From contig NZ_CP099546.1 in assembly GCF_023973145.1 (NCBI RefSeq), positions 3,100,001-3,164,000 on the forward strand: 64,000 nt of DNA, read 5' to 3'. The notes beneath the pieces were generated by a model that did not search any database, was not told where the DNA came from, and saw only the letters and a program-made list of their open reading frames with translations. The position numbers were made by a program, and so were the translations under genes. The stretch comes from Natronosalvus vescus (GTDB lineage: Archaea > Halobacteriota > Halobacteria > Halobacteriales > Natrialbaceae). Positions 1 through 64,000 of the stretch are shown here, piece after piece; the first letter of the stretch is position 1; each line of letters opens with the position of its first letter.

Positions 1-1
1 G

Positions 2-1099
2 ATGGGCTTGCTCCAACTCGATTATCTCACCGTCGCCTCGAAGGAGGGTCGAACGCCGCCGTACGCCAGCGAACAGGTACGTCAGGCGATCAAGCACACC
101 ATTCCGGTCGAATACGGCAACGTCACCGACATCGCGCCGGATATCAAACTGACGATGCACAATGCCGGACACATCCTGGGGAGCGCCTCCGCACACTTCC
201 ACATTGGAGATGGCTTCTACAACGTTCTCTTTTCCGGTGACGTTCACTACGAGCCGACGCGGCTGTTCAACGGGGCCGTCAACGACTTCCCCCGTGTGGA
301 GACGATGATAATGGAATCGACGTACGGTCGTCGTGGGGACTACCAGACCAACACCGAAGAGAGCGAGGGGAACGTCCACCAGATCATCAGGGAAACCTAC
401 GAGCAAGACGGGATTACTGTTATCCCCGCGTTCGCCGTCGGACGGTCGCAGGAACTGATGCTCGTTCTCGAGGAGGCGATGCGTGAAGACACGATTCCGA
501 CGATGCCCGTCTATCTCGACGGGATGATTCGAGAGGCGACCGCAATCCATACGGCGTATCCCGAGTATCTCCGCGACGGACTTCGCCAACGCATTCTCCA
601 CGAAGATGAGAACCCGTTTATCGCCGACCAGTTCAGACAGGTAGATGGTGGACAGGAGATGCGCGAGGAGATTGCGAGCGGGGATCCCTGTATTATTCTC
701 TCGACGTCCGGGATGGTGACTGGAGGCCCGATCATGTCCTGGCTCGAGTTACTCGGCCCAAACCCGGATAACACGCTCCTCTTCGTCGGGTATCAGGCGG
801 AAGGAACGCTCGGGCGACGAATCCAGAGCGGCCACACGGAAGTGACAATGAACGGCGGGCGTGATCGGTCGAACCGACTCACGCTCGAGTTCAGGATCGA
901 ATCAGTGAGCGGCTTCTCCGGCCACGCCGATCGAGCGGGGCTCGAGCAGTACGTCGGAGAGATGAATCCTCGCCCGGAATCGATTCTGTGTGTCCACGGT
1001 GACGAGCAGGCGACGGATCAACTCTCCTCTGCACTCTACCAGGAATACAACGTCAGGACGTATCAACCGAAAAATCTCGAGACGTTCCGATTCCCGTAG
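2..1099 (+). CDS. Archaeal CPSF1-type beta-CASP ribonuclease (aCPSF1/FttA), C-terminal part
   Basis: The gene is cut by the left window edge; about 365 C-terminal residues are present, against roughly 640 for the family. aCPSF1 is a zinc-dependent metallo-beta-lactamase/beta-CASP nuclease that cleaves RNA 3' ends and terminates transcription in archaea. Visible motifs are GHILGSA, the SGD metal motif (FSGDVHYEP), ESTYG, the beta-CASP stretch PAFAVGRSQE, SGFSGHAD and the terminal VHGD. The N-terminal KH domains and the HxHxDH motif must lie outside the window, so the ATG at base 2 is probably an internal methionine. The assignment is confident; the true start is unknown. Confidence 0.9.
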   Translation: MGLLQLDYLTVASKEGRTPPYASEQVRQAIKHTIPVEYGNVTDIAPDIKLTMHNAGHILGSASAHFHIGDGFYNVLFSGDVHYEPTRLFNGAVNDFPRVETMIMESTYGRRGDYQTNTEESEGNVHQIIRETYEQDGITVIPAFAVGRSQELMLVLEEAMREDTIPTMPVYLDGMIREATAIHTAYPEYLRDGLRQRILHEDENPFIADQFRQVDGGQEMREEIASGDPCIILSTSGMVTGGPIMSWLELLGPNPDNTLLFVGYQAEGTLGRRIQSGHTEVTMNGGRDRSNRLTLEFRIESVSGFSGHADRAGLEQYVGEMNPRPESILCVHGDEQATDQLSSALYQEYNVRTYQPKNLETFRFP

Positions 1100-1259
1100 C
1101 ACGATCCACCGCGCTTTTCGCTCCCATTTCACGGTTGGTAACGATTCTCCTGCAGTCGAATAACGAGAAGTGGCGATTCCTGGAGAGTCACTGTGTAGCG
1201 TTGGCCAGCGTTCAGAGCGATGGCAACCAAACGCTTTCTACAGGCGGTTCAAGGCGAGT

Positions 1260-2650
1260 GCCTCGGGGCTTGACCCCGAGATGAAGCCGACAACGCCTAA
1301 CCTATCAACGCTAATCCATACCTTTACAACACCCGAGTCCGTCGATTAGGGTATGGAAAAGTCGCTTACGAAGACACTCGTCTTCCAACTTCAATCCGAT
1401 AACGGGCGACTTCTTTCCGAAGCGTACCACGAAGCGCGTTGGGTGTACAACCAGACCATCCAATTAGCGAAAAACGGGATGGACTGGGACGACATCTCAC
1501 CACGTCTTGAAGACGAGGCAGACCTCGTGAAGAACACCACGCAACGCATTGTCGCTAAAGCACTCGATGCACTTCAGCAGTCCTACAACCGCGACGACTA
1601 CAACACACCCAGTCACGAGAAAACTGGGCCATACCCGTTGCGAATGAACTTCACCGAGGGATACAATCTCACACGCAAAGACAACGGGATACACTACCGA
1701 ATCAGTGCCAAACCGTACAATCCGGTGAAAGGTACACTTCGTGGCGCACCAGACACCCTCGAACTTCTCGAACACGCCCTCGAACGTGACGACTGGCGTG
1801 TGGGAACCGCCGAAGCGATGACGCGCAACGGCAATCACGAACTGCACGTCAACGTCACTCATCTCGAAGCCACGGTTCAAGATAAACACGATGCTCAGAC
1901 TGTCGTCGGAGTAGACATCAACGAGAATTGCGTAGCCCTTTCAGCCCTTCGTGAAGACGGCATCGCTGATTCGGTGGTCATCGACTACCCTGAAATCAAG
2001 GAAGAGCGTCATCGGTACTTCACGATGCGGAAGCGGATGCAAAACGCTGGCCAGACAGCGTTTGACCGCGTGTTCGAGGACAAGGAAGAACGGTACGTTC
2101 ACAACCAACTCCACCAAGTTTCCCGGCGAATTGTGGTGTGGGTTCAGCAATTCGAGTCGCCGCTCGTTGTGTTTGAAGACCTCAAGCACATGCGAGATTC
2201 GATTGATTACGGCACTCGGATGAACCGTCGGTTGCACTCCCTGCCGTTTCACAAACTCCGCTCGTTCGTCGCGTACAAAGCGGCGTTCGAGGGGATTCCG
2301 AACGATGACATCGACCCGGCTTACACCAGCCAGACGTGTTCTTTCTCAAAGTGTGAGCATACGGCTCGGTCGAATCGCCGGAAGAAGCGGTTCAAGTGCA
2401 ACGCGTGTGGTCGGCAAGACCACGCTGACCGAAACGCGGCAGTGAATATTGCGAAGAAAGGATTGGAGAAGTTGAATCGAAATGTGCCTGCTCTCAACAC
2501 GCTTCCGGTTGTTCGGAAACTGCGACGGCAGGCATCGGGCTGTGTGAACCAGCCGACCGTGACCCACGCAACCGTTCGAGGCCACCAAGCCGATGGTCGC
2601 GTGGGAGTGTCCGATTAAACCACGGGAAGCCTCGGGGCTTGACCCCGAGG
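1260..2650 (+). mobile_element. IS200/IS605-type (IS1341-like) element carrying only tnpB
   Basis: A tnpB gene without a partner tnpA is bracketed by two identical 21-base copies of a hairpin, at 1260-1280 and 2629-2649. Each has the arms CTCGGGG and CCCCGAG around a CTTGA loop. Subterminal hairpins are how TnpA recognises the ends of this family, so I place the element between them. The exact cleavage sites cannot be read from one copy. The element sits in the gap after aCPSF1. Confidence 0.75.
1353..2618 (+). CDS. tnpB: RNA-guided endonuclease TnpB (IS200/IS605 family)
   Basis: This 421-residue protein has the full RuvC-like active site of TnpB: Asp188 in VGVDINEN, Glu275 in VFEDLKH and Asp359 in HADRN. 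A C-terminal zinc finger (a CSFSKC pair, then CNAC) lies between the last two. TnpB is the ancestor of Cas12 and cuts DNA next to a target-adjacent motif under the guidance of an omegaRNA made from the 3' end of its own gene and the element's right end. No tnpA lies beside it, so transposition would need TnpA in trans. All catalytic residues are present, so it is probably active. Confidence 0.93.
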   Translation: MEKSLTKTLVFQLQSDNGRLLSEAYHEARWVYNQTIQLAKNGMDWDDISPRLEDEADLVKNTTQRIVAKALDALQQSYNRDDYNTPSHEKTGPYPLRMNFTEGYNLTRKDNGIHYRISAKPYNPVKGTLRGAPDTLELLEHALERDDWRVGTAEAMTRNGNHELHVNVTHLEATVQDKHDAQTVVGVDINENCVALSALREDGIADSVVIDYPEIKEERHRYFTMRKRMQNAGQTAFDRVFEDKEERYVHNQLHQVSRRIVVWVQQFESPLVVFEDLKHMRDSIDYGTRMNRRLHSLPFHKLRSFVAYKAAFEGIPNDDIDPAYTSQTCSFSKCEHTARSNRRKKRFKCNACGRQDHADRNAAVNIAKKGLEKLNRNVPALNTLPVVRKLRRQASGCVNQPTVTHATVRGHQADGRVGVSD

Positions 2651-2679
2651 CGGTTCACGACCCACTTCCTCTCAACGGT

Positions 2680-2901
2680 ATGTCCACGACGGTCACAACA
2701 CCTGATGCGGACGAGGGTTGTGCGTACTGTGAGTCGCGTATCTTCGATCACGACCCACTTTGCGTGCGGGATTGCACCGATACTTGTGGATCACCCACGT
2801 ACTTCTGTAACTATGCATGTCTGTCGGCATATATCGAGGAGAACGATTTGACGACGGGCAATGCGTGTAACTGGTCGCCCGAAGAAAACAGTTGTTGTTA
2901 A
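2680..2901 (+). CDS. Small cysteine-rich zinc-finger protein
   Basis: A 73-residue protein starting at ATG 2680 (MSTTVTTPDADEG) with eight or more cysteines: CAYC, CVRDCTDTC, FCNYAC and a CC terminus. The pattern C-x2-C, then C-x3-C-x3-C and YFCNYACLSAYIEE resembles the MYM/DUF7576-like small zinc fingers common in haloarchaea. The longer frame to 2593 only reads through the TnpB element end, so I reject it. The gene follows the element directly, and its own promoter may have been displaced by the insertion. Function unknown; roles of such proteins are generally regulatory. Confidence 0.75.
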   Translation: MSTTVTTPDADEGCAYCESRIFDHDPLCVRDCTDTCGSPTYFCNYACLSAYIEENDLTTGNACNWSPEENSCC

Positions 2902-2928
2902 CTGAGCGCTGTGTGCATTCCACTCATT

Positions 2929-3948
2929 TTATGTTTTCAGATCGTCGGCCCACTCCGAAGGGAGGATGCGTAGCAGGCCGTCGGTCGCGAGATCCTTGGT
3001 AGTAACGAATAGAATGTCATCGCCGCCGATGACGGCGGTACCGCCGCCGAATACCTCGTCCCAGTGGTTGAGGACGGCGCTGGGGATTGGTAGCTCACGG
3101 ACGTCCGTGCCGATTTCACTGCTGCCAACGTACTGCATCCCGTCGCGGCGCTCGATAGCGTCGAAGTCGAGCGAGACCAATACCGCATCGTCGCGTGCAC
3201 GGATTCCCCAGTACGCTTCGGTCGAGTGGGCCAGAAAGCCCTGATTGAATGCCCGCTGTGGTGCCGGAACCTCCCGGCTCTGCCTGTCGATGGCCGCCTC
3301 GCCCAGACGATCGATATCTGCTGTTTCGGTGCCAACGCCGGCGTCAGTGTCCTCCTCGATTGCCGTCTCGTCGCTCGCCCCTTCCTCGCCACCGGCATCC
3401 TCTGTTTCGCGCTCGGTCGCCTCCGATAGGGTCTCGCTCTCGACGCCAGTGTCGACGATCTCGCGCTGGTCGACCGATGCTGACTCGGCGTCAGATTCGG
3501 ACTCGAGCCCCGAACCTACGTCCTCGAGATCTGGGGTCGTGTCAGCGATGTCCACGGCCGCCTCGCCGGTGGCGCGGTCTTGCGCCCCGACGCCGCCGGC
3601 CTCATCGGCGACGGCATCGACGTCAGGCCGTGTGACCACGTCGGTTTGCTCGACGTCAGGCTCCTCGCCACTGCTGCGGGATCGCCGTTGGCCGAGCGCG
3701 GCCGCTATGAACCCAGCTCCCAGGACGAGCGTGGCGAACCCGCGCTCGCGCTCACCGGCCAGGAGCGCCCGGATGCCGCTGAGGAGGCCTGCCCCGCCGA
3801 TGAGTGCCGGTACTGTACCCGATTCGACGCCGCGACGGAGAGACGGTGCTGCCCTCGAGATGTACTCACGGCCGCTTCTCGCCGCGGCCCGCGCGGTATC
3901 GACTTCTGATTTCGACTCCGATCGTGCGCTGGTGTCAGTCTGGTTCAC
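2929..3948 (-). CDS. Acidic membrane-associated protein, unknown function
   Basis: About 339 residues, started at GTG 3948 (reads MNQTDTSARSE); a TTG nine codons upstream is the alternative. Residues 1-50 are a mixed helix. Two hydrophobic stretches follow (about 52-68, then FATLVLGAGFIAAALG), then about 130 residues of acidic, disordered-looking sequence. A folded C-terminal domain of about 105 residues begins near AFNQGFLAHSTEAYWGI and ends ILPSEWADDLKT. The layout suggests an anchored protein with an exposed C-terminal domain. A TATA-like GATATATG lies 40-50 bases upstream. I do not recognise the family. Confidence 0.65.
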   Translation of the reverse strand: MNQTDTSARSESKSEVDTARAAARSGREYISRAAPSLRRGVESGTVPALIGGAGLLSGIRALLAGERERGFATLVLGAGFIAAALGQRRSRSSGEEPDVEQTDVVTRPDVDAVADEAGGVGAQDRATGEAAVDIADTTPDLEDVGSGLESESDAESASVDQREIVDTGVESETLSEATERETEDAGGEEGASDETAIEEDTDAGVGTETADIDRLGEAAIDRQSREVPAPQRAFNQGFLAHSTEAYWGIRARDDAVLVSLDFDAIERRDGMQYVGSSEIGTDVRELPIPSAVLNHWDEVFGGGTAVIGGDDILFVTTKDLATDGLLRILPSEWADDLKT

Positions 3949-4536
3949 ACCGAACCGTTCGGTCGCAACGCACAAATCCTCACCGTCATAATCAACATAT
4001 ATCTAACATTAATCGCGCCCAGTTGTCGCTCAGTTATATAGGTGCTCTGCGTCGGTCACGTCCTTCCTGCCAGAAGACGAGAAATACGGACATCCCTTGC
4101 TGAACTCGAGGCGAAAATCCGTCGATACAAACGCGGACAACTCGGCCATCGGCCTTATCGCACGGGATCCGCGCTCGCTTTGCTCGCGGGGAGACTGGTG
4201 ATGCACCCCTCCATTGGGTCAGTTACGCCTGTTCTGACAGCAAACAGGAAGGTTGTTCAGTGAGTGCTGAACTCAAAGCGCGAATGTGGCAGATGCCGGT
4301 GGTCAATCAGATGGGCAAGGGTTCGATCACTCACGTGTACTACGTCTCAGCACGTGTTTCAATATCGTTCAATTGATGTCGCCCTCGAAGACCATATCCA
4401 TGACACGGAGAACCGTTCCTCTGTGTATTATGTAAAACCTATCTTCATCCTCATTTCGTCGAATTTCATTTACAATCTCTTACAGAGAGGTGGTTTCATC
4501 TGGGGCTCAGGTACTGGTAATTTGATTTCGTCACAA
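3949..4536. other. Gene-free stretch with a dispersed-repeat copy
   Basis: Between two minus-strand genes I find no credible coding region. The DNA is more AT-rich after 4360. At about 4230-4290 it holds one copy of the dispersed repeat described elsewhere (TTCTGACAGCA, then GTGCTGAACTC and GCGCGAATGTGGCA). Confidence 0.6.
4230..4290 (+). repeat. Dispersed repeat copy 1
   Basis: Carries TTCTGACAGCA followed by GTGCTGAACTCAAAGCGCGAATG, the second half-motif of the repeat family shared with 7618-7830 and 9127-9300. Confidence 0.55.
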
Positions 4537-5241
4537 TTAGAATTGCTCTCGACAGGGCCAACAAACCACAATCGGTGGGCAACAACCGCCAGCGCAACAA
4601 ATTGAGGTTCCTCGTTGGCGGCCGTCGGAGAGTACGATCCATCGCGCAGTCACTTCCACCTCGTCAACTTCAGTCTCGGCTTGGTACAGACCGGCATCAC
4701 CGGTTGCCTCAGCGGTGAGGAAGGGAACGCCTTCCTCGTCTGCCAGGGACGCCGCCCCGAGGAACTCGCCGTCAACCATCGCTAGCTTGACTTCGTCCTC
4801 CTCGTCGGCTAGCGTCACACCGCCAACCTCGTATTCACCGACAAGCCAGATGGCGATATCATTTCCATCGCAGAGGTACGCCGCAATCTCTTCGGGCTGC
4901 CCAGTATCGTCGTCGGTAAAAGAAACGCCAACGAACAGATCGTCAGTAACCTCCCCGACGTATGTGTTTTCCAAAGGTTCGGCCTGCAGGGTTCCGCCCG
5001 GGATCTCTGCCTCTAAGGTTTCCAGGTTGAGTTCAGATGTTTCAAAGGGATTGAAATCATCGGGATTGAATTCATCCTCGTCACCTTGGTCATTGTCGTC
5101 GTAGTCGGCGCTCGCGGTTCCGATGATACCGAGTGCGCTTGCGCCAGCCCCGCTGGCTTTTAGCATAGTTCTACGCGAGATCCCGTCAATCAGGCCGGTA
5201 TCGGATGATGTGTTAACGTTTTGGTTTGTGTCGTGAGGCAT
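4537..5241 (-). CDS. TAT-exported protein with a cysteine-rich C-terminal peptide (halocin-like layout)
   Basis: 234 residues from ATG 5241 (MPHDTNQNV). A twin-arginine signal (SRRTMLKASGAG, then a hydrophobic run ending TASAD) predicts export by Tat with cleavage near residue 45. An acidic, beta-rich middle domain of about 150 residues follows. The last 25 residues hold six cysteines in a 16-residue stretch: ICCAGGCC, PPIVVC, WPC. An exported acidic leader with a small cysteine-rich tail is the layout of halocin C8 precursors, but I see no sequence match and no neighbouring immunity or transporter gene. Alternatives are a metal-binding or disulfide-crosslinked surface protein. Confidence 0.7.
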   Translation of the reverse strand: MPHDTNQNVNTSSDTGLIDGISRRTMLKASGAGASALGIIGTASADYDDNDQGDEDEFNPDDFNPFETSELNLETLEAEIPGGTLQAEPLENTYVGEVTDDLFVGVSFTDDDTGQPEEIAAYLCDGNDIAIWLVGEYEVGGVTLADEEDEVKLAMVDGEFLGAASLADEEGVPFLTAEATGDAGLYQAETEVDEVEVTARWIVLSDGRQRGTSICCAGGCCPPIVVCWPCREQF

Positions 5242-5390
5242 AATATCTTCCCACCACCTATACGCGAGATGGGTACAGATAGTCATCTACTGCCGTTGGT
5301 GCAGCTACTGACGGATTTGCATCTGCAGGTTCTAATTATCCGCTACAAGCACTCGTGTGGTTTCTAACGGATGATTCAGGTTGACATCCT

Positions 5391-5410
5391 CCTCCGCGGG
5401 AACGCGGAGG
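5391..5410. repeat. Right-end hairpin of a decayed IS200/IS605 element
   Basis: A perfect palindrome, CCTCCGCG and CGCGGAGG around GGAA, lies just beyond the stop of the tnpB remnant on the minus strand, in the position expected for the element's right end. Confidence 0.7.
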
Positions 5411-5443
5411 AATCCCACGGCTTCGCACCGCTGAGTTGGGATA

Positions 5444-5741
5444 TTAGGGTTCGCAGTCTACCACCTCTGTCCGAGGTTGGAATCCTCGGGAGAGGTCATG
5501 AAGGTAGACTTCGGGCTGTGCCAACCAGCCGGTACTCCTATCTTCGTCCAAACTGGCCGAAGACTCAGAGTTACTTTCATTGATATCGAGACGGATGTTC
5601 TCCGCCCCGTTCACATCAGCGTTGAACGCGCCATCACACCCCTCACAGACGTACAGTCCACGTTCGACACGCTGACTATCCTCTTCTCTCCCGCAGATAC
5701 AACACGTCTTACTCGTGTCGCGTTCGGACCCTTCTACGACT
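5444..5741 (-). pseudogene. TnpB remnant, C-terminal fragment
   Basis: The minus strand reads about 98 codons homologous to the C-terminal end of TnpB. It contains a zinc-finger block (KTCCICGREED, then YVCEGCDGAF) and the last RuvC aspartate in FNADVNGAENI, and stops at TAA 5446-5444. The N-terminal three quarters are missing; upstream sequence merges into a dispersed-repeat copy. This is a third tnpB-type gene in the window, distinct in sequence from the other two. It cannot encode a nuclease. Confidence 0.8.
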
Positions 5742-5744
5742 AAG

Positions 5745-5820
5745 GTATGCTGAACTCACAGCGTGAGTGTGGCACGGACTGAGAGTCGATCTGTGAAGGG
5801 GAGTGGTCAGTCAGTGCAGT
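5745..5820 (+). repeat. Dispersed repeat copy 2
   Basis: Contains TATGCTGAACTCACAGCG followed by TGAGTGTGGCACGGACTGA, matching the second half of the repeat family. It abuts the broken end of the tnpB remnant. Confidence 0.55.
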
Positions 5821-5833
5821 AGAAGTGTTTATC

Positions 5834-5840
5834 GTTTAAT
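5834..5840 (+). promoter_or_regulatory. TATA-like box for the VOC gene
   Basis: GTTTAAT lies 19-25 bases before ATG 5859, the spacing of a leaderless haloarchaeal promoter. Confidence 0.45.
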
Positions 5841-5858
5841 CGACCCTCCCTCAGACTG

Positions 5859-6260
5859 ATGGAGCCCCGAATCACTCTCGTTACTCTGGGTGTCGAAGAT
5901 CTTGATGAGGCCATCAATTTCTATCGAGACGGCCTTGGTTTCCCGATGCATGATCGTGAGGAGGATAGTGATGTAGCGTTCTTCGAACTTGAGGGGACGT
6001 GGCTTTCACTGTACCCGAGAGACCTCCTCGCTGAGGATGCGACCGTGTCTGACGAGGAAACTGGATTCTCTGGGGTTACTCTAGCGCACAACGTTCCGAG
6101 TAAGGATGGGGTCGAATCGATTCTGATGGAAGCCGAAGCCGCGGGTGGTCGTATAGTTAAGCCAGCTCAGGACGTATTTTGGGGCGGGTATTCTGGTTAC
6201 TTCGCAGACCTTGACGGTCATCTGTGGGAAGTAGCGTATCCAGAACTCACCGACGAGTAG
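5859..6260 (+). CDS. VOC (glyoxalase/bleomycin-resistance) family protein
   Basis: 133 residues forming one vicinal-oxygen-chelate unit: two beta-alpha-beta-beta-beta modules, beginning ITLVTLGVEDLDEAINFYRDGLGF and ending GYFADLDGHLWEVAYPE. The motif F-x-D-x-D-G-H-x-W-E is the usual C-terminal metal-ligand module; the Glu in LWEVAY and the His in VTLAHN are candidate ligands. Members include glyoxalase I, extradiol dioxygenases and resistance proteins; the substrate cannot be inferred here. The gene stands alone between repeats with its own TATA-like box. Confidence 0.88.
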   Translation: MEPRITLVTLGVEDLDEAINFYRDGLGFPMHDREEDSDVAFFELEGTWLSLYPRDLLAEDATVSDEETGFSGVTLAHNVPSKDGVESILMEAEAAGGRIVKPAQDVFWGGYSGYFADLDGHLWEVAYPELTDE

Positions 6261-6617
6261 CTCCGTTCGGCTGAATTATGAAGTCAGTTTGCTGCATCCT
6301 TTCTCTGGATTCAGCACGCAGTTTCTGACAAAATATGAATAGAACGTTCAGTCTCTGCTGCATACACAGCGCGAATGTAGCATTGATTGAGGAGAGATCA
6401 ACTTGGAAGATCAAACGCTCAGTACTGATCAATTTGGTAACGAGCTAACATTTGACTACTCGGACTGCTGATAAGAGCGATGTGCAGGATACAGAGAGAG
6501 TCTGTAGATCGAGTATGATGATCCAATACTCGTCGCGTGTTTCTCGCTAAACAACTGGAAGAGAGTCTGTACACTGGCAGGAAATAACGGTCAAACAGTT
6601 ATTTATATTGGAGAAAG
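6261..6617. other. Gene-free stretch with a dispersed-repeat copy
   Basis: No coding region is supported. Positions about 6275-6450 hold a fairly complete copy of the dispersed repeat (GCTGCATCC, TTTCTGACA and CACAGCGCGAATGTAGCA). The remainder is AT-rich and leads into the promoter of the lipoprotein gene. Confidence 0.55.
6275..6450 (+). repeat. Dispersed repeat copy 3
   Basis: Has both half-motifs: TGCTGCATCC with CTCTGGATT and TTTCTGACA, then about 60 bases later CATACACAGCGCGAATG. Spacing agrees with the copies at 7618 and 9127. Confidence 0.6.
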
Positions 6618-6625
6618 CATTTAAC
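6618..6625 (+). promoter_or_regulatory. TATA-like box for the lipoprotein gene
   Basis: CATTTAAC is centred about 26 bases before ATG 6648, which suggests a leaderless transcript. Confidence 0.5.
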
Positions 6626-6647
6626 AAACTAATCCAGACTCGTTGAT

Positions 6648-7532
6648 ATGAAACGTCGCACAGTCATCGCTGGTACTGGAGCCGCACTTTCTGCTATCGG
6701 TGGCGGCTGTTTAGGCACCGATGGGGAATACAATGACAGCGGAAGTAGTGACAATAGAGACGATGACAACGGAAGTAGTGATCATAGAGGTGATGATAAC
6801 ACTGAAATCGAATATCAACGATGTACCAAACCATTCATTCCGTTTTCCGAACTTCCTGTGAAAGCACGAAACCAAGTTGAAACAGCCGTGGAGGAAGGAG
6901 ACTATACCACCAGTGAAATACTATATTATCCAGAACTTGTCGGCGAGGAATCAGCTCTCTGGATAGAAGAGGACAACCAATACTACGAACATAGGCTTGA
7001 GGAATTATCAAACAATAAAGTGACGCTGACGTTCGAAGAAATTACACCAACCCGTAAGACGCCAGCCGAACTCAAATTGAGCAATCAAACTGAAGACTCG
7101 GTCACAGTGAGCATAACGATCTCAAGCGAAGAAGATGAAGTTTTTACTGACGAAGAACTGACAATCGATCCAGCCGAAAATATTAACGAAGTTGATGACC
7201 TAACGGGAAGGGTTAGGGAATATGTCGGAGAGAAGCGCGATGCTGAGAATCTTCCCGGCTACTCGTTCCCTGAAAAACTTCAAGGATACGATGTTTCGGT
7301 CACCCTATTGGGAGATGAATCTAAACTTGATCCCAACTCTAAAACTGCCACCGTAAACATAGATCCGTGGTTTCTGTATTATTGGATCCAAATATCCGAA
7401 GACGAAATCCTAATGGGGACAGTTCAAGAGAATGATGGAACCTTTACAGAACATCGAGATAGTAAAACGGGATACCAGTGGGAGTGTACCCAACCGCCGG
7501 AAGGATGGCCGAAAAAGAGGGTTCAATCCTAA
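6648..7532 (+). CDS. TAT lipoprotein, unknown function
   Basis: 294 residues. The N terminus MKRRTVIAGTGAALSAIGGGCLG combines a twin-arginine motif with a lipobox (GGGC), so Cys21 is expected to be lipid-anchored on the outer face after Tat export. A linker with a degenerate acidic repeat (GSSDNRDDDNGSSDHRGDDN) follows, then a beta-rich domain of about 230 residues. Codon use is clearly more AT-rich than in genes beyond 22 kb, suggesting recent acquisition or relaxed selection. No recognised family. Confidence 0.75.
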   Translation: MKRRTVIAGTGAALSAIGGGCLGTDGEYNDSGSSDNRDDDNGSSDHRGDDNTEIEYQRCTKPFIPFSELPVKARNQVETAVEEGDYTTSEILYYPELVGEESALWIEEDNQYYEHRLEELSNNKVTLTFEEITPTRKTPAELKLSNQTEDSVTVSITISSEEDEVFTDEELTIDPAENINEVDDLTGRVREYVGEKRDAENLPGYSFPEKLQGYDVSVTLLGDESKLDPNSKTATVNIDPWFLYYWIQISEDEILMGTVQENDGTFTEHRDSKTGYQWECTQPPEGWPKKRVQS

Positions 7533-7904
7533 TATCACTGGTTTGAACTCCAATTCTCACCATTCAGCACACCTTTGGCACCATCATCGGTAGCTGATAG
7601 AAGCAGTCGCGTTGGGTTCCCATCTGTGTGTATCGATTTTCTCACTGAGGTTTCGAAATAACTGATTTGCCATGCTGCATTCATCCTCTGAATGTTGCAA
7701 GCCGCTTCTGACAGCAGTTCGGCAACTCGTTGAATCTCTGCAAGATATAGGGCGCGAATGTCGCACGGGGTCTGACTCGATCTGCGACGGTGGTGATCGC
7801 TCAGTACAGAGGAACCACTAATCGTTCGGCGCAGTGAACAAGGTATCACTCCAGTATTTTCTTTTTACCATTCTCAAAGCAGAGGCCACTACAGAATATC
7901 GAAG
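7533..7904. other. Convergent intergenic stretch with a long dispersed-repeat copy
   Basis: No coding evidence. Most of it (7618-7830) is the best-preserved copy of the dispersed repeat. Confidence 0.6.
7618..7830 (+). repeat. Dispersed repeat copy 4 (best preserved)
   Basis: Bases 7681-7722 are identical over 42 positions to 9193-9234, and the following 43 bases (to 7765) differ at only about six. Upstream similarity extends to about 7618. The element has no open frame and no obvious long terminal inverted repeats. Confidence 0.8.
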
Positions 7905-8078
7905 TTACCGTCCTTTCAGACGGATGATTGTGAGATCCCAGTCTGGTATTGATTCATCATTATGGAGAAGTTCATACCCGCAATCGCTTACGTTCACTCC
8001 ATTCTGATATGCCCGCCTGACAAGTTCGTCAAGGGATTCCTCTAATTCGGCTTTCGTACGTGGTGACCACTCACTCAT
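7905..8078 (-). CDS. Small conserved-looking protein, third gene of the Lrp-HalOD1 operon
   Basis: 57 residues, starting MSEWSPRTKAELEESLDEL and ending DWDLTIIRLKGR. Its ATG (8078-8076) overlaps the TGA of the upstream HalOD1 gene as ATGA, which indicates translational coupling. The first half is a predicted amphipathic helix, and the second holds a GYELLHND/IPDWDLTI block. I recognise it only as the kind of small protein that accompanies HalOD1 genes. The overlap and the codon use are the main evidence that it is real. Confidence 0.7.
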   Translation of the reverse strand: MSEWSPRTKAELEESLDELVRRAYQNGVNVSDCGYELLHNDESIPDWDLTIIRLKGR

Positions 8079-8326
8079 TGGACAGACACGTAGCCGTCGC
8101 CGCAGACTGTAACTTTGTACCCGTTGTAGGAAAAGGTCACTTGGCCTTCCATCCGACCAGCGGACGGCATACTGGCGAAGATTTGGTCTAAGGCATCGGG
8201 GTCAATTACTTCGTAGAGCGGGGGAGTTAGTTCGAGAGGGTTAACGTCTTCTACTTCGGCTACCATTTTTACCACTTCATTGCTTACATTATCGACGTGC
8301 GCTGTTGCGGTCTGTGCTTGAACCAT
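8075..8326 (-). CDS. HalOD1 output-domain protein
   Basis: 83 residues consisting almost wholly of a haloarchaeal HalOD1 output domain: VVKMVAEVEDVNPLELTPPLYEVIDPDALDQIF, a short loop, then VTFSYNGYKVTVCGDGYVSV. HalOD1 domains occur at the ends of response regulators or as stand-alone proteins, and are thought to be signal-output modules. The gene follows an Lrp-type regulator by 79 bases and overlaps the next small gene by an ATGA, so the three are probably cotranscribed. Confidence 0.85.
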   Translation of the reverse strand: MVQAQTATAHVDNVSNEVVKMVAEVEDVNPLELTPPLYEVIDPDALDQIFASMPSAGRMEGQVTFSYNGYKVTVCGDGYVSVQ

Positions 8327-8405
8327 AGACCACTATAGTCCCTCACTCTTCTTCAACCTATTGCTTGATTGATATTTTCCAGAGCAACATAAAAGGGGCT
8401 GGAAA

Positions 8406-8894
8406 TTAGCCAGTGTCCTCCTCATTCGTAAACTCCTCCCCGAAGTGGTTGTACGGGTTGGCTCGTTCCTGTTTCATCATCTCCATCCGCTCAATATCGA
8501 CGCCGAGTGAGTCCAGCGCTTCAAGGGTATCCTCAATGTCTTCCGACGTGAGGCCCACTACTTCCATTGATAGGTTTTCGTTGTTGGTCAATAGCTCACG
8601 AATGCTTACGATACCGGATACCTCCATGATGTCGTCCAGCATCTTCTCTCGGTTCCGAAGGGGGACTGTCGCGGTGACGAGGAGGTGATGGCCTAACCCC
8701 GTTTCACTGTACCTTATGATTGGGTGATAACTGATAATGACGCCACGCTCCTCAAGACGATTGATTCGATTAGCGACCGTACTGGACGAAACACCGACTT
8801 TCTCAGCCATGTCCTCGGTCGTGTTACCCCGAGCATCCTTCTGGAGAAGGTACAAAATGCCTTTATCCACGTTGTCGAGTTCTTTGGAAACCAT
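8406..8894 (-). CDS. Lrp/AsnC-type transcriptional regulator
   Basis: 162 residues. An N-terminal winged helix-turn-helix (about 8-60: LDNVDKGILYLLQKDARGNTTEDMAEKVGVSSSTVANRINRLEERGVI) is followed by a RAM-like domain (about 70-150). This is the AsnC-class HTH common in haloarchaea. In Lrp proteins the C-terminal domain binds small effectors and drives oligomerisation. It probably regulates its own operon with the HalOD1 gene downstream. The target is unknown. Confidence 0.88.
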   Translation of the reverse strand: MVSKELDNVDKGILYLLQKDARGNTTEDMAEKVGVSSSTVANRINRLEERGVIISYHPIIRYSETGLGHHLLVTATVPLRNREKMLDDIMEVSGIVSIRELLTNNENLSMEVVGLTSEDIEDTLEALDSLGVDIERMEMMKQERANPYNHFGEEFTNEEDTG

Positions 8895-9316
8895 CTTTCG
8901 ATTGTACGGGTCGAAACGGGAAGTGGCTTTCCGCAGTAATCAACACACGCCGACCGCGCCGGTTGTTGCCGTGTGGTTCTAGTCAGTATTGAACAATACG
9001 TCTATTGCGAACAGAGCCACTCGAACTGGCTGAGTACGGGGGAAATGCCGTGCGACACAGGCTGTGTGTATCTTACACGCCCATCAGAACACCTCCTTGG
9101 ACTGTTAGAAATCTCGGCGATCAGTAAGCATCCGTATGTGTCGATTGGTTTCGACCTGAACGTGTGAAATAAACGAGGGCGCTGTGCTGAACTCATCCTC
9201 TGAATGTTGCAAGCCGCTTCTGACAGCAGTTCGGTAGCTCGTTGAATATCTGCAAGATATAGGGCGCAAATGGGGCAGCCCTAATCGGTTAGGAGAGGGA
9301 AGTGTTAGTAGCATTG
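8895..9316. other. Intergenic stretch with a dispersed-repeat copy
   Basis: Contains the promoter region of the Lrp-type gene (minus strand) and, from 9127 to 9300, a dispersed-repeat copy. A 64-codon plus-strand frame (8973-9167) runs into the repeat and has no family resemblance; I do not support it as a gene. Confidence 0.5.
9127..9300 (+). repeat. Dispersed repeat copy 5
   Basis: Shares the identical 42-base core with the copy at 7618-7830, with homology continuing on both sides (TATGTGTCGATT upstream, AAGATATAGGGCGC downstream). Confidence 0.8.
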
Positions 9317-9841
9317 TTAGTCACCGAGTTCGGTTCTGAGTTTCTTGTTCAGGTTTTGCGTTTCGATATCTGATTCGATGAGTTCACCGCACGCTCCAAC
9401 GAATTCCGTGTCGTTTAGTCGTCCGGTGAAGACGTGGGATTCGCCGTCATCGGTTCTGATCTGAACGATAATGATGTCGTAGTCTTCACTGCTGAAGTAG
9501 TTGTAGGTGGTGGAAATCCCACCAATGATGAGGAACACGAAGAAGAGCATCTCATATTCTAGGCCCGGTGGGTCTGTACCAGCGAAATAGAATATGTAGA
9601 CGGCGAATATGAGTACGAGAGTGATGGCAGCGAAGAACCATCCAAGAGGTCTGTTGCGGAGGAGGGTTGTGTCGCGCTTGAAAGTGACGCTGGTGATCTC
9701 ATCGGTTGGGATGGATACTGACGGTGGGATGTCCGGGTTTTCCGGGGTGTACGTGATACTGGTGCCATCTCCGGCGAAGACACCACTGTTTTCTCCATCG
9801 ATGACGTATTCATCGATATACGCCTCAGTCTCAAAATTCAT
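9317..9841 (-). CDS. Two-helix membrane protein, unknown function
   Basis: 174 residues. The N-terminal 60 residues are beta-rich (GVFAGDGTSITYTPEN, ISIPTDEITSVTFKRDTTLLRNRPLGW), resembling the small PH-like domain of some membrane proteins that display a short beta-barrel next to a helix pair. Two transmembrane segments follow at about 68-88 and 95-113, then a cytoplasmic-looking domain (IIIVQIRTDDGESHVFTGR) with a second similar beta pattern. No family name is certain. It is monocistronic, with AT-rich flanks. Confidence 0.68.
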   Translation of the reverse strand: MNFETEAYIDEYVIDGENSGVFAGDGTSITYTPENPDIPPSVSIPTDEITSVTFKRDTTLLRNRPLGWFFAAITLVLIFAVYIFYFAGTDPPGLEYEMLFFVFLIIGGISTTYNYFSSEDYDIIIVQIRTDDGESHVFTGRLNDTEFVGACGELIESDIETQNLNKKLRTELGD

Positions 9842-9914
9842 TTAGTGTGATTTTGAGAGGGGTCTCTTTTTAGACTTTTGGCCCCTGTGAAATCTACGGT
9901 CGGTGATCCTTCTG

Positions 9915-10020
9915 CCAGTTGATGCTGAATATATCCTCTGTATCTCGCAGGCCCCTATCGACAGAAAATCAATAGTTCGCCACACCTTTGCGAGAAACAA
10001 GGGCGAATACAGCAGGTGGT
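9915..10020 (+). repeat. Dispersed repeat copy 6 (diverged)
   Basis: Contains GATGCTGAATATATCCTCTG and, about 75 bases on, AAGGGCGAATACAGC, in the same order and spacing as the better copies. It lies 3' of the histidine kinase gene. Confidence 0.45.
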
Positions 10021-10033
10021 TCTCAAAAAGCGT

Positions 10034-11119
10034 TCATGGATCCGTTGCCGGGAGCGTAAACGAAAACGTCGATCCTTTTTCGGGTTCGGAGTCGACCCAA
10101 ATCTCGCCCCCATGACGTTCGACAACTCGTCGGCAGAGTGCGAGACCGATCCCCGTCCCTTCGTACTCCTCGTGGGTGTGGAGTCGCTGGAACACCTCGA
10201 AGACTCGGTCTGCATCCTCCTGATCGATACCGATCCCATTGTCTGTGATCGAAATAATCCACTCGTCCCCATCACGCGTCGCAGAAATTGATACTCGAGG
10301 GTCTTGCTCGCCGCTATACTGGAGCGCGTTGTCCAACAGGTTCTGGAAAAGTTGGCGGAGCTGACTGGCGTCACCGGTGACAGTCGGCAGCGGTTCAGCA
10401 GTGATTTCAACACCGGTTTCCTCGATGCGGATCCCGAGATCCGTCAACACATCGTCCAGCACTGCCTCGATATCGACCGAATCGAAGGAGTTCCCCTGTG
10501 TTTCGACTCTGGAGTACGTGAGCAGCCCATCGATCATTGCCTCCATCCGCTCGGCACCGTCGACGGCGAACTCGATGAACTCCTCGGCGTCGTCGTCGAG
10601 TTCGTCGCTATACTGACGCTCGAGCAGTTGCAGGTAGCTCGTGACCATCCGTAACGGCTCATGCAGGTCGTGAGAGGCCACGTAGGCGAACTGCTGGAGG
10701 CGCTCGTTGGATTCTTCTAGCTGTCGCTGATACGTGTATCGGTCGGTGATGTCGAAATGGGCAACAGCGACGTATCGCTGATCATCGTTCGTAAACGATG
10801 CTGCCCGCATGAGAAACCACCGTTGTTTCTCGGGAGAGTGACACGGATATTCGAACTCGAAGAGTTCTCGTTCGCCCGATAGAATCTCCGACAACCCGGC
10901 GGCAGCAGCCTGTGCCGTCTCGGTCTCCGCTTGTTTGGTGATCGTCAGATAGTTGGTACCGAGTGTATCTGGCCGAGTATCGATATCGTTTGCCTCGCCG
11001 AATTTCTGCCAGGCTCGATTTGTATACAGGATCGTCCCTTCGCCATCGAGGATTGCGAAGTTAATCGGGAGTGTTTCCACAGCGGCTGGAATAAGCGTCT
11101 CTGGCTCCCTGGCATTCAT
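10034..11119 (-). CDS. Soluble PAS-domain sensor histidine kinase
   Basis: 361 residues with no membrane segment. A PAS domain (about 10-130; FAILDGEGTILYTNRAWQKFG) precedes a HisKA dimerisation helix with the phospho-acceptor His150 in YVASHDLHEPLRM. An HATPase domain follows, with an N box (LFQNLLDNALQYS), G1 (DNGIGID) and G2 (GTGIGLAL). The kinase autophosphorylates in response to a ligand or redox state sensed by PAS, then passes the phosphate to a response regulator. No regulator gene is adjacent, so the partner is elsewhere, as is common in haloarchaea. Standard length and complete motifs. Confidence 0.93.
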   Translation of the reverse strand: MNAREPETLIPAAVETLPINFAILDGEGTILYTNRAWQKFGEANDIDTRPDTLGTNYLTITKQAETETAQAAAAGLSEILSGERELFEFEYPCHSPEKQRWFLMRAASFTNDDQRYVAVAHFDITDRYTYQRQLEESNERLQQFAYVASHDLHEPLRMVTSYLQLLERQYSDELDDDAEEFIEFAVDGAERMEAMIDGLLTYSRVETQGNSFDSVDIEAVLDDVLTDLGIRIEETGVEITAEPLPTVTGDASQLRQLFQNLLDNALQYSGEQDPRVSISATRDGDEWIISITDNGIGIDQEDADRVFEVFQRLHTHEEYEGTGIGLALCRRVVERHGGEIWVDSEPEKGSTFSFTLPATDP

Positions 11120-11509
11120 ATCCGTTTTCAGTTGACTGAGGGGGATAACGTTGTTCCCATTCTGGTTACAGGATACCTGACATTCTCTGTGGTATGCACA
11201 CGACTTCCCTCAATTCTCCGGTAATCCGTTCGAATGTTGTAGCATAAATCGTAATGTAATGTCGGAGTAGGGTAGCGTTCTCAACAAAAATACGTGTAGT
11301 AGTCTCGTATCGGCATGTATTCTCGACCCGGGAGCTTTCGATTGGAAGTACCTTTGCTCGGGTATCCAAAAATGGGCGTATCGAGACACACGTGTAATTT
11401 TTAGCCAACTTTGTGAATGGATAGGGCAATTGGAGTTGGAATTATCGGCGCAATGAACGCGTGGCAATTCAGCTACTAATCTTCAAAAAGTTCCAATAAA
11501 ACGAACCAG
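11120..11509. other. Intergenic stretch, nothing recognised
   Basis: A moderately AT-rich gap that contains the upstream region of the histidine kinase gene. No reading frame has convincing haloarchaeal codon use, and I see no repeat or structured RNA. Confidence 0.5.
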
Positions 11510-12217
11510 TTAATCGGATTGGTCGTGAGACAACCAGTCGACTGAGTGGATGTCTGCCAGCGACTCGAGCCGACGTACTGGCTTCTGGTTCGGCGTCGAT
11601 TCCCTCACCGCATCCGGGGACGCCGGCACCCAGACCGAGCGCATACCCGCAGCCTGTGCTCCTGCGACGTCGCTCGAGAGTGAGTTCCCAACGTACACCG
11701 CCCGATCCGATGTGGTCTCGAGCGCCTCGAGTGCGACCTCGAACGGCTCCGGGTCGGGTTTCGGTGCGGTGTCGTAGCCCGCGTACACCGCCGTCTCGAA
11801 CGCGTCGGTTAGCTCGAGGGCGGCGAGTTTCTCACGTTGCATCGCCGGATCGCCGTTCGTGACCAGTCCCAACCGATAGTCGTCGGTGAGCATCTGGAGG
11901 ACGTCCGGCACGCCCGGCAGCGGATCGACCGCCCGCTGATCGCGTTCCTCGGCGAAGGCAGCCGCCACGGCGACGCCCGCCTGTCGGTCGAAGCCAGCGT
12001 CGGCGGCGAGTTCGGCGAAGCACTGCTCGCGAAGCTCGCCGATGCTCGAGCTGGTCGCGAGGTAGTCGTCATACCGGTCGTAGTACGCCGTCGGGTCGAA
12101 CAGCGGGTCGTATCCGGCGCGCTCGAATGCCGCCTCGAGGACGGCCGCCGAGGATCGTCGGTAACGACAGAGCGTGTCGTCGAGATCGAACAGGACTGCA
12201 TCGACTGGGGTTGGCAT
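11510..12217 (-). CDS. HAD-superfamily hydrolase
   Basis: 235 residues from ATG 12217 (MPTPVDAVLFDLDDTLC). Motif I is DLDDT, motif II VTNGD, motif III includes PKPDP and motif IV VGNSLSSDV, with a four-helix cap between motifs I and II. This is the phosphoglycolate-phosphatase/haloacid-dehalogenase subgroup, which hydrolyses small phosphate esters through an aspartyl-phosphate. The longer frame to 12316 is unlikely because the family begins just before motif I. Substrate unknown. Confidence 0.9.
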   Translation of the reverse strand: MPTPVDAVLFDLDDTLCRYRRSSAAVLEAAFERAGYDPLFDPTAYYDRYDDYLATSSSIGELREQCFAELAADAGFDRQAGVAVAAAFAEERDQRAVDPLPGVPDVLQMLTDDYRLGLVTNGDPAMQREKLAALELTDAFETAVYAGYDTAPKPDPEPFEVALEALETTSDRAVYVGNSLSSDVAGAQAAGMRSVWVPASPDAVRESTPNQKPVRRLESLADIHSVDWLSHDQSD

Positions 12218-12324
12218 CGTCCGGTCGGACTCGAGGAAGTCGAATGACAAAAGTGGTCGGTGCACAGGGAGTCTCGAACGCATCTCCGAGGAGCACGTCA
12301 CGAGAACCGTTTGCATCTCGTCCG

Positions 12325-12604
12325 CTACTCGAAATTGATTAACGGCTTGATGATATCGTCCTCTTTTTCGTCCATTATTCCGAAGGCCTCTGCGATCTCG
12401 TCAAACTCGAACTCATGTGTCGTCATTTTCGTCGGTTGACCTCCTCCCGCGCCTGAAGACGCGGGTATGCGCTCGCACTATGTATCAAACGTACAAATGA
12501 GCCCCCTTCGTGGGTTTGAGAATAGCGTCCCTCGAGCTGATCTCAGGGCGATCTTTTTCGGTAATTTTCGTTTCGCCAATCCCATCCACGACAAATGCTT
12601 ACAT
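12325..12604 (-). pseudogene. Zinc-type alcohol dehydrogenase, broken and mostly deleted
   Basis: Two ends of one minus-strand gene remain. The N-terminal end reads, after ATG-TAA, AFVVDGIGETKITEKDRP, the start of a GroES-like zinc alcohol dehydrogenase, but codon 2 is a stop and the frame closes near 12487. The C-terminal end (about 12429-12325) reads THEFEFDEIAEAFGIMDEKE and finishes IKPLINFE. The roughly 300 codons between, with catalytic zinc site and NAD-binding fold, are gone. An IS200/IS605-like hairpin end (12446-12465) stands in their place. The gene is dead. Confidence 0.8.
12446..12465. repeat. IS200/IS605-type end hairpin inside the dehydrogenase relic
   Basis: CCCGCG and CGCGGG around an 8-base loop, preceded by GGTTGACCTCCT. 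The sequence GGTTGAC-x-TCCTCC before a GC hairpin matches the right end at 5380-5410, so this is probably the residue of a related insertion. Confidence 0.6.
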
Positions 12605-12908
12605 CGACATGCAGCTCCGAGCATGCCTGCTAAAATGATGATTATTTAATAGGACTTCTTGTAATTCGCCCCATTTTGTTTGTCGTTAGTCATGACCCTT
12701 GATATAGATTGACATACTTTCGCCCGGTGACGACGGTTGAAGGTGGGTGATTCGACATATCCAATCGCAAATTTTGAAGAGGTCTCTTGCGGTTTGTAGG
12801 CTAGCAGACAAGATTAGTTTACTTGATCTGTTTTACAGAAAACTAGAGAATAGATACTGATACTGACATTCGGATACATGTCAGGTTTGGTCGTTACCAG
12901 CAGTTGCA
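12605..12908. other. AT-rich intergenic stretch
   Basis: No gene seen. It contains upstream sequence of the dead dehydrogenase on one side and of the DUF4397 gene on the other. Confidence 0.5.
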
Positions 12909-13382
12909 ATGTCTCCGACAAGACGATCGACCATTAAAGGTATCGGCGCTGCGGGCGGACTGACAGCGATTTCAGGAACCGCCCTCGCGACCGGCGAAGA
13001 CAAAGACGACGACTACGACGACGACGAGGCAGAAGAACAGCCAACGGAACCCGTCGAACCGCCCGAGACGGGGATCCGTGTTGCACACTTCTCACCGGAC
13101 GCACCGAATGTCGATGTCTACCTCGGTGGCGACGTCGTGCTGGAAGATGTTCCATACCGGACGATCTCGGACTACCTCGCGGTCGATGCCGGCACCTATC
13201 CGGTGAAGATAACGGCCGCAGGCGACCCCGAAACAGTGGTCTTCGATCAAGAGGTGACGATCGAGCAGGGAGCCATCTACTCCGCGTTCGCCATCGGTCT
13301 TCTCGAGCCGCCCGAAACTCTCGAGGAGAACGCATTCGAGGTGCTCATCCAGCTCGACCGAGGCCCCGCCGACGGCCACTAG
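12909..13382 (+). CDS. TAT-exported DUF4397-domain protein
   Basis: 157 residues: a twin-arginine signal (SPTRRSTIKGIGAAGGL, ending SGTALATG), an acidic spacer of about 25 residues, then one DUF4397 unit (about 58-150). The unit shows the family signature IRVAHFSPDAPNVDVYLGGDVV and ends with EVTIEQGAIYSAFAIGLL. DUF4397 is a beta-sandwich found in exported haloarchaeal and bacterial surface proteins, usually in two copies; here there is only one. It probably lies outside the membrane; ligand unknown. Confidence 0.87.
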   Translation: MSPTRRSTIKGIGAAGGLTAISGTALATGEDKDDDYDDDEAEEQPTEPVEPPETGIRVAHFSPDAPNVDVYLGGDVVLEDVPYRTISDYLAVDAGTYPVKITAAGDPETVVFDQEVTIEQGAIYSAFAIGLLEPPETLEENAFEVLIQLDRGPADGH

Positions 13383-13690
13383 CGGTTGATACCGGCGTTT
13401 TTATCAATCTCCACACAACTAAAGCCGTGGGCTTCCTCTGCATTTCTGTGAAAAAAGCGGTCGATCAGCGGTGGGTGGTTCGTCGTTGGGGTAGTTGACT
13501 TGAAGCCCCGGATGAGGCCGTCCGGGACGATTCCGATTCAGTCCATCATTACAGTCCTGGTGTGAAGACAATCACTTCCAGGAGTAAACGAGTTCTATTC
13601 CTCCGATGTAACAGTTATTTGGCTGTGCGTAGTATTATTCGAGACCCCCATCATGTGTCGAGGCTCTTCAAACCGCGGAGGACTGTAACA
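13383..13690. other. Intergenic stretch with hairpins resembling IS200/IS605 ends
   Basis: AAGCCGTGGGCTT (13422-13434) followed by CCTC matches the sequence beyond the tnpB remnant at 5415 (read on the minus strand), so it is probably an old element end. A second hairpin (CCCGGA and TCCGGG, 13507-13526) follows. No coding region is supported before ATG 13691. Confidence 0.5.
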
Positions 13691-14011
13691 ATGGCAAGTA
13701 CAATCGAGAAACTCGATCTGGAGAACGACCTCGTACAATTGCTCGTCACGGAAGCGGTGAAAGTCGCAATGAAGTCGCCGTTACGCGATCCGATTCTCGA
13801 GGCGATCGAAGGGACTGCCGGAGAAACACGTGAAGCGATCGAAGGGACAGCCGGAGAAACACTCGAGGCGACCGATGAAGATGAGGCGTCGGTCACGAGA
13901 GAAAAAAGCCGGCGCACCAAAGTAATCCAGGGAGGAACCGTATTCGTCGTAATGTTTGTCGTGCTGTACGTTACCCTCCGGCGATTGACCAGCGATGAAC
14001 CAAACGCGTGA
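13691..14011 (+). CDS. Single-span membrane protein with an internal 11-residue repeat
   Basis: 106 residues from ATG 13691 (MASTIEKLDLEND). A helical N-terminal half is followed by EAIEGTAGETR and EAIEGTAGETL, a tandem duplication encoded by two 33-base units (13799-13831 and 13832-13864). Then come a basic patch (REKSRRTK), one transmembrane helix (GGTVFVVMFVVLYVTL) and a short tail. The positive-inside rule puts the long N-terminal part in the cytoplasm. Family not recognised. Upstream in-frame sequence to 13562 lacks haloarchaeal codon bias, so I did not use it. Confidence 0.65.
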   Translation: MASTIEKLDLENDLVQLLVTEAVKVAMKSPLRDPILEAIEGTAGETREAIEGTAGETLEATDEDEASVTREKSRRTKVIQGGTVFVVMFVVLYVTLRRLTSDEPNA

Positions 14012-14102
14012 ACCAGGCTAACTCAATTAGTTCGCTCCAGATACCGGATCACTTGCGAAAGAATCCGAGAGCGCCCGATCGATCGACTCGTATGATACGT
14101 GA

Positions 14103-15380
14103 ATGAAACTCTTCGAGTTCGTTCGTGAGCGACGGTGGATTCCGGTTACCGGCTATCTAATCTACGTGTCGGCGCTCACGGCGGGCTACTACTACAACCT
14201 CACATTCGTCCAGTTGGGATTGACCGATCTTGGGACGCGCGAGATCGGCATGTCCCCGGAGGACGTGTCGATAGTGATGGCTGTGCTCGCGCTCCTCACG
14301 CTCGTCGCCGCCATCGGCAGCGGCCTCGTCATGGATCGACGTGGCTGGAGCACCGATCTGTACGTGAAGTTTCGCCTGCTCTTTCTGATTATTCTCGTGC
14401 AACTGCTCCTGACGATCGCTGCCCCGTTCGTGAGTACGGTCGAGTGGTTCGTGCTGTGGGTCGTCGTCTGTTCGGCGACGCTCGGACTCGGCATCCCGGT
14501 GACGTTCAGCTTCATGCTCGATTTCATCCCCATCAGAGACCGGGGATACGTTGCCGCGATAGTGGCAGGCCTCTCGTTTTTCATCGCGGCGCTGTATCCA
14601 GTCGAGTGGCGAATCGATGAGTTTAGCCTCGTTATGAGTGCGATGATGGTGCCAGCAGTGTTGATTCTCGCCGTCCTTTCAGTGAAGCGGTTCGCATTCG
14701 TCGATGTCCTCGCCGGACAGCACGAACGTAGCACGTTTGGGATCGGTCGGTTCTGCCGATCGACGCCTGTTCGAACACTGAGTGTCGCGTTCTGGGCCCC
14801 AGTCCTGTTGATGTTCGGTGTTTTCTTCATTGATAGTCTGGGCTTTCTCCGGATCATTGAGGAACCGCTCTACATCTACACATCGTGGCAATCACCCGAC
14901 CTGAGTGTCCGGCTGTTCATCGCCGTCCTCCACGTCGTTGGGGCGATTGCCGCCGGTGTCCTGTACACGAACTTCGAGCGGAACTGGGTGTTTATCTGGG
15001 TCTTCGGTCTGTTCGCATTCACGCACCTGCTGTACGTCTTTGACATCCAGTTCGGAGCGGGAGAGACGCCAGCACTCATTCTCCCAATGTTCTACGTCCT
15101 CGCGGTGAGTTTCTACACGACGCTCAACTTCGCGCTCTGGCCGGATCTCTCGACGTCGAAGACGATCGGGACACACACGGCGCTCGGCGTGGGAATCGCT
15201 GGTTGGCTAGCGACGTTCCTGAGCACCGCGCTGGCGCTGTACTCGGAAGGAATTGAGCTCTCCCTCACGAGCCATCTAACGTACGTGAACGCCCTCTCGT
15301 TGCTGTTCGTGGTCGCGTTGCCGGTACTGCTTTACGTCAATCGAATGGTCGAGTTAGCACGTGGAAAGGCGGCGTCATGA
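14103..15380 (+). CDS. MFS-type transporter
   Basis: 425 residues with about 12 predicted membrane helices in two halves. The loop after helix 2 reads SGLVMDRRGWSTD, a version of the MFS motif A (G-x3-D-R-x-G). The middle loop (about 195-220) is short. Charge distribution and length fit the major facilitator superfamily; substrate unknown. The stop overlaps the start of the next gene as ATGA, so the two are translationally coupled and probably act together. Confidence 0.8.
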   Translation: MKLFEFVRERRWIPVTGYLIYVSALTAGYYYNLTFVQLGLTDLGTREIGMSPEDVSIVMAVLALLTLVAAIGSGLVMDRRGWSTDLYVKFRLLFLIILVQLLLTIAAPFVSTVEWFVLWVVVCSATLGLGIPVTFSFMLDFIPIRDRGYVAAIVAGLSFFIAALYPVEWRIDEFSLVMSAMMVPAVLILAVLSVKRFAFVDVLAGQHERSTFGIGRFCRSTPVRTLSVAFWAPVLLMFGVFFIDSLGFLRIIEEPLYIYTSWQSPDLSVRLFIAVLHVVGAIAAGVLYTNFERNWVFIWVFGLFAFTHLLYVFDIQFGAGETPALILPMFYVLAVSFYTTLNFALWPDLSTSKTIGTHTALGVGIAGWLATFLSTALALYSEGIELSLTSHLTYVNALSLLFVVALPVLLYVNRMVELARGKAAS

Positions 15381-16240
15381 ATCTGGAACTCCTCCCGTTG
15401 TTAATCATCGTTCTACTCATGATGTCTGCGGGCGGGGGAGAGGTCGAAACAACTGAATTTGTTATCGAGGGCAATCATGAGATCACCGAGCATCGTGGGG
15501 CGTTGATCGTTGGCGACGCAACCGTCACCATCCCCTCAGACGAAGCGATTGCTGGTCCAGTCTACGTCATCGGGGGCGAGTTCCACATTCAGGGTACCGT
15601 TGAAGGTGATGTGACGCAGTTGTCGGGCTCGCTCATCGTCGAAGACGGCGGAACTATCGATGGCGAACTCCAGCACATCGGCGGGGGTGAGGAAGTGGCC
15701 GACGGAGCAGTCATCGCCGACCGATCGACCGTCGCATTCGCACCCGCCGAACCCGACCCGATCGCCGCGTACACGCCTGTTATTCTGACGACGCTGGTGT
15801 TGGCCCTCGCGGGAGCGTGGCTCGCCCGAACCCGTCGTATTCTCCTCGAAACAGTCGGCTCGGCTGCACGCGATCACTCGGTTGTCAGTCTCACCGTCGG
15901 GGCGCTCATCGCCGTCACGTTTCTCGCCGTGTTCGTGTTTATGGCGTTCACTCTCGTTCTACTCCCGGTGAGCATTCTCGGGCTGTTGGTCGGAATGATG
16001 ACAATATTCTACGGGATCATCGCCCTGGGGTACCTTGTTGGCCAACAACTGGAAACGTCACGCGTCGAACTGGCGACCGCACTCGGCGTCGTCGCCATCA
16101 TGGTCTTCCTGCAGGTGATCGAAGTGGTTCCGATCCTTGGCGATCTGATCGCGGCCGCCCTTCTTCTGATTGGCCTGGGAGCCGTCGTGGTGACGTACTT
16201 CGGGCTCCAGGAGTTCGAGCCAGTGTCGCTGCCGGAATGA
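15377..16240 (+). CDS. Membrane-anchored bactofilin-like (polymer-forming) protein
   Basis: 287 residues: a signal-like N-terminal helix, then about 90 residues of short beta repeats (GALIVGDATVTIPS, IAGPVYVIGGEFHIQGTVEGDVTQLSGSLIVEDGGTIDG) typical of the right-handed beta-helix of bactofilins. Four or five transmembrane helices follow (about 133-275). Bactofilins polymerise into scaffolds; the form with C-terminal membrane helices is common in haloarchaea. The gene is coupled by ATGA to the MFS gene before it. Confidence 0.8.
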   Translation: MNLELLPLLIIVLLMMSAGGGEVETTEFVIEGNHEITEHRGALIVGDATVTIPSDEAIAGPVYVIGGEFHIQGTVEGDVTQLSGSLIVEDGGTIDGELQHIGGGEEVADGAVIADRSTVAFAPAEPDPIAAYTPVILTTLVLALAGAWLARTRRILLETVGSAARDHSVVSLTVGALIAVTFLAVFVFMAFTLVLLPVSILGLLVGMMTIFYGIIALGYLVGQQLETSRVELATALGVVAIMVFLQVIEVVPILGDLIAAALLLIGLGAVVVTYFGLQEFEPVSLPE

Positions 16241-16424
16241 CGACCAATCTGGTGGTATACTGATTCGATCACAAAGGACTCTTCGAAGGCTTTTGCCGGT
16301 CACAGCGAGATCAACGTCCACGAGTTCGCGTTCGCGCCGGGAATACTTATCCCGCCGTCAGAACGCGAGGAGGCTCTGTTGAAACCCTCAAGAGGTGATA
16401 GGTTTCAGACCTTGTGCTGCATAC
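16241..16424. other. Gap before the IS5-type element, with a transposon-like hairpin
   Basis: GAAACC and GGTTTC (about 16381-16408) form a hairpin next to GCTCTGTT, similar in layout to terminal sequences of haloarchaeal insertion elements. No gene seen. Confidence 0.4.
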
Positions 16425-16431
16425 AGGGCGC

Positions 16432-17367
16432 GGGCCGTGTTTAGACGCTAGTAATATTGCCTCTATGTCGGGATTTCTAGGAAATGAAGCGAGCACAGGT
16501 GGATGTGCACTCCAAACTGGCCCGCTTCACCGAACGATGTGTCGAATTGTCTCAAAAAGCTGTCGGAAGCGGTTCGAAAGAACCTCTCAGCAAAGGAAAA
16601 GATGGCTACGCCGATTGGGTGATCGTAGCGATCCATGGTCTTCGAGAATACCTCGATCACTCCTACCGACGGTTGCTAGACGTTCTTCGAGAAATGCCTG
16701 CTATTGTCGCCAAACTCGGCCTTTCACCGGATGAGCTGCCGGACTTCACCACCGTTTGTGCTCGAAAACAAGATCTCAAGATGCCCGTCTGGCGGATGCT
16801 GTTGCAGCTGTCGGCGGAACTATTCGATACCGGAGAGGTACAAGCAATCGACTCGACCAGCATCGCTCATCGCTCGTCGAGTCATAACTACGCAAAACGC
16901 GTCAAAGGGACGTTTGAGTCGGTCAAAACCACTATTCTCGTAGACTGTTCTACGCGAGCCATTCTCGATGTACACTGCTCGATGAACCTACCACATGACA
17001 CGCAGATTGCGTGGCAAGTCCTGAAAAGAAATCTCAGCACCGTGGAAACTGTCGTCGCTGACAAAGGGTTTGATTGGGATGAACTCCGGCAGATGCTACG
17101 AAACGAGGGGATTAGACCGGTAATCAAGCATCGTGAGTTCTACTCGCTCGACGCTGCGCACAATGCTCGGATTGATGATGAAACCTACCATCAACGGTCT
17201 ATCGCAGAATCGATATTTTTCGCGTTGCGCAAGCGTTTCGGTTCCACACTTAAGGCAAGAACGTGGTTTGGGCAGTTCCGAGAACTCGTCCTAAAGGCTG
17301 CCGTCAGAAACATCGAACAATCGATCAGGGCCTAACCCGGCCGATCTCGCGCGTCTAAACAAGACCC
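16432..17367 (+). mobile_element. Complete IS5-family insertion sequence, 936 bp
   Basis: Terminal inverted repeats of 17 bases at 16432-16448 and 17351-17367 agree at 15 positions (consensus GGGYCKTGTTTAGACGC). A perfect 7-base direct repeat AGGGCGC flanks the element (16425-16431 and 17368-17374), which marks a real insertion. One transposase gene fills it. Intact ends and duplication point to a recent event. Confidence 0.9.
16484..17335 (+). CDS. IS5-family transposase
   Basis: 283 residues of DDE transposase. The first catalytic Asp is in VQAIDSTSIAHRS, the second in VVADKGFDWDELR, and the Glu is in YHQRSIAESIFFALRKRFG, the Y-x2-R-x3-E motif typical of IS4/IS5 relatives. The C-terminal motif WFGQFRELVLKAAVRNIE also appears in a decayed copy at 19360-19485. 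The gene fills an element with intact ends, so the enzyme is likely functional. Confidence 0.93.
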   Translation: MKRAQVDVHSKLARFTERCVELSQKAVGSGSKEPLSKGKDGYADWVIVAIHGLREYLDHSYRRLLDVLREMPAIVAKLGLSPDELPDFTTVCARKQDLKMPVWRMLLQLSAELFDTGEVQAIDSTSIAHRSSSHNYAKRVKGTFESVKTTILVDCSTRAILDVHCSMNLPHDTQIAWQVLKRNLSTVETVVADKGFDWDELRQMLRNEGIRPVIKHREFYSLDAAHNARIDDETYHQRSIAESIFFALRKRFGSTLKARTWFGQFRELVLKAAVRNIEQSIRA

Positions 17368-17568
17368 AGGGCGCGTATTCAGAAAGCGAGGGTATAGTCA
17401 ATAAGTAGGAGTGTAGTGGATAGTCGAGGAATGATTGACCGATTATATCTGCTGTGTGATAGTCAAACCGATCAGTATTGGTGAACGACACATGATAGTA
17501 ACAGATTTTCAATTGACACAGATATTTCAATTCTATCTCAAAGTTTAGTTCAATAAAATAATAGTTTG

Positions 17569-18102
17569 ATGGTCGAACTTAATATGGCTCGTGGCGTACC
17601 TCCATCGGCGATTCAATTGTCAAGTGAAGTAACTGAACCAGTACCCGACGAGGAGCATCTCCACGTGCTCGGCGCTACGATGACTATCACCGCCGACGGT
17701 GAGGATACGAACGGGGAGTTTTCCGTCAAGGATATGCTCGCCCCGCCTGGGTTCGAGAATGGCCTGCATACCCACAGGCCCGCCGAAATCTTCCACGTCA
17801 TCGACGGTGAAATGTTGTTACACGTGGATGGCGAGACACAGTATCTCACTCCCGGGATGACGGGTCATGTCTCGGCGAACGTACCACACGGAATGCGTGT
17901 TGAGGGAGACGAAGTGTTGCGCGTACTCATCGTCATGACGCCCGCGGGTGCCGAGGACTTCTTCCGCGCCGTCGGTGAACCGTCTGCCAGCCGGGAGCTG
18001 CCCGAACTGCGCGACGTAACCGATGCTGACCTTGAAGCCCTCTTTGCGATAGGTGAAGAGCACGGTTTCGAATTTCTCGGCCCGCTCCCGACCGACGCGT
18101 AA
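17569..18102 (+). CDS. Cupin-domain protein
   Basis: 177 residues from ATG 17569 (a second ATG at 17584, MARGVPPSA, is equally possible). A single conserved cupin barrel spans about 40-140. Motif 1 is GFENGLHTHRPAEIFHVIDGEM with metal ligands His-x-His and Glu, and motif 2 is GMTGHVSANVPHGMRVEGDE with a later His. Proteins of this kind bind iron, manganese or nickel and include quercetinases and sugar or ectoine enzymes; the reaction cannot be inferred. The C-terminal tail (VTDADLEALFAIGEEHGFEFLGP) is helical. Confidence 0.85.
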   Translation: MVELNMARGVPPSAIQLSSEVTEPVPDEEHLHVLGATMTITADGEDTNGEFSVKDMLAPPGFENGLHTHRPAEIFHVIDGEMLLHVDGETQYLTPGMTGHVSANVPHGMRVEGDEVLRVLIVMTPAGAEDFFRAVGEPSASRELPELRDVTDADLEALFAIGEEHGFEFLGPLPTDA

Positions 18103-18164
18103 ATCGGTCGGCTACGCACTCGGCGGCAGTGTGGACGAACATAGCCCAACGCAGCAGGCGCGGA

Positions 18165-18310
18165 ATACCCGATACAAACGGTGTCGCCGTGCTGAACTCA
18201 TGCTCTGAGTTTGTCACACCATTCCTGACAGAAGCCGAGTAGTTCGAACAATCCGTGCTGAACCCACAGCGCGTATCGCTCACGTCCGATCTCTGATCAC
18301 ATTCCTCCTG
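18165..18310 (+). repeat. Dispersed repeat copy 8
   Basis: CCGTGCTGAACTCATGCTCTG with TTCCTGACAGAAG, then about 60 bases on GCTGAACCCACAGCGCGTAT: both half-motifs in the usual order. Confidence 0.6.
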
Positions 18311-18384
18311 TTCACCGTCTGCAGATTTTTCAGCAGCTGACACTATGTGGGTGTATCACATAGATAGTGGGGGTAATACAGCCC

Positions 18385-19221
18385 ATGGCAAAAGCAACAC
18401 CGCCAGACGAAGGGGCAGAAATGGAAACCGTCACGTCTGCAGATGGAACTGAAATCGCCTTCGAGCGAACAGGAAGCGGGCCACCGCTTGTGCTAGTCCA
18501 CGGCAGCGGGGTCAGTGATCACCGGCGATGGGAGATCGCTGATGTTCGCTCTTCCCTGGCCGACCACGTGACGGTATACGCCATCGACCGTCGCGGTCGC
18601 GGCGAGAGTGGCGATGCAGACACCTACTCGCTGGAGAGGGAGATCCAGGACGTCGTCGCCGTCGTCGAGTCCATCGACGACCCGCTGACACTCCTCGGAC
18701 ATTCTTTCGGCGCCAACCTCGCACTGGAGGCGTCACTTCTCACCGACTCCCTCAACGGACTCATTCTGTACGAACCGGGGATCCCAGTGGGCGATCACGA
18801 CATGAGCGATCCAGCGGTAATCTCCCAAATGAACGACCTCTTGGCAGAAGGAAACAACGAGGAGGCCCTCATGGTGTTCCTTCGTGAGATCGGCGGGCTT
18901 ACATCGGACGAAATCGACATGTTTCGCGCCGATGCCAGTTGGGATGATCGAGTCGCAGGAGCTCACACCCTCCCACGGGAGGAACGGGCTTCAAGCGAGC
19001 ATGAGTTGCAACCGAATCGCCTTGCGGCAATGACCACTCCCAGCTTGCTGTTATCCGGTGGAAAGAGTCCTCAGAAGTTCAAGGACGCGACGAAGGCGAT
19101 CCACGAAGCACTGCCGAACAGTCGGATTGTTACCTTCGAGGACGAACAGCACGTGGCGATGCAAAACAAACCAGAACGGTTCGTCGACGAGGTGCTTTCG
19201 TTCGTTCGTGAGTCGAATTGA
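18385..19221 (+). CDS. Alpha/beta-hydrolase
   Basis: 278 residues from ATG 18385; METVTSADGTE at 18421 is an alternative start. The fold motifs are VLVHGSGVSDHRRW (oxyanion region), the nucleophile elbow GHSFGAN with Ser, and a C-terminal EDEQHVAM with the catalytic His; the acid is probably in the strand before SGGKSPQ. Haloperoxidase/esterase-like family; substrate unknown. The gene is single, with repeats at both ends. Confidence 0.88.
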   Translation: MAKATPPDEGAEMETVTSADGTEIAFERTGSGPPLVLVHGSGVSDHRRWEIADVRSSLADHVTVYAIDRRGRGESGDADTYSLEREIQDVVAVVESIDDPLTLLGHSFGANLALEASLLTDSLNGLILYEPGIPVGDHDMSDPAVISQMNDLLAEGNNEEALMVFLREIGGLTSDEIDMFRADASWDDRVAGAHTLPREERASSEHELQPNRLAAMTTPSLLLSGGKSPQKFKDATKAIHEALPNSRIVTFEDEQHVAMQNKPERFVDEVLSFVRESN

Positions 19222-19309
19222 TAGATCAGCGATCATCTCCTGCCGTTTATGCCGTTCGTTCGATAGGCATCTGTAGCGATCGGCTGGTTCTGTACATCGG
19301 AAGTATCTA

Positions 19310-19390
19310 CCTGTGGTGCTGACTACATCCTCTGTATGCAGCAGTCCGTTCCTTTCGAATCACGTACATTCGCTGTCCTCAGATGAAATA
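19310..19390 (+). repeat. Dispersed repeat copy 9 (partial)
   Basis: GTGGTGCTGACTACATCCTCTG matches the first half-motif. It overlaps the end of the transposase remnant. Confidence 0.45.
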
Positions 19391-19485
19391 GCGAGGCTTC
19401 GCTCCAGATTGTGAACCACGCACTTGATGACGAGTTCGCGGAACTGCTTCCACCAAAGGGATCGCAGAACGAGTACGAATCGTAG
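19360..19485 (-). pseudogene. IS5-type transposase remnant (C-terminal end)
   Basis: The minus strand reads about 41 codons ending in TGA 19362-19360, with LRSLWWKQFRELVIKCVVHNLE. This aligns with WFGQFRELVLKAAVRNIE at the C terminus of the intact transposase at 16484-17335. The rest of the gene is absent, so this is a decayed element. Confidence 0.7.
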
Positions 19486-19490
19486 ATCGT

Positions 19491-20385
19491 TCACACGCCC
19501 GATCCAGTGTGAACCGGTGCCGCGGCCCCCTCAGTCTGTTCGTCCTCGAGCTGGATCTTCATGTAGATCCGGCCCAGGATCGTGTACAGGAAGGCGGAGT
19601 AGTAGAACACTGCCATCGGAATGATGATGATCCACCCGATGATGGTAATGAACGAGACGACACTCACCAGTGCGACGACGACCCAGCCGCCGATGGCGCC
19701 GACGAGGGCGACGAGAAGACCGACGGCGTACGTCTTGTGCGTGAGCAAATGCTGGAGTCCGTCCACGTCGTAGGCTCCGGAAAACGTGTGCGTGACCGCG
19801 AACTGGAGGAACACTGCCGGAACCACGTAGTAGAACGCCAGCGTTGCGATGACGCCCAGCGATTCGCTTACCGTTCCCACGACGTAGGATATGAGGGACA
19901 TCGCTATTGCCAGCGGAAGCATCACCAGAATCGCTAGCACGCCCAGTTTGAGTAATTCGCCCCAGTCATCGAATCGTGGGGGATTCGGCTTCCTACTTGC
20001 GACGGCTTCGGTGAGTTTGACGAAGTATCCAGTGACAAGAAATAGTGGAACGATCAGCCAAATAAACAGGGTGAGCGCTCCGCCGATCAGGATCGTTCCC
20101 CACCCGTTTCGATGCGGGTATCCGATCGCGTAGTCGAGGATCGAGTTGGTGTCCTGCTCCTGTTCCAGTTCTGGTTCCGGTTGCAGTTCCGGATCCGGTT
20201 CCGGTTCTGGTTCCGATTTTGGATTGTCGGCCACCTCGACCGGTTGTGTCTCGTGTTCTTGTGTCTCTCGCTCGGTCATCTCACGTGTCTTCCGACTCGG
20301 GCCCGCGTCGATCTCCACGCCACACTCCGAACAGAACCGTTCTCCCCCCCTCGAGTTTCGTTCCACAATTTGAACAGTATGGCAT
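19491..20385 (-). CDS. Zinc-ribbon plus DUF4013-like membrane protein, with an apparent frameshift
   Basis: The body is a protein of about 290 residues. A second zinc-knuckle half (FCSECGVEI) precedes an acidic E/P-rich spacer and five or six membrane helices typical of DUF4013 proteins (IGYPHRNGW near the first helix). The first knuckle half is in another frame. ATG 20385 reads MPYCSNCGTKLEG, and a run of seven C on the plus strand (20344-20350) separates the two. Deleting one base restores a continuous CSNCG/CSECG zinc ribbon. The assembly may be wrong at the homopolymer, or the gene may really be shifted; translation could also start at an in-frame GTG at 20366. Confidence 0.75.
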
Positions 20386-20485
20386 AACTCACGACCTCAT
20401 GTACTTGTAGCGGTCAGCACAGATAGAGATGGTACATGATTCTACAACTCAAGAATTGTTAGATATCAATCAATAGGTCTTAGCG

Positions 20486-21529
20486 TCACGTCACTCGAGT
20501 TGTCGCCCACGCGGCTATCGAGCGAACGCCCTCGTCGGGATCGGAGTCTGCCATCGATCGTAACTGTTCCAGGGCTACCGTCGCCTCGAGGTGGCCGAGC
20601 GCCTTGCACGCGTTTCGCCTCACAACTGGCGATGGATCGTCCAGCAACTCGACGAGGGCCGGGATCGCTACCTCGGTCGCTTCGCTATCGTCCACGGCGA
20701 CGTGCAACAATGCTGCTGCAGCGTTACCGGAGAGATACTCGTCGTCGGTGTGGAGACAGCTGACGAGAACCGGAACGTGATCGCGGACGTCAGCCGGGTG
20801 TTCCGTAGCGATGTCACCGAGGAGGCCGACCGCGTTCGCGCGGACGTTTGTTGGTGCGCCCGAGCCAGCAATCTCGGCAAGCGTCTCCGTTGCCGACGTC
20901 CCGATGGCCGGATACGCGGACACGACCGCCCCGAGTGCGGAGAGTGCGTTCGCCTGATACGCGTGGTCTCGATCCGTGACCCCGTCGATCAGTTGGGGAA
21001 CTACGGGTTTCACTTCCTCCGGGTACTCGTGAGCGACGCCGGAGAGGACGTACACTGCGTTTGCGCGTATTTGATCGTTCTCCGTATCGAGGAGCGTCGA
21101 AAGCGTCGGGACGAGATCCACAAACTCGCCTGGTGCCGTGGCCACCAGTTCGACGCAACACCCGGTGGCCGCCTGCGTGACGTCGGTCGGCTTCGTCGAG
21201 ACGTGATCGACAATTTCATCTCGGAGCACGAGCACCGCCTTCGGATCGTTCGTGGCAAGTTGGCGAAGACACCGAAGGACGAGCGCGGTCTCGAGTGAGG
21301 GCCGACCGAGTAACCGACCGAGATCATCGACGAACGTCGCTCCGACGTCGTCGCGGACTCGAGCCACGTTGAGCAACGCGACGATCGCCGCACCGTGGGC
21401 TGGGTGTGAAGCGACCGGATTCGAGAGGATCGCTCCCACGTCGTCGGGATCGACCTCCATCGGTTCCGTCAGTGCGAGATGCCGAAGCTCCGTTGCCCGT
21501 TCGACAAACTGGTCGTCTGACTCGTTCAT
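20486..21529 (-). CDS. HEAT-repeat protein
   Basis: 347 residues from ATG 21529 (MNESDDQFVERATEL). It is built of about eight helical HEAT-like repeats, with recurring lines such as IRANAVYVLSGVAHEYPEEVKPVVPQLIDGV, VRANAVGLLGDIATEHPADVRDHVPVLVSCL and VRRNACKALGHLEA. Such solenoids act as protein-binding scaffolds. There is no enzyme domain and no signal peptide. The partner is unknown; the nearest neighbours are the membrane protein downstream and an uncertain reading frame on the other strand. Confidence 0.87.
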   Translation of the reverse strand: MNESDDQFVERATELRHLALTEPMEVDPDDVGAILSNPVASHPAHGAAIVALLNVARVRDDVGATFVDDLGRLLGRPSLETALVLRCLRQLATNDPKAVLVLRDEIVDHVSTKPTDVTQAATGCCVELVATAPGEFVDLVPTLSTLLDTENDQIRANAVYVLSGVAHEYPEEVKPVVPQLIDGVTDRDHAYQANALSALGAVVSAYPAIGTSATETLAEIAGSGAPTNVRANAVGLLGDIATEHPADVRDHVPVLVSCLHTDDEYLSGNAAAALLHVAVDDSEATEVAIPALVELLDDPSPVVRRNACKALGHLEATVALEQLRSMADSDPDEGVRSIAAWATTRVT

Positions 21530-21643
21530 TATCCATACCTCCGTCAGTGTTGACAATAAATGACATGGCACATGTGAAGGTGATCTGACTACACCTGTCT
21601 GACCAGCCACCAGTCGTAGCTGTGAAAGGCCACGTTCGATTCG

Positions 21644-22171
21644 GTGCCGAACGAAATCACGCCAACTCTCCTTTGCTCTCTATCACGCCCTTTTCGTTAC
21701 TTCGAACGAACACTGGTCGTCGAATTCCCACAGCGGGACGACGTCGGTCGTTGCGTACTGACCGACCGTCGTCCCGTGTTCCTGAAACGCTATGGGGTCG
21801 GTACAATTGATCTCGAGCACGTTCAGGGACGTTCGCTTCGATACCGTGCACCACAGCACACTGGTGCCAATTTTGCTGTGATCCGTCGAGCAGTGGGCAC
21901 GTATGTTCTCTTGAGCGCTACGCAAGGATCCAGTATTATCTCCGAAGCGCGTGAGACGATTGATTCGATGATCGACGCAGGCTGGTACTGTGCGCCAGAG
22001 TTGGACACAACGCTAATCCACACACTCGAATCCCTCGAGCAATACCGACGGTGTATCGCGGTAGCTGGCCGAAACCAGCACCGGGAGGGCACACGGCAGT
22101 TCGTCATAGGTGCAGCAGGTCGAACGTACGCTGTGATGGTGATCGGGCGATTCACTCCCGATGTGAACGGT
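21644..22171 (+). pseudogene. Possible truncated hypothetical gene
   Basis: From GTG 21644 an open frame with haloarchaeal-style codons runs about 175 codons (VGRCVLTDRRPVFLKRYGVG, QHTGANFAVIRRAVGTYVL, GAAGRTYAVMVIGRFTPDVN). It then continues without a stop into the antisense strand of the creatininase-family gene. A real gene ending this way is unusual; its 3' part was probably lost by deletion. I recognise no family and cannot exclude chance. Confidence 0.35.
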
Positions 22172-22946
22172 CGGAAACTGCTGTTGTGGGCATCAGCTCG
22201 TCAAAATCCTGCTTGTGCATCCACTCACACAGCTGAACCAGCTGGTCACACGCAGCGTCGAATAGTCGTTCACCCTTTGCTTTCGAGGCGTCTGTCGGGT
22301 CGCCGAAACTACCGGTTTCCGAATTCCCAATCGCATCGTAGTACGTTCGTGCACCGTTCTGATGCGTTTGAACGTCAGCAAGGTCGACACACCCGGTCTC
22401 TCTGGCCGCCTCGAGCTCTCCCTCTCTGACGTTCTCCGTGAGATACCACACCATCGACGTCTCCTTCGGCCCCGCGTGAGGACCGTTCTGCTCGAACAGT
22501 TCCGTCACTAGCGCTGGAATGCTCTCGTCCCACATCCACTCGATTGCGTACGCGATTTCATCTTCGTACAATCGACGACCAACCTCACGCAGGTGTGGGA
22601 CGTTCCCGCCGTGGGCGTTCACGTAGACGATGCGATCGATACCGTGAGCGGTGAGGTTCCTGGAAAAACTTTCGACGTACGTGCGGAACGCGGACGCATC
22701 GACCCACATCGTCCCCGGAAACTGACGGTGATGAGAGCTGACGCCGATAGTGATGGTGGGAGTGCACAGATAGCCCGCTCGACTGGCCGCTTCTCGAGCA
22801 AGCCCTTCGGCGATCACGTGATCGGTTCCTTCGGGGAGGTGCAGTCCGTGTTGCTCCGTCGAACCGATCGGGACGATCGCCACTGACTTTTCGTCGAAAT
22901 ACGACTCGAGTTCGGGCCACGTGTGATCGGCAAGATACATGTCCAT
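22152..22946 (-). CDS. Creatininase-family amidohydrolase
   Basis: 264 residues from ATG 22946 (MDMYLADHTWPELE); an upstream ATG at 23003 would add 19 residues. Metal-binding motifs of the family are present: IVPIGSTEQHGLHLPEGTDH (Glu, His, Asp), then SSHHRQFPGTMWV, VNAHGGNVPHL and the later Glu. Relatives hydrolyse creatinine, formamidopyrimidines (ArfB) or cyclic amides. It lies at the downstream end of the peptide-degrading cluster, about 100 bases after the amphi-Trp gene, so an amide substrate related to the cluster is possible but unproven. Confidence 0.9.
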   Translation of the reverse strand: MDMYLADHTWPELESYFDEKSVAIVPIGSTEQHGLHLPEGTDHVIAEGLAREAASRAGYLCTPTITIGVSSHHRQFPGTMWVDASAFRTYVESFSRNLTAHGIDRIVYVNAHGGNVPHLREVGRRLYEDEIAYAIEWMWDESIPALVTELFEQNGPHAGPKETSMVWYLTENVREGELEAARETGCVDLADVQTHQNGARTYYDAIGNSETGSFGDPTDASKAKGERLFDAACDQLVQLCEWMHKQDFDELMPTTAVSDRSHRE

Positions 22947-23048
22947 CTGTGTACGATCCGAATCGAGAAAAATATCGGGTCGTGGTCGGTTCGTGGTGTC
23001 CATGGATTCTCGGACACAGCCTCGTTCGTGTAGAGGCGAACGAGACAG

Positions 23049-23351
23049 TCAGTCGAGTTCTTCGTCCGCCGACACCGCTTCGCCGTCTTTCATCGGCCAC
23101 TCGAGTTCGATTTCTAGCTCTGCCTCGTCGTCGCCGACCTCGTACTCGACCTCGAGTTCGAAGCGTTCCGGGATCGCCACGGTGAACCCGTTCTCCCCTT
23201 CGATGTCGATCGTTCCGTCTTCGACTCCGGCAGCGACTTCTCGCAGGATAGCCGCGCCCTCCGCTCGACTCATCACCCGCTCTCCTTCGCGCTCCGTCTC
23301 ATCGGCTGTCGATTCCGTTTCGGTATCGGCTTCGTGCTCGTCGTCTGCCAT
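23049..23351 (-). CDS. Amphi-Trp domain protein
   Basis: 100 residues: an acidic disordered N terminus, a short helix (SRAEGAAILREVAAGVEDG), then a beta-rich module ending in LEIELEWPMKD. This matches the small amphi-Trp domain of haloarchaeal proteins, named for its amphipathic strand with a late conserved Trp. Function unknown; it is cytoplasmic by sequence. It sits between the D-aminoacylase-like and creatininase-family genes. Confidence 0.85.
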   Translation of the reverse strand: MADDEHEADTETESTADETEREGERVMSRAEGAAILREVAAGVEDGTIDIEGENGFTVAIPERFELEVEYEVGDDEAELEIELEWPMKDGEAVSADEELD

Positions 23352-23444
23352 ACCTGGCCTACCACGACCGTCGGTAAAATATACGGGCCTTCAAATCGAC
23401 GCGGTTTGGACGGCAGCGATTTCCTCGAGCCCTCCGGATCAGCG

Positions 23445-25040
23445 CTATCGAAGTGTCGTTCCCGGTCGCTCGCCCGTATGTTCACCGTTCCTGACGACGA
23501 ACTGGCCGTTGACGAGCACGTGGGGGATTCCGTCCGGATAGACGGCCGGGTCGACGAAGGATCCACCCTGTCCAACGGTCTCGGGATCGAACACGGTCAC
23601 GTCCGCCCACGAACCCGGTTTCAATAAGCCGCGGTTCTCGAGCCCCAGTCGCGATGCTGGCTGCCCGGTCATTTTGAACACGGCCTGCTCGATCGAGAGC
23701 AGGTTCCGTTCACGAACGTAGTGACCGAGCACTCGTGGGAAAGTGCCATAGCTTCGAGGATGGGGAACGCCGTCACCCAGGGGGCCTTCGGGAACCATCG
23801 CGTTGCCATCGCTCCCGATCATGGTGAGGTCGTGACTCATGACCTCCTCGACGTCCGTCTCGTCCAGACAGAAGTGAATGTGCTTGGTTCGACACCGATC
23901 CTGAATCAGCGTGTCGATCGCGATATCGACGGCCGCCCGCGTTTCGTCTTCCCGGTCGGCGAGTTCGCCGACGGTCTTTCCCTGGAGGTGTTCGAGAGCC
24001 GGCGTTCGGACGTTCGTCAGGAGGATGTCGTCCCAGGAGTCGGTGTTCGATTCGAGTTCCCGACGAATACGTTCGCGGGTGGCCTCGTCCTGTAAGCGCT
24101 CGAGGAGCGCCTCCGTCCCACCTTCGCGAGCCCACGTCGGAACCCGGGCGCTCAGACTCGTCGAGGAGGCGGTGTACGGATATTGCTCACACTGGATGTC
24201 GATGCCGTCGCGGTTTCGGGCGAGTTCCATCCGACGCAGCGTGTATCGAACTTTCCCCCAGTTGTCCCGACCGACGGCCTTGTGGTGGGACACCTGTACC
24301 GGAACGTCGGCACGGTCACCGATCTCGATGGCCTCCTCGAGCGCCGAAAAGATGTCGTCGCCCTCGCTTCGCATGTGGGTGGTGTACAGCTTGTCGTGGT
24401 CGGCGACGACCGATGCGAGTTCGACGAGTTCTTCGGTGTCGGCGAACGCCCCGGGCGTGTATATCAGCCCCGTCGACAGCCCAACGGCACCGTCGGACAG
24501 CGCCTCGTCGACGATCGCCTTCATCTCCTCGAGTTCGTCCGCCGTCGGTGCCCGATCTTCGTACCCAAGCACGGGAATGCGGGCGTTTTCGTGCCCAATC
24601 AGCGAGCCGACGTTCACCGAAATTCCGCCCTCGTGTTCGAGGTGATCGAGGTACTCACCCATCGTCGTCCAGGCGGTCGTATCGACAGCCTCCCCGACGC
24701 CGCGGTAGGCGAAGCTCTCTGCAACGTCCTCGGCTGCCGCCCCGTGTTTCGGTGCCGCACTCGTTCCACAGTTTCCCAGGATCTCGAGCGTAACGCCCTG
24801 TCGAACTTTGCTGTGAGCGTCCCGATTCGCCGGGAGGGTGTAATCGGAGTGCGTGTGGATGTCGATGAATCCGGGTGCGACGACGAGTCCAGATGCGTCG
24901 AGTTCGGTATCACCGGTTCCCGAAACGGTGCCCACGGATTCGATCCGTCCGTCCCGAATCGCCACATCACCGTCGAACCAGGGTGCGCCGGTTCCATCGA
25001 CGACTCGAGCGCCCCGGAATATCACGTCGTGTGCTGACAT
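23445..25040 (-). CDS. N-acyl-D-amino-acid deacylase family amidohydrolase
   Basis: 531 residues from ATG 25040 (MSAHDVIFRGARVVDG). This is the TIM-barrel amidohydrolase of the D-aminoacylase family: the N-terminal beta domain is GARVVDGTGAPWFDGDVAIRDGRIESVG, and metal ligands appear in FIDIHTHSDYTL, the Cys in LGNCGTSAAP, TTHMRSEGD and VSHHKAVG, with the late Asp in MIGSDGNAM. Known members release D-amino acids from N-acyl forms or cleave dipeptides with D-residues. Here it follows the dipeptide epimerase by 146 bases and could release the D-residue of modified peptides. The exact substrate is not shown. Confidence 0.9.
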   Translation of the reverse strand: MSAHDVIFRGARVVDGTGAPWFDGDVAIRDGRIESVGTVSGTGDTELDASGLVVAPGFIDIHTHSDYTLPANRDAHSKVRQGVTLEILGNCGTSAAPKHGAAAEDVAESFAYRGVGEAVDTTAWTTMGEYLDHLEHEGGISVNVGSLIGHENARIPVLGYEDRAPTADELEEMKAIVDEALSDGAVGLSTGLIYTPGAFADTEELVELASVVADHDKLYTTHMRSEGDDIFSALEEAIEIGDRADVPVQVSHHKAVGRDNWGKVRYTLRRMELARNRDGIDIQCEQYPYTASSTSLSARVPTWAREGGTEALLERLQDEATRERIRRELESNTDSWDDILLTNVRTPALEHLQGKTVGELADREDETRAAVDIAIDTLIQDRCRTKHIHFCLDETDVEEVMSHDLTMIGSDGNAMVPEGPLGDGVPHPRSYGTFPRVLGHYVRERNLLSIEQAVFKMTGQPASRLGLENRGLLKPGSWADVTVFDPETVGQGGSFVDPAVYPDGIPHVLVNGQFVVRNGEHTGERPGTTLR

Positions 25041-25186
25041 ACCCCTATGCAATTCACGCCGGTCGTAAAAATCCCTCCCTCGTACGCAAGGGTCGCGGCC
25101 GAACGGACGGTTCATTGGGAACGGTGTTTCGATACCCTGTCGATCGCTCCTCGATCCCTCTTGGAGAAAACGTCACCCAGGTTGAC

Positions 25187-26263
25187 TCACTCCGGCGTAT
25201 CCGGAACCATGCTGGGATCCGGAACGATCCCGTGACCGGGGCCACGCGTCTCGAGCGTCGGCCCGACAGTGACGTCGGCGACGTTCCGTTCGAACGAGAG
25301 GTTCCCGTCCAGATCGACGTACGAAAAGCCCCCGAGACCCGCCACGAGGTGGGCGCTCGCGTGCAACCCGAGCGCACTCTCGAGCATACAGCCGATCATC
25401 ACCTCGAGGTTGGCCCCGCGGGCGATTTCGGCGATCGCTGCACCGTCTGTCAGTCCCGACTTCGCCGCTTTGATATTGATGACGTCCGCGGCTCCCGACG
25501 CGGCAATACGGTGAGCATCAGTGGGCGTGAAGACGGCCTCGTCGGCTGCAACGGGGATCCGAACCGCCTCCGTCACCCGCTTGAGTCCCCGAACGTCGTC
25601 GCGGTGAACCGGCTGTTCGAGGAGCGTGAGGTCGAGACCTCGAGTCCGTGCTTCGTGAGCAAACTGGATGGCCTCCTTGGGCTGCCATCCCTGGTTTGCA
25701 TCGACTTTGACCCCTGCGTTCGGGGCCACCTCCCGTACGGCGGCCACTCGCTCGATATCCGCCGATACATCGCCGCCAACTTTCACTTTGAGCTCGTCGA
25801 ATCCTGCCTCGAGGGCTGATTCGGCTTCGGCGGCGGCCGTATCGGGGTCGACGATCGACACCGTCAGGTCAGTGCGAATCGGCCCGGGCGACCCACCGAA
25901 ACACTCTGCGAGAGAAATATCACGCTCACGACAGTAGGCGTCGTAAAGCGCCGTCTCGAGGGCAAGTCGTGCCGAGACAGCGCCGGGAAGCGCTGCCTCG
26001 AGATCGGTCACGATCGAGCGCCGATTTCGCAGGTCTCGCCCCTCCAGCACCGAGACACCGGCTTTCGCCGTTTCGATCGCGCTGTCGATCGTTTCGCCAG
26101 TGATCGGCTCGAGCGGCGCGGCTTCTCCCCACCCGACGGTACCCGAGTCGGTCTCGACCCTGACGAGGAGGTTCTCCGCCTCGTGTTTCGTTCCGAGCGA
26201 AATCTCGAAGGGATCGGTCAACGGGACGTCGAGGCGGTACACCTCGATTCGCTCGACGATCAT
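25187..26263 (-). CDS. Dipeptide epimerase (L-Ala-D/L-Glu epimerase type)
   Basis: 358 residues in the enolase superfamily. The catalytic pair is Lys161 in the KxK motif (LKVKVGG) and Lys268 (NIKAAKSG). Magnesium ligands are Asp188 (KVDANQGW), Glu216 (LEQPV) and Asp241 (AADEAVF). The DLDG motif (Asp317, Asp319) is the hallmark by which dipeptide epimerases hold the peptide amino group, separating them from muconate or succinylbenzoate enzymes. The bacterial enzyme converts L-Ala-D-Glu from murein to L-Ala-L-Glu. Its ATG overlaps the NlpC/P60 stop by four bases (ATGA), so the two are translated together. Confidence 0.92.
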   Translation of the reverse strand: MIVERIEVYRLDVPLTDPFEISLGTKHEAENLLVRVETDSGTVGWGEAAPLEPITGETIDSAIETAKAGVSVLEGRDLRNRRSIVTDLEAALPGAVSARLALETALYDAYCRERDISLAECFGGSPGPIRTDLTVSIVDPDTAAAEAESALEAGFDELKVKVGGDVSADIERVAAVREVAPNAGVKVDANQGWQPKEAIQFAHEARTRGLDLTLLEQPVHRDDVRGLKRVTEAVRIPVAADEAVFTPTDAHRIAASGAADVINIKAAKSGLTDGAAIAEIARGANLEVMIGCMLESALGLHASAHLVAGLGGFSYVDLDGNLSFERNVADVTVGPTLETRGPGHGIVPDPSMVPDTPE

Positions 26264-27375
26264 CGAGCCCCCTCCGCGGGGAGGAACCGCTTCATCGCCG
26301 TGACCGACTCCGCGAGCGACTCGACGTACTCGGCGTGAGACGGGTCGAGGCTGTTTACCGTCACTTGTTCGGCGCTTCCGTAGGCGTGAACGAACTCGGA
26401 GCCGCCGAGGCTGATCGCGACGTGCCCGGGGAAGAACAGGAGATCGCCGGGTTCGAGATTGTCCTGCGAGACGTCCGTGCCGAGGTCACGCTGCTGATCC
26501 GCATCGCGTGGTACGGTGACGCCAACGGACGCGTACGCGACCCAGACCAGGCCAGAGCAGTCGATCCCTTCGATAGTCATCCCGCCCCACTCGTAGGGCG
26601 TCCTGAGGAACTGTCTGGCGACGGCGACGACGTCGGCTCCGGTTCCCGTCGACGTCCGTTCGTGGATGGCCGTCTCTGGCAGCGTCGCCCGAACCCCGGT
26701 TCGAAACGAGACGGTTACCTCCTCGTCGTCGCGTGACTCGAGATGGCAGTCGACGCCGGCCGGGACAGTCTCCGGAGTGGCATTCGACTGGTGGGGGGTC
26801 GTCGGTGCCGTGACGACGCCGTCTGGCCGCCACTCGCTCTGATTCGTTACGTCCACACCGTTCCTCGTCCCCCTCGGATCCGTCGTGTCCACAGCGTCCA
26901 CCGCCGTTCCCGGATCCGTCACGTCCACATCGTCCGCCGCCACTCTCGGATCCGTCAACGCCGTCGCTTCGACCCACCCGAGGTACCCACCGGGCGTCCG
27001 AACGCGCCGCCAGCCATCTCTCGAGTCGTAGGCCGTAAGCTCGGCACCGTACAGCACCTGCGTGACCTGTTCGGCGTCCTCGTGCGGCTCGCCACGGACG
27101 GCACTGACGTGCAGATCGGTCGTCATCGCTTCGCCGGTTCCCTCGAGTACCGAGAGCGAATCGCGTACGGTTCGACCGGTGGATAGTTGGCGCAGTTCCT
27201 CGAGGAGACTCTCTTTAGTTCGATCGGTCTGTACGGTTCCAGCAAGCACGATTCCCGGTGTCTCGTCGTCGCCCTCATCCTCCGCCTCGACGGTGACCTC
27301 GAAACAAACCACACGATCGTCGGGAGCGTGGACGGTCTTCACCCGCTGGACGGCGAGTTCTTCAACGGAGGTCAT
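26260..27375 (-). CDS. SH3b-NlpC/P60 peptidase (YkfC-like)
   Basis: 371 residues. An N-terminal helical/beta part precedes an SH3b domain (about 85-140; VLYGAELTAYDSRDGWRRVRTPGGYLGWVE), a repetitive linker (143-180), a second SH3b-like piece (about 205-240) and a C-terminal NlpC/P60 domain. The catalytic triad is Cys273 (IDCSGLVW), His318 (GHVAI) and His330 (FVHAY), with the same His-His spacing as YkfC. No signal peptide, so it acts inside the cell. YkfC enzymes cut the gamma-D-Glu to diaminopimelate bond of murein peptides. It overlaps the decarboxylase-like gene upstream by 14 bases and the epimerase gene downstream by 4. Confidence 0.9.
   Translation of the reverse strand: MTSVEELAVQRVKTVHAPDDRVVCFEVTVEAEDEGDDETPGIVLAGTVQTDRTKESLLEELRQLSTGRTVRDSLSVLEGTGEAMTTDLHVSAVRGEPHEDAEQVTQVLYGAELTAYDSRDGWRRVRTPGGYLGWVEATALTDPRVAADDVDVTDPGTAVDAVDTTDPRGTRNGVDVTNQSEWRPDGVVTAPTTPHQSNATPETVPAGVDCHLESRDDEEVTVSFRTGVRATLPETAIHERTSTGTGADVVAVARQFLRTPYEWGGMTIEGIDCSGLVWVAYASVGVTVPRDADQQRDLGTDVSQDNLEPGDLLFFPGHVAISLGGSEFVHAYGSAEQVTVNSLDPSHAEYVESLAESVTAMKRFLPAEGAR
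26875..26956. repeat. 36-base tandem repeat in the NlpC/P60 linker
   Basis: CGGATCCGTC recurs at 26875, 26911 and 26947, exactly 36 bases apart, with similar spacer sequence. It encodes 12-residue units (DVTDPG, DTTDPRG) in the linker between the two SH3b regions. Confidence 0.75.
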
Positions 27376-28630
27376 CGGGCACCTCCCCTTTGGCGAACAC
27401 GTCCGCGGGTTTCTCGGGTCGGCGAATCACGTCGATCTCGCCGTCCGATCGACACAGCAACACGGGTGGCTTCGGCTGGGCGTTCGTGTGTGACGCACTT
27501 CCCAGCGAGTACGCACCGATCCGATCGATTGCGAGGAGGTCGTCCCGCTCGAGCGGCGGCAGCGGGACGTCTTCGGCGATCACGTCGCCGGTGTAACAGA
27601 GCGGCCCTGCGACGTCGTAGTGCTCGCTTGACTCGCCATCGGTGAGGGCGTAAATCGGATACGGCCAGTACGACGAGACGGTGTTCGTACCGGCGTCGAG
27701 CACGGCAAACGACGCGTGCGGCGTCTCCTTGATTACGCCGACGGTCGACACCAGCGTCCCGGCGTTGCCGACCAACCGTCGCCCGGGTTCGAGATACAGT
27801 GTCGGGAGCGGGAGGTCGAACGACCGCGCGGTCTCGCGAACCGTCGTCGCAATCTCCGTCACAATCGCGTCGGTGTCGGGAACGGGGCCGTCGTACGGAA
27901 CCGGAAACCCGCCACCCAGATCGAGGATGTCGATTTCGACACCGAGTTCGTCCCGAATCTCGGCCGCAAACGAGAGCATCTCGCGGGCGGCAACGCCGTA
28001 GGGTTCGACACCCTTGATCTGACTCCCGATGTGCAACTGTACGCCTGCGAGTTCGACTGCCGACGACGATGCCGCCCGTTCGGCGACGGCCATCGCTCGA
28101 CCGGAGTCGATATCGAGACCGAATTTCGACTCCCGGGTCGCCGTCGCAACCTCTGGGTGGGTTGGCACTTCCATCGCTGGATTGCCCCGAACGAGCACCT
28201 TCGGTTGCATCTCCGTCCGTTCGGCGGCGTCGATCAGCCGCTCGAGCTCCATCGCGTTGTCCACCAGGAGATGTTCGACACCCATCTCGAGCGCTCGTTC
28301 GACGTCTTCGGGACGGCGGTTCATCCCCGTCAACAGAAGTTCCCGAGGCTCGTACCCAGCGGAACGTGCAGCCGATAGTTCGCCGGTGGCGTACACTTCG
28401 GCGTGACAACCTTCGTCCCGAAGCACCGAGAGGATTCCCGGGTTGTAGTTCGCTTTCACGGCGAAGTGAACCACTGAATCCGGATACTGCTCGTCGAGTG
28501 CCCGCCGTACCGTTCGATAGTTCCGCCTGATGTCGTCCTCGAAGAAGACGTAAACCGGCGTTCCGTACGGAGAGAGGAGGTCGGATTCGATCCCGAGGAG
28601 ACGCTCTCTCCGCGCCTCAATATCCATCAC
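27362..28630 (-). CDS. Diaminopimelate-decarboxylase-like PLP enzyme (fold type III)
   Basis: 422 residues. The PLP lysine is Lys59 in HFAVKANYNPG. HIGSQ, the glycine-rich phosphate loop LGGGFPVPYDG and EPGRRLVGNAG follow; the C-terminal active-site Cys is in GPLCYTGD. The fold and motifs are those of LysA-type decarboxylases, which turn meso-diaminopimelate into L-lysine; relatives act on ornithine or arginine. Genetic coupling to an NlpC/P60 peptidase and dipeptide epimerase supports diaminopimelate as substrate, but the biosynthetic lysA may lie elsewhere and this could be a specialised paralogue. Confidence 0.87.
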   Translation of the reverse strand: MMDIEARRERLLGIESDLLSPYGTPVYVFFEDDIRRNYRTVRRALDEQYPDSVVHFAVKANYNPGILSVLRDEGCHAEVYATGELSAARSAGYEPRELLLTGMNRRPEDVERALEMGVEHLLVDNAMELERLIDAAERTEMQPKVLVRGNPAMEVPTHPEVATATRESKFGLDIDSGRAMAVAERAASSSAVELAGVQLHIGSQIKGVEPYGVAAREMLSFAAEIRDELGVEIDILDLGGGFPVPYDGPVPDTDAIVTEIATTVRETARSFDLPLPTLYLEPGRRLVGNAGTLVSTVGVIKETPHASFAVLDAGTNTVSSYWPYPIYALTDGESSEHYDVAGPLCYTGDVIAEDVPLPPLERDDLLAIDRIGAYSLGSASHTNAQPKPPVLLCRSDGEIDVIRRPEKPADVFAKGEVPDDLR

Positions 28631-28804
28631 TATCGGACGTGCGTACTGGAGAGGGAAAACACGCCCCCTCGCATACTAGGCGGCGCTTCTCGAGGACGTT
28701 CCGCCCTGGGAAGGGATGTACGGCTCTCGCAGGGGCCGTACCGAAGTTTCCACCGCCCCCAAACGGTCGAGGTGGCGATCGGCGGCGCGTCGATACACCC
28801 GCCT

Positions 28805-30352
28805 CTATCCCTCGAGACGGCCGTCCAGTGCGCCGAACCCGTCCGGTGGCCGGCGATGGCGTGCCGCCTGTTCGTAGGCGTACGCGAGTTCGAGTAAGCG
28901 CGGTTCCCCGAACGGCCGCCCCAGCAATTCGACGCCGACGGGGAGGCCGCCATCGGTAAACCCGGCTGGCACGACGATGGCGGGGAGGCCGGTGTGAGCC
29001 GAGAGCTCACAGTTCAGTTCCTCGAAGGGCTGGTGCTCGGGAATCGCCACCGGTGGAATCGTCGACGGCGGATACAGCAGGGCATCTACCTCGTGAGTGG
29101 CCATTCGGCCGAGCGTGTCGATGCGGAGTTCTCGTCGCCGCTCGAGCCGCCGCACGTACGCCGGATCGTCGTCGACCGTTTCGGGGTCGGTCTCGAGAAT
29201 CGGCTCCCCCTCCAGTCGCGAGCTGACCGCCGGTGCGACCGCTCCGGAGTCGACGATCGCCTCCAGCGAGTCGTACGGGGCGTCCGCCCCGAGCCCGTCC
29301 AGATACCGATTGAGGTCACGTTTGAACTCGAAACTGATGACGCGGGCAGAACCCAGAAACGACGTGTCGACGATGTCGACGGGGTCGACGATCGTTGCCC
29401 CGGCGCGCTCCATCTCGTCGATCGCGGTGTCGAGTACGTCAGTGACCGACTGGGCTGCCTCACTGGGCGCACTTCCTTCTGCTTGCAGTCCGAACAGTTC
29501 CCGCACGACGCCGATGCGCGCACTCTCGAGTCCCTGTTCGTCGAGGTGTGAGACATACCCGTCGTCCGGGACGTTTCCGACACCCGTGGCCGTAACGGGA
29601 TCTGCCGGATCGTAGCCGGCCATCACGTCCAGCATCCGAGCAGTGTCCGTGACCGTACGGGTGATCGGCCCGGCCGTATCCTGGGTCTCGCTCAACGGGA
29701 TCATTCCCGTTCGGCTGACCAGTCCCCTGGTGGGTCGCAAGCCGACCAAGTTGTTGAACGCGGGCGGCGAACGAACCGACGAACAGGTATCCGATCCGGT
29801 TCCGATCGCCCCGAGGTTCGCCGCGACGGCCGCTGCCGTCCCACCGCTCGATCCCGACGGACGCCTCTCGAGCGCGTAGGCGTTCCGTGTCTCGCCACCG
29901 AGTGAACTGATCGTGTCGACACCGTAGGCGAACTCCTGCAGGTTCGCCTTCGCCAGAATAATCCCGCCAGCGGCACGGAGGGCCTCAACGAGAAACGCGT
30001 CCGCCGACGGGATCGATTCGGCGAGCGTCACCGACCCCGCCGTCGTCGGCATGTCGTGGGTGTCCTGGTTGTCTTTGAGAACGATCGGAACACCGTGGAG
30101 CGGGCCGACGAAGCCGTCGCGTTCGAACGCTGCGTCGAGTTCGCTGGCCCGCGCCTCGGCGTTCGGGTTGATCGTCAAAATCGAGTTCAGGTCGTCGTCG
30201 TACGCGTCGATTCGGTCGAGATACCGGGCTACGAGCGACTCGGCTGTCAGCGTTCCCCGCTCGAAGGCTGCGTGGATATCCTCGACGGTCGGGTCGACGA
30301 GGCTGAACGAATTGAGGTCGGCATCGGAATCGGGATCGGATACTGGGGGCAT
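28805..30352 (-). CDS. Amidase-signature family hydrolase
   Basis: 515 residues from ATG 30352 (MPPVSDPDSDADLN). The amidase signature is complete: Lys in VPIVLKDNQDT, the cis-Ser region RRPSGSSGGTAAAVAANLGA and the nucleophile block GSDTCSSVRSPPAF. The Ser-cisSer-Lys triad hydrolyses carboxamides. Many annotated gatA-like enzymes of this type are generic amidases, and no gatB/gatC partners are present. It begins the minus-strand cluster, and a TATA-like TACTATA lies in the divergent promoter region. Confidence 0.9.
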   Translation of the reverse strand: MPPVSDPDSDADLNSFSLVDPTVEDIHAAFERGTLTAESLVARYLDRIDAYDDDLNSILTINPNAEARASELDAAFERDGFVGPLHGVPIVLKDNQDTHDMPTTAGSVTLAESIPSADAFLVEALRAAGGIILAKANLQEFAYGVDTISSLGGETRNAYALERRPSGSSGGTAAAVAANLGAIGTGSDTCSSVRSPPAFNNLVGLRPTRGLVSRTGMIPLSETQDTAGPITRTVTDTARMLDVMAGYDPADPVTATGVGNVPDDGYVSHLDEQGLESARIGVVRELFGLQAEGSAPSEAAQSVTDVLDTAIDEMERAGATIVDPVDIVDTSFLGSARVISFEFKRDLNRYLDGLGADAPYDSLEAIVDSGAVAPAVSSRLEGEPILETDPETVDDDPAYVRRLERRRELRIDTLGRMATHEVDALLYPPSTIPPVAIPEHQPFEELNCELSAHTGLPAIVVPAGFTDGGLPVGVELLGRPFGEPRLLELAYAYEQAARHRRPPDGFGALDGRLEG

Positions 30353-30708
30353 GTCCTTCCGATTGGATACTGTCCCATCCGCTATAGTAATAGGGATCAC
30401 TGAAGTCACTGCTGTCGGTCGTCCATCGGGGGATCGGCGCTCGAAACCGGTGTGGTCGAGCAGTTCGGTTCGATCCTCGAGCCAGGTCTCTCGGGCTCCC
30501 GCCTCGTGACCGTCGAAATCATTGGTGGTTGCAAGTGTTACCGACGTCGTTGACACCCGTTTGTCGTAGGAACCGCCAAACGTACTAACGAGGCCTGAGC
30601 GAAGGGGACGACAGAGGCGGGTCATGCCGATAGTCAATCGTCACAGACAGAGTCCGATCTAGCCGTCAGTGCCAGCCTTATGCTCATCGCGACCGCGAAC
30701 ACGATTGT
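30353..30708. promoter_or_regulatory. Divergent promoter region, amidase and rhodanese genes
   Basis: 356 bases between divergent starts with no credible gene. A TATA-like TACTATA (minus strand) precedes the amidase start and CCTTATGC precedes the rhodanese start. No obvious operator. Confidence 0.4.
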
Positions 30709-31596
30709 ATGCCAGACCACGACACCGACACGCTCGTTACGGCCGACTGGGTCGAAGATCACCTCGAGGAATTCCAGTCCGACGACCCCGAGTACCGACT
30801 GCTGGAAGTCAACAACCCGACCGTCACGGCAGATTCGGAGTACACGCCCTACGAAGAGGGACACATCCCGGGCGCGATCTTCTTTCACTGGAAGGAGGAT
30901 CTCAGCGACCCGACGACCCGTGACCTCCTCGATAAAGAGGCGTTCGAGCAACTGAACGCCGAGGCAGGGATCACCGAGGATTCGACGGTGGTTCTCTACG
31001 GCGGCGGGCGTGTCCCCAATTGGTTCGCGCTGTTCGCCTACTGGGAGTACACGTACTACGGCCACGAGGACGTCCGCGTCATCGACGGCGGGAAACCGTA
31101 CTGGATCGAACACGACTACCCGCTGACGACCGACGAACCCGACTTTTCGACCCACGAATACCACGCTCGCGGCCCCTTCGAGCGCATCCGTGCCTACCAG
31201 AACGACGTCGAGCAGGCGATCGACTCCGGCGTTCCGCTGGTCGACGTGCGCTCGCCCGAGGAGTTTACCGGCGAGGTCATCGCTCCCGAAGGCCTCCAGG
31301 AGACGGCCCAGCGTGGCGGGCACATTCCCGGGGCGAAAAACGTGCCGACGACGTCGGTGTTGGACGACGACGGAACGTTCAAATCGCCCGACGAGCTCCG
31401 GGCGCTGTACGACGACGTCGGCATCACCGAAGATCAGTCCGTGATCACCTACTGCCGGGTCGGCGAGCGGTCGTCTATCGAGTGGTACGTCCTCCGCAAA
31501 CTCCTCGGGTTCGAGGACGTCGAGAACTACGACGGCTCCTGGACGGAGTGGGGCAACCGCATCCGGGCACCGATTGAGACCGGGACAGCCGAGTAG
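30709..31596 (+). CDS. Two-domain rhodanese (thiosulfate sulfurtransferase)
   Basis: 295 residues with two rhodanese domains. The N-terminal one (about 8-140) is inactive (LYGGGRVPNW replaces the Cys loop); the C-terminal one carries Cys249 in the loop TYCRVGERSS. The GHIPGAIFFHW and GGHIPGAKNVP motifs mark each domain. The enzyme moves sulfane sulfur from thiosulfate or mercaptopyruvate to an acceptor. It starts a group of forward genes divergent from the amidase cluster. Confidence 0.93.
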   Translation: MPDHDTDTLVTADWVEDHLEEFQSDDPEYRLLEVNNPTVTADSEYTPYEEGHIPGAIFFHWKEDLSDPTTRDLLDKEAFEQLNAEAGITEDSTVVLYGGGRVPNWFALFAYWEYTYYGHEDVRVIDGGKPYWIEHDYPLTTDEPDFSTHEYHARGPFERIRAYQNDVEQAIDSGVPLVDVRSPEEFTGEVIAPEGLQETAQRGGHIPGAKNVPTTSVLDDDGTFKSPDELRALYDDVGITEDQSVITYCRVGERSSIEWYVLRKLLGFEDVENYDGSWTEWGNRIRAPIETGTAE

Positions 31597-31722
31597 CGAC
31601 GTCTCACCCGTCTCGAGTCGGAAACCCGAGTCCAAAGCCGATTCCGTTCTCGAGCTACGTCCCCGATCGATCCCGTGCAACATCGATTCGACGCGGTACG
31701 GATACCTGCCGCCAACGCGGTC

Positions 31723-31729
31723 ATTTAAG
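31723..31729 (+). promoter_or_regulatory. TATA-like box of the DapA-family gene
   Basis: ATTTAAG lies 25-31 bases before ATG 31754; leaderless promoter. Confidence 0.45.
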
Positions 31730-31753
31730 CCGCTCCCGGTTTCACTCTCGAGT

Positions 31754-32665
31754 ATGGCGAATCACGATCCCGGAACGGACGATCCGCTCTCGATTCACGG
31801 CGTCGTCCCACCCACGGTTACGGCATTTCACGACGACGAGTCGGTCGACTACGAAACGACGGCCGCCCACGCCCGGTTCGTCGTCGACGGGGGCACTCAC
31901 GGCGTCTTCCCGCTCGGGACGAACGGCGAGTTCCCGCTGCTGACGCCCGACGAGCGGAAGGGTGTCGTCGAGGCCGTCGTCGACGAAATCGACGGCGACG
32001 TCCCCGTGATTGCGGGCGTCGGTGCCCCGAGTACTCGAGAGACCGTCGACCACGCTACGCACGCGGAATCCGTTGGTGCAGACGGCCTGGTTGTCGTCAC
32101 CCCCTACTACTATCCCCTCGATCACGACGCGTACCTCGAGCACTATCGTCGGGTCGCGGAGGCGACGTCGCTACCGATCTACATCTACCACATCCCGAGC
32201 AAGACGGGGAATTCGATCCCCCGAACGACTCTCGACGAACTCGTCGAGATCGACTCGGTCGTCGGTCTCAAAGACTCGAGCAAGGACGTGCCGTGGCTCG
32301 CCCAGTCGATCGACGCCCACCCCGAGATGACGTTCCTCGCTGGATCGGACTCGCTGCTCTTTACCGGCCTCGAGATCGGTTGTTCCGGGATGGTGAGCGC
32401 GGTGGCGAACGTCTTCCCGGAACTGGTCGTCGATCTGTACGAGGCCTACGATGAGGGTGACGAAGCACGGGCTCGGGCCCTCCAGAGCCGCGTGTACGAT
32501 GTCCGCGACGCGCTCAAAGTCGGCGGTGCGTACATGTCCGGGGTGAAGACTGCACTCCAGTTGCGCGGGTTCGACGCCGGGCCGCTTCGCAGTCCCCTCC
32601 GGCTCAAAGACGAGGCAAGCGCGGCCGAACTCGAGGCCGAACTCGAGGCGCTCGAGCTGCTGTAG
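31754..32665 (+). CDS. DapA-family aldolase (dihydrodipicolinate synthase or KDG aldolase type)
   Basis: 303 residues from ATG 31754. A TIM barrel with the Schiff-base lysine Lys173 in VVGLKDSSKD, the GTNGEFPLLTPDER block that binds the pyruvate carboxylate, and the Tyr in YIYHIPS. All catalytic features of class I pyruvate aldolases are present. The family includes DapA (lysine and diaminopimelate synthesis), keto-deoxygluconate aldolases and N-acetylneuraminate lyases; these cannot be told apart from motifs alone. Proximity to a diaminopimelate-decarboxylase-like gene is suggestive, but it stands in its own transcription unit. Confidence 0.88.
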   Translation: MANHDPGTDDPLSIHGVVPPTVTAFHDDESVDYETTAAHARFVVDGGTHGVFPLGTNGEFPLLTPDERKGVVEAVVDEIDGDVPVIAGVGAPSTRETVDHATHAESVGADGLVVVTPYYYPLDHDAYLEHYRRVAEATSLPIYIYHIPSKTGNSIPRTTLDELVEIDSVVGLKDSSKDVPWLAQSIDAHPEMTFLAGSDSLLFTGLEIGCSGMVSAVANVFPELVVDLYEAYDEGDEARARALQSRVYDVRDALKVGGAYMSGVKTALQLRGFDAGPLRSPLRLKDEASAAELEAELEALELL

Positions 32666-32751
32666 ACGGATGGACGCCGGGTTGTGGCAGGTGTCGGCTA
32701 CGACCGACACAAACCAGTGGCATTTTTTGCCGTTCCCACGGACTCTGAGCC

Positions 32752-33882
32752 ATGGAACTCACGCCGGAGCAGGAAGCGATCAGGGACGTGGTGCGGGAGT
32801 TCGCCACCGAAGAGATCAGACCGACCGCGCTCGAGGCCGACGAGACGGAGACCTTCCCCGAGGAGGTCTGGGACGGACTGGCGCAACTCGATCTCACCGG
32901 ACTCACGGTTCCCGAGGAGTACGGCGGCTACGACGCCGATCCGGTCACCTACGCCATCGTCAACGAGGAGGTCGCATACGGCATGCTCGCGGTGGCGACC
33001 GCGCTCTCCGTACACTGCCTGGCGACGTCCTGCATCGCCAGCTTTGGCGATGAGAGTCAGAAAGAGCGCTGGCTCCCGGAGATGGCCACCGGCCGCCCAG
33101 TCGGCGCGTTCGCCCTCTCGGAGCCCCACGCGGGGTCGAACCCGGCCGAGATGACGACCGAGGCGCGGCTCGAGGGCGACGAGTACGTGATCAACGGTGA
33201 CAAACAGTGGATCACCAACGGGCAGCGGGCGGGCGTCATCATCCTCTTCGCCAAGACCGACCGAGACGATCCGTCGACGGTGACCCAGTTCCTCGTCCCC
33301 GCCGACGCCGACGGCCTCACGGTGGGCGAGACGGAAGACAAACTCGGCCTCCGGGCGAGCGATACGACCGGACTGCACTTCGACGACGTCCGTATCCCCG
33401 CGGAAAACCGGCTGACTGAGGAGGGACGTGGTCTCTCGGCGGCGTTCGACATCCTGACCGGTGGACGGATCGCCATCGCCGCCCAGTCGGTCGGCCTCGC
33501 CCAGTCGGCTCTCGACGAGGCACTCGCCTACAGCCAGGAGCGCGAGCAGTTCGACAAACCGATCGGGGACATTCAGACGATCCGGCACAAACTCGCAGAG
33601 ATGGCGACGCGAACGCAAGCCGGTCGCTTGCTCACCCGCGACGCCGCCCGAAAGCGCGGCGTGGGCGCTACCGACGCCGCGATGGCTGCAAGCATGGCCA
33701 AGTACTTCGCCAGCGAGGCCGCGATGTTCGTGACAAACGAGAGCGTCCAGATCCACGGCGGCTACGGCTACGTGACCGAAGGCGAGGTCGAACGCCTCTA
33801 CCGCGACGCCAAGATCACCGAAATCTACGAGGGGACGACCGAGATTCAGAAGAAGATCATCGCTCGGCACCTCCTCGAGTAG
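32752..33882 (+). CDS. Acyl-CoA dehydrogenase
   Basis: 376 residues, the normal length. N-terminal helices; the FAD-binding motifs AFALSEPHAGSNPAEM and QWITNGQRAG; and the C-terminal catalytic Glu in EIYEGTTEIQKKI, as in short/medium-chain enzymes. It oxidises acyl-CoA to trans-2-enoyl-CoA and passes electrons to electron-transfer flavoprotein. No other beta-oxidation gene is adjacent, so the chain-length and pathway are open. Confidence 0.94.
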   Translation: MELTPEQEAIRDVVREFATEEIRPTALEADETETFPEEVWDGLAQLDLTGLTVPEEYGGYDADPVTYAIVNEEVAYGMLAVATALSVHCLATSCIASFGDESQKERWLPEMATGRPVGAFALSEPHAGSNPAEMTTEARLEGDEYVINGDKQWITNGQRAGVIILFAKTDRDDPSTVTQFLVPADADGLTVGETEDKLGLRASDTTGLHFDDVRIPAENRLTEEGRGLSAAFDILTGGRIAIAAQSVGLAQSALDEALAYSQEREQFDKPIGDIQTIRHKLAEMATRTQAGRLLTRDAARKRGVGATDAAMAASMAKYFASEAAMFVTNESVQIHGGYGYVTEGEVERLYRDAKITEIYEGTTEIQKKIIARHLLE

Positions 33883-33971
33883 TCACCAGTGTGCGACCTT
33901 CGACAACCGGTTCGTCGCATCCTCGTAAGACGACCAAAGGCGCTATTTTCCGGGACTTCCTATCTGCTCCT

Positions 33972-34514
33972 GTGACTGCTCGAGCCTACGACGCTATCGT
34001 CTACGACCTCGACGGAACGCTCGTCCACCTAGACGTCGACTGGCACGTCGTCGCGGGTGACGTCCTCGAGGTGTACCTGGAGGCAGCGATCGATCCCCCG
34101 GGAAGTGACCTGTGGGAACTGCTGGGAAGCGCCGCCGAATTCGATCTCGCACCGCAGGTGGAGGCCGCGATCGCGACCCACGAACGAGAGGGGGCACGGT
34201 CGTCGACCCGACTGGCTCACGCCGACCACCTCGAGGAGGCCGCCCAGCACGTCCCCGTCGGCGTCTGTTCGCTCAACTGCGAGGACGCCTGTCGGATCGC
34301 CCTCCGGGAACACGAACTCGAGCCATCGGTCGACGCCGTCGTCGGTCGCGATACCGTCGACACTCGGAAACCCGATCCCGAACCCTTGCTCGAGACGATC
34401 GACGGACTCGACGCCACCCCGGAGACGACGCTCTTCATCGGGGACTCCTCGCGCGACGAGAAAACGGCCCAGCGAGCGGGGACGGCGTTCGAATACGTCG
34501 ACACCGGTCGGTGA
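33972..34514 (+). CDS. HAD-family phosphatase
   Basis: 180 residues from GTG 33972 (reads MTARAYDAIVYDLDGTLV). Motif I is DLDGT, motif II VCSLNCED, motif III the Lys in RKPDPEP and motif IV FIGDSSRDEKTA. It is a small alpha-helical-cap HAD enzyme similar to phosphoglycolate phosphatase. It follows the acyl-CoA dehydrogenase gene closely and could be cotranscribed. Substrate unknown. Confidence 0.87.
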   Translation: MTARAYDAIVYDLDGTLVHLDVDWHVVAGDVLEVYLEAAIDPPGSDLWELLGSAAEFDLAPQVEAAIATHEREGARSSTRLAHADHLEEAAQHVPVGVCSLNCEDACRIALREHELEPSVDAVVGRDTVDTRKPDPEPLLETIDGLDATPETTLFIGDSSRDEKTAQRAGTAFEYVDTGR

Positions 34515-34544
34515 CGGTTGGGCGGAAACGGCTACTCCTGCCTG

Positions 34545-34778
34545 TCATTCCTGCGTTCGCTTGGCGTAGGCAAACACGCTCAGCGCGGTCAGAATCCAGA
34601 TCACAGCACCAACTCGGATCGCGAACTCCGCTCGATCCCCCCACGTTGGGAGCGAGACGGTCGTCGACGCGAGCGCGACCACCGGCGCGCCGATCAGAAT
34701 CGTCGTGACGAACGTCACCTGCATCACCCAGCCGTAATCGACGCCGTCCGGATCGGAAGTTTCGACGGGTTCAGGCAC
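34545..34778 (-). CDS. Small two-helix membrane protein (DUF5822-like)
   Basis: 77 residues with two membrane helices (WVMQVTFVTTILIGAPVVALAS and FAIRVGAVIWILTALSVFAY), a basic C terminus and an acidic N terminus. Size and pattern match the DUF5822-type proteins of haloarchaea, but I rely on resemblance only. It is convergent with the HAD gene. Confidence 0.7.
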   Translation of the reverse strand: MPEPVETSDPDGVDYGWVMQVTFVTTILIGAPVVALASTTVSLPTWGDRAEFAIRVGAVIWILTALSVFAYAKRTQE

Positions 34779-34920
34779 ACTCGAGGCTCTCGAGGCAAAT
34801 GGCTTAAAGACGCCGTTCCCGCCCGATAGGTGGTGATTGGCCTGTGTGTCGACGACGGTGCCCGGCCAATGAGTTGATGACGGTGGAACCGAATAGCCAG
34901 ATAGCTACGTCTACTACACA

Positions 34921-36993
34921 ATGGCCGAGCGAGACACCCTGTACATCGTTGCCCTGCTCGTAGCGGTCGTGCTGTCTGTCGCCGTCGCCCTGTATGGGCG
35001 GTGGGGTACCCATCAGCGTGACGACCGACTGGCGACGCTACTCGCGGCCATGATGGGGGTGACTGCTTTCTGGGCGATGGGGTCGCTAATCGCCCACGTC
35101 ACCGTACACGAGACGGCGACGCTCGCTGGGTGGGGAATGTCGAATATCGCGACGATTCTGTTACCGATTGCGTGGGTTACGTTCGCACTCCAGTACGCCG
35201 GATACGGTTCCCATTTGACACCGCGAACCGTTGGAGTGCTTCTCGTTGTGCCCGTCGTTTCGTTCGTCGGAAGGATCACAAACCCCTTCCACGGCTGGTT
35301 TTACACGTCGGTGACCGTGGCTGATTCGGGAACGTACATCGAGTACACGACGGGGTCGCTCTACGCGCTCCACGTCTCCTACAGCTACCTGCTGGTGTTG
35401 CTCGGAATCGTCGTCGTCGGCCACTTCGGATACACCGCTCGGCGACTCTACCGCCGACAAGCGCTGACCATCGTTTCGGCGGTTCTAGTGCCGTTTCTCG
35501 TCAACGTCGGATACGTCAGTACGACGGGGGCAGGCCAACTCAACTGGACGCCAGTCGCCTTCACCGTAACCGGCCTGGCGATTACCGGTGCCGTCTTTCG
35601 GTATCAGTTGCTCGATATCGTCCCCATCGCCCGCGAATCTGTCGTCGAAACGATGCGCGACGGCGTCGTCGTCCTCGACGACCACGACCGACTGGTCGAC
35701 GTCAACGCCGCCGCTGAGTCGATGCTCGAGCCGCCCGGCGAATCGCTTCTCGGAGCATCGGCCGAAGCCGTGACTATCGGAACGAAGCCGATCACCGAGG
35801 TTCTCGAGACGACCGAAGCGGTCGCGATCGAACACGGCAACGGTACCCAGTATGTTACGGTACGAACGACGCCGCTTGTCGGTACTGACGGCGGGACGCT
35901 CGTCCTCTTTCAGGATGTGACCGACAGTCGGCGAACCGAACGTCGATATCGGACGTTGATCGAGAACGCGAGCGACGTCGTGACCGTCCTCGGGGCCAAC
36001 GGGACGATCCGGTATCAAAGCCCGTCGGTCAGTCGCGTTCTCGGGTACGAGCCAGCAGCGATGGTCGAGACGAACGCATTCGAGTACGTCCATCCGGCCG
36101 ACCGGGAGACGCTGGTTCCGTACTTCGAAGAAAACGTTAAAATGACTGACGAACCGAGGCGCGTCGAATTCCGCATGCAACACGTCGACGGTCACTGGCG
36201 TACGCTCGAGGCCACCGGCCGCAACATGCTCGAGGATCCCGTCGTCGACGGCGTCGTCGTTAACTCTCGAGACGTCACCGAACGTCGGCGACGCGAGCAC
36301 GAACTCGAGCGGACGAACGATCGACTCGACGAGTTTGCGAGCGTCGTCAGTCACGACCTTCGGAACCCGCTGAACGTCGCGGAAGGGTATCTTGACATCC
36401 TCGATTCGCGCGTCGATGACGATGCGATCGGGGTGATCCAGGAACAACATACCCGGATGACACAGATCATCGACGATGCGTTGACCATGGCTCGGGAAGG
36501 AGCCACCGTCGAAACAACCGAACAACTATCCCTCGAGGCAGTCGCACGAGACGCCTGGAGGAGCGTCGACACCGAGGGAGCGACACTCACGGTGCTTGGC
36601 GACCGTCCGCTCGAGGCGGATCGTGATCGACTGCTTCGGGTGTTCGAAAACTGGTATCGAAACAGCATCGAGCACGGTGCCGATCCGGATCGACCCGACG
36701 ATGGAGTCTCGATCGCCGTTGGGCCGACCGACGAGGGCTTTTTCGTCGTCGACGATGGTTCGGGAATCCCGCCAACCGAACGTGAGGCGGTGTTCGACTC
36801 GGGCTACTCGACGAACGCGGACGGAACCGGATTCGGCCTGTCGATCGTCGATCAGATCGTCACAGCCCACGGCTGGACGGTGACGCTCGAGGAGAGTCCG
36901 ATCGAGAGCTACGACGGGGCGTACTTCGAGGTGACAGTCGAGTCGACGACGCCAGTTTCGACACCATCGCTGGCAGAAAACAACGCCATTTAA
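34921..36993 (+). CDS. 7TM-sensor histidine kinase with two PAS domains
   Basis: 690 residues. An N-terminal seven-helix membrane sensor (about 1-230; histidine-kinase 7TM type) is followed by PAS-like domains at about 245-345 and 345-460 (YRTLIENASDVVTVLGANGTIRYQS). A HisKA helix carries His478 in VVSHDLRNPLNV. An HATPase domain follows with FENWYRNSIEHG (N box), VDDGSGIP and GTGFGLSIV. It is a membrane receptor kinase. No response regulator is adjacent. Its stop codon overlaps the panB TATA-like box. Confidence 0.93.
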   Translation: MAERDTLYIVALLVAVVLSVAVALYGRWGTHQRDDRLATLLAAMMGVTAFWAMGSLIAHVTVHETATLAGWGMSNIATILLPIAWVTFALQYAGYGSHLTPRTVGVLLVVPVVSFVGRITNPFHGWFYTSVTVADSGTYIEYTTGSLYALHVSYSYLLVLLGIVVVGHFGYTARRLYRRQALTIVSAVLVPFLVNVGYVSTTGAGQLNWTPVAFTVTGLAITGAVFRYQLLDIVPIARESVVETMRDGVVVLDDHDRLVDVNAAAESMLEPPGESLLGASAEAVTIGTKPITEVLETTEAVAIEHGNGTQYVTVRTTPLVGTDGGTLVLFQDVTDSRRTERRYRTLIENASDVVTVLGANGTIRYQSPSVSRVLGYEPAAMVETNAFEYVHPADRETLVPYFEENVKMTDEPRRVEFRMQHVDGHWRTLEATGRNMLEDPVVDGVVVNSRDVTERRRREHELERTNDRLDEFASVVSHDLRNPLNVAEGYLDILDSRVDDDAIGVIQEQHTRMTQIIDDALTMAREGATVETTEQLSLEAVARDAWRSVDTEGATLTVLGDRPLEADRDRLLRVFENWYRNSIEHGADPDRPDDGVSIAVGPTDEGFFVVDDGSGIPPTEREAVFDSGYSTNADGTGFGLSIVDQIVTAHGWTVTLEESPIESYDGAYFEVTVESTTPVSTPSLAENNAI

Positions 36994-36994
36994 T
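36988..36994 (+). promoter_or_regulatory. TATA-like box of panB
   Basis: ATTTAAT lies 23-29 bases upstream of ATG 37017 and contains the stop codon of the preceding kinase gene. Confidence 0.45.
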
Positions 36995-37016
36995 CGCTCG
37001 CACCCGACTAGCCGGT

Positions 37017-37829
37017 ATGCCCACCGTTCGTGACGTCCGTGACAACACGGGAGACGAACCGATCACGATGCTCACTGCCTACGACGCTCCGACGGCCGCG
37101 ATCGTCGACCAGGCAGGCGTCGACGTTATCCTCGTCGGCGATAGCGTCGGGAACACGACACTCGGCTACGAGACGACGCTGCCGGTCACCGTCGAGGACA
37201 CCCTCAGACACGTCGGTGCCGTCGTCCGGGCCACCGAGGACGCCCTCGTCGTCGCCGACATGCCCTTTCTCTCCTTCGGCGTCGACGACGCGGAGAGCCT
37301 CGAGAACGCCGGACGCATGCTCAAGGAGGCGGGGGCGACAGCCGTCAAACTCGAATCCGGGCCACACACGATCGAGTTGACCGAGAAGATGGTACAGCTC
37401 GGGATTCCCGTGATGGCTCACCTGGGATTGACGCCCCAGCACGTCAACCAATACGGCGGGTTCCCGCGGCAGGGAACCGACGAGGAATCGGCCCGGCGAA
37501 TTCTCGAGTTGGCGGAGGCACACGCCGACGCCGGCGCATTTGCACTGATTCTCGAGCATGTCCCCTCGAACGTCGCGGCGCAAGTGACCGACGCAATCGA
37601 CATTCCGACGATCGGCATCGGCGCGGGGCCGTCGTGTGACGGCCAGGTGCTGGTCTTTCACGACGTCGTGGGCCTCAGCGAGTGGAGTCCCTCTTTCTCG
37701 AAGCAGTTCGGCGACGTCAAAGCGGCGATGAAATCGGCCGTCGACGAGTACGTCAATTCCGTCGAGGACGGAACCTTCCCGGGTGACGAACACAGCTACG
37801 AACAGTCGGATCTCGATCGGATCTACTGA
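37017..37829 (+). CDS. panB: 3-methyl-2-oxobutanoate hydroxymethyltransferase
   Basis: 270 residues, full length. PanB transfers a hydroxymethyl group from methylenetetrahydrofolate to 2-oxoisovalerate to give ketopantoate, the first committed step to pantothenate and CoA. The metal and substrate motifs are ILVGDSVGNTTLGYETTLPVTVED, VVADMPFLSFG, AVKLESG, VMAHLGLTPQHVNQYGG and TIGIGAGPSCDGQVLVFHDVVG. In archaea CoA is made from ketopantoate by PoK and PPS. The other CoA genes are not in this window. Own leaderless promoter. Confidence 0.96.
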   Translation: MPTVRDVRDNTGDEPITMLTAYDAPTAAIVDQAGVDVILVGDSVGNTTLGYETTLPVTVEDTLRHVGAVVRATEDALVVADMPFLSFGVDDAESLENAGRMLKEAGATAVKLESGPHTIELTEKMVQLGIPVMAHLGLTPQHVNQYGGFPRQGTDEESARRILELAEAHADAGAFALILEHVPSNVAAQVTDAIDIPTIGIGAGPSCDGQVLVFHDVVGLSEWSPSFSKQFGDVKAAMKSAVDEYVNSVEDGTFPGDEHSYEQSDLDRIY

Positions 37830-37915
37830 CGAGTGAGTCAGTAGCGAGAACGTGTCACTGAATCCATCAATCAGAATAACCGATGTTTTTGGCAATTCGG
37901 TGAGTCGGAATCCGT

Positions 37916-38284
37916 ATGGGATATCACGTTATCGATCCCTCGAGTCTCGAGCCCATCGGCTGGGAGGGACGCAAACTGCGTTCGATCAGCGAGGCCGCCG
38001 GCTTCGAGAAGGTGGGCCTAAACCACTTTCTCGCCGAGCCAGGTGAACAGCTTCCACTCGAGTACCACCAGCACGATACCCAGGAGGAGGCCTTCTTCGT
38101 CAGTCGTGGGACGATTCACGTCGAAACGCCCGACGAGGAGTTCGTCGTCGGTGACGGGGAGTTTTTCACCGTCAACCCCGGGAATCCACACCGCGCGTTC
38201 GTTCCTGACGCCGCCTCGGAACCAGCGGCTATAGTCGCAATCGGTGCGCCTCGAGTGAGCGACGCCGAGAAATACGACCCCTGA
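37916..38284 (+). CDS. Small cupin protein
   Basis: 122 residues, one cupin barrel: motif 1 LPLEYHQHDTQEEAFFVSRGTIHVETPDEE (His-x-His, Glu) and motif 2 EFFTVNPGNPHRAFV with the second His. The metal site is complete; typical of stand-alone cupins that bind metal and a small ligand. The neighbours give no substrate clue. Confidence 0.87.
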   Translation: MGYHVIDPSSLEPIGWEGRKLRSISEAAGFEKVGLNHFLAEPGEQLPLEYHQHDTQEEAFFVSRGTIHVETPDEEFVVGDGEFFTVNPGNPHRAFVPDAASEPAAIVAIGAPRVSDAEKYDP

Positions 38285-38363
38285 CCGTATGTTACAGCAT
38301 CGTGGGTGCTGATCGTACGCCCCATTGCCTCCACTGACCACAATTCACCACACCCTCTGACCC

Positions 38364-39161
38364 TCAGTCACCGATCGTTGCGTCGAGAAACGACACCAGC
38401 GCCTCGTTGAACGCACTCGGCTGCTCGAGCATCGCGAGGTGAGCAGCGTCCGGGATTTCGGCGAGTTCTCCGTTCGGTATCTCGTCGGCCAGGAACTCGT
38501 GGAACCGGGGCGGCATGAGTTGGTCGTGCTCACCGTACACCGCAAGGACGGGGACGTCGATCGCGTCCAGTCGATCCCGGACATCGAACTGGTGGCAGGT
38601 GAGGAAATCCCGCTGTATTACGTCCTGCCCACACTCACGCATCGTCTCGAGAGACTTCGAGCGGAGGCGCGGATCAGGGTCGTGAAAGAATCGATTGGGT
38701 TCGTGCAAGAACTCGAGTGCCCGCTCGAAGTCGTTTTCGAGCCACCAGCGAAGATCCTCGAGCACGCCCAATCGAGCACCGGTACCGGTGAGCACGGCGG
38801 CGTCGAGGTTCGCCTCGTCGGCGCGCTCGATGAGAATGTGCATGGTGATGGCCCCACCAAGCGAGTTTCCGACGAGGACTCGTGCGTCGGTGTCTTCGAG
38901 GACGGCAATCACGTCGTCGGCGTAGGCTGACAGTGTCGTATAGCCGGGGTTGGCGTCGACGTCGTCCGACTCGCCGTGGCCACTCAGGTCGACAGCAACG
39001 ACCGGATACCGGTCGGCGATCCGATGCTGTGATTTCCAGACATTGCTCGATCCCCCGCTTCCGTGGACGAAACAGATCGGCTCCCCCGTGGCGCCACGGT
39101 CGGCGAGATCGTACGCGGTCTCGCGACCGTGGTGAGTGACCGTGTACATAGTGGTACTCAC
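38364..39161 (-). CDS. Alpha/beta-hydrolase
   Basis: 265 residues. The fold motifs are CFVHGSGGSSNVW, the nucleophile elbow VGNSLGGAI (Ser), VLAVYGEHDQLMP (Asp) and IPDAAHLAMLEQP (catalytic His). The nucleophile motif G-N-S-L-G-G is that of the haloperoxidase/peptidase-like group. It is convergent with the cupin gene. A start four codons later (MYTVTHHG) is possible. Substrate unknown. Confidence 0.9.
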   Translation of the reverse strand: MSTTMYTVTHHGRETAYDLADRGATGEPICFVHGSGGSSNVWKSQHRIADRYPVVAVDLSGHGESDDVDANPGYTTLSAYADDVIAVLEDTDARVLVGNSLGGAITMHILIERADEANLDAAVLTGTGARLGVLEDLRWWLENDFERALEFLHEPNRFFHDPDPRLRSKSLETMRECGQDVIQRDFLTCHQFDVRDRLDAIDVPVLAVYGEHDQLMPPRFHEFLADEIPNGELAEIPDAAHLAMLEQPSAFNEALVSFLDATIGD

Positions 39162-39267
39162 GGGGGGTGGCCTGATAAGTGTCTGTTAGACCGGTCGTGC
39201 CCGTTTCAGGTGCTCCCTCGGCTGGCAGAACCCACCACGACGTGGAAGCGCTCACGTCGAAACGGAC

Positions 39268-41595
39268 TCACTCCTCGAGAAATCGGTCGCGAATCGCTCG
39301 AGCCGCGTCCGTGCCGTAGTGGTCGACCAGCCCCACCAGGGCATCGCCGAACGCCCGTCGGCACTGCCTCGTGGATGGGTACTCGAGTTCGTCGGCGACG
39401 GTCTCCCAGGAGTGACCCTGCAGCACGCGCCGCACGAACAGGCGCTCCTCCCGCGGGGAGAGTACACCACTGGTTTCGGCCGGTCGTTCGATAAGGAACC
39501 GCGTGATCAGCCGTCTGAACGGTTCGGGATCGACAGCAAACCTGGCCGGGCCGTACGCCGCCCCCGCTACCACGTGCCAGTCATGGTTCGAGGTCGCGAG
39601 CGAGGGGGCGTGGGCAGGGTCGATCGAATCGGTGACCGCACGAACTACGTCGGGGTCGAGGTTGCAAAGGGTATCGGACAGCATCGCGGGAAGCCGACTG
39701 GCGAACCAGGAACCGTGGCCCTCGAGCAGTTGCTCGCCGCCGTCGCTCGTCGGCCGCAGCATAATCGCGGAGTGTTCGCCGCTGGTGGCGTTTCGGGTCG
39801 TCGAGAGGTGCACCGTCCGATAGCCGTTGTTCTGCCAGAACGAGACGAGCGGAGCCGTCGCGCCGAACCCGGTGCCGAGCCAGTCGACCGTACTCGCGTA
39901 GTCGGCCTCGAGGCACTCGAGCAGGTGTGAGCCCAGCCCTCGCGAGCGAACGGCATGGTGGGTGGCGATCCGGACGACCCGAATTCCCGAGAGCCCACCC
40001 GCTTCTTCGTCGCGCAGATGGGTCGTGAGGATGTCTGGGATCATGTTCCCCCTCACGCGAGCCCCCTCGTACATCCGTCGACGGATGTCTACGTCGAGTC
40101 CGCCTTCGCGGGCCAGCAACCCGACGGTGACGACGTGCCCGTCGTGGAACAGGCTGCAGACCTCGAGGTTTGGGGCGTCGAGCAATCTGGCTAGATCGTT
40201 CGGTTCGGTTCGGTAGTGTGCGAGCACGAGCAGCCCGAACACCTCCCGCAGGAGGGACTCGTCCTCGAAGAGGGTATCGGCGTCGAGTCGGCGGAAGGTT
40301 ACCGTCTCCGGCGTCGCGTTCTCGACGAGCGATGCGACCGGCGGCCGGGCGTCGAGCAAGAGGGCACGAAACGACCAAACCTCGAGCGGGTCGCCGCCCG
40401 CGTAGCGGATTGGGTCGTACAGAGTATTCGTCGTCACGTCGTGATCGCTCGCCTCGAGTCGGTCGCGAAACCGAACCGAAAAGCCCCGGCCGGCACCTTC
40501 GTAGCCGTGGATTGTCGTCGCGAACGCGATTCGGTCGGCCGTGAGCAGCGACTGGAGGACGCCGACCGAGAGCGCTGCGGCCTCGTCGACGAGGACGACG
40601 TCGGCCTCCCTCTCGCCGGTGACGGCCTCGAGCGGTGGAACGTACTCGACGACGCCGCCGGTGCTCGAGACGAGTCGCCGACGTTCGCCGTTACCTCCAC
40701 CAGACTTGTCGTCGTCACCCTCCAGCACTGTGTCCAGTGTCGCGAGGAGCTCGCGGGCGCGGGCGAACACGTCTCCGACGTTCTCGGAAGCGGGTGCCGT
40801 AACCAGAACGCGCCCGCCTGCGGCGGCGAAACACCCGGCCGCCAGTCCAATCGCGCTCGATTTACCCCGGCCACGATCGGCCTCGAGCACGACGGCCTGG
40901 TGTCGATCGTGAAGCCGTTCCAGTACTTCGAGAGCGTCGCGCTGGTCGTCGGTGTAACAGGTGTCGTAGGCAGCGGTCGGAAACCGCCTCTGCTCCAATT
41001 GGGGCATCTCGTCGTCTCTGCTCGAGTCCCCCTTCGACGCCCGTCCTCCGGCAGGACGACCAACCAGCCGTGGTGCCCGCTCGATCAGTCCCTCCGACTC
41101 GAGCGTCCGTGTGTCCACGTCGACGATAGCGATACCCCGGTGTGCCTCGAGCGTCTCGAGGAGGCGCTGTCTGAATCGTCCGGTGACGTCCTCGAGTTCG
41201 AAAGGGGGAACGGCAAGAGATCGCTCGAACGCCCCACGCTCGCTCGCCCAGGTCGAACCTGATGGGAGCAGGAGAACGAAGAGCCCTCCGCCGTCGACCG
41301 TCCCCACGACCCGACCAATCGCGTTTGGTTCCAGGGTTTCGTGGCCGTCGACGATGACGACCTCTCGCGTCGTCCCGAGCAGGTCGCCGGTCTGACGCTG
41401 CGAGTGTTGCTCACAGCGCAATCGATCTTCGGGGCCGACCAGCGCCGTTCGCGTGATGGGTACCTCGAGCATCTCGAGGATGGCTTGCAGGTCGGCATAC
41501 CCACGCTCGCGGTCGCCACAAAGTACGAGACCCCGGCGTTCGTTCTCCGCCAGCGCTTCCGTGCGGAGGGCCCGTGCGTACGCGGCGATGTCCAT
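39268..41595 (-). CDS. tmcA: tRNA(Met) cytidine acetyltransferase
   Basis: 775 residues, full length. TmcA makes N4-acetylcytidine in tRNA. Domains in order are an N-terminal DUF1726 region (about 1-200), an ATP/GTP-dependent helicase-like module with Walker A (DRGRGKSSAIG, about 238-248) and a DEAA Walker B, a GNAT acetyltransferase domain (IRVVRIATHHAVRSRGLGSHLLECL binds acetyl-CoA), and a C-terminal tRNA-binding helical tail. In archaea it also modifies rRNA and mRNA widely. It is divergent from the rpl7ae operon. Confidence 0.95.
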   Translation of the reverse strand: MDIAAYARALRTEALAENERRGLVLCGDRERGYADLQAILEMLEVPITRTALVGPEDRLRCEQHSQRQTGDLLGTTREVVIVDGHETLEPNAIGRVVGTVDGGGLFVLLLPSGSTWASERGAFERSLAVPPFELEDVTGRFRQRLLETLEAHRGIAIVDVDTRTLESEGLIERAPRLVGRPAGGRASKGDSSRDDEMPQLEQRRFPTAAYDTCYTDDQRDALEVLERLHDRHQAVVLEADRGRGKSSAIGLAAGCFAAAGGRVLVTAPASENVGDVFARARELLATLDTVLEGDDDKSGGGNGERRRLVSSTGGVVEYVPPLEAVTGEREADVVLVDEAAALSVGVLQSLLTADRIAFATTIHGYEGAGRGFSVRFRDRLEASDHDVTTNTLYDPIRYAGGDPLEVWSFRALLLDARPPVASLVENATPETVTFRRLDADTLFEDESLLREVFGLLVLAHYRTEPNDLARLLDAPNLEVCSLFHDGHVVTVGLLAREGGLDVDIRRRMYEGARVRGNMIPDILTTHLRDEEAGGLSGIRVVRIATHHAVRSRGLGSHLLECLEADYASTVDWLGTGFGATAPLVSFWQNNGYRTVHLSTTRNATSGEHSAIMLRPTSDGGEQLLEGHGSWFASRLPAMLSDTLCNLDPDVVRAVTDSIDPAHAPSLATSNHDWHVVAGAAYGPARFAVDPEPFRRLITRFLIERPAETSGVLSPREERLFVRRVLQGHSWETVADELEYPSTRQCRRAFGDALVGLVDHYGTDAARAIRDRFLEE

Positions 41596-41713
41596 ACGTC
41601 CTCTCGGAACAGCGCCAGTAAGATACTGTCGCCTCTGAGGGTGATCGTCGTGGTTCGTCCCCGATTCCGTCTACCCGTGCAATGGTTTCCCACGGGCCCG
41701 TTCGTTTGAACAC

Positions 41714-41721
41714 GCTTTTAA
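41714..41721 (+). promoter_or_regulatory. TATA-like box of the rpl7ae operon
   Basis: CTTTTAAG, with a predicted transcription start about 25 bases downstream, near 41745. Unlike most promoters here, it leaves a leader of about 125 bases. Confidence 0.5.
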
Positions 41722-41744
41722 GGGGGGCAACATTACTGAGGAAT

Positions 41745-41868
41745 ACACCCTACGTGGGGTTGATGATACTCCTAGCCTCACAGGACTTTCGCCGGGTTCG
41801 ACCCGGCCCGGGCCCAGCCCCGGATGGCAGGGGAGTGCGAGCCCGCACGTAGGAGAGGTGAACAACCA
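41745..41868 (+). ncRNA. Structured 5' leader of rpl7ae with a candidate kink-turn
   Basis: Between the predicted start and ATG 41869 the RNA folds well. CCTACGT (41749-41755) pairs with ACGTAGG (41847-41853), extended by GGGG to CCC with a bulge. ACTCC (41768-41772) pairs with GGAGT (41832-41836), and GCCGGGT with ACCCGGC makes an apical hairpin (41791-41807). The internal loop sets TGATGA (41761-41766) against GCGAG (41837-41841), which fits tandem sheared G-A pairs of a kink-turn, the RNA motif bound by L7Ae. The closing stem ends just before the ribosome-binding region (AGGAGAGGTG), so binding could repress translation. Autoregulation is inferred. Confidence 0.6.
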
Positions 41869-42231
41869 ATGGCAGTCTACGTAACCACAGACATCCCAGC
41901 CGACCTCGCCGACGACGCCCTCGAGGCGCTCGAGGTCGCCCGAGACACAGGTAGTGTAAAGAAAGGAACGAACGAAACGACCAAAGCCATCGAGCGCGGC
42001 AACGCCGAACTCGTCTACGTCGCCGAGGACGTCAGCCCGGAGGAGATCGTGATGCACCTCCCCGAACTCGCCGACGAGAAAGGCATCCCAGTGGTCTTCG
42101 TCGAGACCCAGGACGACGTCGGCCACGCTGCTGGCCTCGAGGTCGGCAGTGCCGCCGCGGCGATCGTCGACGCCGGAGAGGCGGCGAGCGACGTCGAGGA
42201 CATCGCCGGCAAGGTCGAGGATCTCGACTGA
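41869..42231 (+). CDS. rpl7ae: Ribosomal protein L7Ae
   Basis: 120 residues, full length. L7Ae binds kink-turns in 23S rRNA, in C/D and H/ACA guide RNAs and in RNase P RNA. The RNA-binding motif is [27 protein letters not shown] and the C-terminal strand region [19 protein letters not shown]. It heads the operon rpl7ae-rps28e-rpl24e-ndk with very short gaps. The leader before it probably controls translation. Confidence 0.96.
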
Positions 42232-42242
42232 GGTGATTATTC

Positions 42243-42467
42243 ATGAGCGCTGAAGACGGAGAAAGCAGTTCAACGCCCGCCGAGGTCATCGAGATCGTCG
42301 GCAAGACCGGTATGCACGGTGAAGCCATGCAGGTCAAGTGCCGGATCAAGGAGGGCGAGAACCAGGGACGCATCATCACCCGAAACTGCCTCGGGCCGGT
42401 TCGCGAGGGGGACATCCTCCAGCTGCGCGAGACCGCCCGCGAGGCCGACTCCATCGGAGGACAGTAA
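42243..42467 (+). CDS. rps28e: Ribosomal protein S28e
   Basis: 74 residues, usual length, with an OB-like beta barrel: [27 protein letters not shown] and [25 protein letters not shown] component of the small ribosomal subunit in archaea and eukaryotes. It lies 11 bases after rpl7ae and one base before rpl24e. Confidence 0.96.
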
Positions 42468-42468
42468 G

Positions 42469-42897
42469 ATGGTCGAGAAGCGAACCTGCGATTACACGGG
42501 CGAAGACATCGAGCCCGGAACGGGCATCATGTACGTCCGAAACGACGGTACCGTGCTCCACTTCGTGGACTCGAAGGCGGAGAAGAACTACAAACTCGGC
42601 CGCGAACCACGTGACCTCGAGTGGACGGCCGAGGGTCGTCGCGGCAAAGGCCCCGTCCAGGACGCACCCGAGGTCGACGAGGAGCCAGAACCGGAATCGG
42701 CATCTGAATCGGAAGCCGAAGCCGAAGAAGATATCGAAGACGTCGAAGCAGACCTCGAGGACGAGGACGAAGCTGACGATGACGAGGCTGGAGCCGAGGA
42801 CGAAGACGCCGAAGCAACCGAAGACGACGAAGCGGCTGCGGAAGCCGACGACGCGGACGCTGACGAGGTCGACGACGAGAGCGAGGAGACAGCATGA
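42469..42897 (+). CDS. rpl24e: Ribosomal protein L24e with a long acidic extension
   Basis: 142 residues, whereas the archaeal protein is usually 55-70. The first 65 residues are L24e: [48 protein letters not shown]. Only one of the four zinc-binding cysteines remains, as usual in haloarchaea. The rest, about 75 residues, is an acidic low-complexity tail of E, D, A and S. The stop overlaps the ndk start as ATGA, so the tail is real in this assembly and not a missed stop. Confidence 0.93.
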
Positions 42898-43358
42898 GCG
42901 ACCACGAGCGAACCTTCGTGATGGTCAAACCCGACGCCTTCGCTCGCGGACTCGTGGGCGAGGTCGTCTCCCGACTCGAGGAGCGCGGCCTCAAACTCGT
43001 CGGCATCAAAGTGATCAACATGCCCGAATCACGGGCCAAAGAGCACTACGCCGAACACGAGGACAAACCGTTCTTCGACGGCCTGATCGACTTCATTACC
43101 AGCGGCCCGGTCGTCCCGATGGTCTGGGAGGGTCAGGACGCGACGCGTCAGGTTCGCCAGATGATCGGCGAGACCGACCCGCTCGAGGCCGCCCCTGGTA
43201 CGATCCGGGGCGACTACGCACTCGACCTCGGTCGCAACGTCGTCCACGCGGCAGACCACGAGGACGAGGGCGCGAACAAGCGCGAGATTGCGATCCACTT
43301 CGACGAGGACGAGCTCATCGACTACGACCAGCACGACGCTGGCTGGCTGTACGAGTAA
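42894..43358 (+). CDS. ndk: Nucleoside diphosphate kinase
   Basis: 154 residues, full length. Ndk transfers the gamma-phosphate from ATP to NDPs through a phosphohistidine, in [22 protein letters not shown]. The His sits in the N-x-V-H-x-(A/S)-D motif. Nucleotide-binding residues are in [13 protein letters not shown] and [11 protein letters not shown]. It ends the ribosomal operon, with coupled translation from rpl24e. T-rich sequence at about 43400 may terminate the transcript. Confidence 0.96.
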
Positions 43359-43546
43359 CTTCGTACGATCGGACGCGTCGAGAGGGTCGATAACTCGATT
43401 CGGTTTTCTTTCAGCGACTTACTCCGACCTCGAGCGGTCGCTATCGTAGTGTCAGACGGTTTTTTGATACCCCAATTGCCATCCACACGGACGTCCCGAA
43501 CGAGTTCGCGAGGATCTAGAGGCACCTCGAGGGCAAACCTGCGTGT

Positions 43547-43810
43547 ATGTCCGGTTACCAGCCCCTGTTCGAACAGACCAGCGTCCCGACCGATCGACCC
43601 AGGGAGGTACTCGACGTCCGTACGCTTGGGCCGCCCCAGCCACTCGCCCGCACGCTCGAGCGACTGGCAGCCAGCGACGACGATCTGGTGTTGATACAGC
43701 GGAACGATCGCGCCCCACAGTTCCTGTACCCGAAACTCGAGGATAGAGGCTACACCTACGAGACGGTCGAGACCGAAATGGAGGTCGTCACGGTTATTTG
43801 GCGGGAGTGA
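43547..43810 (+). CDS. DUF2249-like small protein
   Basis: 87 residues. The order EVLDVRTLGPPQPLARTLERL, LVLIQRNDRAPQFLYPKLEDRGY, then ETVETEMEVVTVIW matches the DUF2249 fold (a TusA-like beta-alpha-beta layout), often next to electron-transport or metal genes in haloarchaea. It lies alone here. Function unknown. Confidence 0.83.
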   Translation: MSGYQPLFEQTSVPTDRPREVLDVRTLGPPQPLARTLERLAASDDDLVLIQRNDRAPQFLYPKLEDRGYTYETVETEMEVVTVIWRE

Positions 43811-43905
43811 TCGCACCGGTCGCGGATGGTGTACAGAACCGTTCTGAGTACGGATTCTGTGCGAACGATCTGTCGAGATGGAGTGCCCCAGACCACAGTT
43901 GAGTG

Positions 43906-43948
43906 TATCGTTCGCTGACAGAGGGCGCGTATCCTGTCGCTGCATCCC
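43906..43948 (+). repeat. Dispersed repeat copy 10 (short, isolated)
   Basis: CGCTGACAGAGGGCGCGTATC with TGCAT after it matches the second half-motif but is far from the 4-20 kb cluster; it could be a chance similarity. Confidence 0.3.
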
Positions 43949-44043
43949 CGAGACGAGATCGCGATGCCGATGTTACACTGTCGCTGAGAGTCACTATACC
44001 AAAGGTTAATGCCGTTTGATAGGCTATTTGTAAAAAGAACCGT

Positions 44044-45051
44044 ATGACCGATAGTTCGATCGATGAAAAATCGGGTGAGGGGGATTTCGATGTCGGCCCG
44101 AGCATGGACGAACTCTTCGGGGAGATCGAAGAGCTTGAGGAGGGGGAGGTCGATCGGGAGGAGACACAGTCGGCAGACGACGTCGAAGACGTGACGGCGG
44201 CGGACGTTTTTAGCCAGCTCCGTACCGAAGCAGCCGAGGAGTCCGGCGTCGACGACTTTCTCGAGGACGAGAGCCCGGAAGAGATCATCGCGAGTGCCGA
44301 CGACGAGACCGACTCGGAGCCGGACGAATTTGATGCAGATCTCATGGACGAAGGGGCTCTGGACGATCTGTTGCTCACGGGACGAACGCAATCGGACGAG
44401 TTCCTCTGGGTCGACAGCGGGGGTGCTGACCAGGACTCGTCAGCCACCGAGGCGGAACCAGAACCATCCACCGAGGCAGAGTCGGATACCGACTCGTCCA
44501 TGCCCGACGACGCGGACACTGAAGCGGACGAAAACGCGGCAGTCAGCGACGATGCACCCATCGATGCTGGACCCGAGCGATCCGATACCGACCCGACCGA
44601 GTCCACTACGGCGTCGGAGAGCGACCCGGCTGCTGAAGCCGATTCCGTTGCAACCACTGATTCGTCGCCGTCGAACGGGTCAGAACGGGAGGGTGTGTCG
44701 GCCCCCCTCGGGTCTGAAACTGAAACTGAAGCGAAAACAAAAACCGAATCCGAAACTGAAGAACCCGCCGCCCCGACGGACGACGATGGGAAAGAGACGT
44801 CTAAGGGCAACCGACAGGCTGGTAGCTCCCCATCCTCAAACGAAGACGACAGTGATGGCAACGACAAAACCACACCAACCGGCCGCGTCGACTACGCCCT
44901 CGAGTCCGACGCCGACGACGCCTCACCCGAAGACGAATCGCTGGTCGTCTCCGACGTCGAATCGACGACCACCGACCTCGTCCCGACCGAGACCGAATCC
45001 GACGAGAGCGGCGGGTTCCTCAGTTGGATACGGTCGAAGCTACCGTTCTGA
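44044..45051 (+). CDS. Long acidic disordered protein with an amphipathic C terminus
   Basis: 335 residues. The first 130 are acidic with helical segments (MDELFGEIEELEEGEVDREE, DVFSQLRTEAAEESGVDDFL). The next 170 are low-complexity E/D/S/T/A. The protein ends with GGFLSWIRSKLPF, a short amphipathic, basic-aromatic peptide that could touch membrane or a partner. No catalytic motif. A thioredoxin gene follows within 65 bases and may be cotranscribed. Family not recognised. Confidence 0.75.
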   Translation: MTDSSIDEKSGEGDFDVGPSMDELFGEIEELEEGEVDREETQSADDVEDVTAADVFSQLRTEAAEESGVDDFLEDESPEEIIASADDETDSEPDEFDADLMDEGALDDLLLTGRTQSDEFLWVDSGGADQDSSATEAEPEPSTEAESDTDSSMPDDADTEADENAAVSDDAPIDAGPERSDTDPTESTTASESDPAAEADSVATTDSSPSNGSEREGVSAPLGSETETEAKTKTESETEEPAAPTDDDGKETSKGNRQAGSSPSSNEDDSDGNDKTTPTGRVDYALESDADDASPEDESLVVSDVESTTTDLVPTETESDESGGFLSWIRSKLPF

Positions 45052-45115
45052 GTCGCGTATTCGACCCTCATCGTGCGGCGAAATCGTTTTTGGGCATTCC
45101 ACCGAAGCACCTGGT

Positions 45116-45517
45116 ATGAGCACGGACGACGAACTCGAACGAATTCGCGAGCAAAAACGAAAGGAGCTACAGGAACGCGCCGAAGCCGAAACGCAGGCGG
45201 CCTCGAGTCCTGACGAACCGATTCCGATCGAAAACTCGGCTCACTTTCAGGAGACGCTACAGGATCACGACCGCGTCCTCGTGGACTTTTACGCCGATTG
45301 GTGTGGCCCGTGTCAGATGCTCGCTCCCGTCCTCGATCGGATCGCGGCCGAGACCAGCGGAACGATCGCGAAAGTCGACACCGAAGCCCTCCCTCAACTG
45401 GCCCAGCAGTACGGCGTTCGCGGCTTGCCGACGCTGATCCTCTTTGAGCACGGCGAGCCAGCGAAACAGCTCGTCGGGATGCAAGAGGAGTCGACGCTGC
45501 GGAACCTCTTCGTGTAG
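45116..45517 (+). CDS. Thioredoxin
   Basis: 133 residues from ATG 45116. A charged N-terminal coiled stretch (ERIREQKRKELQERAEAE) precedes a classic thioredoxin fold with the active site FYADWCGPCQML and the cis-Pro in RGLPTLIL. It reduces protein disulfides with thioredoxin reductase. The N-terminal extension of about 40 residues is unusual in bacteria but common in haloarchaea. Confidence 0.94.
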   Translation: MSTDDELERIREQKRKELQERAEAETQAASSPDEPIPIENSAHFQETLQDHDRVLVDFYADWCGPCQMLAPVLDRIAAETSGTIAKVDTEALPQLAQQYGVRGLPTLILFEHGEPAKQLVGMQEESTLRNLFV

Positions 45518-45754
45518 GCCGCGTTAGCTCGCCCGTCCGCGGAACGTGCGGACTTTGTGAGGTGTTCGGTACGCTTGTTTTGGAGTAGTATGGGTACGTG
45601 AGGGCTCGAGTCGCGGATTCGACCGTCTTCTTCGGGTAACTGATCCGGTTTCACTCGAGCCAGGCCGAGGGAAACGCAGAGAGAGGGCGGTAGAACGAGA
45701 GGGCAGTAGAGCGAGCGTGATGTCCGGACGAGAACTAACCGCGAGGCGGCCGAA

Positions 45755-47002
45755 CTACTCGTAGAGCGGATTCGCTGCACAGAGGTCGTCGACTTCCGCG
45801 GCGACGTCCGCAATGACCGACTCGTCGTCGGGGGCGTCGATGACGCGGGCGATCAGGGTTCCGACGGTGCGGAGGTCGTCCTCGTCGAAGCCGCGGGTCG
45901 TTAGCGCGGGGGTTCCAACACGAATACCGCTCGGGTTGAACGCCGACCGGGTCTCGCCGGGAACGGTGTTCGCGTTGAGGACGATTCCGGCTTCCTCGAG
46001 GGCCTCTTCGGCGTCGCCACCGGTCGTCTCGGGGTGTGATGGCCGCAGGTCGACGAGCACGAGGTGGTTGTCGGTACCACCGGAGACGAGCGAAAAGCCG
46101 TCCTCGACGAGCGCCTCACCGAGGGCTTTGGCGTTGGCGACGGTCTGTTCGGCGTACTCCTGGAACGCGGGCTCGAGCGCCTCGCCGAAACCGACGGCTT
46201 TGCCGGCGACGTTGTGCATGAGCGGGCCGCCCTGGCCGCCGGGGAAGACGGCTTTATCGATATCGTCGGCGTACTCCTCCCGGGTCATGACGATGCCACC
46301 GCGGCCGGCACGGATCGTTTTGTGGGTCGATCCCGTGACGAAATCGGCGATGCCGACGGGGGATCCGTGGACGCCCGCGGCCACGAGGCCGGTGATGTGG
46401 GCGATGTCGGCCAGATGGAGGGCGTCGACTGACTCGGCCGCGTCCTGAATGCGCTCCCACTCGACTTCGCGTGGATACGCGGAGTAGCCCGAGACGATGA
46501 TGTCCGGCTCGAACTCGGCGGCGTGGTCGGTGAGGCCATCGTAGTCGAGGACGCCCGTCTCGGAGTCGACTTCGTACTGTTCGACCTCGTACAGTTGCCC
46601 GGTGAAGTTCGCCGGGTGGCCGTGGCTGAGGTGGCCGCCGTGGGTCAGATCCAGCGAGAGGATCTTGTCCCCGGGCTCGAGCATCGCGAAGTAGACGGCC
46701 TGGTTGGCCTGGGTTCCCGAGTGGGGCTGGACGTTGACGTGTTCGGCACCGAAGAGTTCCTGCGCCCGGTCGATGGCGAGCTGTTCGACCTCGTCGGCGT
46801 ACCGACAGCCGCCGTAGTAGCGGGCACCCGGATACCCCTCGGCGTACTTGTTCGTCAAGGCGCTCCCCTGGGCGTCGAGGACGGCGCGGCTGACGTGATT
46901 TTCGCTGGCGATCATCGACAGCGTCGACTGCTGTCGTCGAATCTCTCCCTCGAGGGCATCAGCTACGTCGGGATCGACGTCGCGAACCTGGTCGTGTTCC
47001 AT
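45755..47002 (-). CDS. glyA: Serine hydroxymethyltransferase
   Basis: 415 residues from ATG 47002 (MEHDQVRDVDPDVAD). PLP-dependent conversion of serine to glycine with transfer of C1 to tetrahydrofolate. The PLP lysine is in TGSTHKTIRAGRGG; SMIASENHVSRAV, NVQPHSGTQANQAVYFA and LDLTHGGHLSHG are family landmarks. A TATA-like CTTATAC sits about 30 bases upstream. The 5' extension to 47050 lacks support. Confidence 0.96.
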   Translation of the reverse strand: MEHDQVRDVDPDVADALEGEIRRQQSTLSMIASENHVSRAVLDAQGSALTNKYAEGYPGARYYGGCRYADEVEQLAIDRAQELFGAEHVNVQPHSGTQANQAVYFAMLEPGDKILSLDLTHGGHLSHGHPANFTGQLYEVEQYEVDSETGVLDYDGLTDHAAEFEPDIIVSGYSAYPREVEWERIQDAAESVDALHLADIAHITGLVAAGVHGSPVGIADFVTGSTHKTIRAGRGGIVMTREEYADDIDKAVFPGGQGGPLMHNVAGKAVGFGEALEPAFQEYAEQTVANAKALGEALVEDGFSLVSGGTDNHLVLVDLRPSHPETTGGDAEEALEEAGIVLNANTVPGETRSAFNPSGIRVGTPALTTRGFDEDDLRTVGTLIARVIDAPDDESVIADVAAEVDDLCAANPLYE

Positions 47003-47157
47003 ATTCTCAGTGGCGTCTGGGCAGTGTATAAGTGTACCTTTCCTCGGCAATATCGGACTCGAGTGGTATCGGACTCGATCGGCGTGGTGGAACCGACATT
47101 ATCATCGATCGTACAGACGATACAACTATCTTTCAGGGATGAGTTTCATTACAGTGA

Positions 47158-49230
47158 ATGATAGAGTGGGACGGTGCCGACGATCACGTTCGCGTGGTCG
47201 ATGCGGATAACACCACCCTGTGTGTCCAGGGAGTCGGTCTCACCATCGACGGTACGGGCCCCGACATCTCCCGACCGGTCGACGAGACCATCGTCGTGAC
47301 GGCAAAAGCCCTCCAGTTCCCCCACGCCGTCGTCTACGCGTCTGCACTCGGCCGGGACGAGTGGTACCAACTCGAGCCCGACGAGATCGAACTGGAACTG
47401 CCGCCAGCGGAGTACGTCCTCGACATCGATACCGGCATCAAAACCTATCTGCGGTTTTCGGGGCCGGCGGTCATCCAGCGGGCGAGTGATTACTCGACGC
47501 TCGTGATCTCCTTCCCCGAACGAACGCGGACGATTCTGGGCTTTCGCAGCCGCCACGAGTTTCCTGCGGAGACGATCACCGTTTCTGAAACTCCCTCGGG
47601 TCTCGCCCGCGGCCTATCGCTGCTGTCGTCGTCGATCAAGACCCAGCTCCCGGATCGAACGTATCCGACACTGCGCGGGCACCCGCCACTGCTCGAGACC
47701 GGCGAGACGTTCTCAGCGCCGGCGTCGCTGCGAAATGCCGACCGGTCGGGAATCGAACTGGTCGTTCCACCCAGGTACGACGCGCTGTTCGTCGTCGCAC
47801 CGCTCGCGTACTTCCTGCAAGCGACCGTCAGCACCGAATCGGGAAGCACGCCCCGTATTCGCCTCCCCGACGTGGCTCGTGAGCGGGAACTCCAGCCGAT
47901 GCCAGACCTCGAGGCCGATGTCGAACGGCTACTTCGACAGTGTTTCTTCCTGGACTGTCTGGTTCGCAATGCCGGCCCGTACGGAACGCGATTGGCCGAG
48001 TTGAATCTCCTCGAGGCGCTCGACATCGACGCGAAGGCGTTGTACGAGGCGACCCCACAGGAGCGGCTCGCAGCGTATCTCGAGGTGCCGTATTCTGCGC
48101 TCAGCCATCGGCTTCCGACGTGGCATCTGTCGACGTACGTCGAGCCGACGGTGCCGAGCGTGGAGGCGATTCCGTATCTTCTCGATCGACTGAGCCTCAT
48201 CTTTATGCCCCGGACGTCCACGCTCGAGGGCAGGGAACTCGTCGAGCGATCGCTCACCGACTTCTACCGTGGCGACCGCTCGGGGGCGGGACAGGTCGCG
48301 TCGGTCAACATCGTCAAACCGGAGCTTCGTGGCGGGCGTGTCCACGGCTGGCTGGCCGACGGCGTCCCGATCGACGTGTTCAAATCGAACGTCGCCGCCT
48401 ACCGAAATCGACTGTCGTTCCTCGAACGAGACAACGGAACGCCGTCGATCCGGATCGTCCTGAACGATCCCGAGATGGCTGGCGAGCGCGAGCGGGTGGC
48501 ATCGATCTATCAGCAGCGCGCCGAAGAACTCTCACTCGACGTTCGCGTCGACGAGCACCTCAGGACTGACGCACTCGCCCAGGTGTTCGAGAGCGATCAT
48601 GCGTTCGTCCACTACATCGGCCACTGTGAAACCGACGGCCTCCGGTGTCCGGACGGCGCGCTCGCGACCTCGAGTATCGACGACTGCCGGGTCGAGACGT
48701 TTTTCCTCAATGCCTGTGGCTCCTTCTATGAGGGAATGAATCTCATCGAACGCGGGAGCGTCGCTGGGGCCGTGACGTTCAGGCAAGTGCTCAACGATCA
48801 CGCGCTGAAGGTCGGTTCGACCTTTGCGAAGTTGCTCGTCCATGGGTTCAGTTTCGAGCGTGCGATGCGCCTCGCTCGCCGACGGATCATGATGGGGAAA
48901 GATTACGCCGTGGTCGGTGATGGCACCCACTCGGTGACCGAAGGGGACTTACAGGTTCCAACGACGGCGACGATCGAACCGCTTCCGGACGGCAATTACC
49001 TCGTCGAACTCGAGTGCTATTCGACCCGGGTGAACGGTCAGTACTATTATCCACACGCGGCCGACAACGAGTACAGCTACCTGTGTGGGACGCCCTCGTC
49101 GATCACACTCGAGAAGGTCGCGTTGACACAGTTCCTCCAGGAATCGAACCTTGCAGTCATCTACGATGGCGATGTCTACTGGTCGAGTGAACTTGCTCGA
49201 ACAATGAGCGGCGATCAGGGGCCGCCGTAA
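47158..49230 (+). CDS. CHAT-like (caspase-fold) protein of unknown role
   Basis: 690 residues. The N-terminal 260 are beta-rich (DHVRVVDADNTTLCVQGVGL, KTYLRFSGPAVIQRASDYSTLVISFPE). A helical region spans about 270-400. The part after 400 has an alternating beta/alpha pattern with His489 in FVHYIGHCE and Cys520 in FFLNACGSFYEG, followed by VAGAVTF. The GH and NACG sites in this order and context are the His-Cys dyad of CHAT peptidases, relatives of caspases and separase. Tail residues 620-690 are another beta module. No signal peptide. It is flanked by glyA and tbsP. Confidence 0.75.
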   Translation: MIEWDGADDHVRVVDADNTTLCVQGVGLTIDGTGPDISRPVDETIVVTAKALQFPHAVVYASALGRDEWYQLEPDEIELELPPAEYVLDIDTGIKTYLRFSGPAVIQRASDYSTLVISFPERTRTILGFRSRHEFPAETITVSETPSGLARGLSLLSSSIKTQLPDRTYPTLRGHPPLLETGETFSAPASLRNADRSGIELVVPPRYDALFVVAPLAYFLQATVSTESGSTPRIRLPDVARERELQPMPDLEADVERLLRQCFFLDCLVRNAGPYGTRLAELNLLEALDIDAKALYEATPQERLAAYLEVPYSALSHRLPTWHLSTYVEPTVPSVEAIPYLLDRLSLIFMPRTSTLEGRELVERSLTDFYRGDRSGAGQVASVNIVKPELRGGRVHGWLADGVPIDVFKSNVAAYRNRLSFLERDNGTPSIRIVLNDPEMAGERERVASIYQQRAEELSLDVRVDEHLRTDALAQVFESDHAFVHYIGHCETDGLRCPDGALATSSIDDCRVETFFLNACGSFYEGMNLIERGSVAGAVTFRQVLNDHALKVGSTFAKLLVHGFSFERAMRLARRRIMMGKDYAVVGDGTHSVTEGDLQVPTTATIEPLPDGNYLVELECYSTRVNGQYYYPHAADNEYSYLCGTPSSITLEKVALTQFLQESNLAVIYDGDVYWSSELARTMSGDQGPP

Positions 49231-49599
49231 CTGCTCACGCGTTTCGACGATGCTGATCCGAGATCGGCTTCTCGGCGACGCCGTGTCCGCTGTTCGTTTC
49301 GTGACAACTGTGGTACCCACGCTCGATCGTCGGAGACACCCATACGACAGCAAAAATGGAATTCAGTATAGTTAACTGTTGCTGTTGTGTGCCACGTTGC
49401 CATTGAGTATGACAACACACCACACATTTGGCAGTCCACTCGGGCAAATCGAATTGGTGTATGGACACCCCCAGTCGATTCGCACAGATAGAGTGTAAAA
49501 ATCGACAAAAATCTCCGCTTTTGTCGCCTGAGTATAAGTTGTGGCGTGATGATGGCCAACAAAATTAAGTACTGCGCTATCGTTTACTTCTGTAGAGAG
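49231..49599. other. Intergenic stretch before tbsP
   Basis: AT-rich near 49355-49380 and 49490-49560, with sequence such as AAAAATTAAG-like promoter elements before ATG 49600. Minus-strand frames are short and out of keeping with haloarchaeal codon use. Nothing else recognised. Confidence 0.4.
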
Positions 49600-50418
49600 A
49601 TGACTTCGAATTTACTCAACCATCAGATAGAGGAGATCCTCGAGACCGTTCTCACCGACGCCTCGGGTGACGTGTACATGGTCAATCCGTCGTGGGAGGC
49701 CATCGAAGAGTTCGTTACCGTCGCAACCGAGTTCGACGGCGATCTCCCGACCGTCCACATGCTCGCCGACGATCGGACGCTGAAGGACGTCATGGGCGAC
49801 TTTATCGTCGCCTCGAACGCCGCAGACCTGATCGATGAGGGCACCCTCGAGCTGCGCACCCTCGAGCAGGCACCCGAAAACTCCCTGCTCATCACCGACG
49901 ACACCGTCGTCGCCGTCGTCCACGCAGGCGACCGCGTCGGTGGTCTCGTCACCGACGACGAGGAATTCGTCGACGCTTCCTTCGACACCTACGCAGCCCG
50001 CTGGGAGGACGCAAACGCGTTCAATCTCCGTACACCGCCGATCACCCGCGTCCGAGAGACGCTCTCCGACGAGATCAGCGCCGATGCCGAGGCCGACTTC
50101 ACGGCGATCCTCAACTCGCTCGAGACCGCCCGCGGCGACGGCGACGGCCTCGACGAGGTCACCATCTCGCTGCTCGTCGCAGCCAGGAACGAGGCGCTGC
50201 TCTACGACATCAGCAAGTGGGGCGAGGACGTCGGTATCGCCTCGAAGGCGACGTTCAGCCGCACGAAGACCAAGCTCGAGGACATGGGCCTGATCGACAC
50301 CGAGAAGGTGCCGATCGACGTCGGTCGTCCGCGCCTGCGTCTGAAGATCGGTGACGACCGACTCGACGAGGCCGACAACGGCCAGCTCGCGACGGTCGCC
50401 CAGTCGATCCTTAACTAA
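49600..50418 (+). CDS. tbsP: Transcriptional regulator TbsP
   Basis: 272 residues from ATG 49600 (MTSNLLNHQIEEIL); the upstream frame to 49546 is probably leader. The DUF5821/TbsP layout is visible: a sensor-like N-terminal alpha/beta part (VYMVNPSWEAIEEFVTVATEFDGDLPTVHMLADDRTLKDVMGDF), then a winged-helix region with EALLYDISKWGEDVGIASKATFSRTKTKLEDMGLIDTEKVPIDVGRPRLRLKIG. TbsP in haloarchaea works with TrmB in the control of glyceraldehyde-3-phosphate dehydrogenase and gluconeogenesis. Recognition is by family resemblance. Confidence 0.88.
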   Translation: MTSNLLNHQIEEILETVLTDASGDVYMVNPSWEAIEEFVTVATEFDGDLPTVHMLADDRTLKDVMGDFIVASNAADLIDEGTLELRTLEQAPENSLLITDDTVVAVVHAGDRVGGLVTDDEEFVDASFDTYAARWEDANAFNLRTPPITRVRETLSDEISADAEADFTAILNSLETARGDGDGLDEVTISLLVAARNEALLYDISKWGEDVGIASKATFSRTKTKLEDMGLIDTEKVPIDVGRPRLRLKIGDDRLDEADNGQLATVAQSILN

Positions 50419-50821
50419 GACCACCGACCTTTTACGCTGCGCTTGTTCGCGACGACGACAGCGTTGCTGTCGTGCGTCGCGTCGTCGCTCGGTAAAAGCT
50501 CGACCAAAAGCTCTCCTCCCTCCGTTCGTTCACTCCGTTCACTCACATCAGTCGTCGGCCCGCTCGCTCACTGACTCACGGGCGTTGCCCGTTTGTCTGT
50601 CCGCGGCGCTACGCGCCGCGCTTTCGTTCGCTCGCGGAACACGTTCGTGGCCTGCCCTTCCCCGGAACGCGGGACTCTCGCCATGCTCGAGGCCCGCGTC
50701 TGGCCACCGTCGCTGAACGGAGTCGGTACGGGTTTGATCTGATTCTCAGGGCCGCTGACCACAGAAGGACGCATATCCCAAGGACGCAAACCCCAAGTCA
50801 TCGCCGTCCCTCGAGACGCGT
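50419..50821. repeat. Highly palindromic GC-rich intergenic region
   Basis: Stacked inverted repeats: ACCTTTTACGC against GCTCGGTAAAAG, AGCGTTGCTGTCGTGCG near GACGACG, CGGGCGTTGCCCG (50580-50592), and CGCGGCGCTACGCGCCGCG (50602-50620). A CGTTCGTTCACTCCGTTCACTC stretch is 50525-50545. No credible gene. Similar structures occur between haloarchaeal genes; they could act as terminators, RNA stabilisers or a repeated genomic element. Confidence 0.55.
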
Positions 50822-51538
50822 ATGTACGAAGCCGTCCACGTCGACCCCGAGCCAGGCAAGGGAGCCGACGTCGTCGCTCAGGTGGTCGAGACGGCCGCCA
50901 GATACGGCTACGAGGGCGTGGTGGTGCGCAATCACGACGGCGTACGCGTCGCGTTCGATGCCGACGAACTCGCCGACGAGTACGGGATCGACGTCGTCGA
51001 CGGCGTCGAAATTCGATCCGATGATCCCCACCAGGCCAGTGGCTCCGTCGGCAACTACCGACCCCAGTATACGATCCTGGCGATCCACGGCGGGACGAAC
51101 GCGATCAACCGATTCGCCGTCGAGACCGACAAAGTCGACGTGCTGGCCCACCCGATGGACGGCTCCGGGGACGTCAACCACGTCCTCGTTAAAGCGGCGG
51201 TCGAGAACGGGGTTCGTCTCGAGTTCTCGTTCGCGAACGTCCTCCGTGCGACCGGCGGCCGACGGGTGCGAGCGATACAGTCCCTGCGCAAGCTCCGGGA
51301 ACTCGTCACCTACTACGACGCGCCCTACGTCGTGAGCGCCGATCCACGCGGCCCGCTCGAGCTGCGAGGCCCGCGAGAGCTATGCGCACTCGGCGAGGAG
51401 CTCGGATTCGACCAGGAGTGGATCGTCGACGGCCTAGAGGAGTGGGGGTCTCTCGCGGGCCGCAATCGGCGGATCCAGTCCGATTCGTTCATTGAGCCGG
51501 GGGTCGAACGAGGGAGATATGAAAAAGACCGTTGCTGA
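50822..51538 (+). CDS. RNase P protein Rpp30 (Rnp3)
   Basis: 238 residues. A TIM-barrel-like archaeal/eukaryal RNase P protein; with Pop5 it forms the core that helps the RNA subunit mature tRNA 5' ends. Motifs seen are MYEAVHVDPEPGKGADVVAQV, VVVRNHD, VDGVEIRSDDP, AIHGGTNAINRFAVETDKVDVLAHPMD, VNHVLVKAAVENGVRLEFSF and PYVVSADPRGPLELRGPRELCALG. The 3' end overlaps the methyltransferase start by 20 bases, and Pop5 follows. Confidence 0.93.
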   Translation: MYEAVHVDPEPGKGADVVAQVVETAARYGYEGVVVRNHDGVRVAFDADELADEYGIDVVDGVEIRSDDPHQASGSVGNYRPQYTILAIHGGTNAINRFAVETDKVDVLAHPMDGSGDVNHVLVKAAVENGVRLEFSFANVLRATGGRRVRAIQSLRKLRELVTYYDAPYVVSADPRGPLELRGPRELCALGEELGFDQEWIVDGLEEWGSLAGRNRRIQSDSFIEPGVERGRYEKDRC

Positions 51539-52124
51539 ACACGCGGCCCGATTCGACGACATCGCGAGCGAGTACGACGATTCGGGCACCGAGGAGTACC
51601 GGGCCTGTGCGAGCCTAGTGATCGAACACGCCGCGCCCGAGAGCGACGACGTCATCCTTGATATCGGCACCGGAACCGGGGCAATCGCGCTGGCGCTGGC
51701 TCCCGATGCCGAGGCGGTCGTTGGCAGAGACATTAGCGAAGGTATGATGGAGGAGGCACGCTCGAAAGCCGCCGACCAGGGTCTCGAGAACGTCTCCTTC
51801 GGCTACGGGACGTTTCGCGAGCCCGAGTACGACAGCCCCGTCGACGTGGTCACATCGAACTTCGCCATGCACCACCTCTCGGACGAGGAAAAACGCGAGG
51901 CGATTGACGCCATCGCGAGCCTCGAGCCCCAGCGGTTCGTCCTCGGTGACGTCATGTTCTTCGGGGAACCCGATCCGAGCGAGCCGTTCTACGACCCCGA
52001 AGTCGACGATCCAGCGACCGTCGGCGAACTCGCCGACGCCTTCACCGATGCGGGCTTCTCGCTGACGGCCGTCGAACGAGTACACGATCAGGTGGGCGTA
52101 CTGGTCGCAGAACGGGGAGCCTAA
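51519..52124 (+). CDS. Class I SAM-dependent methyltransferase
   Basis: 201 residues from ATG 51519 (MKKTVAEHAARFD). The Rossmann motifs are ILDIGTGTGAIALALAPDA (motif I), AVVGRDISEGM, VVTSNFAMHHLSDEEK and FVLGDVMFF. Substrate unknown; enzymes of this pattern act on small molecules or RNA. It overlaps the 3' end of the Rpp30 gene and is 13 bases from the Pop5 gene, so a link to tRNA or rRNA processing is worth testing but not shown. Confidence 0.9.
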   Translation: MKKTVAEHAARFDDIASEYDDSGTEEYRACASLVIEHAAPESDDVILDIGTGTGAIALALAPDAEAVVGRDISEGMMEEARSKAADQGLENVSFGYGTFREPEYDSPVDVVTSNFAMHHLSDEEKREAIDAIASLEPQRFVLGDVMFFGEPDPSEPFYDPEVDDPATVGELADAFTDAGFSLTAVERVHDQVGVLVAERGA

Positions 52125-52137
52125 TCCGTCACCATCG

Positions 52138-52479
52138 ATGAAACACCTCCCGAAACACCTCCGGCCACGGTGGCGCTATCTCGCCATCGAACTCGAGACC
52201 GACCCCGATGCCGACGTCACCCGCCGCTCGTTCCAGCGGGAGGTCTGGTACGCCGGGCAGAACTTACTGGGCGACCCGGGGAGCGCGGACGCCGACCTGA
52301 CGGTGGTTCGCTACCGATTCGACGACGGCAGAGGTGAGGCGATCGTACGCGTCCGCCACGGCGAGGTCGAACGGGCTCGAGCGGCGATCGCCTGCGTGGA
52401 TTCGATCGACGGCAATACGCTGGGTCTGTTCGTCTGTGGCGTCAGCGGAACGATACGGGCCGCCGAAACTAAATTTTGA
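52138..52479 (+). CDS. RNase P protein Pop5 (Rnp2)
   Basis: 113 residues, full length, with the small alpha/beta fold of Pop5: KHLPKHLRPRWRYLAIELET, VWYAGQNLLGDPGSADADLTVVRYRFDDGRGEAIVRVRH, and EVERARAAIACVDSIDGN. It binds Rpp30 and the catalytic RNA. The gene order p30-methyltransferase-Pop5-psmA is typical for haloarchaea. A T-run (52492-52496) after the stop may end the transcript. Confidence 0.93.
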   Translation: MKHLPKHLRPRWRYLAIELETDPDADVTRRSFQREVWYAGQNLLGDPGSADADLTVVRYRFDDGRGEAIVRVRHGEVERARAAIACVDSIDGNTLGLFVCGVSGTIRAAETKF

Positions 52480-52617
52480 CTGTCGGAACGATTTTTGTTG
52501 CGGCTCATCTCCTCGGGAGTGTAGCCAGCAGCCTGTTCCAACCCGTCTGTAACGGCGACAGTCAGCCGCCACGACGGTTGTGATGAACCGGCGCATATGC
52601 AGCAGTAAGAAAACTAT

Positions 52618-52779
52618 TTAGGACGCCGCCGGTAACATCGGGTAGAGAGAGCCGTCGTGTTCGACATCGCTGACCGAGTCGCCGTCCGGCGAACTGAATC
52701 TGTAGACGTGCGACTCGATGACGTGATCGTCGTCACGACACCCCTCAATACAATTTAGCGTGATACTATGCAGGGACAA
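52618..52779 (-). CDS. Possible small protein antisense to the psmA start
   Basis: A minus-strand frame of about 53 codons from TTG 52779 to TAA 52620-52618 uses haloarchaeal codons (GAC, GTC, CAC, TCG) and reads CIEGCRDDDHVIESHVYRF, SSPDGDSVSDVEHDGSLYP, MLPAAS. The acidic, balanced composition looks protein-like, with a CxxxC pair. There is no ATG, and the start overlaps psmA by 12 bases, so it could be the tail of a lost gene. I do not recognise a family. Confidence 0.4.
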   Translation of the reverse strand: MSLHSITLNCIEGCRDDDHVIESHVYRFSSPDGDSVSDVEHDGSLYPMLPAAS

Positions 52780-53523
52780 GCCCAACAGCAGGCGTACGAC
52801 CGCGGCATCACGATCTTCTCACCAGACGGCCGACTCTACCAGGTAGAGTACGCCCGTGAGGCGGTCAAACGTGGCACCGCGAGCATCGGCATTCGAACGG
52901 CGGGCGGTGTCGTCCTCGCCGTCGACAAACGGATTCCCTCCCCACTGCTCGAGGACTCGAGCGTCGAGAAAATCCACAAGGCCGACGACCACATCGGCAT
53001 CGCGAGCGCCGGCCACGTCGCCGACGCCCGCCAGCTCATCGACTTCGCCCGCAGACAGAGCCAGGTGAACCACCTGCGCTACGGCGAGCCAATCGGCGTC
53101 GAGACCCTCACCAAGACCGTCACCGACCACATCCAGCAGTACACCCAGGTCGGCGGGGCTCGCCCGTTCGGCGTCGCGCTCATCGTCGGCGGCATCGAAA
53201 ACGGCGAACCACGACTGTTCGAGACCGATCCGTCGGGAACGCCCTACGAGTGGAAGGCCCTCGCCGTCGGTGCCGAACGCGGTGAACTCCAGGGCTTCCT
53301 CGAGGAACACTACGACGAGGAGGCCGACCTCGACGGTGGCGTCGCCCTCGCACTCGAGGCCCTCGCCTCGGTCAACGACGATTCGCTGTTGCCAAACGAG
53401 GTCGGTCTGGCAACGATCGACGCCGAGACGGAGACGTTCGTCCAGTTCGAGGACGACGAAATCGAGACGTACCTCGAGGAGAACGAGTTGCTCGACACCG
53501 GCGAAGACGCTGACGACGAGTAA
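52768..53523 (+). CDS. psmA: Proteasome alpha subunit
   Basis: 251 residues, full length. The alpha ring of the 20S proteasome gates substrate entry; the N-terminal gating helix and box are [27 protein letters not shown]. Other landmarks are [33 protein letters not shown] and [33 protein letters not shown]. The C-terminal tail is acidic. It precedes the SBDS gene; CDC48, a likely unfolding partner, is encoded 2 kb on. Confidence 0.96.
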
Positions 53524-53545
53524 CCGACGCCGTCACCACTCCGTA

Positions 53546-53551
53546 TTTTTT
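53546..53551 (+). terminator. T-tract after psmA
   Basis: Six consecutive T, 23 bases after the psmA stop, fits the poly-T termination signal of archaea. Confidence 0.4.
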
Positions 53552-53666
53552 CGGCGACGTCCCATTGGCGTGTCCAGATACGACCGCGAGCACTCAGAAC
53601 GCGGTTCGAATCGGTTCATGCCAGTCGGCGTGTACGCTGAACACCACCGGTTCCACACGGGAAAGG

Positions 53667-53674
53667 TCTTTTAA
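53667..53674 (+). promoter_or_regulatory. TATA-like box of the SBDS gene
   Basis: TCTTTTAA lies 23-30 bases before ATG 53697; leaderless spacing. Confidence 0.5.
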
Positions 53675-53696
53675 CCGCCCGTGGATATCTTCGGGT

Positions 53697-54422
53697 ATGA
53701 TATCGCTTGACGAGGCAGTCACCGCGCGACTCGAGTCACACGGCGCGCGTTTCGAGGTGCTAGTCGACCCGGATGCAGCACTGTCGATCAAACGCGGCGA
53801 GTTCGATGGCGACCTCGAGGACGTGATCGCCGCCGAGGACGTCTTCGACAACGCCTCGACGGGTGATCGACCGGCCGAAAACGATCTCGAGGACGTCTTC
53901 GACACCACGGATCCCCTCGAGATCATCCCCGAGGTCATCACACGCGGGGAGATCCAAATTACCGCCGAACAGCGCCGTGAAATGCAAGAACAGAAGCGAA
54001 AGGAACTGATCACGACCATCTCGCGAAACGCGATCAATCCTCAGATGGACAACGCCCCCCATCCGCCCGAACGGATCGAGAACGCCCTCGAGGAAGCCGG
54101 GTTCACCGTCGATCCGATGGAACCCGCGAGCGAACAGGTCGACGACGCGCTGGATGCCCTCCGACCCGTGATTCCGATTCGGTTCGAAGAGATCACGATC
54201 GCCGTCCAGATCCCGCCGGAGCACGCCGGCAGCGCGCAGGCGAAGATCCGACAGTACGGTGACCTCGAGCGAGAGGAGTGGCAACCGGACGGCTCGTGGA
54301 TCGGCGTCATCACGTTCCCCGCCGGCTTGCAGAACGACTTCTACAACGTCGTCAACGAGAACACGAGTGGTGAAGCGGAAACCCAGATAGTCAGCGACAA
54401 AGACGAACTGAGCACCCGATAA
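53697..54422 (+). CDS. Ribosome assembly factor SBDS
   Basis: 241 residues from ATG 53697 ([16 protein letters not shown]). SBDS releases the anti-association factor aIF6 from the large subunit. Domain I is [32 protein letters not shown]; the conserved helix [38 protein letters not shown] is visible in slightly changed form; the C-terminal ferredoxin-like part is [26 protein letters not shown]. It has its own leaderless promoter. The adjacent FUN14-like gene is convergent. Confidence 0.95.
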
Positions 54423-54440
54423 AACGATTGGCGAACCGTC

Positions 54441-54773
54441 CTATCCGCGGTGGAACCCGATCATGAAGCCGGTCGCAAATCCGGCACCGACCGATAGCGT
54501 CGAGATCAGCGACTCGAGATAGCTCGCATCAGCTCGTTCCGAGGTACTAATCAGCCCCCGCGACAGTGCATCCCAGTCGACGATGAGAATCCCCTGTGAC
54601 TCGAGGTACCGGAAAATAACGAGCTGGACGCCGATGATGACGGCGATCAGTTTGGCAATCTTCTTGGCTGCAAATCCCATCAGCGCCCCGATCAGAGCGC
54701 CACCGCCGAACTCGAAACCGAGCGTCGTGAGATCGATATCGACCATCGTAGGGTGATTCGAGGCAGCCACCAT
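54441..54773 (-). CDS. FUN14-family membrane protein
   Basis: About 110 residues (start at ATG 54773, MVAASNHPTM; ATG 54746, MVDIDLTTLG, is equally likely). The FUN14 pattern is visible: TLGFEFGGGALIGALMGFAAKKIAKLIAVIIGVQLVIFRYLESQGI and a C-terminal LSVGAGFATGFMIGFHRG. FUN14 proteins have two or three membrane helices; in eukaryotes some act in mitophagy, but the archaeal role is unknown. Confidence 0.85.
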   Translation of the reverse strand: MVAASNHPTMVDIDLTTLGFEFGGGALIGALMGFAAKKIAKLIAVIIGVQLVIFRYLESQGILIVDWDALSRGLISTSERADASYLESLISTLSVGAGFATGFMIGFHRG

Positions 54774-54812
54774 GACTGTTGTGGTGGCCAACTGGTCACG
54801 CACCGATCAATT

Positions 54813-55076
54813 TCATCGGTTATGGGCGTGGCCGACGTACAACGCAAGGAGGTGTGCACCGAGCAATACGAGAAAGACGCCCGTTCGGAGGCCGTTCGAG
54901 AGGCCGATGACGAGTAACGGGAGATACAGAATCGGCAAGACGATTGCGACCCAGAAACTCGCCACGCGGAGGCGCTCTCGAATCGTCGGAAGCGACCACT
55001 CGAGATCGTTCTGGCCGTCGATAGTTCGGTGGTCTGTGGACTGTTCCCCGCCACGAGTCGACTGTGAATCCGACAT
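54813..55076 (-). CDS. Small membrane protein, unknown function
   Basis: 87 residues: an acidic 30-residue N terminus, a basic amphipathic piece (LPTIRERLRVASF) and two helices (FWVAIVLPILYLPLLVIGLSN, GVFLVLLGAHLLALYVGHA). It is 39 bases upstream of the FUN14-like gene on the same strand, probably an operon. No family recognised. Confidence 0.65.
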   Translation of the reverse strand: MSDSQSTRGGEQSTDHRTIDGQNDLEWSLPTIRERLRVASFWVAIVLPILYLPLLVIGLSNGLRTGVFLVLLGAHLLALYVGHAHNR

Positions 55077-55389
55077 TGAGTCACCAGTACCAGGTGAGTA
55101 ACCGACGTGACGCGATATATACCATCACGTACGTTTCACGCGATCAGTCGAAATTCACCGAGCTAGGATCTGCCACACGAGTTCGGCCACACGAAACGCC
55201 CGGCGAAATGACTGCTTGTACGCCCGACAGCAACCGTGTACGTCCACTATGCGAAAACCAGCCAGCTCGAGGAATCGATCAGCCGTCGGTGGTACCGTTC
55301 GGTCAGCTATGCACTGGGTAAACTGTTTACGGAATAATCGAGCGACGCCCAATCGAAATGCCGTACGGACGAAAGCTGGTAAGCCCAGC
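55077..55389. other. Intergenic stretch before the CDC48 gene's 3' end
   Basis: No well-supported gene. A minus-strand frame of 65 codons (55352-55155; RFLELAGFRIVDVHGCC) has no clear start or family, and I treat it as unresolved. Confidence 0.4.
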
Positions 55390-57621
55390 TTACTGGAACC
55401 CGATTCGGCTGCCCCGTCGCCCCGTTCCAGGTTCGACGGCCCTGGTGCCGCCTCTGAACTCCTGTTCGATCTGTTCGTAGTACTCGAGGATGTCGTCGGT
55501 GATCGTCGGCCGGACGTTCTCCATCGCCTGGCGGAAGTGACGCATCTCGACCAGGTCGGCGTCCTCTTCCTCCCGAAGCGCTTCGATCGCTGCCTCGCGG
55601 GCGATCGACTCGAGGTCGCTACCGACGTAGCCCTCGGTGATCTCGGCGATCTCGCGGAGGCTCACGTCCGCTGCCAGTGGCGTGTCCTCAGTGTGGATCT
55701 CGAGGATGCGCTCGCGGCCCTCGGTGTCCGGTTCGCCTATCATGACCAGGCGATCGAACCGACCCGATCGCAGTAATGCAGGGTCGATCATGTCCGGGCG
55801 GTTCGTTGCACCGATGACCATCACGTTCTCCATCTCCTCGAGGCCGTCGAGTTCGGTCAGCAACTGGTTGACGACCCGTTCGGAGACGTTGCTGCCGACC
55901 TCGCCGCCGCGGCCGGGTGCGAGGGAGTCGAGTTCGTCGAAGAAGATCACCGTCGGTGAGACCTGCCGGGCCTTCCGGAAGGTCTGTCGGATGGCCTTCT
56001 CGGACTCACCGACCCACTTACTGAGTAGCTGGGGTCCACGAACCGAGATGAAGTTCGCGTTGGTCTCGTTGGCGACGGCTTTGGCCATCAGCGTCTTCCC
56101 GGTGCCTGGCGGTCCGTAGAGTAAGACCCCGGCTGGCGGGTCGATTCCCATCCGTTCAAACTTCTCGGGGGTGCGAAGCGGCCACTCGACGGACTCCTGT
56201 ACCTGCTCTTTGGCGGCGGTGAGCCCGCCGACGTCGTCCCAGCTCATCTTCGGCAGTTCGACGAGCACTTCGCGCATCGCCGACGGCTCAACCTCGGCGA
56301 GCGCCCCGCGGAAGTCGTCGCGTTTGACGATCATCCGGTCGATGAGGCTTGGTGGGATGTCCTCCTCGTCGAGATCGATCTCGGGGAGGTATCGGCGCAG
56401 CGCTTTCATCGCTGCCTCCTTCGTGAGCGACTCGATGTCGGCTCCGACGAAGCCGTGGGTTTCGTCCGCGAGGTGACCCAGGTTGACGTCGTCGCTCAGC
56501 GGCATCCCGCGGGTGTGGATCTGGAGGATCTCCTCGCGACCGACCTCGTCCGGAACCCCGATTTCGATTTCGCGGTCGAACCGGCCAGGCCGGCGGAGTG
56601 CGGGGTCGACGCTGTCGACGCGGTTGGTTGCCGCGATGACGATGACCTGTCCTCTGGCCTCGAGACCGTCCATCATCGTCAGCAGCTGGGCGACGACACG
56701 GCGTTCGACCTCGCCAGTGACGTCCTCGCGTTTGGGAGCGATGGAGTCGAGTTCGTCGATGAAGATGATCGCAGGGGACTCCTCACTCGCGTCCTCGAAG
56801 ATTTCTCGCAGTTGCTGTTCGGACTCGCCGTAGTACTTCGAGATGATCTCCGGGCCAGCGATAGAGAAGAAACTGGCCGAGGTCTCGTTGGCGACCGCCT
56901 TGGCGAGCAACGTCTTCCCGGTACCCGGCGGCCCGTGCAACAGGACACCCTGTGGCGGCTCGATTCCCAGTTTCTTGAAGATCTGGGGATGTTTCATCGG
57001 CAACTCGACCATCTCGCGAACGCGCTGAATCTCGCCCTGGAGGCCCCCGATGTCCTCGTAGGTGATGCCGCCGCCAGTCTTCTCGAAGCCCGAAATCGGC
57101 TCCTCACGGAGTTCGACATCGGTGTCCTCGGTGATGAGGACGACGCCGTCCGGCTCCGTTTCGACGGCGATCAAGGGGATGGCCTGGCCCGGCGAGCGCA
57201 TGAACGGATGGTTCGTCGAACTCATCACGGGAACGATGTCGCGGCCGACGACGGGTCGCTTGAGGATCTGGCGTTTGACCATGCCAGCGGCGTCCGAGCC
57301 GAACTGGACGGACGCCTCCTCGGGCGGGGCCAACACCAGGGTCTCTGCTTTCGTCGCTTCGGCTTTCCGGATCGTCACGCGTTCGCCGATGCCGACGTCC
57401 GCGTTCTGTCTGGTGAATCCGTCGATTCGAACGGTGTCGGTGTTCCAGTCCTGTCGGTCAGCACGCCACACCTTGGCAGCGGTCGTTTCGGATCCCTCGA
57501 TCTCGATGATGTCGCCCGGACTCAACTTCAGATGAAGCAGCGTGTCCGGGTCGAGACGGGCAATACCACGACCCGAGTCGTTCGGGTACGCTTTCGCGAC
57601 CTCCAGTTGCACTTCGTTCAT
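55390..57621 (-). CDS. CDC48/p97-type AAA ATPase
   Basis: 743 residues from ATG 57621 ([17 protein letters not shown]). An N domain (about 1-190; double-psi barrel, [21 protein letters not shown]) precedes two AAA+ domains, D1 and D2. Each has GPPGTGKT (about 229-237 and 502-510), a Walker B ([24 protein letters not shown]) and a second-region arginine block. The enzyme unfolds or extracts substrates with ATP, feeding the proteasome. The D2 pore residues are standard. This is one of the CDC48 paralogues typical of haloarchaea. Confidence 0.95.
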
Positions 57622-57834
57622 GATTGGGGGTAGACGGGGATGTTCCTGAATCCGACTCGCCGTCGGATAGGTTTTTTGCTCGCACTGGTTTTCACCTGTG
57701 CTAGATGCTGTCACATGTAACTGGGCGAGGGAAGTACATAGATGTACCGACCTCGGTCGTTTTTCGAAATGAGCAATGGTACCTATGACGGGGAGAGTGA
57801 TGGCTTTTTACCCTCACCGCTCGCCGATGTAGCT

Positions 57835-59190
57835 ATGACGACACGCCAGCTCGTCTTCGACGGTCGAATGGGTGCCAGCGGCGACATGCTGCTCGCAACC
57901 CTGCTCGAGGTTGGTGCCGATCCGGCTGTCCTCGAGCCCGTCGAGGACGCGCTCGATCTCGAGTATTGGATCGGGACGACGACGAAGTGTGGGATTCGCG
58001 CGAAGACGGTCGACGTCGTATTGGCCGGCGATCACGAGCGTGGCGATGGAGACGCCGACGGTGACGCAGAGACCGGGCACGAGGGGCACGGCCACGAAGG
58101 ACATCACCACGATGGCCACGACCACCACAGCGACGACGAGCCAGGCCACTCACACAGACACGATCACACGCACACCCACGCCGAAGGCCACGGCCCACAC
58201 CGCAGCTACCGCGAGGTCTGTACGATCGTCGAGGAGATGGGCCTCGAGCCGCCCGTCGAAGCCGACGCACTCGCCATCTTCGAACGGCTCGGCGAAGCCG
58301 AAGCCGCCGTTCACGGCACCGATCTCGAGTCGATACACTTCCACGAAGTTGGCGCGGACGACGCCATCGCCGACGTCGTCGGTTCCGTCGCGCTCGTCCA
58401 CGATCTGGACGTCGACCGCGTCTCGACCACTCCCGTCTCGGTCGGCGGTGGCACCGTGTCGATGAGTCACGGCGAGTATCCGATTCCAGCGCCGGCCGTC
58501 CTCGAGATCGCCGAACGAGCCGACTGGGAGATCAGCGGCGGCCCCGTCGAGGCCGAACTGTTGACGCCGACCGGGGCAGCCATCCTCGCCCACGTCGCCG
58601 ACGGCGTCGAGGGCGTCCCGCCGCTTTCGGTCGACTTGTCCGGCTACGGTGCCGGCGGCTACGACCTCGACCCGCACCCGAACGTCCTTCGGGCGATCGT
58701 CGGCGAGGCTCGAGGCACCCTTCAGCGGGACGACATCGCCGTCCTCGAGACGAACCTCGACGACGTGGCACCCGAGGTACTCGGCGGCCTCCAGGAGACG
58801 CTCGCCCCGGCCGGCGCTCGAGACGTCTCGATCGTGCCGGTGACGATGAAGAAATCCAGGCCGGGCCACCTGGTGAAGGTGATCTGCAAGCCCGAAGATC
58901 GCGAGCGCGTGGCCAGAAAACTGGCCGAGGAGACGGGGACGCTCGGGATTCGCGACGCGGGCGTCACCCACCGCTGGATCGCCCAACGAGAATTTGAGAC
59001 GGTCTCCCTCGAGCTCGACGGGAATCGATACGACGTGTCGGTGAAGGTAGCGAGCGACGAGGACGGGGCGGTGTACGACGTGAGCGCAGAGTACGACGAC
59101 GTGGCGGCCGTCGCCAGCGAAACCGGGCTGAGTATCCGGTCGATCGCCAATCAGGCTGAACGTGCGTACGACGAGGCGGACGACCGCTGA
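57835..59190 (+). CDS. larC: Nickel-pincer cofactor biosynthesis protein LarC
   Basis: 451 residues from ATG 57835 (MTTRQLVFDGRMGASGDM). LarC inserts nickel into the pincer nucleotide cofactor of lactate racemase and related racemases. Landmarks are LVFDGRMGASGDMLLATLLEVGADP, FHEVGADDAIADVVG, GGGTVSMSHGEYPIPAPAVLEI and NLDDVAPEVLGGLQE. A His-rich loop (about residues 76-122; HHHDGHDHH, HSHRHDHTHTH) could bind nickel. In Lactobacillus two LarC forms arise by frameshift; here one unbroken frame is seen. LarA, LarB and LarE are not in the window. Confidence 0.93.
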   Translation: MTTRQLVFDGRMGASGDMLLATLLEVGADPAVLEPVEDALDLEYWIGTTTKCGIRAKTVDVVLAGDHERGDGDADGDAETGHEGHGHEGHHHDGHDHHSDDEPGHSHRHDHTHTHAEGHGPHRSYREVCTIVEEMGLEPPVEADALAIFERLGEAEAAVHGTDLESIHFHEVGADDAIADVVGSVALVHDLDVDRVSTTPVSVGGGTVSMSHGEYPIPAPAVLEIAERADWEISGGPVEAELLTPTGAAILAHVADGVEGVPPLSVDLSGYGAGGYDLDPHPNVLRAIVGEARGTLQRDDIAVLETNLDDVAPEVLGGLQETLAPAGARDVSIVPVTMKKSRPGHLVKVICKPEDRERVARKLAEETGTLGIRDAGVTHRWIAQREFETVSLELDGNRYDVSVKVASDEDGAVYDVSAEYDDVAAVASETGLSIRSIANQAERAYDEADDR

Positions 59191-59249
59191 GCGCTCGAGA
59201 AATCACGGGAAACAGTCCGATTCCGTTCCAGGCGAATTCTCAATAAACC

Positions 59250-59993
59250 TCAGTCGCCGTTCCGATGTTCGTCGAGGGCTTCCTCGATCGACAGCTCACC
59301 GCTCGCGACCCGCCGGGCGAGCGCTTCGTCGATCGCTCGATTCGTCTCGCTACGCTCTCTCGAGCGATCCTTGATCACCTGTAGCTCGCCGGCAGTTGGC
59401 TCGATCTCCCGCGTCTCGATCGGGTCACCCTCGCGACGGGCGATATTCGCCGCGGCGAGGACGTCCCCCATGCCGCGTGCACCGGTACCGAGGTACGGCG
59501 TGGTGCCGGTTTCGTCGACCAGTTCGACCCGAACGGCCTCGAGTTCGTTGATCAGGGTCGCGCTCTCGAGGCGGGCACCATCGCCGATTCGCACCACGGG
59601 GTCGGCGGCATCGACGGCCTGTATCTCTCCCCGGATGACGTCGACGGCGTCGGCAATCGGTACCTGAAAGGCGGCTATTACCGTCTCGCCAGCGAGCACG
59701 GCGATACCGGGTTGGCGACCCGGGTCGACGCCGATAACCGTCCGCCCGTCGCCACCGCGGAGCGTGCCGAGGGCCTTGTCGACGGCCAGACGCGGGTCGT
59801 CCGGATCGGCGACGATCGTCGGGACGCCGGCATCGTCGAAGTCCTCGGCGTGTTCTGCCCCGGTGAGCACGACCGCCGTCTCCGACGGTAACGGGTCGTC
59901 GATCTCGATGGTCGTGAACGTGGTTCCCCGGTCGCGAAGCTCGTTCACGACACCGTGGTACACTTCGAAGTCTGCGGTGGCGACGACGATCAC
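59250..59993 (-). CDS. RNase-H-fold (RuvC/YqgF-like) protein
   Basis: 247 residues. An N-terminal alpha/beta region (about 1-85) resembles a receiver-like or DNA-binding piece. A central motif VIGVDPGRQPGIAVLAGE has the first Asp of the RNase H fold with the G-x-D-P-G signature of RuvC/YqgF-type proteins, and the remaining carboxylates may be in IGDGAR and later. The C-terminal helical tail is charged. Members are often called predicted nucleases of unknown substrate. It is divergent from radB, 126 bases away, a hint toward DNA metabolism. Confidence 0.8.
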   Translation of the reverse strand: MIVVATADFEVYHGVVNELRDRGTTFTTIEIDDPLPSETAVVLTGAEHAEDFDDAGVPTIVADPDDPRLAVDKALGTLRGGDGRTVIGVDPGRQPGIAVLAGETVIAAFQVPIADAVDVIRGEIQAVDAADPVVRIGDGARLESATLINELEAVRVELVDETGTTPYLGTGARGMGDVLAAANIARREGDPIETREIEPTAGELQVIKDRSRERSETNRAIDEALARRVASGELSIEEALDEHRNGD

Positions 59994-60119
59994 ACCGCTC
60001 GTTCGTTCTCGATCGAATAAAACGTGTCCGTCCCACTGTCCGTGCTCGAGCCAGCGGAAATTCGACAGCGCACAGATCGGTACCGGGGGCTTTTTGCGTG
60101 GTACGTTCGAACGACGACT

Positions 60120-60818
60120 GTGAACGACGAGTCGATTCCGACCGGCTGTAGCCCGGTCGATGCGTTACTGTCGGGCGGGTTCGAACGCGGTGCCGTTACG
60201 CAGTTGTACGGCCCACCGGCTGCGGGGAAGACGAATCTGGCGCTGTCTGCCGCCGTCGAAACGGCGGCGGCGGGAGGCACCGCCGTCTACATCGACACCG
60301 AGGGCGTTTCCGTCGACCGGTTCGAACAGCTGCTTCAGGCCCGCACAGACGACGTCGAATCCGTGGCGTCGCGGATCATCATCGAGGACGCCTACGATTT
60401 CGCTGAGCAGGCCGAGGCCGTCAGGGACGCCGAGGAGTTCGCGACGCAGGCCGACCTGATCGTCCTCGACAGCGCAACCGGCTTCTACCGACTCGAGCGA
60501 GGCGAAGACGGGGAAGCCGGCGACGCGCTCAGACAGGTGACCAGTCAGATCACCCACCTGCTCTCGCTGGCGCGCAAACACGACCTCGCGGTCGTGATCA
60601 CGAATCAGGTGTACGCCGACCCCGACTCCGACCGGACGCGTCCGCTCGGGGGGAACACGATGGAGCACTGGACCGGCGTCGTCGTCCGCCTCGAGCGCTT
60701 CCGCGGCGGAAACCGACGGGCGACGCTGACCAAACACCGGTCGAAGGCGGCCGGCGAATCGGTCACGTTTCGGATCACCGGCTCGGGCGTCGAAGGAAGC
60801 GACGAGAGGACTGTATAG
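60120..60818 (+). CDS. radB: DNA repair and recombination protein RadB
   Basis: 232 residues from GTG 60120 (reads MNDESIPTGCSPVDALL). A short RecA-fold paralogue of RadA: Walker A GPPAAGKTNLALS, Walker B LIVLDSATGF and the loop ITNQVYADPDSDRTRPLGGNTMEHW. RadB lacks the N-terminal domain of RadA and supports recombination as an accessory. A TTTTTGCG stretch lies near the start. No neighbouring recombination genes. Confidence 0.92.
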   Translation: MNDESIPTGCSPVDALLSGGFERGAVTQLYGPPAAGKTNLALSAAVETAAAGGTAVYIDTEGVSVDRFEQLLQARTDDVESVASRIIIEDAYDFAEQAEAVRDAEEFATQADLIVLDSATGFYRLERGEDGEAGDALRQVTSQITHLLSLARKHDLAVVITNQVYADPDSDRTRPLGGNTMEHWTGVVVRLERFRGGNRRATLTKHRSKAAGESVTFRITGSGVEGSDERTV

Positions 60819-60905
60819 CGTCGCTAAACGAGCGCATGAATTGGCAGAAAACGGTGTTATGGAGGTGTACCACCCGGAGCGGAGCTTCGACGCCGGTCTG
60901 GTGAG

Positions 60906-62063
60906 TTAGAGTTCGTTGAGCTTTCGTAACAGCTGTCCGCGGTATTCCTCGTCGCTGCGGACGCCTTTGAGCTCGAGGACGTTTCGCTCGAGTTTGTCCA
61001 GGGCGACACGGAACGCGTTTTCAGCGCCGTAGCCCTCGCCGGAGCCGGCTACCTGTGACTTGTTCGTCCGGAGTCGAATCTGACACTGGATCAGTGGGGT
61101 GCCACGAAGCTTCTCTTTGTGCTCGTGGAACCGGACGTGTGCGTGGTGAACCTGCATGTCGGCGTACTTGTCGGCGACCTGCTCGATGCTCTGGACGACT
61201 GACTCCCGCGTGATGGTGTCCATGAGCGAGATGTTCGTGATCTGGACGTCCATGTGCTCTTCCTCAGTGAACGTCAGCGCTCGGAGGACGTCCGTCTTCG
61301 TGACGACGCCCTCGATGACCCGGTCGTCGTCGTCGGGCGTCACGACCAACCCGGCGTAGTCGTGCTCGAGCATCGTCTCGACAGCCTCTCGAGCGGTCGC
61401 ATCCGCCGTCGTCGTCACCACGGGGCTGTTCATGATATCGTAAATCGGGACGTCCAGCATCCGCTCGTTGTCGCCGACGCGGTCGCCCGTCGTCATGCGC
61501 TCGTTTTCGCGGATGACGAAGTCGGCGATGTCGTGGGTCGTGACGACGCCCGTGAGGTAGCCGTTCTCGTTGACGACGGGAAGCCGGGAGATGCCGTGTT
61601 CGCGCAGGTGATTGATCGCCTTGCCGATACCGTCGTCCTCGGCGAGGCGTATCGGATCGTCGGTGTAGATATCGGCCACGGTGAGCGCGTCGAGGTTCTC
61701 GAGGACGGCGGTGAGCAGGTCGTCTTCGGTGATGACGCCCCAGAGCTCGTCGTGTTCGAACACCGGCGCAACCTTTGTGTTCCCCTCGACGAGCATTCGG
61801 GCGACCTCCCGAATGTCCTCGTTTCGGTCGACCTTCGGGGACGGATCGTTCCGGCTCGGTTTGATCAACGCACCGACTTTCGCGTCGTCTTCGACGTGAG
61901 ACTGGAGCACCTCTCGCTCGCTGATGACGCCCGCGTAGTCTCCGTCATCGGTGACGATCAGCCCTTTCGGGTTGCCGTTTTCGAAGGTAGAACGGACTTT
62001 CCCCATTCGCGTACCGACGTCGACTTCGATATACTCCGTGGTGGCGATATCAGCGATATTCAT
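60906..62063 (-). CDS. Four-CBS-domain protein with an HPF-like C terminus
   Basis: 385 residues. Four CBS motifs in two Bateman pairs cover about 1-275: TRMGKVRSTFENGNPKGLIVTDDGDYAGVISEREVL, then MLVEGNTKVAPVFEHDELWGVITEDDLL, HLREHGISRLPVVNENGYLTGVVTTHDIA and MLEHDYAGLVVTPDDDDRVIEGVVTKTDVL. The last 110 residues are a beta-alpha module ending CQIRLRTNKSQVAGSGEGYGAENAFRVALDKLERNV, similar in order to the S30AE (HPF/RaiA) ribosome-hibernation domain. CBS pairs bind adenine nucleotides, so an energy-sensing ribosome factor is plausible but inferred. Confidence 0.85.
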   Translation of the reverse strand: MNIADIATTEYIEVDVGTRMGKVRSTFENGNPKGLIVTDDGDYAGVISEREVLQSHVEDDAKVGALIKPSRNDPSPKVDRNEDIREVARMLVEGNTKVAPVFEHDELWGVITEDDLLTAVLENLDALTVADIYTDDPIRLAEDDGIGKAINHLREHGISRLPVVNENGYLTGVVTTHDIADFVIRENERMTTGDRVGDNERMLDVPIYDIMNSPVVTTTADATAREAVETMLEHDYAGLVVTPDDDDRVIEGVVTKTDVLRALTFTEEEHMDVQITNISLMDTITRESVVQSIEQVADKYADMQVHHAHVRFHEHKEKLRGTPLIQCQIRLRTNKSQVAGSGEGYGAENAFRVALDKLERNVLELKGVRSDEEYRGQLLRKLNEL

Positions 62064-62090
62064 CGTTCCGCGTGGACGTACTCCGGCCGG

Positions 62091-62100
62091 ACTATTTAAC
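62091..62100 (-). promoter_or_regulatory. TATA-like box of the CBS-HPF gene
   Basis: On the minus strand GTTAAATAGT is 28-37 bases before ATG 62063. Confidence 0.45.
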
Positions 62101-62217
62101 GTACCGACCTGCGGGATATGCTGCCGGGAACGCGACAGACACGGCTACGAGTTCGTGAGGAAGTGGCGGCTGACGGAGCTCAAGAGCCGTACAGCGGTCG
62201 CTCTCTCGAGTGACCAC

Positions 62218-62790
62218 TCAGTTTGAGGGGACGAGATGGCCGGGGAGTAGTTTGAGGTAGAGTAACGGAAGGAACCATTCGAGGCCGTGTGGGAGGTTCA
62301 CGACGTACAGTGCCAGGAGTAACCCAATTGCAAACAGACCCATTGCAATTGGTCGGCGGAGACGCTCTGGGACACCGAGCACGATGACCGCGCTGCCGAG
62401 GAGAAAACCATACGCTATCGTGGTTTCCGTCCACGTCAGAAGGGGAAATACCGCTGCCAGGATGAACGGATGAACGTGGAGAGCGATAAACTGGAGATGT
62501 GCCCGTCGACGGTGTGACGGCCTGTGCCACCACCGACTTCCCGCGACCGTCGTCGTAGCAATGATCCCACCTGCAATATCGAGGCTGATCACCAGAACGA
62601 TCGCAATCTGTAACGTGTTCCAGCCGAGTGCGGCCACTTGCGAGTAGACGAAAACCGTGCCGGAAAAGACAACTGCGAACCCGAGAATGAGCCAATTCTC
62701 TGCCCGCGTTGTATCCGGGCCAACGAGTCGATCCCAGCTTCCCCGTACGCCGGTTCGTGGTGCACTCGGAGACTCCGGATTCGAATTCAT
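62218..62790 (-). CDS. Six-helix membrane protein, unknown function
   Basis: 190 residues from ATG 62790 (MNSNPESPSAP). Six hydrophobic segments; the third is ISLDIAGGIIATTTVAGSRWWHRPSHRRRAHLQF. A conserved-looking block WWHRPSHRRRAHLQFIALHVHPF has a His/Trp/Arg cluster between helices that could bind metal or lipid. It may belong to a haloarchaeal integral membrane family, but I cannot name it. Transcribed toward the CBS gene's promoter region. Confidence 0.7.
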   Translation of the reverse strand: MNSNPESPSAPRTGVRGSWDRLVGPDTTRAENWLILGFAVVFSGTVFVYSQVAALGWNTLQIAIVLVISLDIAGGIIATTTVAGSRWWHRPSHRRRAHLQFIALHVHPFILAAVFPLLTWTETTIAYGFLLGSAVIVLGVPERLRRPIAMGLFAIGLLLALYVVNLPHGLEWFLPLLYLKLLPGHLVPSN

Positions 62791-62879
62791 ACGTATTCTG
62801 TCGAACGGTGTTGAAATGAAGTCTCGGTTCGTGAGCAAATACTATGCGTATGCATCAACGCTGAAAATCGGGTAAACGA

Positions 62880-62901
62880 CCACGGGTCGGGTGACCCGTG
62901 G
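62880..62901. repeat. Right-end hairpin of the second tnpB element
   Basis: CCACGGGTC and GACCCGTGG form a 9-base stem around a 4-base loop, just 3' of the tnpB gene on the minus strand. Confidence 0.7.
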
Positions 62902-62920
62902 CTTTTCTTGTTCCCTCAGC

Positions 62921-64000
62921 CTATGCCGATAGCACTCCACGCGACACGATGTCGCGGGATGAGGATGGGCGGTTTACAGAGCGCCCCGACCCAGACAGGC
63001 TCACCTTCCGAACAAACGGTTGGGTTTTGCGAGTCCGGTAATTAACTGATTCAACATCTACACCAGCATGTTTCGCCCACGCTCGCCACGCCACATTCAC
63101 ACTCGCGTTCCGGTCAGCATGGTCTTGCTGAACCTCACACGAATCATTCGTACACCGGAACCGCCGACCTTGACGGTAGCCACGGTGTCCACAACACGAA
63201 CACGACTTCGAGTTGTACGGCGACTCAACCGTCTCACACGGAATCTGATTCCACGTCACCTTGTAGCGAACCTGCTTCTCGAACTTATGGAACGGGAGTT
63301 TGTGCAGACGCCGATTCATGTACGTACCGTACTTGATGGCGTCTCGAATCCCACTCAAGTCCTCGAACACGATAACTGGGTTCGAGAACTGTTGGGCGAA
63401 CTCCACCACAACCCGAGACAGCCGGTGAAGAACCCACTCAGTGTAGCGTTCTTCTTTCTCCCCGAGTTGGTGATGGATGGAGTGTTGGCCGTGTTCTTGA
63501 CAGCGTTTCGTGATGGTGTGGTAGCGTTGGCGTTCGGCTTTCACCGTACCGTAGTCAAGCACGAGTGTTCCGAGCGTGTCCATCGTCTCACGATTAAGAG
63601 CGGTGAGAGCGATGTTGCGCTCGTTAATATCGACGCCGACGAGAGTGTCAGCGTCTTCGGGTTCAGGCACCTCAACCTCTGTTTTAACCGTGACGTGTAG
63701 GTAGTACACGCCATCTCGGTACACAAGTTCAGCCTGTCCCAACGACCACTCATCCTCCGTCAAGGATTCCCCAATCAACGCAAGGTCTTCCGGTCGCCCT
63801 CGAAGGTGCCCTTTCACCTTCTTGTACGGCTTCGGACTCACACGGAACTGAACCCGGTCATCCTCGTCGTTGTAGGTGAGGCGGTAGCCTTCGGTGTGCG
63901 CCATGACAAGTGGGTAGGCTCCTTTCTTGTCCGTGGCGGGTGGCGACGGTTTTCCGACGTGAGTGTTGTCTTGGTCGTGCCACCAGTTGAGGAGTTCTTT
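62921..64000 (-). CDS. tnpB: TnpB (IS200/IS605 family), cut by the window edge
   Basis: At least 359 codons are visible and the frame is open to the right edge. The in-window ATG at 63904 is internal, because the 32 codons before it (ending DKKGAYPLV) align with the first TnpB. The catalytic set is Asp in VGVDINERN, Glu in VIVFEDLSG and Asp in HADRNASVN, and the zinc finger is SCSCCGHRG and FRCTNDSCEVQQ. It differs in sequence from the copy at 1353-2618, so it is another element type, not a recent duplicate. Confidence 0.92.
   Translation of the reverse strand, partial: KELLNWWHDQDNTHVGKPSPPATDKKGAYPLVMAHTEGYRLTYNDEDDRVQFRVSPKPYKKVKGHLRGRPEDLALIGESLTEDEWSLGQAELVYRDGVYYLHVTVKTEVEVPEPEDADTLVGVDINERNIALTALNRETMDTLGTLVLDYGTVKAERQRYHTITKRCQEHGQHSIHHQLGEKEERYTEWVLHRLSRVVVEFAQQFSNPVIVFEDLSGIRDAIKYGTYMNRRLHKLPFHKFEKQVRYKVTWNQIPCETVESPYNSKSCSCCGHRGYRQGRRFRCTNDSCEVQQDHADRNASVNVAWRAWAKHAGVDVESVNYRTRKTQPFVRKVSLSGSGRSVNRPSSSRDIVSRGVLSA

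Follow-up and report, generated by a model that had tools for sequence, protein, structure and literature searches.

A probable module for murein-peptide catabolism in haloarchaea and its doubtful lysine step

Introduction

Why would an archaeon without murein keep, side by side on one strand, relatives of the enzymes with which Bacillus subtilis takes murein peptides apart? The question is raised by a locus of Natronosalvus vescus (assembly GCF_023973145.1, contig NZ_CP099546.1). The window is the whole 64,000-nucleotide stretch analysed here, positions 3100001-3164000 of this one-contig, 3.84 Mb haloarchaeal genome. In B. subtilis, ykfA-D adjoins dppB-E (PMC2954226). The results below support an archaeal system of the ykf-dpp type and its murein reading; its lysine step is doubtful. 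The core of decarboxylase, NlpC and epimerase, together with a deacylase and an amidase, probably represents the cytoplasmic remnant of a haloarchaeal module that feeds on stem peptides from bacterial murein; we infer all of its reactions and their order. Such a module provides a concrete, testable gene set for how murein-free archaea could feed on debris of bacterial walls in brines.

The locus

The genes of the locus, in transcription order, are as follows.

28805..30352, minus strand: amidase-signature enzyme (PF01425, 2.9e-94); closest solved relative, peptide amidase 1m21
27362..28630, minus strand: LysA-like PLP decarboxylase of fold type III with an altered distal substrate site (Orn/DAP/Arg decarboxylase, PF02784 and PF00278; TIGR01048)
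26260..27375, minus strand: YkfC/DPP VI-type NlpC/P60 endopeptidase (SH3 and NLPC_P60, 1.6e-23)
25187..26263, minus strand: enolase-superfamily enzyme resembling L-Ala-D/L-Glu epimerase or N-acetyl-D-Glu racemase (MR_MLE)
23445..25040, minus strand: amidohydrolase of the N-acyl-D-amino-acid deacylase family (Amidohydro_3)
23049..23351, minus strand: amphi-Trp protein (Amphi-Trp Pfam match)
22152..23003, minus strand: creatininase-family amidohydrolase (creatininase Pfam match)

All seven reading frames are open, their family matches passed the cut-offs of a Pfam profile search, and codon-usage gene calling (Python) returned the same seven genes; with these lines in agreement, the gene set and order of the first-pass annotation are real. 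Its two overlaps are also correct by coordinates, one of 14 bases between the decarboxylase (27362-28630) and NlpC (26260-27375) genes and one of ATGA at 26260-26263 between NlpC and epimerase. The decarboxylase probably starts at the ATG at 28627. A promoter and terminator scan gave matches at chance level, archaeal promoters lying outside the scan's coverage. Next to the cluster, the other strand encodes a DapA-superfamily aldolase (31574-32665, plus strand; 190 bits against a dapA cut-off of 206), a neighbourhood that is not kept in relatives.

The amidase has peptide amidase (1m21/5ac3, 287 bits) as its top PDB matches, and one relative, Natronorubrum texcoconense, has a 75% identical homolog within its cluster. 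The deacylase matches D-aminoacylase 1m7j (314 bits) and N-acyl-D-glutamate deacylase 3gip (303 bits); homologs at 79-82% stand at the cluster in four relatives, and the gene is kept next to the module in Natrialbaceae. The creatininase and amphi-Trp genes, at first counted into the cluster, fall outside the conserved module when relatives' neighbourhoods are compared. Only distant copies of the creatininase occur near a few relatives' clusters, and the association of amphi-Trp with the module is not conserved among the mapped neighbourhoods. Both were rejected as pathway parts on this ground: the creatininase is probably a bystander and the amphi-Trp protein is one.

Conservation among haloarchaea

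Within 391 haloarchaeal genomes, all of one class, NlpC relatives occur in 28, a count that excludes four weak matches near E = 1e-3. Peptidase S13 and the window-type decarboxylase (at least 60% identity to the window copy) are each found in 15 of the 391, always in NlpC-containing genomes and in 14 cases together; 13 NlpC-containing genomes have no cluster-type decarboxylase and 13 have no S13. Co-occurrence over genomes is strong for S13 with NlpC, decarboxylase with NlpC, and S13 with decarboxylase (Fisher p = 8e-20, 8e-20 and 1e-23, kinship being handled at genus level only). At that level S13 and decarboxylase occupy the identical 9 of 86 genera, and the genomes with NlpC, S13 and decarboxylase span four family-level groups. 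Characterised members of peptidase S13 are D-Ala-D-Ala carboxypeptidases, as are the closest solved relatives of the cluster S13, in which KTG(T) is kept. A contig scan gave the haloarchaeal genera Natrialba, Natronorubrum, Halorussus, Haladaptatus, Haloprofundus, Halolamina, Halobacterium, Halocatena and Halorubrum and, beyond haloarchaea, Zixibacteria, Gemmatimonadetes and Clostridia.

Neighbourhoods in relatives were mapped by tblastn with 24 reference proteins and their families named by Pfam. Gene order, whose conservation had been put forward as a check, is kept outside this genome. The Natrialbaceae arrangement, with local variation, includes SBP, two permeases, two ATPases, S13, a divergent HTH_10 regulator, LYSA, NLPC, EPI, a PF00144 beta-lactamase-fold hydrolase (S12) and, in some cases, a D-aminoacylase. 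In three other family-level groups the parts recur in a different order, and the loci there also include NLPC-DgcN-EPI, an S9 peptidase and an enzyme of the PF13354 beta-lactamase fold. Natrialba hulunbeirensis and Haladaptatus are examples of carriers of the full cluster. Clusters typically carry a Tat-lipoprotein Dpp/Opp transporter, with a Dpp transporter beside the cluster in most relatives that have the decarboxylase, and often beta-lactamase-fold hydrolases, M55 D-aminopeptidase (in 9 of the mapped haloarchaeal loci and at least 11 bacterial ones) or D-aminoacylase. N-termini, read by eye, display a Tat-lipobox at the SBP start and no signal peptide on NlpC, S13, the PF13354 enzyme or S9. 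Among bacteria, Clostridia (Bacillota) have EPI-transporter-BLA2-NLPC clusters, and a Bipolaricaulota contig (L198:6392-10415) has S13, a canonical LysA and a YkfC-like NlpC in a row. A literature search, largely confined to papers free of subscription, returned no report of an NlpC/S13/LysA cluster in haloarchaea.

The window genome itself has a reduced version of the module, without S13, a dedicated transporter or beta-lactamase-fold partners. An LD-carboxypeptidase and a peptide transporter, listed as missing by the first-pass annotation, are indeed absent from the 64-kb window, and neither an S13 nor a detectable BLA2 or S12 homolog is present in the N. vescus genome. The best match to the cluster-type permease in this genome is only 50% identical; the best-matching transporter maps to 1.39 Mb, where its neighbours, judged by sequence, include no obvious murein genes. 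The single S66 peptidase, at 614844 and 2.5 Mb from the cluster, was considered as the missing part together with a Dpp transporter near it (614-628 kb). This candidate was dropped because S66 occurs in 30 of 40 haloarchaea, NlpC-minus genomes included, and the transporter resembles the cluster type at only 31-40%. Lacking S13, BLA2, S12 and a close permease, the window module is possibly degenerate or devoted to another substrate; either its gaps are filled by other enzymes and transporters, or it is being lost from this genome.

A YkfC-type peptidase

NlpC combines its catalytic domain with two SH3b-like domains and an additional domain at the N-terminus. Its AlphaFold2 model (pLDDT 89.7) has as best Foldseek matches DPP VI (3pvq, 4e-20) and then YkfC (3h41, 5e-17), at about 21-24% identity. 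Cys273, His318 and His330, the residues listed earlier, are invariant in 27 haloarchaeal homologs and correspond to Cys238, His291 and His303 of BcYkfC. In the 3h41 alignment, where chain numbering plus 22 gives the published YkfC numbering (Cys216 + 22 = Cys238), Tyr118 corresponds to Y131, Tyr226 to Y261, Trp228 to W263, Asp237 to D272, Cys238 to C273, Ser239 to S274, Arg255 to R290, Asp256 to D291, His291 to H318 and His303 to H330; all ten NlpC residues are invariant in the 27 homologs. The substrate-site residues among them are D291, Y131, Y261, W263, D272 and S274. In BcYkfC, Tyr226, Trp228, Asp237 and Ser239 are among the residues that bind gamma-D-Glu, and a YkfC-type site needs a free N-terminal L-Ala (PMC2954226). 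Like DPP VI, NlpC has Ala at position 257. Since every YkfC substrate-site residue is kept, the predicted substrate is an L-Ala-gamma-D-Glu peptide with a free N-terminus. As already annotated, NlpC has no signal peptide by reading of its N-terminus. Compared with YkfC/DPP VI (family C40), NlpC shares the SH3b plus NlpC fold and differs in its additional N-terminal domain. That domain (residues 1-80, about 80 in all; window 27140-27375, minus strand) has an alpha-beta-beta-alpha-beta order, a conserved APDxRVxxFDV stretch, a topology that recalls BON domains, and no Pfam match.

Proposed pathway and comparison with ykf-dpp

Co-occurring and co-localised S13, transporter and M55, the lack of signal peptides, the Bacillota equivalents and the YkfC residues together favour a role in which stem peptides of murein are imported and broken down in the cytoplasm, as first proposed for this locus; the presence of a separate lysA also agrees with it. 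Where the module is complete, peptide import would fall to a Tat-exported lipoprotein with a Dpp/Opp ABC transporter, and degradation would follow in the cytoplasm, as suggested by enzymes without signal peptides next to an SBP with a Tat-lipobox. D-Ala would be trimmed by cytoplasmic S13, M55 and beta-lactamase-fold enzymes, the YkfC-like NlpC would separate L-Ala-gamma-D-Glu from the diamino acid, and the D-Glu part would be made usable by an epimerase or racemase, with DgcN in some species. For the LysA-like decarboxylase, free DAP is the less likely substrate: the enzyme would attack the D-centre of diaminopimelate, most probably with the gamma-D-Glu acyl group still in place, or would use another D-amino acid.

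The system shares with B. subtilis ykfABCD-dpp the adjacency of a YkfC-type NlpC and a YkfB-type epimerase and the cytoplasmic location of the enzymes and, in haloarchaeal relatives, the Dpp-type transporter and M55 D-aminopeptidase. Unlike it, the host is an archaeon without murein, S13 and a LysA-like decarboxylase are added, and S66 (YkfA) is unlinked. The window genome departs further, with no S13, no Dpp transporter beside its ykfBC equivalents and no linked S66.

The epimerase and alternative pathways

The closest PDB match of the epimerase is B. subtilis YkfB (1jpm, 257 bits), and the Lys/Lys pair, the Asp, Glu, Asp metal site and the DxD motif are present. The DLDG motif, earlier taken as the hallmark of a dipeptide epimerase, is indeed there; it has no discriminating value and was discarded as proof, being found equally in DgcN-linked D-Glu racemases. 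NCBIfam scores are alike for the window clade and the DgcN-linked enzymes, and the window enzyme reaches neither NF041118 (L-Ala-D/L-Glu epimerase; 278 bits against a cut-off of 500) nor NF042940 (DgcA; 185 against 400). In a tree the window clade (7 rows, support 100/99) falls together with the DgcN-linked enzymes of haloarchaea (26 rows, 97/94). Its seven members are always linked to NlpC and LysA, with no DgcN in their neighbourhoods. L-Ala-D-Glu epimerase and N-acetyl-D-Glu racemase are both candidate activities of the window enzyme, and the dipeptide epimerase is only weakly preferred.

The main alternative for the pathway as a whole is salvage of D-glutamate instead of murein tripeptide use, with a DgcA-like N-acetyl-D-Glu racemase, DgcN encoded elsewhere and NlpC releasing gamma-D-Glu peptides from mixed sources. 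DgcN (DUF1611) lies near a related epimerase in 19 loci, mostly adjacent, and in five genomes the pair is part of the murein cluster; in the window genome DgcN stands with an S9 peptidase and a further epimerase, 58% identical to the window enzyme, at about 148-154 kb (L113:7040-12629). Halophilic archaea reportedly use DgcN and DgcA in a D-Glu pathway (Yu et al. 2023, cited in PMC12363236), and the cluster would tie wall-peptide use to that pathway. Against this stand the window-type epimerase clade, with no DgcN nearby and always linked to NlpC and LysA, and YkfB as the best PDB relative of the window enzyme; S13 and LysA would be left unexplained. D-Glu salvage is possible, though on this evidence unlikely. 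Far less probable is turnover of the cell's own poly-gamma-glutamate or glutaminylglycan, the alternative offered by the first-pass annotation. Polymers of this type are known from some Natrialbales, and NlpC/P60 enzymes can cleave gamma-D-Glu bonds. The polymer would hold no DAP or D-Ala to account for S13, M55 and a LysA relative, and the enzymes look cytoplasmic; the absence of PgsB/CapB (no TIGR04012 match in this genome, with a positive B. subtilis control) and the L-Ala site of NlpC argue against it. An antibacterial or lytic role, in which NlpC would attack the walls of bacteria, is equally remote. Some archaea do secrete peptidoglycan hydrolases that kill bacteria (PMC12352652), yet NlpC, S13 and the other enzymes carry no signal peptides, a peptide importer is linked to the cluster in relatives, and the requirement for a free N-terminal L-Ala makes intact wall an unlikely substrate.

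The DgcN/epimerase/S9 group at 148-154 kb resembles the D-Glu part of the murein clusters of other species.

The LysA-like decarboxylase

Returning to murein-peptide catabolism as the preferred reading, its doubtful lysine step concerns the decarboxylase. The enzyme passes the TIGR01048 (LysA) cut-off (317.8 against 297.9 bits) and keeps the PLP lysine and the EPGR motif. Its AF2 model (pLDDT 90.4) has 1tuf/1twi as the best Foldseek match, with M. jannaschii DAPDC as closest structure (TM 0.90). In T. maritima DAPDC the distal carboxylate of the substrate is bound by Arg249 and Arg285 and the distal amine by Glu315 (PMC8277567). In all cluster copies R285 is replaced by Ser320, E315 by Tyr346 and Y351 by Thr382 (Thermotoga numbering), and Arg249 is kept as R284. 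Canonical distal-site motifs are present in the biosynthetic LysA of this genome and in two bacterial LysAs beside NlpC. That biosynthetic lysA lies at 2.50 Mb in a dapB-dapD-lysA-dapF-dapE-like operon, named by sequence resemblance and a haloarchaeal operon in PMC10433800. The cluster decarboxylase is thus not the only lysA of the organism, a possibility raised at the outset, and in a tree it falls in a clade apart from biosynthetic LysA (support 100/100). Loss of the distal Arg and Glu makes free DAP a doubtful substrate, and the earlier proposal that free DAP is decarboxylated to lysine loses ground accordingly.

An ordinary DAP decarboxylase with relaxed binding, yielding lysine from released DAP, is nevertheless a sizeable possibility, short of probable. 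The TIGR01048 score, the M. jannaschii match and the canonical LysA on two bacterial contigs with NlpC favour it, and most E315 mutants of the Thermotoga enzyme retain some DAP activity (PMC8277567). Set against it are the separate clade and the change of all three residues in every cluster copy while the biosynthetic copy is intact. LysA and the cluster enzyme have fold, PLP lysine, EPGR motif and TIGR01048 score in common; the latter differs in its distal carboxylate- and amine-binding residues, its clade and its place outside the dap operon. A precedent for altered specificity is the N-citrylornithine decarboxylase FigC/FslC, in which the equivalent two positions are changed and FigC decarboxylates side-chain-acylated ornithine (PMC7857480). 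The fold is common to both and the sequence similarity only distant (80 bits); FigC/FslC have substitutions at the DAP-binding Arg and at the acidic residue next to the catalytic Cys, and the side-chain amine of their substrate is acylated. In murein peptides, mDAP is acylated by gamma-D-Glu at its L-amine and has its reacting D-centre free. Peptide-bound DAP would therefore fit the cluster decarboxylase and is our favoured guess. A fuller version, in which the D-centre carboxyl is taken off DAP within the peptide, turning L-Ala-gamma-D-Glu-mDAP into a lysine-type peptide before the NlpC cut in a dedicated archaeal wall-eating pathway, is tentative and, taken in all its parts, rather unlikely. 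Without the usual substrate-binding residues the cluster 'LysA' may have a new activity, and a family of archaeal 'LysA' annotations is exposed whose stated substrate is probably wrong.

Relatives of the cluster decarboxylase at about 45% identity occur in two NlpC-minus haloarchaea (L132:9053-10306, L133:7903-9174 and L134:8785-10065). Near them are PabA/PabB-, asparagine synthase-, AMP ligase- and DapF-like genes, named from N-terminal sequence, and these PabA/PabB-linked loci are possibly unstudied natural-product clusters.
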